Assembly: GCA_026874595.1 (NCBI GenBank)
Contig: CM049309.1
Location: 12,142,576-12,206,575 of the forward strand
Source: Sipunculus nudus
Lineage: Eukaryota; Annelida; Sipuncula; Golfingiida; Sipunculidae
Direction of reading: 5' to 3'
DNA: 64,000 bases
The notes beneath the pieces are model-generated. The model did not search any database, was not told where the DNA came from, and worked only from the letters and a program-made list of their open reading frames with translations. Shown one piece after another: positions 1 to 64,000 of this stretch (its first letter is position 1; every line of letters starts with the position of its first letter). A program made the position numbers and the translations under genes.

Positions 1-3000
1 TAAAATTGCGACAGTTGTTGAAATTTTCCATTATAACAAAAATTTAATTTTCAATGTTGCAATTTCACAATTTTATCTAATTTCATCACGGTTGTGTACC
101 GTAAGGTATCATTAAAATCCCTTAATGGCCAGATTTAATCAAACCCTTCTCATGAAGTGTACCGGCAGGTTAATAATAAATGTCCGTGTGAGCTCGTTTA
201 TATTATTATCTCCTGGTGGATGCCTTAATCATCTTGTCATGTTAGAAATTTACAGACATCAATTTACACTGAGAGCAAAAATTAAGCATTGCACAGTGCC
301 TAGATCGGTTGTTGAAGATACGCAGGTATACCGCTGTTTATAGTTAGTATATACATATATAGGTACATACACATATGTTTTTTATTATATACATTGGAAT
401 CCCGCCTTGCGACCACCTAACAATTGCGACCACCCCCACAAGTACGACCACCTGTCCTGGCCCCATCATCAAGATAACTTCGAATTTAACATATACGACA
501 AACTCCAAATTTACTTTCACCTCTATGTAAATACATGTGTACATACACACACATATATAATGGTATATTTTTTCTGTATATATATTGAGTTGAAATAGGC
601 CTACTCAACGTCAGCTGTTACCTACATTAAACTGTGATCTATTTGAGCCAATATATGCATACATGTGTTCTGTGAAATATATATGCAGGTGTTTAACGAT
701 TATATAGGCCCACAGTATGTATATCATTATTACATGTATGTGTAAAAGTGTGAATGAAATTGTGAAAGTGTGAAAGAATGAAAGTGTATATTCCCCCCCC
801 CCCCCCCCCCCCCGACACGTTGCAACCGTTCAGATGCACTTCTTCACGTTTTTTTCATGCGGGCCTTTTGTATATGTATACATGTATATCTTACAGACGC
901 ATGCGCGTTAATTAGAAAACGCGGTCGCAGTGTATAGGCCCTATATAGAGGTTGTGCATGTATGTATGTATACATTTGTATTTGTGCCGTGTCTGCCGGA
1001 TCTGGAATATTTAAGCATATATGGCGAATGTCAGAGTTACAACAGGAAGTTGTGGGAATAAAATGTTTATTCTGAGAACACATGTCCCTGCGCACGGATA
1101 CACCAGTCAGGCTTTGTAACATGTGTATAGTACAGGTCTCTGTTGTGCTGGTGAATTGGTTCTAAATAAATTTACAGCGTCACGGCGTTACGGGGAGGGA
1201 ATTCATACTGGGCCTGGCATTTGAAGAAAACGTAGGTTCATCCAACAATATTTGTACATAGTTATGTATAGAATGTTTCATTGTGTGTGTGCTACTGTGT
1301 ATGTACACAGGTCTAATGCATACATGTATTATTCTGACTCTGATTAATGTGGATGTGTGTGTGTGTTTGTTTGTGAAACACTGTAGTTAATATAATTATG
1401 ATGATACGTAGGTGATGTTGATGACACATGTCAATATACTCATAGTATTATAGATTTTATCTTTTATGTGATTTATTGAAACATATATAATTACTTGCAT
1501 AATAACCTAAAAACATCTGCTCCTAATTCATTCACACAAGATTCGTAGTGAATGCCATGTTTCTGATATATGCCTAATTGTATATGTTGACAATATACAT
1601 GATTCATATACATGTCTGACAGATTTATGTGTATATAAATGCATGTGTATTATGATATATTTAATGTTAATGTATTTTATACGTATAATTTTCACAAGGC
1701 CTAGTGGAAGAACAGAATGACTTCTAAATAAGTAATATATACTCTGTATAAATATACTGAAATAATAAACAATAATAATAAATTTGTATAGAAGGTTTTA
1801 GTGAATACATAATTGTGCTTCACATTTAGTTATGCTGCTATCTATGTGTCATATATTATGAAAAAAAAGAGGAATATGAAATACTCTATGGATATAATAA
1901 TCTCAATTTTATGTTAATATACGCATTAGTTGAGCGATGTTTAAATTACTGTAATATTGTGTCGATAGCTTATCTCTGAATCTTTAATATTGTAAGTATG
2001 GCTTATCTCTGAATCTTTAATATTGTATGTGTAGCTTCAATGTGAATTTTGATGGCAAGATCTCGTTAGGAAGATGTGCGGTCAAATAGTCATATAAACT
2101 TGAATCTTTATCAATGTGACGCCTGAAAAAACAAGCGGTTTACCATTTATAATATTGTACATGTATATCATAATATTGTATATACTGCAGATCTGGCTGC
2201 TGAAATGCATGTAGGCATATGGCAGCCCGCATGAGCAGTTTCGAAATTTTGCAAGGTTATATGATTCGATAACGACACAGTAATGTGATATGAAATTACT
2301 CCGAGCACAGTGGAATCTACCTGCAGAGATAGTCTGGAGGCTGTTGGACCCGTATCCTCCAAGTAGAAGCTGGGAGAACCCTCTTTTAATGACCGCGCCC
2401 AAAACCACATATATAGAAGGATGCCTATAGACAATTTTAGTTTTTGTCGGTGATTAACGTGGTGTAGCAGAGAGCTCTAACCTCCCTGTACCTAACCAGG
2501 ATGCGTGTTAACATGACCTTTTTGTATGACTAATGCAGGAGTTCATGAAAATAACATGCATTCCCCGAACCTTTACATCAACAACCCTTTTATGCAGATC
2601 TTTATAGATACACATAGCTATCACATAATAAGTAGCGACAGCTATTTTCATTTGGATGTAAATTTACCAGCAGGAACAACAACCGATTCATTTGCGCTGG
2701 TTTATGGCATTCTCGCGTGACTATATGAAATGTACCTGCTTGGTATTGAATGTGATTAATATACAGAAATATAGACATTCCAAGTGCAGTTTTTTTCATA
2801 GTTTTTATATATATATAATAATGGGTTGTCGCGACATTCCCCAAGTAGGTTCAACATTTACCCTGACAAACAATCACTCTTTACATAACAAGACTTCAAG
2901 GACATTCTTATTGTAGATATGCTAGTGCCCATTAAGTCACTCTACAAAGTGATCGAAAACCCAAAGAAAAATACCACGGGCAGTGTATTCTGTGATAGTT

Positions 3001-5606
3001 TAGGCTCTGTATATCATACTTTTACTTAATATCGATTATGTGACTTGTCCGGTTTAAGCGGTTGCCAGTTTAGTTAATCAAGGATTAACTGTATTTAATA
3101 TAATGTTAAAAGTTAGTAGTTGCATTATTCAAAAACCGCCTGCGCAGACAATCTGGGATGAAAAAGTCTTTTAAAAGCATATATCTTTATTGTATCTTCA
3201 AATGTTTCCCTTTATACTAATACACTGACAAAACTTTGATAAAATGAAAGAAACTCGTTCAGTTAATTGAAGAATACAATGTACTTTTTCTGAAATATAT
3301 GTGAATCTCTTAACAAATAAAACTCATACACACATAAAGGTTTAGGGACCAATATATTTATTTTTATAATGTTATAAATGTATTCCCAGAAATATGATCT
3401 TCCACAAATTAAAGGGATAGTGCTTCCCTGCTAAATGGTAAAAAAAAAATGCCATACAGTTAGTCTATTTTGATGATACCAAAATTCTCTAGGGAGATAG
3501 AAGATTTCAGGGGGGGGGGGTAGAGGATTTCATGAGCAGATAGATGACTCCAAATAGGGGGAAATGGGCGCTCAGTTAATGAAGAGCGGGGAGTGGAGGG
3601 TATAGGGGATAGTGTATTCCTCTCTTTTATAAAATTGAGGCTGTTATGATTCAATCTGAGGTAGTTTAAAAAGCATTATGATGCAAAATCAGCCCCTTTT
3701 TTTACGATATAAAAGCATGCATGCATACATTTCGGTTTCCAAGGTTTTTTAAGCCCAAGGAGATAGTCCCACCTCCACCCCTACAGGCCACTTGTCCATA
3801 TGATACCTGCTCAATAACTGTCACTGCAACGCCTGTAAACAGTATAAGGCTATATTCTCTCTTAACCGCTCACATTGCCGGTATACTCGTTTTCTACCAA
3901 AATATGAAACAAGAATTATCAATCAATATTTATTTGTAAACAAAGCACTCCCAGTTTCCCAAATGCAAGGGTTAATAAATAAACGCTTTCTTGATCTACT
4001 TTCTTTCAGATGTATATAGGTGTCAGTAACATTTGTTATCAGTGATCTGTAAACAATGACTGTTATTCTGATGATAGATGTATGGACTATATTATATAGA
4101 ATTTTATTTGAAATATAATTGAAACCAGTTAACAGCATCTTATAAATGTTGTTCTGTAACAGAGTGTTAAGGTTAACGGTCGTTTATTCCACATGAACGA
4201 TAATTGGGGAATTGCTAGTGCATCAAGTCAAGCGCCTGTGCCACAGGCGTCCTATATTTTAAGCGACCTGGTATGAATCTCCCATGGAGACGGGTTGACC
4301 AACGAGATGAATGACGCAAGTGTGAGAAAACAACGAGAATAGCACAAAAACATAAAAACAATAGAATCTTTTCATAAAGATGCTCAAGATGGCGGTTATA
4401 AGCAAACATGGTGGTTTTAAGCAAAGGTGGTACCTTCACGGAAAATACCCGTTACATTTTTGACAAACCATTCAACAATTTATAATTATAGCATGTCGAG
4501 GAAATTTCACATATCAAATTGGATTGAATATAATTTATATTTTAAAAATTATGTTTGAGCCTTTGACGGAAATTTAAATATATACCGTACATACCTGACA
4601 TTTATCAGGCGAATAGTTTCTACAACGGAGAGTATAACGTCTTATTGGTTGACTGCAGTCGACTGGTTGCCATTTATATTTTTTTGTTCCTCCATGCAAC
4701 CAATACATCATTCGTCCCTGGGCTATGCCAAAGGTTTCCAGTATGCATGAAAAGTATACAAACGTGTCATTTGTCACATGGCTGGCGCCAACAAAGTCAC
4801 TATACTACGGACATGACATTGGTTTTTACGTCTTTTGATTCCCTATGTATTGTGACATGTTTACATGCTTTAGGTTGAGGTGTTTATCTATAATCCCGTC
4901 ATCCAAATACTGTAGATGATATCATTTCACTTTAAGTTGATCGTTTACGTGCAGAAAGTACACGTAGTAAAACTAATGAGTCATAAGCCGTGACGCTCGT
5001 TTGAACTTTAAGAGACTTCTGGATTAACACTTGTTGCTTGTGCCCATTTTCTGATGAATTAGAGCACGGTGTATTAAACTTGTCCTTTATGCAGAGCACA
5101 GGTATAAAATTGCCTGATGATAAATAATAACTATCGCCTGATGTAGTAATGAAGAAGTAGAAATTGTTTCATGAGAGGGAAAATGAGATGACTCGGTATT
5201 CATGATTTCACAATAGAAAAACAGGTTACAGAGACTTTGTTTCAAGTTTTTTTTTTGGGGGGGGGGGAATTTCTATTTTTCCTTGTCCGACTTTTTCTGA
5301 AAACTCTGAAAGGAGTAGAACCATGAAATACGTAGTCGAAATGTATCGACAATGACCGCCGAGGAAAATGCCTTTTAGATTCTTGCTAAGAGGAATGAAT
5401 CACAGGGAAATACGAAAGATACACCGAAGTCAGTGCCAAGGCGCGAATCCATTTGCGGAGAGTTTCGTTGCGATTGGACCAAAAGCGACAGAAAATTCAG
5501 CGTAATATAACGCTGCGGCTAATTATAGGATTCCATATAAAAGTGACGAATCATGCTTTTCATTTTTTGTATTTTGGTAATTTGTGTATACCTCTGTGTA
5601 TTACAG
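1..5606. other. AT-rich non-coding stretch upstream of the membrane-protein exon
   Basis: No convincing coding exon was found here. Short open frames lack splice context and recognisable composition. It holds a C21 run, a degenerate stretch with repeated 'GACCACCT'-type words (about 395-475) that recalls the dispersed repeats at 8.9 and 39.9 kb, a direct repeat of about 30 bp (around 1970-2025), and G/C homopolymers near 3,510 and 5,260. The 5' exons of the downstream plus-strand gene could lie here or outside the window. Confidence 0.5.
793..813. repeat. Poly-C run (about 21 nt)
   Basis: An uninterrupted run of C. It is a slippage-prone homopolymer with no coding context, and its exact length may be an assembly artefact. 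Confidence 0.9.
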
Positions 5607-5790
5607 CCCTCTTGCTGCGGGGGCCATGCGTGCACGGCATGCTGGAAGGCCACGTGACCTCACCAGGCCTGTCGGAGGGCACAGGGACCATTTTTACAGT
5701 CGGATGCATCGGGGCGTTTGTTCTATTCATATTGGTGCTCATATCTTGTCTCTGGAGGCGCAAAGCTACAGTGACGGAACCACGTGACCG
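5607..5790 (+). CDS. Transmembrane exon of an unrecognised single-pass membrane protein
   Basis: The exon starts after a pyrimidine-rich acceptor (TGTGTATTACAG) and ends at a GTATGT donor. It begins with two bases completing a split codon and ends in phase 2. It encodes a short segment containing LLLRGPCVHGMLEGH, then a clear membrane helix TIFTVGCIGAFVLFILVLIS, then a basic stop-transfer stretch (WRRK). The positive charges suggest the C-terminus is cytoplasmic. Phase and splice sites fit the exons at 10,876 and 12,117, giving one open frame to a stop. I do not recognise the family. The upstream exon, which should carry the signal peptide or ectodomain, was not found. The frame is also open upstream to an ATG at 5,453, so an unspliced start is possible, but the strong acceptor argues against it. 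Confidence 0.65.
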
Positions 5791-7296
5791 GTATGTAATC
5801 CTTGTCAATGCACAAAACAATAATCATGTTTTTAACACGGACCATTTCACGTCCGCAAAGGATTCGTAGAAGCAATTGCTTTCATCCCTGTCGACCGGTG
5901 TAGTTATTATTATTATTATTATTTTTGTAATTGTTGGTAGTTAGAATTTATTGTGACATGTACCATCTCATACAAACGAGCAGAGGGAGAGAGAGAGAGG
6001 GGGGGTGGAGAGAGAAAGAGAGAGGGAGAGAGACCTTGTCATAAAGTGTGCCAGCTTTATCTCGTGTTGTATGTACATCATGGGTATATCCTTCAGGGTG
6101 AACCATATTGGAGGTTATCCAGTAAAAGAGGCAAATTTTAGAGCTTAAGTGGTATTGCCATAAGATTTGGTTGTTTCATTAGATCGAAAAAAGCACTTCT
6201 TCTGGTCGTAGCAAAAAGTTAAAGCTTCTTCAAAAGTTCTTAGCCAAATACTGAGTGTATGTGTTAAACCTGTTTTCATTTTCGTTATTTTGTTTACTCG
6301 GTATATACTTCATGTTAAAGGAAACTAAGTACACATTGTTTAAACTCCGGGAATCTATCTAAACATCATCTTTGGAAAATATAATAATCTCCAACGGTCT
6401 TGCCATGAGAAACTGATTGATTTCAGTATTTCTTTTTCCACCCATTCTCCTAATTATGTCTTGCATTTCGGTATTACGTTTGTCTTACATTTGCCATCTA
6501 CATTTCTGTATTTGCCTTACCTTTTTTCTATATTTCATCTCTTATCTTTGTCCCATTTTTTAACAATAAAAGGCGTACTGAACAACCAGTACACCTGCAC
6601 CTGTTCAACGAAGCTGCAATAAAGATCTGGCCTCAGGGACTGTTCAAGCCAGTAAAGTTGTCACAGAATATTGCGCTGGCAAATGTAAATACATATTAAG
6701 AAAATTGACAGGTCAATACTTGCTGAAAAAATCTGTAAAAAATCGAGCCCCTAGATCTACTTCTGTTTTTTGAAAACTTGAAATTATGTAAAAAAGTGGG
6801 AGTACTAATATAATATAAAAACAACCGATGCACGTTCATATATTATGAACACAAGGTTTAAGGCATCAAAAGAAAGTTTTTTTATTTAACTTAATTGATT
6901 AAATCTTATACCTTAGCACACTCTGAAACTAGCACGATGCGCATCACATCCTCTACGTGATTAGAAAAAAAAATGCTTTCAGCTAGGCCAGCGCTCTGTT
7001 GCATTTTTTCATTACGATGCGTGACACGTGACATCTCACCTATTAGGAGCACTTTTTAAAATGTAAATTGTTCCACGTGTTGTGGTAACAAATCATATGG
7101 TGCGAGCGAACGGGTTTTATGTATTTGTCTTTCGAGACACAATAAGTGTTATATTGCAAACTTATCAGGAAAATATTTCAGTTCTTGAAACGATCACATA
7201 TATTTAACACAAAAATTACCCAATTAGTTCATTTTCTATACCTTTTTAAGAGTTCTTTTAAGGAATTGAGAGAAGAGAACAAATTGGCAACTTTAG

Positions 7297-7313
<17 letters not shown>

Positions 7314-7351
<38 letters not shown>
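7314..7351. repeat. (TA)n microsatellite
   Basis: About 19 TA dinucleotides immediately after a short CA run. Confidence 0.9.
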
Positions 7352-7353
<2 letters not shown>

Positions 7354-7390
7354 TACAAAATCGACGAATCTATACAACATCTAACGAAAT

Positions 7391-7754
7391 GTGTATCATT
7401 TATATGGAATGATTTCTCTTTATTACTGTAGTGCTATAGTATACATACCAAGAGATTTCATCTGAGCACGCCATGTGACACATACCTAATGGAGGTTTCG
7501 ACTGAACTAATTTTTCTGGGGTGTGGCCTAACGTGTCATTTATTTGAATGATTTTTTTTATTACTGTTATATACTATGTTGCATACCTGGAGATCATTAA
7601 GTCTGAGCACGCCATGTGACACATACTTCAACCAGGCCTCGACACAACTAATTTGTGTGTGACCTAAAACGTGTTATTTGGAATTTTTATTTATTTTTAT
7701 TACCAAAGTACTACAGTACATACCTGGAGATCATTAAGTCTTTGCACACCTTCT

Positions 7755-7811
<57 letters not shown>

Positions 7812-7830
7812 TTCATCCAAGCCTCGACAT
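7391..7830. repeat. Three-copy tandem repeat of about 140 bp, third copy split by TA expansion
   Basis: Three diverged copies share the order 'ATACC..GAGAT..TT', 'TGAGCACGCCATGTGACA', 'CTTCAACCAGGCCTCGAC'. The GCAC word recurs near 7,466, 7,607 and 7,744, a spacing of about 140 bp. In the third copy the 'GACATA' step has expanded into about 50 bp of TA (7,758-7,810) before the unit resumes at 'CTTCATCCAAGCCTCGAC'. Confidence 0.75.
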
Positions 7831-7989
7831 AAAGGAGTTCTCCTCTAAAGAACATCAATGGACTACCAAGCTAGCAGTACAACAAGTAAAAGTAATAAAC
7901 CATTTTATAAATGAGTCTGCTCTGCAGTTAAATGCATATATAATTGCATGGTATGATATTCAGACAATGGCAACTACTTCATACGTTAT

Positions 7990-8160
7990 ATGGAGCTTGC
8001 AATCGTAGTGCATTGGTTATGTATACGCTGGACTTTGTAGGTTCGCGTCCAGTTCTTCTATTCTAAAACCCCTGAACAAGGTCATTACCGCATAAATGTA
8101 CACTCTTTACCCAAGAAGGTATATGGTACTGGCTTTAGTAAATAACCATGGCTGATTCGG
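7990..8160 (+). mobile_element. tRNA-derived SINE-like sequence
   Basis: It contains a polymerase III box A-like word TAGTGCATTGG (8,006-8,016) and a box B-like word GGTTCGCGTCC (8,040-8,050), one base from the GGTTCGANTCC consensus. The 34-bp start-to-start spacing is within the range for tRNA genes. The flanks do not fold into a convincing acceptor stem, so a functional tRNA is unlikely and a tRNA-derived SINE head is the better reading. The 3' boundary is a guess. Confidence 0.45.
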
Positions 8161-8929
8161 ACATATGCTCCCGTTGAATTATGTAAAGTAAAAGTTCAAA
8201 TTTAGAGAAGACTGGTTGGAGAAGACTAGTCATTGATATAATAAGTAATGTTGCAATCTGCATTCGGTACAAAAACGAGTATACCAACATATTTAGAACT
8301 AATAACATTTCATAATATTATATACAGTAAAACCTCATTAAAATGGAAAACGTGAGAGCAGAATGATAATCCGAATTACGATGAAATTCATTGTCATTTT
8401 AATTACGTTACAATCTATTTGTTTCATGTTGTCAATTAAAAAAAACATATTTATTAAAATTACTACCAGTATAATACTATACAATTATTATTATTGAAAA
8501 CACACCGTATATCTATATTGTCAACAATACTGCACAGGATACATAAACACGCACACACCAGATATGGTGTATGTCTGATAAAAGTGACCATTTAGGACTG
8601 GACTGCAGATAAGATAATACAAGTGAAATATTGACGTAGCGCACGTGGACACTATATGATAGATTTTTTCGACAGGTCAGTTTGAATGACGTGTTTATAG
8701 TAACAGTGGATTTCACCGATAAACATTTTGCATGTTCTGTCGTAAAATTTAAACAGAGCGATAAACTTATTTGCATATCAGCATATATCAGGTCTTGGGT
8801 TTCAAATTTATCATATCTAGAAGTACATTAAGATTGTGATAACATAGGCTGTGCTTCGAACAGTATGCATCGGTCGCCTATCTGCTGTATCAGGCCTGCT
8901 GCATTTATTAATGTTATTAAAGAAAGAGT

Positions 8930-9095
8930 GGAAGACCACCTACATCTAGTAAGACCACCTGACAATTAACACCACGCTTGAGTGAACCAAGCGCATTCAC
9001 ATTTGTTACAACTGGTCTATTTAGACCACATGTTAATGAAGACCACTTTTGACTGGGCCACCAGGTGGTCTTATAACACAGATAAAACTGTATAT
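8930..9095. repeat. Dispersed 'GACCACC' repeat, copy 1
   Basis: It shares an ordered set of words with 39,893-40,065: 'AAGACCACCT' repeated several times, 'TTGACTGG..CC', then 'ACACAG' and 'ACTGTATA' at the end. Two copies in one window, far apart and diverged, indicate an old interspersed family. It is probably a non-autonomous DNA element, but its class is not determined. Confidence 0.65.
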
Positions 9096-9418
9096 AGTTT
9101 ATTTTTGTAATAAATTAATTGAGTTTGTTGTTTTGTAAGGGTTTCGACCTCCACATCGTTGTAAACTAAAAATATCGTTGTCCCAGTTGACGGATATATA
9201 TACTTACTGACAAGCAATAAATTTTAATAATTCTTTATGAAGTGCGTTCACTGCATGTTTGATTTATAATCACTTTCATTCAGATGACTCGCCTATCTGT
9301 GATCCATTTTTTGCATACGCTGGGTTTGGGTTAAACAAGATATCTGCATTTAAAGGAATACAAACCTTCGCTAGTGAGCATTTACTTATTCGGCCTATAT
9401 TCCCAGGTTCATTCTTAC

Positions 9419-9650
9419 ATAATTAACTGAACATTTGTGATTTTTCCTTAATGGCGTTTCTGAATCCGAACTATGTGCCGGGTCCACACCAAAGTCTAAT
9501 CGGTTCATCATTGGCCCATTCCCGAAATGCCCTGAAACAATTCCTGAAATTCCGTTCATGAGATTCTGCGTGATTTATGTTGTGAACAAACACACAAACA
9601 CTCACACAAACGGGAAAAAACCGCATACCCCCTGGCGAAAGCAATAGGCC
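9419..9650 (+). repeat. Dispersed interspersed repeat, copy 1 of a pair
   Basis: It shares with 59,945-60,175 the ordered words 'TCCACACCAAA', 'TTGGCCCATTCCC', 'CCTGAAA', 'TTCATGA', 'TGTTGTGAACAA', 'CACACAAAC' and a terminal 'GCATACCC.C..GGC'. The shared order with many substitutions shows an ancient interspersed element, SINE- or LINE-tail-like. No target-site duplication was identified. Confidence 0.65.
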
Positions 9651-10875
9651 TTAATCCAGTCAAACCCATTTAAAAGCGTGCAGCATAAACGAGCTCTGAA
9701 GTCACGTGGTAACAATCACATTGACAAGGCCGCAATGTAGGCCAGCCAGTATTGCCTAAACTTATTATCCCTAAATACGCCGAAGGGAAGACAGTTATGA
9801 GTTAAGAATATCCAGCTAATGTGGTCTAAAACGGTTTCCAACCGGAGTAGTTGCTATGGTGACTGCTTGATCCTTAAACAGACTATAGAGCAGACACATA
9901 CATCTCCATAAAACGTCCGCACCCTTGACTGGTTTCACCTCACAAAAAAATAACTCCTGATATATATCACCGGCACTTGTTCAGGCCAAAATGGCTCTTA
10001 ACATTAATTTCCATGGCTCAGCCACTTTCAATGGCTTTGAAGGATTTTATACTGTCATTTATTTTTAAACAAATTGTCTAAAGCAATGGGACTATGCCAT
10101 CGTTTTTATGCACACTAGGATATTTACTGTTCTGTTTGGGTGTATCTGTATAGTGTGAAGAAGATAAAACATGAATTGCTTTTCAAAATTCACTCTATGA
10201 ATACTTAGCAGAATCTACAATAATAAAGCTATACATATTGTATTTACACAGTGGTATGACATATATATGTGGTGTGGAGATATTTACTTTGTCATGTTCG
10301 AATTCGGTCTTGATTTTTAAAATGGGCGAACATGAACTTGTCATGACGCAAGGAAACTCGAATATTTATGATAAAACTAGAGCCAGTGCCAGGGGATGAT
10401 TACATTGACCACCCCCCTCCCCCCCCCCCTCTGAAAAAAAGGTGTGCGTGCGTGCGTGTGTGTGTGTGTGGGAGGACCCCTGGATTGACGCCCCTCGATT
10501 CCATAATACTTTAGCATGATAACTATCCCCAAGGGAGGTTTCATGCCACTTTGGATTTGTCAGTGTTATTTCATTTATTTAAATATCTAGGTAAATACTC
10601 GGGAGTTACGTGCAGTTCATTTTAAAATATATGTATGTGAATTATGTAAAGGTCAGAGAACCCTGTGTTCATATTCACTGGGATGTTGTATTTGGTCGCG
10701 CTCCAGTGACGGCTTATTTGTTTTTTTTGTTTGTTTTTTCTCAGTGTATTGTGATTTACTGCGCGTATGTTGACTTAAGCACTACTTAGTGTGTTTAAAT
10801 GAATAATACGTCAACTTAATGGCCTCGCTAGAAGCTAAATGCTTTAACCATTTATTGTTGTTTTTTTTATTTCAG

Positions 10876-10910
10876 AACCCCATCGCCTCAGAATGAAAAT
10901 CTAGAATATG
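10876..10910 (+). CDS. 35-nt exon of the membrane-protein gene (cytoplasmic)
   Basis: This small exon follows TTTTTTTTATTTCAG and is followed by GTAAGA. It takes the two-base codon remainder from the 5,607 exon, giving Arg, then encodes TPSPQNENLEY, and leaves one G for the next exon (Asp). The phase fits on both sides. It lies just after the membrane anchor in the cytoplasmic tail. Its TPSP motif recurs in the next exon (DTPSPTEN), which suggests proline-directed phosphorylation, though this is only inferred. Confidence 0.7.
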
Positions 10911-12116
10911 GTAAGATCTCTTTATATAAATCCGACATACATTTAAAGCTATGTTTCACCGTGTTCGTGTATGCATGTTTATGCCTGAACTGGCAGACGT
11001 ATATGATGGCACAGTGGATCTTGCAGGTCTTCTTCAAAATGATGGTTGAGTGACGTCATTTTACCCCGAATCCCCAGAGTTCACGCAGCCCCGATAAGTG
11101 AATATACGTAAACACGCATAAACGCTGACGGACACATGCGAGTTTTCACGCATATACGAACACATGCGCACACATGGAAACACAGCTTGAGGTAGCATCC
11201 CTGAAAAAATCCTATTCAATAAAAACAACCAAAAAATTAGATCCATGAAGTATATATAATTTAAATCTCGTGTATTGTTCTTTCTGGTATAGTTATGTAT
11301 TATGTTCATGGGATTTTTTAAAAATAAAATTCTTAAACGGAAAATACAATTTTAAGCGACCGGTAAGAGAAACACACTTTTAGTTGACAAACATCAAATT
11401 ACATAAAATTATCTCAAAATCATTTATTTGTTTTTAGTCCATGTCTCTTTCGTGTTTAAAAATGATATTTATTTTTTTATTAAATCAAAATTTAAAAAAT
11501 CAATTTTAAGTAAATTTTTTTCCCAAAAGTGTTAAAAAGTGTATGAAAATGAATTGGAACTCTGTACCATATATATATACTTTTTAGGGTCTAATATCCA
11601 TTCAGAACAACTTCTGTATTAGTTTTAAATTAATGTGTTTGCCAGGGATTTACTTTATAATTGGTCTGCTGAACTTGTAATATTATCAAAACGACAGTGG
11701 CGCGCACACATAAACGAATGAATACTGACCGAACTAAAGTTTATATTATTAACATTGTAAAAGGTGGTAGTTCACACACAAATACACACGCACAAACACG
11801 CGACCGAATGGCTGTATGGAGCTGAAGTTTACATAATTTACATTTTATAATGAGCGGTAGCTTACATATACATACATGCATTTTAGTTTCCCAGGTGAAA
11901 TCTAAATCATTTATGTCTCAGATGGTGTATACAGTCTTAGCACCTACATTTCTACACAATTGAAACACAAGTACACACACACAAACGCGCTAGTTTACCG
12001 AAATCAGTTTCCATATTTTAAGTTGATAAGCTGAATTCAACCATTCTGGTTCATTACTATCTATATATGTCCATTCAAGCACATTACAACTAAATTGTCG
12101 TTTGTTTCCGTTGCAG
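10911..12116 (+). other. Intron 2 of the membrane-protein gene
   Basis: It runs from a GTAAGA donor to an acceptor ending TTGTTTCCGTTGCAG. It contains a perfect TGACGTCA palindrome near 11,049 and AT-rich sequence. No other feature is supported. Confidence 0.65.
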
Positions 12117-12469
12117 ATTCAAGTATAACTGTAGATACACCTTCGCCGACAGAAAATGTCGAAAGTGTCGAAATGCACCATAAAAAGGACCAGAGGCGAC
12201 ATAAAAGTTACCTCGAACCCGTGAGCGAGGAGCCACGCCAAAATAGTAAAGGTATATTTAAAATGTTTCGACCAGGTCGAACGAAATACGATGACGTAGA
12301 GCCGGCTCCCGAGTACCTGTCCTCACGACGAGACACGACGCAGCACGAGCGTCAATGGCAACGGAAATACTCGGCTCAGTGGCACGATTTTGTCGAAAAC
12401 GAACTTTGCCACTTGCCACCTCAGATAAAAGCCAACAGTCAAGTCATACTTGTTGAAAATCAAGCTTAA
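12117..12469 (+). CDS. Last coding exon of the membrane-protein gene (cytoplasmic tail)
   Basis: It follows a strong pyrimidine tract and CAG, and opens by completing an Asp codon. It encodes about 117 residues and ends at TAA (12,467-12,469). The tail is hydrophilic and charged, with DTPSPTENVESVEMHHKK, a basic patch (KGIFKMFRPGRTKY), acidic and tyrosine motifs (YDDVEPAPEY) and a C-terminus ending ILVENQA. There is no enzyme domain or second membrane segment. GC content and codon use are higher than in the surroundings, which supports real coding. Together with the two upstream exons this gives about 190 residues plus an unknown N-terminus: a short ectodomain, one helix and a cytoplasmic tail of about 150 residues. 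It may be an adaptor or a receptor-like protein; I do not recognise an orthologue. Confidence 0.75.
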
Positions 12470-14388
12470 AGTGGAAGAAAAAGCGCGAGTGATATGAAGG
12501 GAGGCTATTTGCCACTGTTGGTAAGCGAGATGTCGTCTGCCGGATGTGTCTTGGAAACCGAGAACTTCCAAGATGTGCATGAATTACTCTAAATTGATTA
12601 TTAATTTGGGAATTCTGCGCAGATTTATTGCCAGGAATGTTAATGGCGAGAGTTCAAACAGATTTTAGTGATTGATCAAGTATCAGTCTTTGTTAACACA
12701 GCAGGCACTGATTGTTACGTCACATGATGGACATTTGCGAACTGAGAACGAACTGAATTAATAACAAGGTAGGCTGTACAATAACGTACATTATATGTTT
12801 GTCAGGTCTCAGTTGATACATGAGAACGCTCACACTGATTTGCCATGGTGCTTTGTAAATAACAAAGCTTAAATCGCAGTTACAATTTAAGTAGGCTTAT
12901 ATGATTTACGGACAATCAATGTATTATAATTGAAGGCAAACTATATTTTGCCTTGGATACAGTTGTGATAATGATGTGGTGCATCGTAAACAGAGGGGCC
13001 GCTTAAGCATGTGTTATTGTTACGGTTTAATTATTACTGTTACTGTAATAACACCTGTATATTATATCATGATATGTTACGTTTGTGTATTTGTAGTGCA
13101 TTAAAAGAAAAAAAAGTATGGTGTAAGAACAATATAAAACAACTACCGACATAAGATAAGATGAGATAAATAATATACAATATGTAATAAAAATGATTTT
13201 CCCCATCGTTTAAATTATTGGCATTATACGCCTTACAAACTTGGCAAGGTGCAAGGATGGATATTCCAAAATTGCATTCCGAAATTTGGATAGAAAATTG
13301 TTTAAGATAAAGTTTGCTGCATTTCAATGAGCAAATACGGTGACTTAATGCACGGTATAGATGGTGAACAGTACATATGTAAATAAGGGGACGATCTTTC
13401 ATCATATCTGACCTTACAGGGGCCTAATCACATACCAGGTATGTTAAATATACGTGACGCATAGTGTTTTCTCCTTAAAATATCATGGGATCTGCGAATA
13501 TTGCGTTCTAAACCGTTTGCTTACTTCTGTGCACAAATGGAAATTAACTTGTACCAGGCGCGAGCAGTGGCACAAAACATTGCCCGTATGCCCACTAATG
13601 GCCGTACCGCGCAACTTCACAAATCATGAATTTCCAGGCTTCCAACCATTGTGGTCTTCTGTTTTTAAGTATCTTCTCACTGTTTGGGAGTTGTAGCACA
13701 TGCACAAGTTCTTACCTCTGGTAACGCAGTTGTTATGGTAATCAGACAAGCGTGCATGGACTGTGTTTACTCACACACAGAACCATAACATTGTAAAAAA
13801 AGGTGTATCGGAGAGAGTGAGTCCATGTCACAGGATGGTTAACGATCTGAACAAAGCGCGTGATGTCTCGGTGACCTTCCATTCACAAGCTGTATGAAAT
13901 AGCAGGAATCTTCAGGGTGGCAAAGTGCCCGACACCCAGTCAGTTTGCGCTAGAAATGCTAAAATCTGATTGTCTCAGCGTGTTAACAAAGATGCAAAAA
14001 TGGTAAAAGAAATCTGATTGGCTCAGATTGTAAACATACATGGCTGCGTCAATACGGCAATGCAAGAGAGGAAATATGCAACTAAAATATACAACTGACC
14101 CAAAGCCACCCAAGCAAGTTAGTATAGAGACTGTCTTGAAAGGTGACGATTGCATCGTGTGTAGTCCAACGGGTTTGAAAAACCGCAGTGCGAATCGACC
14201 GGCACTTCGAACAAAATCTGAGTGTGCAGGTCATGCATGTAATGTGATATTACACAGAGGGGAATTCCTCAGAGACAGCATCGCCTTGTGGCTAAACTTG
14301 ACTGGCAACCGCGCTTTTTTTCAAGCGCTTAGTGTAGCATGTGAGCATAGCGTAACCGCTGCTTATGGAGCGTAAGGATGTTTTTGCT
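12470..14388. other. 3' UTR or intergenic DNA after the membrane-protein gene
   Basis: No splice-supported coding sequence was found. The 111-codon frame at 14,040-14,375 has no family resemblance and partly looks like repeat DNA. Confidence 0.5.
13186..13191 (+). terminator. Candidate polyadenylation signal AATAAA
   Basis: It is the first AATAAA that I noted, by eye, after the stop codon at 12,469, about 720 bp downstream. Another lies near 14,475. AATAAA is common by chance in AT-rich DNA. Confidence 0.25.
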
Positions 14389-14861
14389 GGGGAAACTTTT
14401 GTATTCAACCAAAAGGAACTAATAGCGTGAGATAATACATGTATTACTGAAGATATTAATGTAAATTTAAAGATAATAAACAGTTACTATGAAGGCAAAT
14501 GTGGCTGTTCAGGGAAGAGACATAGTCATACAAGCTTACACGTGGAAACACGCACGCACACATATGATAGATTCTATAGATTTCAATGCGCCGTACTCAG
14601 TGTGTTCTGGGCAACTGATAAGGAAATATTCCTATATGATTAAAAAAAATAATTATGATATGAATTACACACAGAGAAAACTAACAGATAACCTTAAATA
14701 TTAATATAACTGCCTGACAAGCGTCCCTATACAAAATTATCACATACCTTTGTGTGTGATTGTTTGTGTTTTTTATTAGCTCATTAAAATACGCCATGCC
14801 CAGTAATATATGTATTATCTCACGCTATTAGTTCCTTTTGGTTGAATACAAAAGTTTCCCC
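14389..14861. mobile_element. Foldback element with 61-bp inverted repeats
   Basis: The arms at 14,389-14,449 and 14,801-14,861 are reverse complements at about 60 of 61 positions. The outer ends are GGGGAAACTTTT and AAAAGTTTCCCC. The spacer is about 350 bp and AT-rich without a credible gene. This resembles a MITE or foldback element or a recent inverted duplication. I could not see a clear target-site duplication, so the transposon class is open. Confidence 0.7.
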
Positions 14862-14879
14862 AAAAGGTTAAACAAATAG

Positions 14880-15246
14880 ATTGTTCAAATTCGAAAAAAT
14901 AATCCAGGTGGCGCCATCAGTTTACAGGAACTAATGAAACACGTCATGATTAATATGCTTGCAAAGAATTATGGTGTTAGTTGTTCAGATACTTGAGCTT
15001 TTGTATCAAATTTTTAATTATTCTTGGGGGTACGTTCGAGCCCCATAGTTCGGAGAATATAGGTCGCAGTGACCTTATTTCAAGTTTCCATGGAGATGTT
15101 TTTATGGACCTAAATAGGCCTTCAATTAAAAGTTTCTAGGTCCAGCGGTTATAATTTATTCCCAGTTAACGGACAATCGGTCGGACGGACGACGGATAAA
15201 GAGTGATCGCTATAGCTCAGATGACTTTCAGTCAGCTGAGCTAAAA
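14880..15246 (+). repeat. Dispersed repeat family A, copy 1
   Basis: It matches the reverse complement of 30,906-31,245 over its length. Shared ordered words include CAGGTGGCGCCATCA, TTGTATCA, 'TATTCT.GGGG', AGCCCCATAG, TATAGGTCGCAGTGACCT, 'GGTTTCCA.GGAGAT', 'TTTCTAGG.CCAGC' and a terminal CAGTCAGCTGAGC. It carries no ORF. The element starts near an AGGTGGCGCC palindromic core and ends at the CAGCTG box. Confidence 0.8.
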
Positions 15247-15825
15247 CACTGTTAAATATTAAATACTGTCAAAAACATATGTAACCACTTGTTTGACAGA
15301 AGCTCCATCTAGTGGGACTTAGAGAGAGATTAGGCTGAACATGGTCTGGGAGGTTAATCCTCGTTCATATGGAAAACTGACAAAAATACGGTTATTACCG
15401 CAGATCATTATTTTATAAATACGTGTATAAACTAAATATATATAAAAAAAACTGATTACGTTATCCAGAGTATTTAAAGCATATATCAACGCTGTTCTGC
15501 TTAATTCAGATCAAACGATAAAGAACACAGTCTACGTGTAATCTATCAGGCAATATATAACATCAGGTGCACAAACGTAACAAAGGCTACAAACTAAGAT
15601 GAAACATCCCCGCCTTTTTTATTCGTTGTTTCTATTTTTTATATTTATACATTTTCTTATTTGTATTTGGATTCAGACTCCGAAGTTGTCAAATCGAGTA
15701 AACGCTCTTCTCTATGAATGGATCTATCTGTTTATAAATTGAAACTGTTTTGATGACATGGTATTCCATTATGGTCATAATAGTATAGTAGTACGGTCAT
15801 AATGAGGACTGATCTCCAGGTGAAA

Positions 15826-16610
15826 TTATCCTGGAAGCACAAGAAGAGGTCTGCAGGGGAAATTATCCTTGAAACACAAGAAGCAGTTTACAGGGTAATT
15901 ATCCTTGAAACACAAGAAGCAATTTACAGGGAAATTATCCTGGAATCACAAGAAATGTCTTCAGGAGAAATTATCCTTGAAACACAAGAAGCAATTTACA
16001 GGGAAATTATCCTGGAAACACAAGAAGCAATTTACAGGGAAATTATCCTGGAAACACAAGAAGCAATTTACAGGGAAATTATCCTGGAATCACAAGACGA
16101 GGTCTGCAGGGGAAATTATTCTGGAATCACAAGACAGGGTCGGCAAGGGTTATTAACCTGGAATTACGATTCGAGGTCTGTAGGGGAAATTATTCTGGAA
16201 TCACAAGACGGGGTCGGCAAGGGAAATACACCTAGAATCACGATTCGAGGTGTGTTGGGGGAAATTCTCATGGAATCACAAAAAGGGGTTTGCAGGAGAA
16301 ATTGTCCTGGAATCACAATCCGAGGTCTGCAGGGGAATTTATCCTGGAACCACAAGACATGTAAGGTCTGCAGGGGAATTTATCCTGGAACCACAAGACA
16401 TGTATGGTCTGCAGGGGAATTAAATCTAGAATCACAAGATGAGGTTTGCAGGGGAAATACTTCTGGAATCACAAGACGGGATCTGCAAGGGAAATTATCC
16501 TGGAATCATAAGAAGAGTTCCGTACGGGAAATTTCTTTTGAATAACAAGACGAGGTCTGCTGGGAATATTATCCTGGAATCACAAGATGTGGTTAGCAGA
16601 TGAAATTAAT
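15826..16610. repeat. 36-bp minisatellite, about 21 copies
   Basis: The unit reads approximately GAAGCAATTTACAGGGAAAT followed by TATCCTGGAAACACAA. The first copies are near-identical (15,890-16,090). Later copies drift to 'GAGGTCTGCAGGGGAAATT..CTGGAATCACAAGA'. Two copies near 16,350-16,410 carry a 3-bp insertion. As 36 bp is 12 codons, the array keeps a 247-codon frame open (15,802-16,545). That frame is a by-product of periodicity: it has no splice or start context and no family resemblance. Confidence 0.9.
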
Positions 16611-16619
16611 CTGAAATAT

Positions 16620-18667
16620 CATATACATATGAATATGAATAATATAGATAGAATTGTGATCTCAAAAACCTCAAACTATTATATATTTAGCAGATAATCA
16701 TATATAGTATAAATATTATAACCCAACGGCCATGTAAAATCAAATAATATTGAACTTGAATTTCGTCCCGCCATAATTGGTGAATTTTCCTAAACATGAT
16801 GTTAACCACAGGAAAATAAAAATGGCGTCTCATTGAAATATGTGCCTATTATATACTGAGCCCCACACTCGCTCAATATTGTGGTGGACAACCGCTGAAT
16901 AACTCCACCTCCAAAACTCAGATAAACTACGCATAACAGTATGTGAGATAAGCAAGTCAAAATGCAGAAAATGTCGAGTGTGTTGTGAAATTGTTTTCAT
17001 GATAACCTGTATTTATTTGGGGAAAAAAGATAGTACATTCCGAACCCTGATGTGATAAGCTAATTTACAGCAATGAAAACTAAAACATTCAAGAAGATTT
17101 ATATTCAATCAAGTTAACTGGTTTATGTATATAATAGACTGTTTATGATGTATATATCCTTAAATTTTTAAAAATATGTAAACACTCAAAAAATGCAACA
17201 TCCTGGAAAAAAATACAGGACCACGTGCAATCTGTCTGAACATAGAAAAGAGACAAGAAAGCAGCAAATCATGAACTTGGAACTTGATTGGTAAATTTTC
17301 AATAATATATAGGTGGTTATTCCCGATGAGGTTCCCTGCATGTCAGATTATAGAAAACATAAGATTTTTAGAAAAGTACTAAAAAAACAGGTGAATTTAG
17401 CTGGAATACTGACACAACTTATATATGCAGAATAAAAATCCCAGTCATACAAATACTTCTGTCTATAATAATCACAAGACTATCAAGACCAAAATGATCC
17501 TTTGTAAAACAAGCGATTGTAATTAGATATTTTTGCACGACCATGCGCATCGCGCCAAAATGGTCGTCTGCCGAGTTCAGATATACTCGTCAAATAGAAT
17601 GTATTTAAGCCAAGGTCTCCGAGGGGGAACTGACCGTAAAATATTAGGAAGAAATTTCACATTTTTAATTTGAAATATCATTTAAAAAATCAATAATCAT
17701 TGCTTTTCAATACAGTAGACCTGAAAACTGTCATTCGTGAGAGAGAGATTAAAACATCTCTTTGCAAAAGTAGAGCATCGTAATAAATTAAACAGCCCTG
17801 TTTGAAATATACACTATGTAAATAAACATATTAATAGATTACAAAAGCAATTTTGTGTAATACCTAGTATATGTGTTAACATTTTTGGTATTTAATAAAT
17901 GAAAAGAAGAAAAAATATTCGTATATGTAAATAAAACATGTGAAAATAGTCTGATTTAAGAGCTCCGTGTTTAATAATTATCAGAACTCATATAAATTAT
18001 AGAAAAAACAGGTAAGATCATAAAGGAAATATATGTCTACTGAGCCCCTCACTCGCTCAGTATTGTGATGGACAACCATTGGAAAATTCCACCTCCATAA
18101 CTTATATACATTATAAGCAATAGAGATTAACACACGGTAATCAAGATAGTTCTGTGTAAATTAAACTCAGATAAATACACGGTAAACAATAAGGTCCTGT
18201 CTAAATTAGATTCAAATAAATAACCTTCTGTAAAAAGAATAATTTTGAATAAAATTAAAAAAGATACTTAATAGATTAATAGAATAAATATACATTTATG
18301 CATAAATGGCGGAGAGATCATCCTAAATCAGAGGTAAGGCTGAAATAAAACTTTTCCTTGAAATATTACAAGGCAAATGAAAGAGAAGCGACACTGGTAT
18401 CATATCATGGACATTTACAATATCATTATATCAGATATATCAAACATACTTACCCTTCGATTACCGATAACCTTACCTTTGATAACCGATAATCTTACCA
18501 CTTCACTGGGAAAAAATGCAGCTGAGAAATCCCTGGGAAAAGTCATTTGAGCAGATTAAATACATGTTTTGTCTAAACACATACATTTATTATGGGTATT
18601 TTCTGACGAATGATTGGTTTAGGTGCCATAACTTAAAAAAAGCACGTTCCGTCATGTGACAATCGAT

Positions 18668-18710
<43 letters not shown>

Positions 18711-18990
18711 ACACGAATAAATATAAAGGAGATTATTTAGATAAAAAAATATTAAAAGATATGGAAATACCATATATAGGCAGGTACATATGGAATCAGA
18801 TGTTAAAAAGAACAAGTCTGAATAAGACAGGATATTGGCGGCTTGATAGAACCTGTCAGTAAAAGAGTGTTTAGCAGCTATATCATGAACATGAACGTGT
18901 GACCCCACCACTGAGGGGACGTCTAAAAATAGACATCAAACACATAAATATAGGTATCACAGCGGTTTAACGCTGAGAGAAACGACATCT
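16620..18990. other. AT-rich intergenic DNA with a duplicated short repeat
   Basis: Diverged copies of one sequence occur at 16,848-16,919 and 18,030-18,104 (shared 'CTGAGCCCC.CACTCGCTCA', 'TATTGTG.TGGACAACC', CCACCTCC). A 29-bp near-duplicate GATAACC motif sits near 18,455-18,500 and a GA microsatellite at 18,669-18,710. No exon was recognised. Confidence 0.5.
18669..18710. repeat. (GA)n microsatellite
   Basis: About 20 GA repeats with one interruption. Confidence 0.9.
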
Positions 18991-19039
18991 GGATTGTAAA
19001 CAGCCATTTTATCTGCCGTTTCTGCACTAGTTGTTTCAA

Positions 19040-22000
19040 TATTACCACGCTCCCAAGTCTATGAATAGCTTTAACTATTTAACTTATAAACACCGCCGTT
19101 CATGGCAGCCATAATTTTAACAGAGGCGCCACATGATGAAGGAAATGTTCCGCGTATGCCGTGTCTTGATTTTTTGGCCTTAAACCGATGTTACTGCGTG
19201 TAAAATAGATAACTATCGAAGATTACTATCTGACCAATAAACACTGCCGATCATGGTGGGTATTTTGACAGGTTAGCTACCTGGTGAAGATAATAGCCAG
19301 TGTGTGCGACTGTCCTCGTCTCGTGGCCTCAAAGCAGAGGGTACCATGTCTAAATATAGATTACTATCTTAATAATAAACACTGCCGATCATGGCTGGTA
19401 TTTTTAGTAAACAGAAACGCCACCTAGTGAAGAAAACAGTCAGTAAGTGCGCCCGTCCTGACCTCGTGGTCTTAAAACTGAAGCCTACACTTTTAAAATA
19501 CTGTAAAATGTTTAACTAACTGGTGGCCTCAAAGCTAAGGGTACCAGGTATATTTAGATTACTATTTCAATAAAAAACACTGCCGATCATGGCAAGAATT
19601 TTAGTTAACAAAAGCGCCACCTGGTGATAAATTAGCTTGTGTGTGTGCCAAGTCTGATCTTGTGGCTTAAAAGCTTAGACTACCGCGTCTTAAAATAGAA
19701 TACTACCTGAGAAGTAAAAAAACGATCAAGCAGGTATTTTAGTGAACAAAAGCGCCACATGGTGAAGAAAATAACCAGTGTGTACGCGCGTCTTGATTTC
19801 GTGGTCTTAAAATTGAAGCTTCCACGTCTAAAAATAGATTACTATCTGACAAGAAAACACTGCCGATCATAACAGGTATTTTAGCGAACAGAAGCGCCAC
19901 CTAGTGAAGAATTAGCCAGTGTGTGCGCCAAGTTTGATCTCGTGGCCTAAAACCACCGCGTCTAAAAATAGATAACTATCTGAATGACAAACACTGCCGA
20001 TCATGGCGGTTATTTTTAGTGAACGGTAGCGCCACCTAGTGAAGAAAATATCCAGTATGTGCGCCCGTCCTGATCTCGTGACCTCAAACCTAAGGCAACC
20101 ACGTCTAAATATAAATTATTATCTGACTTATAAACACTGCCGATCATGGCAGGTATTTATAGTGAACAGAAGCGCCACCTGGTGAAGAAAACTGCCAGTA
20201 TGTGCGCCCGTCCTAATATCGTGACCTCAATGTTAAGGCAACCACGTCTAAATATAAATTATTATCTGACTTATAAACACTGCCGATCATGGCAGGTATT
20301 TATAGTGAACAGAAGCGCCACCTGGTGAAGTAAACTGCCAGTATGTGCGCCCGTCCTAATCTCTTGACCTCAAAGTTAAGGCAACCACGTCTAAATATAA
20401 ATTATTATCTGACTTATAAACACTGCCGATCATGGCAGGTATTTATAGTGAACAGAAGCGCCACCTGGTGAAGTAAACTGCCAGTATGTGCGCCCGTCCT
20501 AATCTCGTGACCTCAAAGTTAAGGCAACCACGTCTAAATATAAATTATTATCTGACTTATAAATACTGCCGATCATGGCAGGTATTTATAGTGAACAGAA
20601 GCGCCACCTGGTGAAGTAAACTGCCAGTATGTGCGCCCGTCCTAATCTCGTGACCTCAAAGTTAAGGCAACCACGTCTAAATATAAATTATTATCTGACT
20701 TATAAATACTGCCGATCATGGCAGGTATTTATAGTGAACAGAAGCGCCACCTGGTGAAGTAAACTGCCAGTATGTGCGCCCGTCCTAATCTCGTGACCTC
20801 AAAGTAAAGGCAACCACGTCTAAATATAAATTAATTTCTGACTTATAAACACTGCCGATCATGGCAGGTATTTTTAGTGAACGGTAGCGCCACCTAGTGA
20901 AGAAAACTGCCAGTATGTGCGCCCGTCCTGATCTCGTGACCTCAAAGCTAAGGCAACCACGTCTAAATATAAATTATTATCTGACTTATAAACACTGCCG
21001 ATCATGGCAGGTATTTATAGTGAACAGAAGCGCCACCTGGTGAAGTAAACTGCCAGTATGTGCGCCCGTCCTAATCTCGTGACCTCAATGTTAAGGCAAC
21101 CACGTCTAAATATATATTATTATCTGACTTATAAACACTGCCGATCATGGCAGGTATTTATAGTGAACAGAAGCGCCACCTGGTGAAGTAAACTGCCAGT
21201 ATGTGCGCCCGTCCTAATCTCGTGACCTCAAAGTTCAGGCAACCACGTCTAAATATAAATTATTATCTGACTTATAAACACTGCCGATCATGGCAGGTAT
21301 TTATAGTGAACAGAAGCGCCACCTGGTGAAGTAAACTGCCAGTATGTGCGCCCGTCCTAATCTCGTGACCTCAAAGTTAAGGCAACCACGTCTAAATATA
21401 AATTATTTTCTGACTTATAAACACGGCCGATCATGGCAGGTATTTATAGTGAACAGAAGCGCCACCTGGTGAAGTAAACTGCCAGTGTGTGCGCCCGTCC
21501 TAAACTCTCGTGGCCTCAAAGCTAAGGATACCCTGTCCAAAAATAGATTACTATCCAAAAAATAAACACTACCAGTCATGGCAGGTATTTTTACAGTCTC
21601 TACAATCGAATAGCCGTGACGTCACGTGAATGGTATTTTTAGTGAACGGTAGCGCCACCTGGTGAAGAAAATAGCCAGTGTATGCGCCTGTCCTGATCTT
21701 GAGGCACCAAAATTAAGGCTACCACGTCTAAATATAGATAACTATCTGAATGATAACGGTGCCGGTCATGGCAGGTATTCTAAGTGAACAGACGCGCAAC
21801 CTAGTGAAGAAAATAGCCAGTGTGTGCGCCCGTCCTGATCTCGTGGTCTCAAAGCTAAGGATACCACGTCTAAACATAGATTACTATTATCTAAATAATA
21901 AACACTGCCGATCATGGCAGGTATTTTTAGTGAACAGAAGCGCAACCTGGTGAAAAAAAAATAGCCAGTGTATGCGCCCGTCTTGATCTTGAGGCCCCAA

Positions 22001-23210
22001 AGTTAAGGCTACCTCGTCTAAGTATAGATTACTATCTGAATGATAAACACTGCCGTTCATGGCAGGTATAAAAGTGATCAGAAGCGCCACCTGGTGAAGA
22101 AAATAGCCAGTGTATGCGTCCTTCCTGATCTCGTGACCTCAAGGTTAGGACTACCACGTCTCAAAATTTACTATTATCTAAATAATAAACACTGCCGTTC
22201 ATGGCAGGTATTAAAGTGATCAGAAGCGCCACCTGGTGAAGAAAATAGCCAGTGTGGATACCACGTCTAAAAATAATCTACTATCTGAATGATAGCGGTG
22301 CCGTTCATGGCAGGTATTCTAAGTGAATAGACGCGCAACCTAGTGAAGAAATCAGCCAGTGTGTTCGCGCGTCCTGATCTCGTGGTCTCAAAGCTAAGGA
22401 TACCAGGTCTAAATATAGATTACTATCTAAATAATAAACACTGCCGGTCATTACAGGTATTTTAAGTGAACAGAAGCGCCACCTGGTGAAGGAAATAGCC
22501 AGTGTGTGCATCCGTCCTGATCTCGTAGCTAAAGCTACCACGTCCAAATATAGATTACTATCTGAATGATAAACACTGCTGATCATGGCGGTTATTTTTA
22601 GTGAACAGTAGCGCCACCTAGTGAAGAAGATAGTATGTGCGCCCGTCCTAATCTCGTGGCCTTAAAGCTAAGGCTACCACGTCTAAATATAGATTACTAT
22701 TTGAATGATAAACACTGCCGATCATGGCAGGTATTTTTAGTGAACAGAAGCGCCACCTAGTGAAGAAAATAGTCAGTGTGTGCGCCCGTCCTTATCCCGT
22801 GGCCTCAAAGCTAAGGCAACCACGTCTGAATATAGATAACTGTCTGACTAATAAACACTGCCTTTCATGGCAGGTATTTTTAGTGAACTGAAGCGCCATT
22901 AGATTAAGATAATAGCCAGTTTAATCGCTAGTCCTTATCTCGTGGCCTCAAAGCTAAGGAAACCATGCTTAAAAATAGATTACTATCTGACTAATAAACA
23001 CTGCCGAACAGGGCATTTATGGTTTTAGTGAATAGAAGCGCCACCTGATGAAGAAAATAGCCAGTGTGTACGCCTGTCCTGACCTCGTGGTTTAAAAACT
23101 GAAGCTGACACTTTTAAAATACTGTAAAAATGTTAAACTAATAAACACAACTAATAAACACTGCATCGCAGCCATTTTGTAAACAGAAGCACCATCTATT
23201 GAGTTGAAAA
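19040..23210. repeat. 143-bp satellite array, about 29 units, with a CTCF-like core
   Basis: The unit is recognised by CTGCCGATCATGGCAGGTAT, then 'AGTGAACAGAAGCGCCACCTGG', 'TGCGCCCGTCCT', 'TCGTGACCTCAAA' and 'CACGTCTAAATATA'. From 20,141 to 21,428 ten consecutive units are spaced by exactly 143 bp and are almost identical; the flanks on both sides are progressively diverged and vary in length. This is the usual pattern of a tandem array homogenised in its middle. Nearly every unit carries GCGCCACCTGGTGA or GCGCCACCTAGTGA, whose reverse complement fits the CTCF consensus CCASYAGRKGGCRS at 13 of 14 positions. No gene is present. As 143 is not a multiple of 3, the short frames seen (about 60 codons) are incidental. 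Confidence 0.95.
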
Positions 23211-24393
23211 ATAAGAAAAAACTAACCAACAGCAAAGCTGGCAGTCTGCAAAATGTAAAGAATTTGCACAGTATAATGCATCAGTATTCTATTCTGCTCA
23301 GATCACAGTCCAGCGAAGCGACACAGGGTTCCCACAAAGTTATTATCTAATATTCAAAGTGCTTTCAATGTCTTTCAAAGACATAAATTCGTAATTTGTC
23401 TTCCTATCCACCCATATTTGTTTTCATTATATTCATATTTAAGTTCAGTTTAAGAAAAAAATTTAAAAAATCAATAAATTTTGGCTAATACGACAAGGAA
23501 ACCCAAGGTTTTCAAGAAAATTGTCACTCACTGTCATTTCTCAGGTACTTTCATGGCCTCAAAAATACTTTAAAAATTTAAAGGATTTTTAGCATGTGGA
23601 AACCATGCAATCGACTTTATCTTAATTAACGAATGTATTATAACCAGGGTTGGGTTCAAAAGCGAATGTTAATGTTACACATTAATCTTATGCAAATGCA
23701 ATTAAATATATCATTGCTCATGGAATTGCGCTGAAAAATGCAATAGCGTTTACAATTGATCTCTATTTTATCTCCTTTTTATCAAGGTTTGCGTGTATAT
23801 TCTAATAAATAACGTCATACAGTACATATTTTTTAAGAAATATTTTTACAAAATACTAAATGATGAAACTGCAAACCTCCATTTCCATTTGTAAACCAAA
23901 TGGTTTATTTCTCGAATAAATACTGTTAGCTCTGTATTTAAATGCAAATGGATATGAACATCCTGTGTATGCCAAGAACCCAAACCTGCTTATAACATAA
24001 CAAAAAATAACAATAACCAGGGATTATTCTGTTTTTCAAGATAAGGGGGGGGGGGAGCTTTTTAAATGAGGGAATCTTTTTGTACTATCAAACAGATGAA
24101 AGGTTCCTGTTAAGTGGTGAAAGGGGACTTTTTATGTACAAGAAAAAAAATACATTTTTTTAAGAAAAGGGCAGAAATAAGACATAATAAACAAACAGGA
24201 TAATCCCTGAAAATAATCAACTAAAAACCAACATCAAATTTTTTGGGGTATTTTTTCCTTTTTTGTTTTTTTTTATAATTTTTTTGGAATGCTGGGGTAT
24301 GAGTAAGGGGATCGTCGGGCGCATTGCGTTCCCATCTCAAGATCCTCATAACCCTAACTGAAAAATAAAAAAAAATAGTTATTATTATTATTC

Positions 24394-24442
<49 letters not shown>

Positions 24443-24471
24443 ATTAATATTATTATTATTCTTTTATTATT

Positions 24472-24518
<47 letters not shown>

Positions 24519-25521
24519 AAGTAATCCTAAATTTTTTACATAATTGTGAATTTATGCCTAGCAGGCTGAATGACCTTTAAAGTTTTATAAAAAAATATTT
24601 GATTTTATTCTACATGACTGGCATTTGATCATTACTATATCCAATTATCCTAAAGGTAATCATAGTAAAAGCAAAACAAATGGATGTGATTAGAAATATA
24701 ACACTGCAATATTTATATAGTTTATATTGTATTACATATAGAGATTACTTATAGATTTATATAGTAGAGATGATGTACTTAAAGTGAATTACATCAGACG
24801 GAATATTGTACTAACTTTGCCAAGGAAAATAGTCATGGTGCAGGAAAAAAAACATGTAGAGCTACACCGTAAGGAAAATGATAATTTAATTAACGTAATG
24901 ACAATACAACTGTTCCAGGGACATGCGCAGTGCGCGTATTTGGCAGATCGTCTAATGAGTTATTATCGTCTGCTGACCAAGTTGACGGGAATCGACACAA
25001 TTTTGGCAAAAACTCGATAAAAGAAGACTTGTCATTAAAATTAGGGTAGATCTTTCTTGCTAGAACTATAAAGATGACTAAATAGGACACCATTAAAAAA
25101 ATATACATTGTATGTATCATAATTTTTTTTTAAATTGAAATGCAATAGGAAAAAAAAAAGATTATAAACACACAATCAAAAAAACGCCTGGAGATATTTG
25201 TATGTACTTCCATGTGATACTATTTTTACATACATACTCTTTGCCAAATGTGAGATCTATCGCGTTAAAAAAATATAAAATAAATAATTTAGTGTTTAAA
25301 ATCTTCAAAGGTAAAACTGAGAAAATGTTCATATATATCTCATCCAACTGCAGATATTCTAAGAATTTCAAATATGTATATGTCATTGTGGCTAAAATTC
25401 ATTTTAATATGAATTCTAAAAGCTAAATTAAACCAAGGTTGTTTGACGATCATGAGACCTTAATAGTATGTGTTTGGTGAGAAAAGTGTATTAGTATACT
25501 ATGTATGTTGTATATGCTTAC
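23211..25521. other. AT-rich intergenic DNA or 3' part of the minus-strand gene
   Basis: It contains a poly-T/poly-A-rich stretch and a long ATT/TTA microsatellite (24,380-24,517). The terminal exon(s) of the minus-strand gene ending at 25,522 should lie here or further left, but no acceptor and frame could be chosen with confidence. A frame on the minus strand around 24,890-25,070 is a weak candidate. Confidence 0.4.
24380..24517. repeat. (ATT)n microsatellite, interrupted
   Basis: Long runs of TTA/ATT with a few C interruptions. Confidence 0.9.
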
Positions 25522-25593
25522 CTCGTGCCTAGCCCTCACTCTATCGGCCAAGTCCCTCAGTTTCCTCTTCAAGAAAGCAAGGTACCGGCATGT
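25522..25593 (-). CDS. Exon 3 of an unrecognised basic protein gene
   Basis: This 72-nt phase-0 exon lies between a TTTTACTATAG acceptor and a GTAAGC donor. It encodes TCRYLAFLKRKLRDLADRVR and ends ARHE. The Lys/Arg-rich amphipathic pattern suggests a helix. It joins in phase to the 44-nt exon at 25,980. The gene continues downstream, since there is no stop here. Confidence 0.7.
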
Positions 25594-25740
25594 CTATAGT
25601 AAAAGAAGGAAGAAACGGTGTTTATGAAAGACACCATTATACATATCAAATGTAACACAAGAATATAAGATCACACAAACTCATATAAATTTACATTGAC
25701 AATTATCATGGAGATACTAGGGTATTTTGTCTTGACAAAT

Positions 25741-25760
25741 CTCTCTCTCTCTCTCTCTCT
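25741..25760. repeat. (CT)n microsatellite
   Basis: Ten CT repeats in the intron between exons 2 and 3 of the minus-strand gene. Confidence 0.85.
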
Positions 25761-25979
25761 CATAGGCTAGGAAATATTTACTCATAATATTTGGTATAAT
25801 ATATGGTATAACATTTAAATTGCATTGTATTTAATTTTTGTGTCAACTTTCTTTTCTTTTGTGTCTTACATTCCTCGTTGTGTGAAATCCACAGCTGTAT
25901 TATATTCACAGTTAAACCAGTCTGACATCGTTAATAATTCTTATTTACATCTGTCCTTAATGACGTGAATTTTACTCAC

Positions 25980-26023
25980 CATGATATAGCGGTATTCATC
26001 GGTTTTTACGGCGAGATATTTAT
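25980..26023 (-). CDS. Exon 2 (44 nt) of an unrecognised basic protein gene
   Basis: The acceptor is GTGTTTTTTTTAG and the donor GTGAGT. Two bases complete the Asp codon begun by the large exon, followed by KYLAVKTDEYRYIM, and the exon ends in phase 0. The exact phase fit on both sides makes this a credible exon despite its size. Confidence 0.75.
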
Positions 26024-26395
26024 CTAAAAAAAACACACACACACATATATATAATTATAACAAGTTAGCTAATAACTCAAATGTGAGATACACAGTTTTT
26101 ATAAAAAAAATTATGATGCGTTGAATGTGTCGTAAACTGCAGATTTATATATAATCCAAACTTGCACTTTATAAGAGAAAACCTTTGTTTTTTAATTAAA
26201 AAAGAAACATTTGGAAGAGATATTCCTGACTGGGAAATATGGTTAATTCTACAAAATTAATGTTAAAACCTGTGCATAACCCGAAACCTATAAATGATAG
26301 TATTATATTTTGTATTCATGAAATGACAGTAGGATATCTGGAAAATGAAACAAGCTATTGCAAAAAAAAAATTAAACAAGTTACCATTTACTTAC

Positions 26396-28262
26396 CTGTA
26401 TAGTGATAAAACTCTCTTCGCCCTGTTGGCCCAGCGATACCCAAGGTGGCCCTTCTGGCCGCGCGGCCTCTAGGTGGCGCTCTTGCTGGCGGATGAGGCA
26501 TCATATCTGGTTTTGTCGGATCTTCTTCTAGGATGACAGACAGAGGGCGGTTTGTCGGGAATGGCCTGAACTCTAAAACCGCGTCCATTAGGGCTTTCAC
26601 TCTTTTAGTCATGACAGCACAAGACGGGTAAACAAAACCAGATGGACTGTCTCCGTCAGCATGTTCCTCTGGTGTCAGTTGATTCTGGCCACTGTCTCTA
26701 CCAACATGTGCCTCCGGTGTCAAAGGACTCTGGGTGTTGTCTCTACAATTATGTGTCTCTGGTGTCAATGGACTCTGGGCACTGTCTCTACCAATATGTG
26801 CGTCTTGTGTCAAGGGACTCTGTGTATTGTCTCTACCATTATGTGCCTCTGGTTTCAATGGACTCTGGGTATTGTCTCTATCATTATGTGTCTCTGGCGT
26901 CAATAGCCTCTGAGCACTGTCTCTACCAACATGTGCCTCTTGTGTCAGTGGACTAGTACTGCCATCTACAGGCGGTTTTGGCGACAGAGGGGGTAGAACT
27001 GTGTACTTACTCGGAAAATCTGATTTTGGGGGCAAAGTCTGAAGTGACATACAGGACGACTTGCGACATAAGGCATTGTCGTTAATTGTTTTTGAAAACC
27101 TTCGTTCAAAGGAAGATTTGGGTTTAGCCGATGGCACACGGTTTTGTGTGACCGGTGGCAGCCTGGGAGGTTTTGGTGAGACAAATGTTGTTTTGTCGCC
27201 GTCTGAGGACTGCATGAGAGTCGGAAGCTTGGGGCGTTTCTGTCCGTCCAAAGGTTTCAGAGTCCATCTCGTGTCATTAACACTGACAGTAAATGCCATA
27301 GCCTTGGGCTTTGGATCTACAAATGTAGAGGGTTTACGTAAGTCCGGCAGGGCCGGCTGGTCCTTGAAACGTCTGCGAAGATTTCCCGAAGAGAGTGCTT
27401 TATTCTCCGCAATTTGTGGCAGTTTAGGTAATGCAGAAGTGCCACCATTTGTCAGTGTTGTTTGTTGGGATGACGTCATGTCAACAGGTCTCACTGACCT
27501 GGTATCATTATGAATGGGACTTGGTCGGTTCGTATGTTCTTTCACTTTGCCTGATGAATTTGATTTCGCGTTATTACGTTTACCATTATTCACAACTGGG
27601 GGCAGTTTTGGTAATACGGAAGTGCCACCATTATTAATCATTGTTTGTTTGGATGAAGTCATTTCAAAAGGTTTTACTGACCTTGTATCATCATGAATGG
27701 GACTTTGTCGGTTCGTCCGTTTCGTCGATTTCGTGTTATTTTGTCTGTCTTTTTTACGTGCAGGTCTGGGTATTTTGCTCCCAGGAATCTGGGTCTGAGA
27801 GATTTTAGATGAGCTATCGGTTAAATAAAGTTGCTGTGAAAGCTTGCCATCCAGGCGTTTCATCTCTGTAGTCGGGCTAATAGGGAGAGGAATTCTGGAC
27901 TTCCTGCGCTGAAAGGACTCAACACGACGTCTAACAACAAATCCTCTTATAAGTCGGGGGATTTTAGTCCAAGTTGTTACTTTAATGCGTCTGCGGGAAC
28001 CAGGACGCCCTGGTTGGTTTTCCCGGCATGCTGGGGGTTTGGTGCGGGGTTTTGTTGCTGAAATAACATTTTCAGAACATGAACTGAGTTGGATTTTAAA
28101 CAGTGACTGGCCTGTTTCAGCGTTGGAGTTGGTTCTCTCAACTGAAGCCTTCTCCATCGCGATCTGGCTGTTGTCACGTGACAGTGATATCATGGTCGGA
28201 TGGACATCTTCTGTCCGAGAAGTGGTGTGGTTTTCGAACATTCGTTGGTTTGTTTTCTCCAT
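26396..28262 (-). CDS. Large exon of an unrecognised basic, Pro/Ser-rich repeat protein
   Basis: One open frame of 622 codons plus one base starts at ATG 28,262 and ends at an ACAG|GTAAGT donor. The ATG is the first codon after a TTTTGCTTCCAG acceptor, so the 5' UTR is spliced on. The protein is low-complexity, basic and probably largely disordered. Residues 101-114 (IPRLIRGFVVRRRV) match the calmodulin-binding IQ pattern IQxxxRGxxxR except that Gln is Pro. A block containing SPIHDDTRSVKPFEMTSS is present twice (about 186-227 and 249-285). Residues about 433-537 hold seven 15-residue repeats of the type SPLTPETHNGRDNTQ. The C-terminal part has a Pro/Arg-rich patch (PPARAPPRGRAARR). Together these suggest a cytoskeletal or ciliary scaffold, but no orthologue is recognised and function is unknown. 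Antisense frames over this exon are shadows. Confidence 0.85.
26650..26965 (-). repeat. 45-bp coding minisatellite (7 copies of 15 codons)
   Basis: Inside the large exon, seven copies encode variants of SPLTPEAHNGRDNTQ. The variable sites alternate (TPETHN.RDNTQ and TQEAHVGRDSAQ types), which suggests growth by duplication of pairs. The reading frame is kept throughout and the antisense frame is also open. Confidence 0.9.
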
Positions 28263-29817
28263 CTGGAAGCAAAATGTTTAACCTTAACTCTGTGTTATAT
28301 TGAAAATGAAATTTAATACCATAGATATTTTGAAAACCGAGGTATTCATTGATTTGACCTACTTCACAAATATACAATTAAATTATTCAAATATTTGTAC
28401 AAGTATTTTCTTATTATTATAAAAGCTAAATCGAGCTTAAATGATATGAACTGGATCATAAGAATGGCTCAGACAATTCCATTTGTACCCGAAACGCCCT
28501 TATCAATATCATGGACCCTTTGTATAGGCTATGTGTATGTGTGTATGCAAGTGTGGACACAAATTGTAATAGAATAATGTGGCATTTCATTGTATAGGTC
28601 TAGATCATTGGCTTTTGCTTCATAGGATTTTATTTCGGGGGGGGGGGGGAGGGGGGGGGGGGGTTACCATTTAGAGCGAGAAGTACTGCCTGTAAAAAAG
28701 GTCCACAGTTCCTTGGGGGGGGGGCGAGCTAGCTGTAAAAATATGGAGAAACACGTGTCTTAACGTATTTGTTTCTTCTTAAGCCTTTCACCCCTTGGAT
28801 CCCCCCCCCCCCCCCCCCCGCCTTAAAAATAATATGTTTGAAATATAGTGACAAAAATAGAGCTGTGTTTTCTTGAGGCTGATCAGGGGTTTTAGGGATG
28901 CTGGGAATTTGCTGCCTAAACTATTTACAAAAGACAATAATTTGCATTTGAAGCGAGAGCTGTATTGGGGAGCTTCATAGAACAAGCCTCACAGCACAGA
29001 CGGTGACCTTTCAGATCATGTGTACGTGACCTTAACTATGACGTCATATCACTGTCGTCATGGTGTCGGGGTCATACTGTACTCTTGCTAGGGGGCTTGG
29101 GACAAAGGCTAGAAATGGATATTATGAAACATTTATTTTTTAGCCTACAGTTCTTATCCTTTCCATATTAAAATATTATATAATATATATAAAAAGAAAT
29201 GTTTATGTGGCTTTGATACAGCGACTGGGAAAAAGTGCTAATGTTCACACACCGACAAACTTATAAGTTATAGGGCTAAGACTTAGGCCTATCAATTAGC
29301 ATACCTAATCCCGACTTTCACAACATTTATCAAAATATCTGTATAATTTATATCAATTATTAACGTTCAACAAGGTGATAACAGCATTTCTTTACTGTGT
29401 GGACATAGGCCCAGACATATTTGACAATTTATACATTTCCCTGCTGCGGTTATGATTGAAACGCCTTACAGGATAGGCCTATCCTATCGATCTACATAAA
29501 CAAAAGTTATATATTTCAATTTTTATAAAATCAGAATCATAATTTCCCCCAATGAATTAAGGGCTTTGTGATTTTATTGTCAGAACTTACTCAGGCTGGG
29601 CCCTATATTGATAATTTAATATCATTAGGCCTAAGGTTTATTCTAAAATAATGAGGCTACTGATTTTACAGTGTGTACATCATATACTCCACCTTCCTGT
29701 AGGATTAAACGAAAGTAAACTACTGAATAATAATATTACATAAAATTCTGAAATTATCGGTGGATCCTGTACTTATTGTTGATGTCTATCACGTCAAATA
29801 GAGGTAGGTTTACTTAC
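28263..29817 (-). other. 5' intron of the minus-strand gene
   Basis: A GTAAGT donor at 29,817 pairs with the TTGCTTCCAG acceptor before the ATG. It contains long G runs (28,637-28,663 and near 28,715), a C run (28,801-28,819) and a TGACGTCA palindrome at 29,039-29,046. No coding exon was recognised. Confidence 0.5.
28637..28819. repeat. Paired G-run and C-run homopolymers
   Basis: A G-run of about 25 with one A, a G8 run and then a C19 run lie within 180 bp. This could form a G-quadruplex or a G:C hairpin; lengths may be assembly-dependent. Confidence 0.8.
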
Positions 29818-29950
29818 ATCACAAGGAAATGGCGAGTGGCGACTTGAAACTTGCAAGAGTAGGTCAAAACGATCTTCACTCACGAGCGACAGGTTTCAAA
29901 CTGACGTCCGGTGGAAACAGTGATGTGACGTCACGAAAACCATGACGTTC
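29818..29950 (-). other. Probable 5' UTR exon of the minus-strand gene
   Basis: The 3' edge is a CCTTGTGAT|GTAAGT donor. There is no ATG between about 29,950 and the donor on this strand, consistent with UTR. Splicing to 28,262 would place GTGAT before ATGG, with a purine at -3 and G at +4. The 5' boundary is a guess. Confidence 0.45.
29926..29933. promoter_or_regulatory. CRE palindrome TGACGTCA
   Basis: A perfect CREB/ATF-type palindrome about 110 bp upstream of the UTR-exon donor, in a local patch richer in GC and CpG (29,880-29,990). The position is suitable for a promoter element of the minus-strand gene. The same octamer also occurs at about 11,049, 21,616, 27,474 and 29,039, so single occurrences are not decisive. 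Confidence 0.4.
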
Positions 29951-30163
29951 GAATGCCATTACGTTACGCTCGTTTTGGACCCTGGAGAATAACAGTCATA
30001 AAAGACGCGAATTTCGTGCTTCTTTTGGTATAATGAGACGTTTAACTTAAAAATGAACAATCGATGGCACTTGCGAAAAACTTAATATTGCTAGGATGTC
30101 AAAAGATGCCATAAAGACTGCAGTGCAGCAATGAAACTGAGACCACAATGACTTTGGACGTTT

Positions 30164-30177
30164 GCGCCATCTAGTGA
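30164..30177 (-). promoter_or_regulatory. CTCF-like site
   Basis: On the minus strand the sequence TCACTAGATGGCGC fits CCASYAGRKGGCRS at 13 of 14 positions. It lies about 220 bp beyond the putative promoter of the basic-protein gene and is outside any repeat array seen here. Confidence 0.35.
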
Positions 30178-30905
30178 CCATTCTTTGAAAGATATTTCGG
30201 AATGACGTCGAAAACTTTATGATAACCATCCCTCTGATCATGTCCATTTGCCTATTTATAAGAACAATATTATATCAGTCATTTTTTCTTCTTTATGCAA
30301 GCGCCAGTAAATGATCTAAAAGTCATAAACCTTTATAAAGAAATCTCAATGACAAAGAATGTCAATAAACGACGGAATACAGAATTCTCCATTCTGAGCA
30401 GGGTGATGGGAATATATCAGCATGGTTATAACTGTATATTATAGTGACATAATGCATGTATTCGTTACCTCTGGTTAATATTGAAAATCCGAATTGATAA
30501 GTGTAAGGTAGCATTCGACACGTTGTCCCTGAAATATTTACCACTCTCGAACTGGGGCTTGTTGGAGTAACCCCAATTGTCCCACTTGACGACCTTCCTC
30601 TTTATCCACGGCAATAAAGGCATCGATGGAGCAAATAATAATAGATTTTACTAGTGAAAAAAAAAGTTTTTCAAGTGTCAAATAAAATTTAACAAATGTA
30701 GGAACATATACATATATTATAAATCCGTTCCTGTTTGATTACTTTGACCACCTAGATATCCGGTCATTGGGCCTTTTAATCTGTTAATTTGGTACGAAAA
30801 GGTCACAAGTCGTTTGGACCACTTGACATCTGGAGATCACCTAAAATCTCAGAGGTAACGAATGCAGTATTCCGTATTCCTTTTCTAGTCATCTTTCTGT
30901 GTGTT

Positions 30906-31245
30906 TAGCTCAGCTGACTGTATGTCCGTTGGTCATCCGGCCGTCCGTTAGACGGGCACAAATCGTAACTGCTGGTCCTAGAAATTCTGAGTGAACATCC
31001 ATGGAGGTCAATGAAAAATCTCCTTGGAAACCTGAAATTAGGTCACTGCGACCTATAATCTCCGAGCTATGGGGCTTGAAAGTATCCCCCAGAATAATAA
31101 AAAATATGATACAAAACATTCAGTATCTTGATAATTAATACATGGATTGTCATGAATCTTGCCTTGAATACTGACCATGACTAGTTTTGTAAGTTCCCAA
31201 AAAGTGATGGCGCCACCTGTATTTTTGTTGTTTTAACGAATATTT
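30906..31245 (-). repeat. Dispersed repeat family A, copy 2
   Basis: This is the inverted copy of 14,880-15,246. It starts on the plus strand with GCTCAGCTGACTG and ends past GATGGCGCCACCTG. Internal words (AGGTCACTGCGACCTATA, CTATGGGGCTTGAAAGTA) match copy 1 in reverse complement. Confidence 0.8.
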
Positions 31246-31374
31246 TTCAATTTTTTTTTTTTACTATAAAATGACAACAATCATGTTAGTTTCTCAGTTG
31301 TGATTGCAATTAACATCCCAAAACCTGGTGTGTTTATTGATCACAAGTGGATGCCCTATAGTAATCACCCTGTC

Positions 31375-32410
31375 TGTCTGTCTATCTGTCCATCCACACA
31401 AATTGTTTCTAGATGATAACTCCAGGTTTGATTGACACAAGGATTTCAACTTGAATTTAATATGGCCCACCACTAAAGCAAGAACCTATATGATTTTTGG
31501 GTCATGTGGTCAAAGGTCAAGGCCAAAGGACTCACTTATTTAAAAAGATTATGGCTGCATTTTTAGCCAAGCTTTTCATCCCTAACTTTCCATCTTGCAC
31601 ATTTACCTGACTTGCCAGTATGGGGAGAGCATAATTGAATTTGGGGTCACAAGGTCAAAGGTCAAGGTCACAGGGGCAATCCGTTCACAAATTAGTTTCC
31701 AGATGATAACTCCAGTTTAACATATTGGTTTCAAACTTAACTTATATGTGGCTCACTACTAAATTAGGACCGTATCAATTTTGGGGTCCAACGGTCAAGG
31801 TCACAGGGGCTATCTGTTCACAAATTAGTTTCCAGATGATAACTCCAGTTTGACATATTGGTTTCAAACTAAACTTATATATGGCTCACTACTTAATTAA
31901 GAACCGTGTGAATTTTGGGGTCAACGACCAATCTTTAAAAAGAATGTGTATACAATTCAAGCCCAACTTTTCATCACAAACATTGAAAAGTTTGGATCAC
32001 AAACCTTGGATGACAAATCTGCTTTTGATAGACAGATTGGCTTCACACTTTATTTTTAATGACCCACAATTTAAGTAAATTCTTTTTGAATATCAGGGTC
32101 CTGAGACTAAAGTTGAAGGTCACAGGAGCCACATCTTTAAAAAGATAGTGGATGCACTGTAAATCGAACTTTTCAATCCAAACTTTCCATCTTTCACACA
32201 TGGCTTACTTGCCCAAAGTGAGGAAATCTGTAGATTTTGAGGTTACCAGGTCAGAGTTCAAGGTCACTTTTTAAAAGATTGTTATAATATAAATGCTGCA
32301 AGTTAAAGAACAATAAGTTCTAAGATTTTTTGGTCACAAGTCCATTGGTTAAGGTCACAGGACTGTCATTCTGAAAAATCTCTTTAAAAAATATCCTTAT
32401 GGACAAATTC
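31375..32410. repeat. AGGTCA-rich internally repetitive interspersed repeat
   Basis: Diverged tandem segments share 'CACAAATTAGTTTCCAGATG', ATAACTCCAG, 'TATGGC.CACTACT' and 'GGTCAAGGTCACAGG'. Two good copies start near 31,684 and 31,817 (133 bp apart). Each segment carries AAGGTCAC words. At 31,651-31,670 three AGGTCA hexamers lie in a row with spacers of one and zero bases. There is no ORF of interest. Confidence 0.7.
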
Positions 32411-34096
32411 AGCTGAGCGTCGAGACCCATAGGTCCCTAGTTAATTTATATATATACGCAATACATTTACATTGTGTCCCGCTGAAACCCTCACTCATCA
32501 CACACACACGCGTCACCCAAACTTGGGAATATGAATTTTCTTCACAGGACTGAACAACACACCAAAAGACGTTCATGTTTTATGATTTAATTACGTAAAT
32601 GTAGTAGTCATGAAAATATACATTTGAATCAGATTTTAATCTGGGTATGAAAAATATTCGGCTGTCCGACATGACAACAAACAACTAATCCGCTCCCCCG
32701 GCGCACAGATGGCGCCACCTATACAATAACAAAAATATATCTGCACATTTTGTACAAATTTCCCACAAATGCACTTTAAGCAAAATTAACATTACTTACA
32801 CTTGATTAGCCACAGGTGATTTCAACATATCCTCTACTACAGAGTGCACCATCTAATTTGAACATTTAAATGCTCAAAAACTATTGCTTGGAAATAGTAC
32901 AGACACGGTTTTTAAGGCACTCCGGTATGTAATATGAAACAAAAAAGTAGATTTAATCTACTGGCAACCCCACCCTACCCCCACAAAATGATAATATAAA
33001 ATCAACTGCATATATCCCCAAATCACGTGATTCGATTCTAATATAATGTAAACGATGTGTCGTACCAATATAATAATGTCAATACCATTGGACCCAATGA
33101 TTCAATGGACGACGCGTGCAAAATGACAGGATATTATATACAATATGCGGTTAAAAAAGCACTCCCCTATAAGATCTGTGTGAACGGCATTCAATATGTA
33201 CACAATTATATACACGGGGATAAAATTCTGATGGTGTATCACTACTAGTATGATTAAATGACTAAAACAGGCAGTGTGTGAACAGAGGCGTTGATTACAT
33301 GACAAAGATTATACAGTGTCTAATATATCTCGGAAAATAATTACATACAAAAATATACAGTTTTAAGAGCATCCAACGAGAGGACAGTGGTTTTCCCAAA
33401 CAGTGTATGGGCATGATCAAAGGTTCGATTATTTTGGGCCCGTAAACAACGAAATGGACCTATATTTACTCGCTTAAAATGCGGTTTTAATGCCTACAAG
33501 AATTCTAGTACATCATAATATAAACCGAGTGCTGATGTATATTATAATTTGTTAAAAGTTATATAGAAAAATAGGACCACATGAAAAGATGTGTTTCTCA
33601 CAGATCTGTATGAAGTACATTGAGTCACGCAGGCCAATTGAATGCTCACTCTAAAAGGACTGCTGTTCACTGAACATGAAAATGCGATTCAACTACATTA
33701 CATGGCAGTAAATCTAAATTTTCAAAATATGGGTTCAACCAACCATAAGAACTATTACGAAGGATAGACTTTATTGACAGATGGCCAGCGCCCATAGTCG
33801 ATCCCTAGAAAATGCTCTTTGCAAACACCCAAAGCATGCCTGTTTTGACCTTAGGTTTTTCCTTGATGTTCTGGTACATTTCTATATAATACACAGAAAA
33901 GGGTCGTTTTGTTTCGTTTAGCCTGGATGCAGGATCATACAGTGAAAACTTTCCATAAACTGAATCATGCCCCAGCACGCTCTCTTTAAACTGCGTTAGA
34001 CTCCTTCGACAGAAATTCTATTAAAAGAAAGATCCCTGCCTCAAGTTAAAATAAAGCACTTCTTCGAATACAGTAATATACACCCCTAAGTGTGTG

Positions 34097-34098
<2 letters not shown>

Positions 34099-34180
<82 letters not shown>

Positions 34181-34184
34181 GTGT
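34099..34184. repeat. (TA)n microsatellite
   Basis: About 40 TA units with short interruptions, followed by a TG/GT stretch. Confidence 0.9.
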
Positions 34185-35160
34185 GTGTTTGTATATATTT
34201 ATATTATACATACATACATATGCTTCTGAAAGATTCTAATATGCATCTATATCACGATATAAAATACGTTTTGCATTCAAAATGCAGATAAAAATCTAAA
34301 GATCAAAAGCGTCTAAAGATCACACTGACCTGCCTATCATATAAAATAATAGTATGACCCACCCTAAAATCATGATTACGTGTATTATGTATATGTGCAT
34401 GTATATAATAAACATGTATCTGTTGTTGTTGGAAGGGATCTTGAACTTGATGGCAGTGATTGTTAATGGATTTATGGCAAGAGGATAAAATAATGAAACG
34501 ATAAATGTGAAAATGTGCCTTTTTTTTTTTTTTCAATTATATGTGTGTGTACATCCTTAACTTTTTTTTATGATTTTTGGCAAAGTGATGTTCACATACA
34601 TGTATAACACAACAGGGCACAAAAAAGATCTTGTCCACATGAAAGTTAACCAAAGTAGGGGGGTCCGATTAGGAGGTTCTCACCAGTCTTAATATTGATC
34701 AGTGGGTGTATGGTGTTTGAAATGAGAGTCGATCGACTAATTCCTGAGTTGTAAATATAGGCCATTTTCTGGAAATCGCCCATGGCTCAAGTTTTCTTAT
34801 ATCACACATGAAACTGATCGTTATGTATTCATGGATCTATTCTGCTTAAATATGACACACTAAGTTCTTTTCTTTGGGGAACTTTGGAATTAATATATGA
34901 CAACTATAATCAACATGATGCAAATGACTGATACTGGACTGGAAATCCTTCACTATGAGTTGTCAAGTGTCCTTTCAATGAAATTGCAATGCCCATGTTT
35001 AAAGATGGGGAATGTAAGAAGCAGATGCCTGGTACTCCTGGCTTCATCCCTGGAGACGGGCAGAGTTCATGCAGCAGAAGTCGACCATTAACAGTTTGTT
35101 ATAATTCCAGGTTTAGCTGGTCAGCACACAACATGCACTTGACATTAGTACTGCAAACCA

Positions 35161-35174
35161 CCAACAGGGGGCAG
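35161..35174 (+). promoter_or_regulatory. CTCF-like site
   Basis: CCAACAGGGGGCAG matches CCASYAGRKGGCRS at 13 of 14 positions and is continued by CAC as in strong vertebrate sites. It lies about 2.3 kb beyond the receptor stop codon. Confidence 0.35.
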
Positions 35175-35985
35175 CACTTCCCCTGGGTGACTCGTGTCAC
35201 ATAGCGTAAAATATTTCAATTCCCGTATTTTCGTGACTGGCAAATGACAAATGGAAGAACATCTTAATATATGAAGGTGTGTGGGTGTGTGTTCGTGTCA
35301 ATGTGTGCATATTAATGAGACTATGGTGGGTGATCTATTATAAAGAAAAGTAGTATGGTGCACATTTGATTTGCATATATTCACAGAGCTCTTGATTAAC
35401 ACTATCCACATCTACATACACATACGTATGCACAGATGTATATACAACTATTTACAAAGTGAATGTTTGACATAGTAGAGTGTTTATCTCCTGAGGTTGA
35501 TGATTATACAGTCTGCCCTGGGTATTAAAACGCCTCAATCTTTTCAACAGTGACCCTCGCATCAAAATAGTCAAACACAAAAGCAGTAAAATGCAGCGTG
35601 CTTGCACAGGTATTGTCATACTTATGGACCCTTGAACAATATAACATAACAGATTGGACACAAAATTAGTGTACCAAAATAAAGAATCCTGCACACAGAT
35701 AAGGATACCAAAAACACCGTCAAATACAATATGCAGTTTGATAAAGTTTTGGACACTGGCACTTCAGTTACGGCATAGTAAGTGTGGACACTAGACACGA
35801 TAACTAAAATTTCCCTGTATATACAAAAACATTTCTGTAAGGTTTTTTTTTCATTTCATCTGCTCATTGCATAATCACACTAAAATTCATAAAAAATTGA
35901 CTTTACCTTGTTTCCTTGTATAACGTTTGGCAAAATGTGAACTTTTGATGACAAACACTGTGGTAAGAAATAAAGAATCCCTTAT

Positions 35986-36802
35986 TTTATTTTGGCAGAT
36001 CTTAACATTTCTGACACTAAATGTATTTCTCATGCCGTTTTGAAAGCAACAAGGATTTATATCCCACTATCATCATGCCACTCAGGTCCATTTAATTTCT
36101 TCGATCACTGACATAAGACAATCTTGGGCTTGGCTGAGGTATACGGTAGTGGTATGTGCTCTCTTAGCACATACAGTACGCAAGTTAAAAAATTAACATG
36201 ATGATTGAAATTTTTTTTCTTATATATATATAAAATGTTAAATTATCCAAATTGAGAAACTATACTTTTTGTCAGACACAATACATCCATTTCAACAATA
36301 CAAGGCTAATACGGGATCACAGACCCTAATGCCCCCGAAATCATAACTAAAACCAGCCACCCCTTATTAAAGGTATACATGGCCTTGAACCTCTGATAAA
36401 AGAGCAACATGAAATATACAATGCTTTTTTGTTGAATCGACAATGATAGGCGGTGACTGGGCGTCTTGGAGGCCTTGTACAATTGCATAATAAAAATGGC
36501 CACAGGGTATGTGTATAAACATATATACATTGGAAGTATGTTAATATATACATTATAACACAGTCACAAACTCTGATCATTCTACTTACATACACAGAGA
36601 TTACGTGCATACAGTATAGCATCAAAATCCAAACGGTTTAAGTGGTGACCAACAGAAAATGTAATGTTTGAATAAATGGTCATTCAGTTACATGATTATG
36701 AATATAAGAACTTCAAATGAAATCTCACAATTTTGTAGTACTATTGTAGTTTATAAAATGCCACCAAAATTCAGATATAAAATGCTATACTGCATGCATG
36801 CA

Positions 36803-36858
<56 letters not shown>

Positions 36859-37513
36859 CTGTGTTCCTCACCAGTTTCATTTGGAAGATAAAACATGTGG
36901 AAGCATACTGATTATGATATGACATTATCATTCAATTAACAAATTAATACAACCTTAACTGGTGATCAAAATGAGATGATTTGCGTGAAAATCAACGTAA
37001 ACTAGAGAGAATTTGACATGATTTTTTTTTTAGCTGTGTCCCACAATTTCATTCACATCTGCAGTTATTGTTATGTAAAACTGTTATTTGATTCCAATGT
37101 GAATAATTTAACTGCAAACCAATATTTTATCAGCTCCCTTAACAGTTCAGGAAAAAATCTACAAGATCTGCATCACGTCGTGACCATTTTTCGTTAGATG
37201 AATGATTTTCATATGACTATTTGTGGAGTTGTTAAAAAATGTGTATACAGCATGAATTCTACAATGCATCTGATGGTTATTTTACATTATTATACATAAT
37301 TCAGGCATCAACACTGGCAACATTGTGCCAGTGTCTATATTTGCATAATCACCCTATAATATTCAACATGTACAACAATGTATGTAGAAATTACATTTTC
37401 TCTCTATAAACTTTATACAAATGTAAGTGCTGCCACTGCATGCCAACAATTTTCCCAAGAAAAACCTGGGTTTTAACAAAAGATACCACAACTACCCTGA
37501 CACTCAGTGCCCT
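35986..37513 (-). other. Probable 3' UTR of the HR3/ROR gene
   Basis: Sequence after the receptor stop codon. The first AATAAA that I noted, by eye, on the minus strand is at 35,986-35,991, about 1.5 kb downstream. A TA microsatellite lies at 36,807-36,855. The true end is unknown. Confidence 0.3.
36807..36855. repeat. (TA)n microsatellite after (GCAT)n
   Basis: TGCATGCATGCATGCA followed by about 24 TA units. Confidence 0.9.
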
Positions 37514-37520
37514 CTATTGG
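37507..37520 (-). promoter_or_regulatory. CTCF-like word over the receptor stop codon
   Basis: The minus-strand word CCAATAGAGGGCAC matches CCASYAGRKGGCRS at 13 of 14 positions and includes the TAG. It may be a coincidence of coding sequence. Confidence 0.2.
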
Positions 37521-37773
37521 TTTTCCATTCCTTCGGTTGAGAATAACTCCTTATGGAGTGCTGGAAATTCTACAAGAGGATTTGCCTGCTTGTATTTGTT
37601 TAGTATATCTACATGTCTCATGCTCAGACTACTCAGTGTAGGCAGTTTGGCCAGCAGTTTGGCTCTCAACTGTTCATCATCTGGGTGCGTTTTGCCAAGC
37701 TCAAGTTTTAACGCGGACAAGATACGCTCTCCAAGCTTCATAATCACCTCAGCATTTTTCACTCCTGGCCGAT
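37514..37773 (-). CDS. HR3: HR3/ROR exon I: end of ligand-binding domain, AF-2, stop
   Basis: The acceptor is CATTTTTCAG; the exon completes a split Asp and ends at TAG (37,514-37,516). It encodes helices 9 to 12 with [20 protein letters not shown], the Cys-free H10/11, and AF-2 helix PALHKELFS, the family's coactivator motif (vertebrate form PLYKELF). The C-terminus ends STEGMENQ. A plus-strand open frame over the same bases is a shadow. Confidence 0.95.
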
Positions 37774-40700
37774 CTGAAAAATGAAAAAGTTATTTCTTCC
37801 ATTTTGTAAGCTATAATATTGCATGAAAACCCCATTTATTCAAACCATACTGCACTTGACTCAATGTTAATTAGTTCAATGATTACAGAAAAATCATTCA
37901 AACTCATGATCAACAGATATATTGATAATCTGATATATTAACATGCTAATATCTGAAGGCCATATTCATATTTCATACCAATAAAACTACCATCGCTAAA
38001 ACTGCACACACAAAATTAAGAGAACTGGATATTTTGAGTTTTCGTGTGATGGAACTGATTTATCACACTGAGTTTTTATTAAAAATAACATCATCTTTTA
38101 ATCGTTTGATCTCAAACCAAGCTGATATGATTTATCACTAAACCAATTATATCAATATTAAGTTAGAACAAAAACAAAATTTTGTTTCTCATTAACTATT
38201 ACTCAGAAATTTGTACGGCTGGGTGAATTCTATTAACCGTTTTACCTATTATAGGTTTTTGACAAAAATATATAATCAGGGGATAAAAATAATAACAGAA
38301 ATGTTTTGCTATATTACAGGTTGAAATTCAATTAAACAACAGGAAATTTTATAAAAATTTTCTGGTCTGATTCGCTGGAGCTGAAAATCCGGGATTTTTT
38401 TTCTTTACTTACCATGCTGTATAAGTACGACTGCAGACATGAGGGCCAGCTCTGTTTCTGTGAGTCTGTATGATATCACATCACGCGCAAACTCAAATAT
38501 ACTCTGCATCAGCATCTTCTCCTCATCATCTGTAGATAAAAGATAAGAAAATTAAGATAAAACATGAGATATTACAGTGAGGTGCATTAAACATGCTAGG
38601 ATCATATGAAGTTTGCTTAAATTAATATTTTTCTTTTTTCTTGATGAATAATCCAATCACTGCCCTTGAAATAAGAGAGTAGTAATATTATGTTCATTTT
38701 TTTTCAATATATTCAATACAAAAAATTCTTTCAGCTGATTTTACAGAAGTGTCCTAGACTTGGTAACAATATAAAACCAGTACATGAAATTCACTGTTTA
38801 TATCAGCAGGCATACTTTTTTTATTAACTATAGACTTTCAAATTCTGTATTTGATCTGACCAATGGCTTTGACCTTGCTCCTCTCCTCAGCATATTCTAC
38901 TACATCAAAATAACAAGTTAAAAAATATGACAATTTTTCTACACACATGACACGCTGACCTGATCAGCTTGAAATTAATAAAACATTAACAATTCTCTGT
39001 TCAACAGAACTGTGCTAATTTGGGGTAATTTTCTGAACAAGGCAATACTACTTACCTAAATTTATAAATGCATCAAGAGGAAGGCAGATATTGCCAAAGG
39101 CAACAGTATTTGTGGCAATGTCGTAGGCTCGACACAATCTCATCAGGGCGATCTCAAAGCTCCCTGAAATAATACAACAGGCTGAATTATAATCATTCTG
39201 ACACCACACTAATTTAACTGCTAAAAATGTTTCTGTTTAAAGGGGCCTATACAAATATCTGACTATTACTGAATAAAGATCATCCCTTGAAAGTTTTTCC
39301 TAAATAGCCTGATCCCACCACACACAGGCTGTTTGCTTGGGGGATACCCATGTGTTTATAACATGTGGGGGAGGGGGCTGCCAAAATATTCCAAACAGTT
39401 TCAAGAAAGACATCTGGCGCAAGTCTGACAAACCAGTTTTGCAACTAGTGACCTTTCAACTTCTCCACACATGCAACCATACACCTAAGGTGACATGATT
39501 TTTTTTTTTCATTTGTCAACAAAGCTATGTTTATCAACAGCATGTAAATAAAAAAACTCATAAATGTATCACAGAGGTGTTATAAGAGCTTTTCCGAAAA
39601 GGAATTACCTAGATTTCATTTATATGTACAAAATGTATGCCAGAAACCAAAAGTTCTATAATTTTACTCAAGTCTTTTAAAGACCAAAGAATACCCTTAT
39701 CCTGTTGTTGGGTCAATTTGATTATATAATGGAAAAGTGTTACTTTAACCTCCCTCCCAAAGTCAGAATCAAGACCTCGTTAGCTAACACAAGGTTAATA
39801 CATGGCACTAGTTCCTGCAATAATCAAGGCTGCAATACACTGGTGCAGGGTACATGCATGGTAGATTGTTAAATGTAAACTACATAGGAACTGGTCTGAA
39901 AGACCACCTCTCTTATAAGACCACCAGTCTATAAAGACCACCCTTGGGTGAACAATAAGAAGTGACACTGGTTATAACTGACCTGTCTAATAAGATAACC
40001 TGTGAATTAAGACCACTTCTGGCCAGTCCCATGGGTTGACTCTGAACACAGGTTTCACTGTATATTGCATTTTTAATGTATAGCACCATAAACTGTACTT
40101 TGAGTGAAGTACTGAAACATGTAACAATAAATGACAATTTTTTTCTCACCTCCTTTCAGCAGCATGATCTGATCATCCTGTAACAAGTTCATGAAGCCAG
40201 GAACCATCTTGGCAAACTCTATGATTTGCTGAACTGTGGCCGTCACTTTTTCTGCTATTTCTTGCCATAGCTGGGAATGACTCTGTAATAGTAAGCATAG
40301 AATGCTCAATTATACACAGTAATCATGTATCAGAAACCACAGATTGCTTAATTATAAACAGTAATCAATGTGTCTTCAAAAGTAATATGGAAGGCTATGT
40401 TATATTTGTGTGTGTGTGTGTGTTAGTTGTAGTATGAATATCAGCTGAACAGTATCATATTGACTGAATTCAGTTTTTTTTGTCACTACCACAATAACAG
40501 CTATAAACAGATAATTGATACCATACTGAGTAAACACAGGATCATTTCCATACTAGTACTGTTCAAATTTAAACAAGTGGTGGTCCATTGTACTTTGTAT
40601 AAAATTGCTGGTTCACTGAATAACATAAAGCTGGATTTAAGCCAAGTGTATAGCAACATCTAGTTGTTAATATAGAAGACATTTTGTTTAAAATGACCAT

Positions 40701-43700
40701 ATTTTAAACCTTTCTGGCAGCATGTTGAGTTAATAGAGGTTGGACTCTTGTACCAACCACATTTTCTCTTGTATTTACCTTATTTTTTTTTTCTGGCTGC
40801 CTTATTGTTAATACAGGCTCTGTTCTTGTATCTACATATAGGACTTACCATATTTTTAAACCATTCTAATTGTTTCTATGTTAATACAGGCTGTGTTCTT
40901 GTATCTAGACTTACCATATTTTTTAACCTTTCTAAATGTCTGTATGTTAATACAGGCTGTGTTCTTGTAACTAGACTTACCATATTTTTTAACCTTTCTA
41001 AATGTCTGTATGTTGATACAGGCTGTGTTCTTGTAACTAGACTTACCATATTTTTTAACCTTTCTAAATGTCTGTATGTTGATACAGGCTGTGTTCTTGT
41101 AACTAGACTTACCATATTTTTTAACCTTTCTAAATGTCTGTATGTTTATACAGGCTGTGTTCTTGTAACTAGACTTACCATATTTTTTAACCTTTCTAAA
41201 TGTCTGTATGTTGATACAGGCTGTGTTCTTGTAACTAGACTAACCATATTTTTTAACCTTTCTAAATGTCTGTATGTTGATACAGGCTGTGTTCTTGTAA
41301 CTAGACTTGCCATATTTTTTAACCTTTCTAAATGTCTGTATGTTGATTCAGGCTGTGTTCTTGTTACTAGACTTACCATATTTTTTAACCTTTCTAAATG
41401 TCTGTATGTTAATAAAGGCTGTGTTCTTGTAACTAGACTTACCATATTTTTCAACCTTTCTAAATGTCTGTATGTTGATAAAGGCTGTGTTCTTGTAACT
41501 AGACTTACCATATTTTTTAACCTTTCTAAATGTCTGTATGTTGATACAGGCTGTGTTCTTGTTACTAGACTTACCATAACATTTTTTTAACCTTTCTAAA
41601 TGTCTGTATGTTGATACAGGCTGTGTTCTTGTAACTAGACTTGCCATATTTTTTAACCTTTCTAAATGTCTGTATGTTGATACAGGCTGTGTTCTTGTAA
41701 CTAGACTTGCCATATTTTTTAACCTTTCTAAATGTCTGTATGTTGATACAGGCTGTGTTCTTGTTACTAGACTTACCATATTTTTTAACCTTTCTAAATG
41801 TCTGTATGTTGATACAGGCTGTGTTCTTGTAACTAGACTTACCATATTTTTAAACCTTTCTAAATGTCTGTATGTTGATACAGGCTGTGTTCTTGTAACT
41901 AGACTTACCATATTTTTTAACCTTTCTAAATGTCTGTATGTTGATACAGACTGTGTTCTTGTAACCAGACTTACCATATTTTTAAACCTTTCTAAATGTC
42001 TGTATGTTAATACAGGCTGGGTTTTTGTATCCAGACTTACCATATTTTTTAATCTTTCTAAATGTCTGTATGTTAATACAGGCTGTGTTCTTGTAACTAG
42101 ACTTACCATATTTTTTTACCTTTCTAAATGTCTGTATCTTAATACAGGCTGTGTTCTTGTAACTAGCCTTACCATATTTTTAAACCTTTCTAAATGTCTG
42201 TATGTTGATACAGGCTGGGTTCTTGTATCTAGACTTACCATATTTTTAAACCTTTCTAAATGTCTGTATGTTAATACAGGCTGGGTTCTTGTATCTAGAC
42301 TTACCATATTTTTAAACCTTTCTAACTGCTCATGTGACAGGGGAAGTGCCCTCATCTGGTCTATCTGGTCCAGTGTAAAAAGGCATGTTCTGGTATGGGC
42401 ATCTGAGATGGCCTTTGTTAATAAACCTACAAAAATCAACAGGACAATAGTAAGTAAAGACATTTTATTAAAGACATAGGGCAACTCAACAGGATACAGC
42501 TGTACAAACACAATCACACATAAACATTAATCTGAAGAAAAAGTTACTGCTAAACAATATGTGGAATCTCTGTATATAAACACACAAGAACAGATACAAT
42601 CAGACACATGACTGTATAAGCACTGCATCCCTCAGGCTGTCTCACCAACTAGAGTGATGTTCTGTGATGTCTTATGATATGATATCTTATGATTTGCATT
42701 GGTAATCTTAAACCACAGCTTTTGATTGTTTTGTCTTCAACCATTTATCACACATTATAATACCCTGTGACTGTCTCTGATGTTATGCTGATGTATACTG
42801 TGGATCTGGTGACCTGTTAACACAGCTATCTGTCAGACAACCTTGGATAAAAGTTGTGCATTTTGATATGACCAGAATGTTTTGTTTGGAGTGTCTCCAC
42901 CAGGTGTCTCTCTGCTATTGATCACAAAGGAATGGCATCTGTTGGACAACTGGAAAACTGTTCTGTTTAAGTTGCTTCATATCACTATAGGTAACACCCC
43001 ACAACCAAAACAATCTTCAGATATTTAACAATAGATAAGTACATGTATCACCAAAGCAATATCTGCTGTGTACCAGGTTCTGAATGTTTAAAATTAGATC
43101 TGATAATTCACCATCCTTAAATTCCTCGAAGTCATACTGACATAAATTTGTCATTAGTTAAGTATAATTTCTTTATTTGTTGTTTAAAATAATGAATAAT
43201 GATTACTTTTAAAAGTTTACAATCCATATACAAACATTAAAATGATATATATGGCCCCTGGAACAGTGTTTAAACACTGGGGTTATGTAATGATAATACA
43301 ATATTGATGCTCTCTGAAAATCTGTTTTTATTAAAAAGCTAATGAAGATCTGTTACACCATTTCACATTGACACAGGAATCGTCATCAAGAAGTTACAAA
43401 TGATGCTGATTTGTTAACATATAATCAGCTGTCAGAATGCAGCTGGTCCCAGCTTGGCTGTAGTGCGGGAGGATATTTAACAGACACACCTGCTGAACTG
43501 ACTTAGTTTTATCCAGGTAAATGGCAATAGGTTGGTGCAGCTAGTGCCTGTACTGGCAGCATATGATGTTTGATGCAGTCTTGACAAGAGGTGATGAAAA
43601 TCAAGCATAGACTGATGTCGGGAGAGGGCCATATCAGCTGTTACCTGGCAAGATTTGGCTTTATTTCCTCGTACAACTGATGCACTCAGTATCTACTATG

Positions 43701-46700
43701 AAACTAAACTCAGCACCCAATTTTGGTGTATGTGTGCTGGGGATTTTTTTTTTAATGATTCACCCTAAATGATTTTTTTTAATAATGCATTTCTTTTAGT
43801 AGACATCTGTCTCTGGGTAAGCCAATCTAACCTTCCTAAATGAATTGCATGCCAGGTATCACCCTAGGACAGCCACTTTTGGTTAAAACATTGGCCAGAA
43901 CATGGTTCATCCTGGTTTAAACAACCATGCATATAGCAGTGATTGTCCACCCTGAGTCTCCCATTAATGTCACCACCCATCTCTACAATCAAAGCTAAGG
44001 CCAGGCTTGCACAAGGAAGCGAATTAATTTATGGATAAAATGTGGTTAAATTAGATAGTCAAACATGAGGAGATACCTTATGTGCCTTTAACAACTATCC
44101 AAGGAACTGAAAGGTATCAGTGGAAAGAACCAGAACTTCAACCATGAGAGCAGACAGCAGGGAGTGTTTTTGATTAAGGATGTCAATTATCACCACTTCC
44201 TCCTCTTAACTAAAAGCAGAGTGATAGTAATAAACAGAGGTACAATAAACTGCAGATCGGACTCCATTTTTGGTCCACATTTGCATTATCAAATATTCAG
44301 ATGAGATGCTGTAATATGTACATATATTAAGTTATATTGAATAATGGTCTTGTTATTCAAGGCCTTTACATGCAGCCTGTGGTTTCCCCCTGTCACTAGT
44401 GTATGACTACCCATTTGCTTGAATGCGATATATTTTTGCAAAGGTGCAAACTAACTCAAAGGCACACCTATGAATCAGTCAAACTAACTCAAAGGCACAC
44501 CTATGAATCAGTCAAACTAACTCAAAGGCACACCTATACATCAGTCAAACTACCTCAAAGGCACACCTATAAATCAGTCAAACTAACTCAAAAGCACACC
44601 TTTGAATCAGTCAAACTAACTGATAGCACACCTATGAATCAGTCAAACTAACTCAAAGGCACACCTATAAATCAGTCAAACTTACATTATGTCATTTATT
44701 CTATTCCATACAAAAACACTTCACCTGAACAATCTACACATCATTATTTTTTTTTTCTCCCCCAGAGGGTATGTGTTTATCCCTGTTTGTGTCTTTATTC
44801 ACAACATAACTCACACAAGCATACAAGGAATTCCATGAATTTTTTGGGGCACATCAGAAAGCAGGCAATGAAGAAATAGTTTTTCGTGTGGGTCCATCTC
44901 ATGATCCAGATAAGGGAAGAACTACCAGGGATATTCACAAATGTGCAGTCACATAAGCACGATTGAACATGGAAAAATGGGCTAAATAAGTGAATTCAAA
45001 ACTTGTTGAGGAACTTGTGCACAAAAGAAACTGGGAATATGGGCCAATAAGTGAATGAAAACACAGGTTGCGGAGTATCCCACATTAAGGACTGTCCATA
45101 TGGCAAAGGGCCAGCATTCCTGAGAATGCATATTTCTAGTTTTTTTTAATTAATCTGATAAATCATTCCCTTTACATACACTTGGACAACAGCAATACAT
45201 GACTGATGACGTCTTAAAGAAGTGAAAATAAAGCGAGAATTCTGATGCATATTTTACATTCAACACGTGTAAGCATTAAAACCTTCATTAACAGGGGAGC
45301 ATTTTAATACATTTCCTTTACGATGGTGGACAGTGCTTCATTAAACACTGGTCTATAATACTTTTGTTTCAGCCTGATCTAATACATATTCATGAACATG
45401 GGGGGGGGGGGGGGGACTATAATTTTCAGTTCAAAGATCACATCCTTAACTAATCAGTCAAATTATAAAAAAAGAATTCAAACAAATGCACCTTGGGGCA
45501 CAAGTCAGACATGAAACACTTTTTTTTGGCTAATTGATATGTACACACAAGGACATGATCTGATAATACATGACAAGACTGTATAATACACCTTGAATCA
45601 GGCCACAGGTGAATGTGTGTGTTTTACCAAATGTTATCTTTCCCCCAGAGAAAAGAGAACTAAAGTGAGAACATGAATATTTATGACGTGAATATTAACA
45701 TAAAGAATGGTATGGGTTACCATGGGCCACCAATTTGTGCACTCAGTTAAACGTGTGTTACACTCAGTTAAACAGCAATACTTGAGGCTCTCAACATACT
45801 GTAACACCTGTGCTTGTAAATAAGTCACAATTTAAAACTGATCACAGACTAACACACACACTCAGATTATCCCATTAGCCTCTGAAACTGGAAATCTTTA
45901 ATTTGTAAAACACCCCCCACACAGATATAACAACCAATACTTGATTTCACACACAAGCCTCTTTTCATTTATTATAACTCAAGCCATTTGAAAAAGTAAC
46001 ACATACACAGACATCATTGATACCTAACATCATCTTACTTTTACAGAATAACACACACAAACACAGGAATTTAAAATGTTACCATATGTTATCTAAGAAA
46101 TAATTATTTAAAATTTTTTAACCTGTGAACCTGTCATATAACATTAAATAATTTGCAAATGTAACACATTTTTTATCTAGCCTTTAAGTTATTAAGGAAA
46201 ATAAAATGCATACACACATACATACATAAACACTGTTCAAATTTTTTTATCAATCAAGCCCAACTTGAATATATTTGCTGTGACTCATTCTAGCACAGTG
46301 ATCATACACATACAAGACTGGCCACACATGCTTGCTCAGATAATAAAATCTGTATTACCCATTATCAGAGTAGTTTAAACATGACCTGACAGACCCCATA
46401 ACAATGATAAGGTGTGACCACCTCCAAATTTTATCTGGGCCTCTTGGCTAACAGAGCAGGTGTTACTTTCCACCCTTATACTTACTATTCCTATATAATC
46501 TTTCTTTTTTTTATCAGAGGATATATCAATGGCTTGTTCATAGAATAGTCTACTGTATTATGACCCAAAGCAGATGAACAGATGGACACTGTGCAAAAAT
46601 GGTTGCAGGTGGCGCCACCAGTTAAATGTATGATATAAAGCTACCAAAAAAACTACACTGGTGCAAAATTTCAGCCTGATCGGTCAAACAAGTCCAAAGA

Positions 46701-49700
46701 TTGGGGTTTAACCTGTAAACACAGATGCACAAATGGACACACTGCATAGAGGAAAGGTCAGAGGTCTAAGCCAAATGGTTAGGCAACAGTTCAGATGTGA
46801 CCCTATAATTGGGTTAAGTTTTGGAAAAATCAGTCCAGTAGTCTTAGAGGAGACTCATAAGGTGGCAGTGGTGGAACCCGATCAAAAACATATTATCCGC
46901 AAAACTTTGTTTTTCGCAGATTCTATAAATGCCAATGAAGCAACACACGCAAAAAAGGTATAAACTCACAAAATGACAAGAATCCTCAGTAACTGAAATG
47001 ATGAACTTACTAAGATCTATGTCTGATGTTTTAATGACGGTCTGTGGCACTGGGTCTGTGGTGTATGTGATGGCTTCATCTCCTGCTAACGGCGTTGTAT
47101 ATGTAACCACTCCCTGACCATTATAAGGCACCAACCCGTTTGTAGGGAAGTTATACTGTACTGCTGTGAACCTGCAAGAAATAAACACACTTTTGTGTAA
47201 GACGACAAGTCTGGAAATAATCATTTTTTATGCATATTTATTCAGAATATAATGTACACAGAGGAATCTATCTGGTAAACCACCTACATTGTTCGTCCAT
47301 AAACCTTTTTAAGGGCACTTTCTCTGTTCACAGTGTAATATAATAAAAGTTACCCCTTGGCAGTAGGTATGGATGAATGAAAGGCAAACACTGAGACCTT
47401 TTTTTTACATAATTCTATGTACAGACTGTCTGGGGACACAAACTTCCTTAAATGTTAAGTCCACAGTCTACTTTCAACATTTCACCTGAATGTTTATGAA
47501 AAGAACCACAAAATAATGGACCATCCTAATCATGGACTTTCACATTTAATTATAAAAATATATAAATCATTTAAGTCCAGACTGAGACCTTTCAATTAAC
47601 ATAAGACATCTGTATCTACAGCAGGGTTGGGGCCAGGTACAAATAACAGTATCTATGTACAGGTACAGGTACTTGTGAATTGGCCAGGTACAGGAACAGG
47701 TACTTGATTTTCACAGAATACCTAGGTACAGGCACAGGTACTTTAGAAAGTACCTAGGTACAGGTACATTTATTTTAGGATCACTTCAAAGACATTTTTA
47801 CGGATAATAATAGCGGCATAAATTTACTTATTTGCAAGTTAACATGCCTATTTTCTACCAAACAATACTGAAGTCATTTGCTAAAGTATATTTAATTAAA
47901 ACTTACTATTATAATACTCAAAGAGAAAAAAAATTAAAAAAAAAGAAAACATGAAAATGTACCTGGAGTACCTTGTACCAGGTACAGGTACTTTAGTTCC
48001 AGGTACAGGTACAAGGTACTTCCTACTCCTGACTGGCAGGTACAGGTACAAGGACAGGTACTCTGAAATGTGTACCTAGGTACAGGTACAGGTACAGGTA
48101 CCCAGCCCCAACCCTGATCTACAGGAGCATTCCTTGATATGCGGACTATATCTATATCTATTCCTGACTTATCAACAATTATTACATTATTACAGCTGTT
48201 ACCTTTCATCAAATATTCCAAGATTTCAAATTTGTGTACATGTCGGGGTAGACTACGATCTTGGTAGAGATTTTGATCAGAGTCTCTGCTGGTAGAAACC
48301 AGGATTGGAATCTCTACCAGTAGAAACTTTGATTCTACTGGTAGAGACTCCATTTACAGTTTCAGGATCACTAATTAAGCATACCTTTATCTAAACCTTT
48401 AAAATGTGGCATCAATCAATGGAAAAAAGTGAACATCTTATTAATGCATTACCTGTGATATCTTTCCAACCTAGTGAGAAGTTTTGTTAGAAGGACAAAC
48501 ATCAAGGGTAATAAATTTTTTTACAACACATGGTTCCTTGCCTGTGACATGCTTCATATCTATTGAGAAGTTAGTAAAAAGGGGTATGAAGTCACAGGTT
48601 TTTGAAGGGGAAAAAGTCACAAGAAATAAAGTCACAGTTTGAAGTATGAAGAAAAGTCACATATTTAATTTTTAAATATACCCCTTACTTTTTTTTACTG
48701 TTTTTCCTACCTAAACTTTTCTTCCGGTGACTTTTTTTGTTTTACAACCATAGAAACTTTTTTGGGGATTGTACCAACAGAATTAGAGTTTCTTTCAGTA
48801 GAATTGAAGTCCCTACCAGTAGGAATGCAGTTTCTACCAGTAGAAACCGTGATTGGAGTCTCTACCAGTAGAATCAGAGTATCTACCAGCAGAGACTCTG
48901 ATCATAGTTTCTACCAGAAGAAACTCTGATTCTACCAGATCGCAGTCTCTACGCTGACATATACAGGCTCATGGGGTCCCAAGTTCTGAAAAACGTAACT
49001 ACAAAAAGATAAACTGACATAGTCTTTTTGTTCGAAAAGGTTTTGCAAGCTTGTCATTTTTATAAGATTTCCAGCGCCGGGGGATGGCAGCTATTACATT
49101 TATCAGCTGAATGTCAAGACTTTTTGAGGTCAGCTGTCACTCATAAGGACTCCTAGCAGGTAAGAATTTGCACGTTCAAGTTCTGATGTTGTCAGAAACA
49201 CTGATTTACACAGAAAATCCAAAGTAACCAAAATCATCAACCCATGTCACCCACAGTATTTGTCATGAATATAGGACGAAAAAAAACTCCCTGTGATATT
49301 GACAGCCTCTGTTTATTAGCCACAAGGAGGCTCAGTGAACGGTGAGCTCACTGCTCCAGTGAAGTGCGGATGAATAAATGCATACTCTGTTCACACACGA
49401 CTCCGGTACAGAGAGGTCACCTTGCCAAAATAATGCCATCACATTGGGTATTCCCTGAGCTGTGTCACGTCTTCCTGACTGTCCAGTGCCGTTACTGAGG
49501 AGTTTTTATCCATCAATTAATGAAACATTACTCACCCTGGGGGATACTGGTTATTGTTGGTTAAGGCTGCTGTGTCGAATGTTCCATTATCAAAACCGTT
49601 CAACCGTGCCCCTTTGATATAGTTGGCTTCTTCTTCCACTTTTTCTCGTTGTTTTTTGGACATTCTGCCAAATTTGACCGCTGAAACAAAAGAGCACACA

Positions 49701-52492
49701 GTCCCTTTAATAAAACAAATATATGTTTTGACTTTAATTTATATCACATGAATACTTAATATAACTATCTATGAACAAATTTAGGTTAATTTATGACCAC
49801 AAACATGCAAAATAAAATATTTGTTTGCAACAGGTGTGCCACCACAATTCCAAGTGTTCACAGGAAACAGGGCTGTTATTCAACTAAAAGGTCACAACTT
49901 AATTGTACGATCACATCTGATTGAATTTCCACAGACCTGCAGTTGGTACCAAATGCATGAGTGGCTCTGAATAATACTGCTTATTGAATGAATATAAGAT
50001 TACGCAAGTCTCAGAAATAAAAAGGCTTCAATGATTCTTTTGCAGCCATCTCACATTTATCACACATATTGGTGAAAGAGAACTTGCGCACTCCCAGGAT
50101 GTTAGCTGTATATCCCCTGAGGCTTCCTGTCAATCCTGCCTGCCTGCAAATTGTTTTATAACTGTTATAGTGCAAAATAACTAAACTGGGATAAAATAGC
50201 CTTTCTGATGTGATTATCGTTTACAAAGTCAGCCCTGGCAAGCTGGGTGTACAAAATAGTACAAGAAATACAGATGAAACTTGTTATCAGACGATCAAAA
50301 GTGGGTGATGCATGTTTAAAATTCAGGTTGGGTGCATAATGCAATGCCATGTTTTCAGTGGTCTAATTACAATACTGTGCTCTGTGCACACCCTGGTGTT
50401 CCTGCCCAGAGAACCTAACCATACAAAGCAGCAGTTACACCAAAGTATGTCTGGGAAGACTGTAGTGTATAACCCCTACCGGAGGAGTGTACAGCAGCCA
50501 TAGGACTTTCAAGAGATCAAAGAGTCAAATTTGTAATCAAAAGATCCTGTGTGCTTTTTCGCTTGCACACTACATGACCAGGTGCTTCTGACATAGATAT
50601 GATCACCCTCTGTACACTAGCTTACAAATTTCAACACAACAACCACTCATTTTTCTGAAGCAGGTTGAAGATACTGGTGCAGACACTTACCATCTCGAGA
50701 CATTCCGAGTGCAATACATTTTTGTAGTCTACAGTACTGGCATCTATTTCTGTTGACTCTGTCAATAACACAGTTTTTGGTTCGAGGACACTGGTAATTA
50801 ACTGGTCCTGCTTGACTTCGTCTGAAGAAACCCTGAAACACAAATCATAAAAATTCCAGATCTCTGTAAAACTGTCATCATTAACATGTCAATATTTAAA
50901 AACAAAACTGGATTAATATCAGTTAACAAATCATATATATGGACTAAATAAATTAACTTAAGATGTAACAAATTTTGACTGTATCTTTCACAGATACACT
51001 TTCTTTTATGTCTGAAGTCAATAGATTGTCAAGGTCCAATATGGTTAAAAAAAAAAACAGTATTTATCTACATGAACAGTTTATTTAATAACAATATCTG
51101 AAAACACTGTACATCTTTATACAGGCAAGTAGCCGATGTTTAAAGCAATGGCCTGTAGGTGGTGACACCTACGAAATGAGGATGTCGGAAACCATATGAC
51201 TGCATATGATATGTGATTATGTTGTTAACCCTTATTTTAGGTTTAAGGATTCAAGTCATGCCTTAAAATAAGTTTGTTTAATAAATGAATAAGTAAAACA
51301 AAACTTAAAGGACTGCTTTAGCCTTAAAACACTGGTGACTCTTGCTTTACAAGTCCTCTGTGGTAGTGATACATTTCTGTTAACCTCAAACCCTCATTAT
51401 TACTGTGTTCCAGAACATAAGGTCAGTGCAATTATACACTACAATACAGAGCCAAATTGTACCAGTACCTGTATATTAAGATATATTGGTAGTGATACAA
51501 TAACAATATCTTATTGTCCAAAAGGATGCCAAACTCTATATTAAACTGACCCATAGAGCCACTTGGTGCATGTAAGGTGTATTGCTATCATCATTAGAAG
51601 AGACTTAATTGGCGACATCTCACATTAACAAGAAGCTGGTTTAGATGCATTAATCTTGATGCACATTAAGAAACATTAAATTTCATTAGGCTTGGCAATA
51701 AAAGTTAATTAGAAGAAATTTTTTTATCTTTCTAAAAATAATGAACAAAATTTGCTTGGAACAATAATATACCTCATATTAATTATCATACCAGGTATCA
51801 GATCCAGAGATCTGTACTGCAGTATGTATCATACTGAGAGATGCAATAATTGTTTACATGCAAACCTTGTAGACATTAAATGTAAGGACTACATGCCAGA
51901 TCCGGGTTGTGAGGCAGAGACAGCTTACATAAAAACTCCACATGACCAGGAATGAAGTCACCAAAATAATATCTGCAGGAAGCCAAAGCAATTAGACAAC
52001 CAACTTTGGATCACTGACAAATCTTAGGTTTCCAACCTGCATAGTGCTTTACTTCTGTGCTTCATGCAATATAACAACATCAGAGCTCAACATTAACGCT
52101 TAGCGGCTTGCCTGGGGCAAGTATAAGTTCCAGGAAATGGTAATAGGGCAACCAGAAGTGGGCTCCCACTTGCACCACCTGGCAAGGGAGTCCACCAACC
52201 TTTCCACAAAGGCCTGAATCTTAACTAATCTTAAGTTAGCCATTTACCTTTGTTTTAGGAGAAATGAAATCATATTGTCAATCAGGCTCTAAATTGAGCT
52301 GTAGTAATGTGGTTTCTGCAGATACGTGTCTGGCTTGAATTTTTTAATATTCCCAGAATAGTGTAGTTATGGGAAGGTGACACTTGTACACCTGTAATTA
52401 TCTTACCTTACATCCCTCACAGGTAATAACTCCATAATGCACACCTGAAGATTTATCACCACAAACTTTACACGGGATGACCTCTATATGAG
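37514..52492 (-). CDS. HR3: HR3/ROR-type nuclear receptor (NR1F), nine coding exons (span)
   Basis: A ligand-regulated or constitutive transcription factor of the NR1F family, which binds A/T-rich plus AGGTCA half-sites, typically as a monomer; in ecdysozoans it acts in moulting and developmental timing. Nine exons (86, 142, 145, 161, 122, 133, 108, 117 and 260 nt) join in phase with no stop, giving 424 residues from the first base pair of exon 1 to TAG. Numbering from that first residue: two C4 zinc fingers (about 8-71; P-box CEGCKG, with GFFRRSQ), the C-terminal extension [19 protein letters not shown], a hinge (about 97-180), and the ligand-binding domain (about 181-424) with signature [17 protein letters not shown] and AF-2 helix [10 protein letters not shown]. 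The DNA-binding domain reads closer to protostome HR3 ([25 protein letters not shown]) than to vertebrate ROR. The start codon exon is not identified. The intron after exon 5 contains an unusual splice-donor minisatellite. Confidence 0.93.
38413..38529 (-). CDS. HR3: HR3/ROR exon H
   Basis: 117 nt between TTTATCTACAG and GTAAGT. It encodes [20 protein letters not shown] and [18 protein letters not shown], corresponding to ligand-binding-domain helices 7-8 (family motif L-T-E-x-E-L-A-L). Entry and exit codons are both split Asp codons in phase with exons G and I. Confidence 0.95.
39056..39163 (-). CDS. HR3: HR3/ROR exon G
   Basis: 108 nt between TATTATTTCAG and GTAAGT. It encodes [20 protein letters not shown] and [15 protein letters not shown] (helix 5, beta-turn and helix 6). 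It aligns with the HR3 segment GSFELAVLRMSRYFD. Residue LCRAYD corresponds to the MCRAFN of vertebrate ROR. Confidence 0.95.
39893..40065. repeat. Dispersed 'GACCACC' repeat, copy 2 (intronic)
   Basis: It lies in the intron between exons F and G of the receptor. It has the same word order as 8,930-9,095: repeated AAGACCACC, 'CTGGCCAGTCCCATGGGTTG', then ACACAGGTTTCACTGTATA at the end. Confidence 0.65.
40150..40282 (-). CDS. HR3: HR3/ROR exon F: ligand-binding-domain signature
   Basis: 133 nt between CTTACTATTACAG and GTGAGA. It encodes [20 protein letters not shown], then [10 protein letters not shown] and [14 protein letters not shown]. This is the nuclear-receptor signature (helices 3-4) and matches HR3's [22 protein letters not shown] nearly residue for residue. 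It starts in phase 0 directly after the ATG that ends exon E. Confidence 0.97.
40720..42304 (-). repeat. 66-bp minisatellite of repeated exon edge plus 5' splice site (22 extra copies)
   Basis: Read on the minus strand, the unit is 21 nt of exon-like sequence (LERLKNM codons) ending AATATG, then GTAAGTCTAGTTACAAGAAC and further intron sequence to the next copy. Donor positions recur at 42,300, 42,234, 42,168 and so on every 66 bp to 40,844; one interval (41,640 to 41,570) is 70 bp. Of 23 donors, the first belongs to exon E. By eye 18 are GTAAGT, one GTAAGG, one GTTAGT and three GCAAGT. The most distal copies (about 40,720-40,860) are decayed. As 66 bp is 22 codons, long frames are open on both strands (for example 40,748-41,590 plus and 41,348-42,109 minus); these are by-products. 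Confidence 0.97.
42305..42426 (-). CDS. HR3: HR3/ROR exon E: start of ligand-binding domain
   Basis: 122 nt between GATTTTTGTAG and ATG|GTAAGT. It completes a split Ser and encodes [20 protein letters not shown] then [20 protein letters not shown] (helix 1 and the loop to helix 3), similar to HR3's KTISDAHARTCLFT..Y.KNM. Its last 21 nt (LERFKNM) and donor are the founder of the 66-bp array that follows. If the second or third donor is used, 22 or 44 residues of type [20 protein letters not shown] are added in frame before SHSQLW. Confidence 0.95.
42427..47010 (-). other. HR3/ROR intron between exons D and E
   Basis: A 4.6-kb intron with a 33-bp tandem repeat (44,446-44,690), a G-run near 45,400, and a diverged repeat at about 46,590-46,870 that includes a GGTGGCGCCACC palindrome. 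No additional exon was recognised. Confidence 0.6.
44446..44690. repeat. 33-bp tandem repeat, about 7-8 copies
   Basis: The unit is ACTCAAAGGCACACCTATGA followed by ATCAGTCAAACTA. Copies are near-identical and one is shortened (CTGATAGCACACC). The 11-codon frame [11 protein letters not shown] is incidental. Confidence 0.9.
47011..47171 (-). CDS. HR3: HR3/ROR exon D: hinge
   Basis: 161 nt between TTATTTCTTGCAG and GTAAGT, from a split Gly to a split Ser. It encodes hinge sequence [20 protein letters not shown] ... [10 protein letters not shown], rich in Tyr, Thr and Pro, with no structured domain. Hinges in this family vary in sequence and length, so identity rests on phase and position. Confidence 0.85.
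47622..48116. mobile_element. hAT-like non-autonomous transposon (MITE), 495 bp, with exact 8-bp target duplication
   Basis: The ends are CAGGGTTGGGGCCAGGTAC and, at the other side, GTACCCAGCCCCAACCCTG, an inverted pair with two mismatches. ATCTACAG directly flanks both ends (47,614-47,621 and 48,117-48,124). An 8-bp duplication and CAGGG termini are typical of the hAT superfamily. Both subterminal zones are packed with AGGTAC/AGGTACAGGTAC repeats and the centre is AT-rich. No transposase is encoded; a 139-codon frame over the right part is incidental. Confidence 0.88.
48239..48961. mobile_element. TA-flanked inverted-repeat element with CTACCAGTAG modules
   Basis: The left end CATGTCGGGGTAGACTACGA and the right end, read inverted (TATGTCAGCGTAGAGACTGC), align with a few mismatches and one small indel. 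Each end is bordered by TA (48,237-48,238 and 48,962-48,963). Both subterminal regions contain many copies of TCTACCAGTAGAAAC-like modules in both orientations, so the whole could fold back. The centre carries AAGTCACA-type repeats. TA flanks suggest a Tc1/mariner-type or similar target preference, but class is inferred only. Confidence 0.65.
49536..49680 (-). CDS. HR3: HR3/ROR exon C: C-terminal extension of the DNA-binding domain
   Basis: 145 nt between TTTTGTTTCAG and GTGAGT. After the split Ala it encodes [20 protein letters not shown], the extension that reads the A/T-rich flank of the response element in NR1F receptors, then hinge residues [20 protein letters not shown] and NNNQYPP, and a split Gly. 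Confidence 0.95.
49681..50690 (-). other. HR3/ROR intron between exons B and C
   Basis: A 1-kb intron; nothing else recognised. Confidence 0.7.
50691..50832 (-). CDS. HR3: HR3/ROR exon B: second zinc finger
   Basis: 142 nt between TTTGTGTTTCAG and GTAAGT. It encodes [30 protein letters not shown] and [17 protein letters not shown]. The four finger-2 cysteines (C in QCP, NC, RC, YC) are present. The boundary inside CEGCK|G and the 142-nt length match the NR1F exon structure known from vertebrates. Confidence 0.97.
50833..52406 (-). other. HR3/ROR intron between exons A and B
   Basis: A 1.6-kb intron; a diverged repeat-like stretch near 52,080-52,210. No exon recognised. Confidence 0.65.
52407..52492 (-). 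CDS. HR3: HR3/ROR exon A: first zinc finger
   Basis: 86 nt between CTTATCTCTATTTCAG and GTAAGA. It encodes (A)[19 protein letters not shown] then GVITCEGCK, with the four finger-1 cysteines and the P-box. The first codon is completed by one base from an upstream exon (phase 1). Family members carry AQIE.IPCK here, so Ala is expected. The N-terminal A/B exon(s) and start codon are not identified in the window. Confidence 0.97.
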
Positions 52493-55400
52493 CTGAAATA
52501 GAGATAAGGATAAATTAGAGATATATTGGAGATATGGACATTCTGTAGGTGGTGCACCTGCAGAGTACCCTAGAATTAAAGCAAACATAAATTTAAACAT
52601 TATGTTCTAATTTAAGAGTGTCAAACACACTATCGTAATCCACAGCACTGGTTGCTCCCTAGTTGCCCCATGGTTTACAGTGCAGTATATTCTTATTGTT
52701 TTTAAAATCACAGAGGGCAAGCATGTGACAAATTATATTTGTATTCTATACAAGTCTTGAATTTCATCTAAAGAGGCTATTTACCTTTGCCCCAAGTATT
52801 CTCAAGGGCTAGTAATCTTCATATAGGCAGTGTTCTCTTTTGCATAACTGACATAAATCCTAATTTAGTAACATACTCTCTCTGTGTCATCCAAAACAGA
52901 GCTCTCTTGTAAAATTGTTGCATATCACACAGTCATTCACAAACAGATGAAACTGCCATTTAATTGGCTGCCATGACGCCTGCAGCTTATTCACCATTTT
53001 GATATATTCTGTGCCTTGAAGGTAAATCTTTCCTCTCTACAGCTATATTTGGTTTGTGTATGTTCTATCCAGTAAACTAATCCTTTATTAATTTAATAAG
53101 AATCTGAAAAAATTTCATCCTTCCTGCAATTGTAAATCACTTGTCACTGTTACAACTGACATTATACATGAATTCAAGGCAAACACCTTAGATTCTGAAG
53201 TTTTTTTTATAACTAATTCTAGAAATTTGTTAAGTCTTTAGACAAGAATTTAAAAGTATTTATTATTATATATAAGTTATCTTGAGCCTAGCATGTATTT
53301 GCACTTGATATGCATGACAGCAGAGATTCAAATATTTATATATACAGGGACTGAAATAGATTGTATATCTTGATCTTTGCTTATCCTTTGATCTGATTAT
53401 TTCTAAAATTGAATCCCAATATGTGGTTCTGAAATAACATCACAATGAATCACACAGTTGGAGAGAAGGGAAAAAAAAGTCTGACGAAACAAGAATGTGG
53501 CTCAAGTAAAAGACTGATCTTTGCATGCTAATAAAGAATTGTACACTCTCTGTGGCCGTGACTTGAAGTTGACATTTGCATGGTTAGGTCTTCCTTTGAA
53601 GGCCATTATTGTGCAGCCAGATCACAGCTTGAGAAGTGGTACAAGTGTCACTTGGCTGGGATCTTAGCTCTGCATTCATATACCTATCTTAATATATGTA
53701 TCGAGCCAGTTATTTTAGTTTCAATGCATGTACCTGTTCAGTGGTGGATATTTACAATGATTTCAAGTGATCCCCAAACACAGGTAAACCCAACCAATGA
53801 GGCTTGGGGTGAAGCTCCCGTGTGAACAAAATATTGTGACAAGGACATCTGAAGTTACTGTCGCCTGCCCTTTTTTTATGATGGTTATAAACCCCCTTAC
53901 TCCATTCTTGCATTACACTTATCTGAGCTTTTAACCATAAAACTGTTTTTGTTGGGTGCCCTTCACAAGGGTACCAGTTTTAAAAGTTCTTAACACCGCA
54001 TTTATAGCATGGTTTTACCTTGGGCCAGCCAATCCTAACTTAGGCAAACCACTCATACTCCAAAACACTGTCAGTCACCTCCAGTAATACAGGGTGGAGC
54101 TGGTTAGATGTCATAAACAAACAAATGTTATTCACAGCTATTTTTTAAATCTGGGTGAAAATCTGTCAGGGGCAAATAATAGCTCTTGTTAAGATTAAGG
54201 TTGGGGTTTATAGTCTGATATCGCTGTTGTCAGTCTCTTGTCAAAATAAAATCTACATTCCTATTTCAAGTTCTAACAGATCGGTGTTGTGTTGCAATTA
54301 CTTAAAACAGAACTGCCACAAAACTGGTCTATTGTGATAAAATTATTTCAATGTTTATAGTTGAAAAGATTTTATATGAAAAACAAATAAAAGCACCAGG
54401 TAAGTTTGTATAGATTCAAATACTACTGACTGCATTGTTTTTTAGTAGTTTTGTCTTAAATATACAGAGTTTCTGTCTACTTTTAAGTAAAAAGTAGGTA
54501 AAAGTCATTTAAGCCCTTGTGCACAAATACCATTGTTCTAGTCTCACCTCAAATTTATTAGGTCCTTAATGATTATAAGAACCTTGTGTTGAAGAACAAG
54601 TTGTGCAATCCAGCTAACACATAAACATTTAACACAGGTAAAAACATTAACCATTCCACCCCTTCCTGGAACAGGTAGCAATGTTTTACAAGATTTCTGA
54701 CATCAACAGCATAAATGTATTCTGACTTCACAGTTAAAACCATTTGACAAGCCTGCATCCTGTGTTATAAATAAACAAACAAAGACAGACATGTCCTGTA
54801 ATAACACTCCTCCTACAGAGCCCACCCCTGACTATCAATTACTAACACCTGAGTTCACTCAATGCCAGAGTTATTTGTGGACTGGTAATCTGAAGCTGCA
54901 TTTAGCATGTTTTTCTAGCAGGAATAAAGAATGAACCATGTTTGTGATCTTTCATCATTTCCTTTTTTAGCACTTCCCTCACAGATACATGAAAGGTCCA
55001 ATCAAATCACTGTGGCATGAAATAAGCACTGGATGACCCCTTCATGATGTTTTGTAATGTTTACCTGCAAAGGTGTAAAACACATACCCTTTAACTGGTT
55101 GTACTGTGAGAGCACACTTTCCAGGAAAAGCTTGAAAGTATCCTTATACTTTAATTGCTTAGTTTAATGGTTGTATCAATAGGATATGATCCAGGTTAAT
55201 TTCAGGTATTATTAAACCTTTTTCAGTTTTAAGTGAACTGAACTTATAATTTTTGCACACCAGTACATATAATCCATTTGAATGTCAACAATCTTTCCCT
55301 TCATGAATATTCTCAGCACTGATTTAGTACTAAATACAGGGTACATCAAATGCTTTTAATATTTTATAATTTATTAATTTACGCTAAACCTACAGAAATT

Positions 55401-56857
55401 TACAATTTAATGAATGGCTTTATCTGGACAGAGTTTTCCCTGTCTCAAATAAAATGTCTGTCTTGATTATGTCTGTCTCAAATCAAAATGTCTGTCTTCA
55501 TTCTCAAATAAAATGTCTGTCTTGATTATGAAACAAGATAAATACAATCCTGTATTTAATAATACTTCTATGAATGTAATTTAAAGAATGAACATATCTG
55601 ACACTGAAAGAAATCATCTGAGGACTGGAATTGGCACATTTGAGAGAAGCCAATTTAAATCAATCTGTGAAAATTTAACAGCCCTATAGATCTTGTCAAC
55701 AATCAGTTTTAATATGCCCCCTACTCTGAGGTAAATGAAGTTTAATTAATAATCTCATCTAAATATGAGAGCTGGTTAAAAATCCTTTCAGCTTAAGGAT
55801 TTTTTCTGTGCAGTTTAATTACCAAGACAGCAGGTGGACAGTGTGTGTGGTTTTAACACCTGACTTCTGGTTTACCAGTCTCAGGACACACAGACACCCC
55901 AGTACTCAGGGGTCAGTGGTAGCAGTCAGTATCTGGGGCTGACATCATTGATAGTCCCTTGTACATCAGTGCAGGTATGTCCATCCATGAGTACAACATT
56001 ATAGGAATAATCGTCACCACATCATATCTGATTACAGAGCCAGAAAAGTGAACTTGTTTTCCCTTATGCTATTGAGTATTTCATGATGAATTTGCATATA
56101 TCCGCCAAGATAATGCATTTAAATTATATTTAATTGGTTTACCTCTGTAAATCTCAATTAAATCCTGATAGATGTGTCCCTTTATTTCAATCTTCCCTGA
56201 TTCATGTCCAGTAATCAGTGCATTAGAATTTGTAAAAACCCTTCTAACAGTTAAACTAACAAATAAGAAGACACAGGTAAAAACATGACCACCTTGGGGA
56301 GGCAATAACTGGGGGAGTTATAATTCTTTATTTGCTAAAATGATATACCGGTATTTCAAGATATGCAATTTAAAAGCCACCTTGATAAATCTTGATAACA
56401 ATCTGGGCAGATAAATTGTTCACCAGGTTACACAATATTTCCTATTTACTGTTGGCAATCTCACAAGAACCTGGCCCTGTCAAACACTCTAAAGTGCTGT
56501 GAGTGGACTGATGTGATCACAAATGAAATCATTCACTAATTGCTGTGGTATAACTTGGACTAAAGGAGCATTTATGCTGAACTTTCTCACCACATGCATC
56601 ATACATTTACAGGTGCCAGTGGGCAACCTGATTAGCAATGAAGTGGTAATGGAATCACTGCAGAAATTCAGAATAGCTTACATGGCATCAATCACACAGA
56701 TATCAGCAGTAATATATCATGTTTCATTAAATACATCAACATTACTGTATTTACAACATCAGGACCATTTGTTACAGAATCACATGTTGAGCTCTGATGA
56801 TAAATCATGTTGTGCCTGTGTGATAAATTAGAAAACAGTCAGAGACTACAGACTTAC
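52493..56857 (-). other. 5' intron or upstream region of HR3/ROR
   Basis: AT-rich sequence with a short three-copy repeat 'TCTCAAATAAAATGTCTGTC' near 55,440-55,530. No coding exon supported. Confidence 0.5.
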
Positions 56858-56882
56858 CTCCACAAGAATCATGAACAACAAC
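56858..56882 (-). CDS. Candidate 25-nt microexon upstream of the first zinc finger
   Basis: A pyrimidine-rich acceptor (CACTTTTTTCTGTG ... TGCCAG) and a consensus donor (GAG|GTAAGTCTG) bound 25 nt. It would encode VVVHDSCG and leave one G, which with exon A gives GCT (Ala), the residue expected before HIEVIPCK. Phase 0 entry is required. The evidence is only splice sites and phase; it could be chance in a long intron. Confidence 0.25.
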
Positions 56883-59800
56883 CTGGCATGTGTTACACAG
56901 AAAAAAGTGTCATAGTTCACCAACTCAATGGCTAGATCACAGGTGACTTCTCTTACAGTGAATGGCTCTCACCCTTGGCCATGATAAAAAAATATTAACC
57001 AGTCTCAATATATAGTAAAGTGTAAAATATTATGATGATCTAGATACCCTACAAAATTCAACTGGGTTGTTCCTTGGGTGTTACCTTAACCCTTACAAAA
57101 TATTACATCCAAATCTGTTCATGACTCTGTGTGTAAAATCAAAAATAAGCATATCACCCAAATAACCAATTACCATACATATAACCTCTTGGCGAGGTCT
57201 AAAACACATTTTAATTTAACAGTGCCTAAGTTAAACAGCAAACTTTACTGTTAAGTCAAAGCTACATGCAAATATGCTTCATTGCACTGCACTCACAGGC
57301 ATATTTATCTATTCAAGCTAATAACACTCCCGATACTGGGTAGTAAGTTTAACCTTTATGTACTTTCTCTACATAAGAACACATCTATAAGTATCCACAG
57401 GTGTGGGTTAAAATCATGCCTATATATCATATCACCAGACACCTGCAATAAGACATAGTCACCTGCTAATGGATTACCCTGTCACTTATGCATTTCCTTA
57501 AACATTTTTTTTTCTACCTCACCAAACCATATTAAAATATAAAGCATAGCCAGACAAATCCATACACACTTTAAAAGGTTCTTGCAAAGTTTGAAAGAAA
57601 TTGCCTGAAGTCAGACTCCCTTATTATTGTTTCCTCTGTGCTGCTATCATGCTATAATATTTACTATGCTATATTTAGCACACAAGAAAATCTGCATAAA
57701 CCTGGTAAACGCTTAGTGTGCCTATCAGCCTGTGTCTCAGCGTCTGGGACTGCTTGTGTGACAGGAAGCCTGTGTTGACCTTGAATGTGTGCCAAGGCGC
57801 TCTCACAGCTGATTCACTATTGGATAACACATAAACCCACAGCCAGACTCCATTCATATCTGGTGCATGGAGTGGGCACATATGTATGCACTCTCCATAC
57901 AGAGGTACTTGCACACCAACAAGTCCTTTGTCGTTACAACATAAGGTCTGCAGTATTGGAAGGGTTCCCTGGTAATAATGGCTGATCTGTGCGTGGGATT
58001 ATTCTGAATGGCTGTCAGTTTATACAAGGACGATTCATGCCACATACATGCATTTAGCCAAGGGGTATAATTCCAACAGACTGAATAGAGCTTGTTGTAA
58101 ACAGAAATTAATACCACCCTGGGGCTTACAATGAAGACTTTCTGCTGGCGGTTCTAATTAATTATATACTTCCTGTGGTAGTTCTAATTAATTATAGACT
58201 ACCTCTGTAATTTAATTCCAACTGACAGATCAGCTAGCTACTATAATGAGAGGCTAGAGTCTAAGTCTCATAAACAATTACACTTGACTTACAACCAGAC
58301 ACTGGCCTTGGTTCAGATCACATCTAAAGTTCTGTTCTAACAAATATTCAACATTTGTGGACTTTTTAACAGAGACCCTAAATTGCTTTTTTTAAATAAT
58401 GACAAATACTGTAAAGATTATAAATTTAAGCAAATACACAAAATTTTTCCTTGTGAAGAGAAAGTCAACATCGCATGAAATATATACAACACGACAGACT
58501 CAACCTATTGCCAGGCAACAGATGTGCCAAATTTTATATCTGAATTAATAGATACAATATATAAACTGACTACATACATTTTTTTCAAGACTGGTAATTG
58601 CCGAGTAGTGAAAATGCATGAATCTCTTGAAGGTAAACATGGTGATACTAAAATGTTAACAAAATGATGGATCATCACACTGAATATCAGTATATTATAA
58701 CACACCCATGCCAAATCTAAAACATAACTCTCCTATAAAACAAGCATATAACATGAGCACCTCATGGGTGCATAATTTGGTCATGTCTTGTGAACTCTGA
58801 TCTATGTAAATGTTAATTTGCTGAGCAATTAATTCAGGAAGAAATATTGGTTAATATTTATGAAGAGTTTCATCAAAATCAATCATATTCCTGCTAAGTT
58901 ATTGTAGTGACACCACGAAGTAGTTTGGTGACATCTGATCTCATTGAACATGTGTCAGTTTTGCCCATAATCAAATTCAGGTGAGTTTATCTATTGGTAA
59001 AAAATTATGGAAGTTTTGTAAAGATCCTTCAAACCCCTGATAAGTTATCACAGTGACCATAAATTTGGACATTGGACAGACAATGAACGGATGGACCTTT
59101 GATATACCATAATATGTCCCGTCCTCGATGGGCATAAAATAATACAATCAGCAGGCCAATAGGAATCTTAAAACTTCAATCCCTGGATCATATCCCATAA
59201 AGAAGGTTGATCCACTCCCTTATCTTCATGGGCTCTCAATACCAGTGCAAGCGACCAATCAGGTCCATTTTACATTATTATCAGGCCCAGCCTTGTCTTC
59301 TAAAGGAGTGTCAACAAATCATCCATTCTCTGAGTGTTTACCTTCAGGAGAAGACAAAGGTCTCTCGTTTATATCCACACATACCTATACTGTACTGCTG
59401 TTGCTTGTCACCAATCCCCCGTGTCTCATACACTTTAACCTCCTCTTATCTCCTAGCTGCGATCTAGAGCTATATAAATATGTTCAGTCCCCTACAATCA
59501 ACCTTACTGGCAACCTGCATTATCAGTTAGCTTGCTTACATTTTTTATCACAGGATATATAAGAGCTATTTACCAGACCTTGGCGTGCAGACATGTCCTG
59601 TGTATATTTAATCTGTCTTGGGAGTATAAATAGCATTTCCGATAGTAAAACACAAACTGGACCCTGTTTATTTTCATCTGTGACCGTGCCTGCAAACTCA
59701 ATGATGATTTCTGCCATGTCAATTGGGTTTCTAAAGCTTTTAAAGCGAACTGAAGTTTAAGTTTATCATTTGAATGATAAGTTCTGCATCCTGGTTTTCT

Positions 59801-59944
59801 TGTATAAGTTGTGGAAGATTTTCAACATACAGGTCCATTCAGCAAAGAAGAACTGAGCTCAGTTTATCAGGATAACAGATTAACAAATAAATCAGATTAA
59901 AACTAGAAATGCCTCCACCATGGGGGGGGGGGTAATATTGTGGG

Positions 59945-60175
59945 ATGCAGCCCATATTTCCAGGTTTATTCATGCCTAAGTGGCTGTACACTTTTTAATA
60001 CTCTTGGATGACGCTCCTTAATCAAGGTCATGTGCAGAATCCACACCAAAATATAACTGTTTCTTCCTTGGCCCATTCCCTAAACGTCCTGAAATCTCAA
60101 GCGATTCCATTCATGATAGCTGTTGTGAACAACACACACAAGCAGGGATGAAAGCATACCCTCCAGGCAGTGACA
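59945..60175 (+). repeat. Dispersed interspersed repeat, copy 2 of a pair
   Basis: It has the same word order as 9,419-9,650 (ATCCACACCAAA, TTGGCCCATTCCC, CCTGAAA, TTCATGA, TGTTGTGAACAA, GCATACCCTCCAGGC), with many substitutions. Confidence 0.65.
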
Positions 60176-63100
60176 ATAATACCAGACTGATTCCACAGTT
60201 AGTATATAACTTAAGAAGTTCAAAATTCACCGCAGTATTTAATCAAGAGTATCTCAGATTGATCTGAGAATCAAGGACCTTCAATAAAATATATGCGAGT
60301 CTGTCTCTAATCAAAGAAAATAATATTTGCCATGATCAACATAACTTTGAACAACATTACTATTAAGGACACTGAAAGTCACTTAAGTGTTATACCGTAA
60401 TTCTTTATCATCATAATTATTACGATAATAATACCTCTTATTATACATTATTATAAAGAACAGACAATTATACCAACTTTTATTTATTTTCTACAGAAAA
60501 CAGGCATTGTTCTCTTTAAATACATGTCTGCTTTAATTTTTTAAAAAGCTTGCATTTTTTCTTGAATATATATCAATTATAAACTCTGATATTCAGCATC
60601 TATCTTTAGATGCAGTTTCCCATACAGAACATTTTCAGGTGTAAAAATCTCACACTGTTAGACAACACTTGCAATTTATTTAGTCAATTTACGTCCTTAG
60701 CAGACAGAAAATGGATTATAAATACACATTCCACATCAATGGTGGTGAATTACTACAGCAAAAAGGCAGAGATGACATAAGAAATTTTTTTGTGACATCC
60801 TGTCACAGTCTTTATGAGTCAGTTTAATCGGCAAATGAGCACCTGTTACGGTAGACCACACTGTGAACACATACAGAGCCCGGACAGCTCACGGTACACT
60901 CTGTGTATGCCTTGACCCACTGACACAGTGCCTGCTATTTATAAACATAACCCTGTTTTGTATCATTTATTATCACAGGAAACCTGGTTTTCTGTACAAC
61001 CCTCCCTCAATTCATAAACACCAGTCCTGCTTTTAAATAATGTTACATATTTTGATAAAGAACATAATATATATTTACGCATAACAATTAACTATTAATG
61101 ACCTTCTCATAGTCCCTTTCACACCTATCATATGCTTTCAGTTTCAGCCACCATATGAATTATAGGGCAAATGAATAATGTAATACATCAATACACACAA
61201 AATATACCTTTTGTATGATAACATCATGTCAATGATGATGGAGTGAATATTATAAATATATGCTGATAGCAGATATCATAAATACTGGTCGAGGTTAACT
61301 GAGATTCTGAACTGACATGCTGAACAGATATATAACATCTTTACAGGATGATTTTCTGATATCTATAGTTATATAAATATAGTATGGTATGAACTCCGGA
61401 CTGGTGGTTACAATACTGTGGCTTTCAACAAGTCCCCCAAAGCCCCTTTGACTAGTTCAGGATCTGTTGAATGAATCTGTCGATTGGTTGTACCTGGTGC
61501 AAAGGTGTTACCGCATGTTATGATCTACGAGTGTAATGTTTTAATCTACCTTTAAACTTCTATCTTTAAGAGTAGACAAATCAAAAAGTACAGACCATAT
61601 TTTCTAAATTTGGTGGAATGTAGTGGTATCTAGAAGGACTGAATAAAATTTTGAATTGGATTCTTGATAACACACCCCCAGGGATTACCTCTCTCTATAC
61701 CTTAATATTGCTTCAAATCCCTTAGGAGTATGAATGATATTAAATCATGTTTCCTCAGTCAGCTGACTGTTTCAGTGTATTATATGTCTAACCACTTTGA
61801 CATAAACTAGGGTTTCAACTGCATCCAGGCATCCTGTTCAGGAAATGTGTTTTTTAAGATTCATGCAGGTCTTAATTTTCAGCCTTGGTGGATTTATATT
61901 GCTTACTCTGTTGGGTGCTCCTTAAAAAAAATAAATTTATTTCAGATATTGGTAAACTGCAGTTTTTTTTATGATTCATATGGTATATAATATATAATAA
62001 ACTTATGACTATGTGAAGACTTCAGCCTGGATCCAGGAACTACAATATTTCACAGAATACTTGCTACGTCCTTATCCAACAAGTATTGTGGTATTTATTT
62101 GTTAATTACAAAGAACCAGAGCTGTCAGGTTGAGCCCCTTATTGACATGCTGTCTCTGCTGAAGGATTGACTAAGCTTTAATTCAAACAAGATCAGAGCA
62201 TAAAGCACATGACTAAACTGAAAAATTATATCATTTTTTATATGCAAGCTAGGAAACGACAAAAGAGCTGCAGACACAAATTCTCTAATTAAACAGTTAT
62301 GCGTTTACCTTGTACCTATCAACAACAGCTAAAAATACACCAGTCTGGCCATTAAGACTCCATTCATACCACTTTTAGCCCACCCAGCCATACTTCTAAC
62401 ATTGAACATACAGAGTTTAGTAGTTCATGTTTATTCTATTGTGAAAGCAAATGAAACACTTCTGATTTTCAAAGCCGGTTGCCAAATTGCCTATTTTATA
62501 AAGCTAACACAATGATTGAATCGGCTGTGACACATCAATGTTGATAGTCTTTAGGGAAATAAACTGCCGTTATGGGCAACATGGCAATTATTGGGGTTTG
62601 TGTGAATTAAAGTCTCCATATTGGTACAAGTACTTCACATGTACTGTGAATGAAGTTTACAGACTTACTTGCTCATAAGCAAGATTTTGTTAAGTACATA
62701 TGAACACATGCTGGACTTCCTCACTGTGGAGATTTTGACCAGATTACCATTAAGGTGATTGTGGTATTTCACTAACATCTTGAGATTTCAATAATTGCAT
62801 TAACAGTCATTTCCCTACCGTTGTCTTCTCCCGCTCATGTATAACCAAGGTCAGATGAGCAAAATATGTTTTACACACCGTTAATTAACAAAAAGAATGT
62901 CATACACCTGTGAGCTTCTATTATAAACTTTAATATTACATATCCATATCCAATAGGATATCACAAGTACTGAATCTCTGAGCTCCTGAATTCTTTACAA
63001 ATCCCATTATCGTTGTTCATAGTGTAAGTAGTGGAAGGTGCTTTTTTAATTTAAGGTACATGGCTGCACATAAGATCCTTTCCGTGATTTTAACTGAGAA

Positions 63101-63848
63101 TTCCTTCAGCAGTCTCCTCCTTTAGTCTACATTCATTCAGAGTAGAGGTTGAGGTGCCTGGGAACTGGCACCCTCCCAAAGACAGGGTGTTAAGAAAATA
63201 GGAGCACTTTGGCACTCAACACCAGACACCAGAACCATGGTGCCAAATGATTGGTTTTACATATACATGTACAGTATCAGTGAAGAAACATGTCAGCTGT
63301 ATCGTGTCTGAACTCTCCCATCATTCACATGATTTTTCACATTTCACACATATGTACCCTAAATTTCACAGAGAAATGGGCCAACTGTGTCATGTTGAAA
63401 CTCAGCTGTCTTACATAATTACTACTTCACAAATAATAACAATAGATAGATGAGGGGAAAAGGGTTGTAACTGATCATTTCTGTAGTATAACTTGAAACC
63501 TACTTTTTTTCAAACAAACCATACTGAGGGCATTGATTTTTATGGTATTCATATATACAACACATAAATTCAAAATTCAATCATTTACATACTGATCCAT
63601 GTATGTTCTTGCTCAGCTGTCAATATTTTATCAACTAAACAAAACATCATCTCACATTAAGATAACACTAACACAGACATTCAGAAACACACTAGTGCAA
63701 GTGTTCTAAGACTGAAACAGAAGCTACCGTCTGTGAAACAAACCATAGAAGACAGGGAGGCAATAAAGTTGTCAAATCAGAAAAGAGCTGATAACAGCTA
63801 AAAGGCAGTGTCTGTTTGAAGTTCCATCCTGAAACCTTACTCTAGCAG

Positions 63849-63930
63849 CCCCCCCCCCCCCCAAAAAAAAAACAAGTAAAACTACCCCAGCCACCCTACA
63901 ACCCCCCCCCCCCCCCAAAAAAAAAAAAGA
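63849..63930. repeat. Duplicated C-run/A-run module
   Basis: Two copies of a C15-A10 type run separated by about 40 bp; probably a slippage or duplication product. Confidence 0.8.
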
Positions 63931-64000
63931 ATTAAAAAAGAGAAACCACACTGGGTTAAATACACCCCCCAGGTCAGACAGCAAGACAACGGGTAAAAAA

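Follow-up and report, generated by a model that had tools for sequence, protein, structure and literature searches.

The first ligand-binding-domain (LBD) exon of a ROR/HR3 nuclear receptor gene of Sipunculus nudus ends in a splice donor that is repeated, together with the last bases of the exon, in a tandem array of 23 donor-like sites. We consider it likely that this array is a neutral exon-end minisatellite which is spliced mainly from its first donor (donor 1). It looks like a by-product of the many tandem repeats of this genome and not like a regulatory device, and chance does not explain a 22-fold repeat with 95% matches. The analysed DNA was a stretch of 64,000 nt (the window), and the coordinates below are those of the window, with the gene and the array on its minus strand.

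Nine exons with compatible phases were recognised in the receptor gene: two zinc-finger (DBD) exons (52492-52407 and 50832-50691), two hinge exons (49680-49536 and 47171-47011) and five LBD exons. The first LBD exon (42305..42426) was delimited by exon reading and by the alignment to ROR-beta; it has 122 nt and enters in phase 1 and leaves in phase 0. The array is followed by the next LBD exon (40150..40282, phase 0) and by the remaining three (39163-39056, 38529-38413 and 37773-37514). From the DBD exons onward the reading frame was intact over the nine exons and ended in a TAG stop codon at 37516-37514. The joined protein matched Pfam zf-C4 (5.3e-32) and Hormone_recep (4.4e-17), and the best PDB match of the LBD was ROR-beta (E 2.2e-47). 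Judged by this sequence comparison, which involved no tree, the gene is an intact-looking ROR/HR3 (NR1F) nuclear receptor, as a preliminary description of this DNA had proposed. Four NCBIfam matches of the receptor, all far below the cut-off, were considered chance. The junction of donor 1 with the acceptor that precedes 40282 is in phase 0 on both sides, and the intron so defined has 2022 nt. Given that the ROR-beta alignment was gapless across the junction FKNM|SHSQLWQ, donor 1 (42305/42304) and this acceptor were taken as the original junction, which agrees with the 42304/42305 position previously named. Combining this alignment with our assumed helix placement, the junction presumably lies just before ROR helix 3.

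The repeat unit overlaps the exon, since it consists of the last 21 nt of the first LBD exon plus 45 nt of intron (66 nt), exactly as it had been delimited before, and the array covers the exon end and runs on into the intron, of which it occupies about 1.5 kb. TRF placed it at 40842-42325 (period 66, 22.4 copies, 95% matches). By this output and a donor census, the 23-donor array was placed at 40848..42304, with first intron bases from 42304 down to 40848. The recount of the donors reproduced the earlier figures without change (18 GTAAGT, 1 GTAAGG, 1 GTTAGT and 3 GCAAGT), so that every unit carries a donor-like site, four of them (the three GCAAGT and the GTTAGT) being weak. The reported 66-bp spacing was found throughout the ladder except for a single step of 70 nt (donor 12, 41574). 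The array had been assigned to 40844..42426 and does lie there, but its upper edge is at about 42325, 42426 being the first base of the exon, and past 40848 two decayed copies (40697..40847) bring it to about 40697. For each decayed copy the alignment to the unit was better than all 300 shuffles; the first still has a donor-like site (AAG|GTAAAT, G at 40778), while the second has lost it (GTCATT, G at 40697).

The unit of 66 nt corresponds to 22 codons, and no stop interrupts the consensus when it is read in the frame of the exon; therefore, splicing from donor 2 would lengthen the protein by 22 residues and splicing from donor 3 by 44, both in frame. The predicted insert from donor 2 is [22 protein letters not shown], donor 3 adds a close copy, and each predicted insert repeats the residues found at the exon end. 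In the third unit there is a TAA at 42118-42116, the first in-frame stop met when the exon is extended. It is located between donors 3 and 4, and donors 4-23 are therefore all behind a stop codon. Further exon junctions lie downstream of this TAA, and mRNAs spliced from donors 4-23 would be expected to undergo nonsense-mediated decay. When three consensus repeat peptides were joined, they matched Sp-CxC, a small bacterial Pfam family, with 28 bits, half a bit above the cut-off and without any single stretch passing; this was taken as a chance match on an artificial repeat.

This frame could be thought to belong to a regulated isoform device, which we regard as unlikely. Donors 1-3 would then give LBD isoforms with +0, +22 and +44 residues, and the later donors would act as a poison outlet tuning the receptor level by decay. 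The inserts, repeating [10 protein letters not shown], would be placed just before the segment aligned with the start of ROR helix 3, as far as our assumed position of this helix holds. The open unit of 22 codons, the junction in phase 0 on both sides and the absence of any stop before the interval between donors 3 and 4 speak for such a device, and in human IFI6 two downstream repeat units act as donors and yield three mRNA species, according to a passage of PMC4526556. Against it, the derived states of the units in the exon frame comprised 13 nonsynonymous and 6 synonymous changes and 3 stops, and since frame 2 gave the same counts there is no sign of coding constraint. In addition, the frame is not kept by the other donor ladders of the genome described below: extension of the exon past the first donor reached a stop after 1 nt in L095 (in its PH-like frame), 6 nt in L072 and 48 nt in L073. 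In L088 the stop came after 1 nt in the likelier frame; L092 and L093, whose available sequence reaches 14 and 8 nt past the donor, were left out of this comparison. The broader proposal is improbable: a ladder class recurrent in the genome, with the HR3 ladder setting receptor output through LBD length isoforms from donors 1-3, in which the stretch preceding helix 3 is repeated, and a drain to decay from donors 4-23, and with copy number tuning the dose between individuals.

With respect to donor strength, RNAduplex gave a U1 pairing energy of -8.6 kcal/mol at 18 sites and of -8.5 at one; GTTAGT had -4.7 and each of the three GCAAGT had -3.9. The idea that U1 faces near-equal 5' splice sites was thus upheld for 19 of the 23 donors (-8.5 or -8.6 kcal/mol) but not for the four weak ones. 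The other mapped donors of the receptor gene ranged from -5.1 to -10.0 kcal/mol, and the strong array sites are inside this range. Such sites might serve, unspliced, as a platform recruiting many U1 snRNPs, which would shield the 2-kb intron against premature polyadenylation or make exon definition faster. Beyond the pairing energies, what speaks for this function is that suppression of polyadenylation by U1 has been described up to 1 kb in a passage of the literature. It nevertheless has little probability in our opinion, given that the donor sites are not preferentially conserved.

Conservation was assessed in the 21 units of exactly 66 nt, leaving out the 70-nt unit, which starts with GCAAGT. 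Derived states numbered 3 at the six donor positions versus 19 at the other 60, and minority cells 4/126 versus 38/1260 (42/1386 overall). As few derived states as in the donor, or fewer, were found in 61 of the 66 circular windows of six positions. When the donor was widened by its three exon-side bases, there were 3 states at 9 sites versus 19 at 57, and 4/189 minority cells versus 38/1197 in the rest; 34 of the 66 nine-position windows had as few. No variation was seen in the nine bases directly before the donor. Donor positions are thus no better conserved than others; the power of this test is modest because, through homogenisation, the copies differ by only 5.3% on average. The mean number of differences from the consensus was 3.5 near the exon, 4.0 at the far end and 1.0 in the core (the grouping being ours), and edges more diverged than the core are the usual sign of homogenisation within a growing array.

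The same data bear on the possibility that the assembly inflated the copy number. Many copies have their own differences and divergence rises toward the edges; of the 21 equal-length units, three match the consensus at every base. An artefact is very improbable, although the exact copy number may be off. The least probable reading, in which each unit would be a micro-exon (ACAG plus 42 in-frame bases, that is, 14 codons open in the consensus, plus a donor) that could be spliced in singly, was dropped for its poor pyrimidine tract. The pyrimidine fraction is 0.40 in the 20 bases before ACAG and 0.25 to 0.55 at the remaining AGs of each unit; at the nine acceptors mapped in the gene, the 18 bases that precede the AG reach 0.67-0.83. 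Moreover, adjacent units would leave an intron of 24 nt.

The origin of the array was approached by a search of the genome (1.43 Gb) with one unit, which passes over very common words. All 24 matches were at the HR3 locus, the exon end included, and this restriction fits a duplication of the end of this very exon. An origin from an interspersed or mobile element was dropped, as this search, with very common words skipped, gave no match elsewhere. We propose that a 66-nt segment across the splice donor, with 21 nt of exon and 45 nt of intron, would have been duplicated in tandem, and that slippage or unequal exchange may then have brought the array to about 25 copies and homogenised its core, a process suggested by the observed pattern. 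All the extra copies lie downstream of an intact donor 1 and leave the exon unharmed, and for this reason the expansion would have been nearly neutral.

U1 snRNP would probably sit on many of the sites, while splicing to the acceptor before 40282 would start mostly from donor 1. Donors 2 and 3, used to a minor extent, would give in-frame inserts of 22 and 44 residues, and transcripts from later donors would be rare and, with their premature stop, removed by nonsense-mediated decay. In a passage of PMC5389562, occupancy of alternative 5' sites by several U1 is stated to shift the choice between them and to keep efficiency, unless the sites are very close and hinder each other. By analogy with human IFI6, donor 1 is expected to dominate and donors 2 and 3 to be used to some extent. 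It must be noted that some findings speak against neutrality. The length of the unit is divisible by three, no stop interrupts its consensus, and three donors are in frame, which could be more than luck. Likewise, the nine bases before the donor are invariant and minority cells are fewer in the donor with its exon-side bases than in the rest, though this is ordinary among windows of nine.

The preference for a neutral minisatellite also draws on other donor ladders of the genome. When every GGTAAGT triplet was counted genome-wide, 3443 were found at 52-82 nt spacing and 1789 at 21-51 nt, in comparison with 3478 and 2941 triplets of the reversed pattern used as control. These counts gave no excess of donor-motif arrays over the control, which equalled or outnumbered them, so that arrays show no preference for the donor motif as such. 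For acceptor motifs, triplets numbered 13519 for TTTCAG versus 10449 for the reversed control, and 3668 for TTTCAGG versus 4848, by motif counts alone.

Among the matches listed, which cover contig C1 and the start of C2, there were 18 further distinct GGTAAGT arrays, not including that of HR3. The upstream side was examined in 17 of them, C1:1727903 being left out, and exons without a domain match were judged by eye. Among these listed matches, four of the 17 arrays begin at a convincing exon that has an acceptor, an open frame and an end repeated in the unit, and two (L072 and L088) probably do; exon-anchored arrays are thus few in number. The exon of L073 has an AWS domain (Pfam 1.6e-19), which we take to be of the SET methyltransferase type, and its end is repeated in 24/26 bases. 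That of L092 is EDEM1-like (PDB 2.7e-8; Pfam GH47 4.9e-9; 23/24 bases), and L095 has a PH-like exon (PDB 0.00096; Pfam 0.023, below the cut-off; 20/21 bases). L093 has an open frame of 40 codons without a match in the PDB search (20/21 bases). In L072 the peptide had no Pfam match (28/32 bases), and L088, also without Pfam match, has a poor acceptor (27/33 bases). L090 and L091 were not counted as ladders because, although exon-like, their exon end is not clearly repeated; a PDB search with the L091 exon gave zero matches. The remaining nine of the 17 arrays examined had no evident exon. In seven of these nine (L025, L070, L077, L085, L086, L087 and L094) the true edge may have been missed, since copy-like sequence continues upstream of the tested point. 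In L073, positions 1463-1891 (G000:C1:6952869-6953297) contain the end of the AWS exon and its GGTAAGT donor about 9 times at 47-48 nt.

As in the HR3 array, exon end and donor run head to tail into the intron in the four convincing and two probable ladders of the S. nudus genome. They differ in that their first units have 28 to 50 nt and fewer donors were seen, versus 66 nt and 23 donors in HR3, and their protein products are unrelated to the HR3 receptor. Their anchoring at exons may be explained by frequency. Outside the array, GGTAAGT occurs seven times in the window and four of the seven are donors (three of them mapped in HR3 and one inferred from the end of a long open frame). In gene-rich sequence, perhaps about half of the solitary GGTAAGT are genuine donors, a rough figure from one small, gene-rich window. 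Since four of seven are donors, random seeding would often hit a donor; randomly seeded arrays would then often be exon-anchored, and therefore no special mechanism is called for. Tandem repeats are also frequent in the window, where five arrays with at least 5 copies cover 6326 of the 64,000 bases (TRF rows, with periods under 12 left out and overlapping rows merged). The proposal that the ladder is a regulatory device found no support in these tests: its donor sites are as variable as other positions, 20 of the 23 are behind a stop, and ladders occur in unrelated genes.

The closest known system is the human IFI6 gene (6-16, G1P3), for which a minisatellite with multiple splice donor sites has been reported (Turri, Cuin and Porter 1995, Nucleic Acids Res. 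23:1854); as far as the cited portions of this literature go, the HR3 array is the same kind of object. The novelty implied by the earlier remark, which knew of no nuclear receptor with such a structure, was therefore overstated, even if among the open-licence papers listed no description of a donor array in a nuclear receptor was found, and nothing on donor minisatellites or on HR3 splicing in molluscs that is nearer than the citations of the IFI6 paper. Both are minisatellites at an exon/intron boundary with a donor per unit and several donors downstream of the exon. The IFI6 units reportedly have 12 nt and lie at the exon 2 boundary; those of HR3 have 66 nt, the host is the LBD exon of a nuclear receptor, and the scale of the array is different. 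Use of downstream donors is reported for IFI6 in the passage of PMC4526556, whereas those of HR3 are candidate sites. Competition between alternative 5' splice sites with multiple U1 occupancy was studied by Hodson (2012, as cited in a passage of PMC5389562) on substrates which, like HR3, have several donors on one RNA, experimentally in that case. Novel introns arising by tandem duplication in Drosophila are the subject of PMC2891723.

A single acceptor faced by as many as 23 donors, of which 19 are nearly equal, is a natural experiment on 5' splice site choice by the spliceosome, in which donor 1 may be used because it is the first, through exon definition, or not preferentially. Since several unrelated genes seemingly have ladders, their units ranging from 28 to 66 nt, the question of donor choice is testable by RNA-seq alone. 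If the ladders are neutral, splicing would be tolerant of surplus donors and minisatellites can lengthen introns from exon edges.

Some other traits of the window were recorded. Most units of the array contain a short inverted repeat (40842-42325), e.g., CTGTAT-GTTG-ATACAG. Folding of four units was not stronger than that of shuffles (z-score -0.20) and Rfam gave zero matches in the 64-kb window at gathering thresholds, so an RNA structure element was dropped as the identity of the array. The plus strand of 40697-42479 is also open in two frames of 297 and 299 codons, and most units have on that strand an acceptor-like GATACAG|G or AATACAG|G; both the frames and the motifs are probably accidental. 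Elsewhere, an array of 3.5 kb with units of about 143 bp is located at 19575-23090. On the minus strand, an open frame of 629 codons (26388-28277) ends near a GGTAAGT donor and includes a tandem repeat of 45 bp (15 codons) at 26661-26954.
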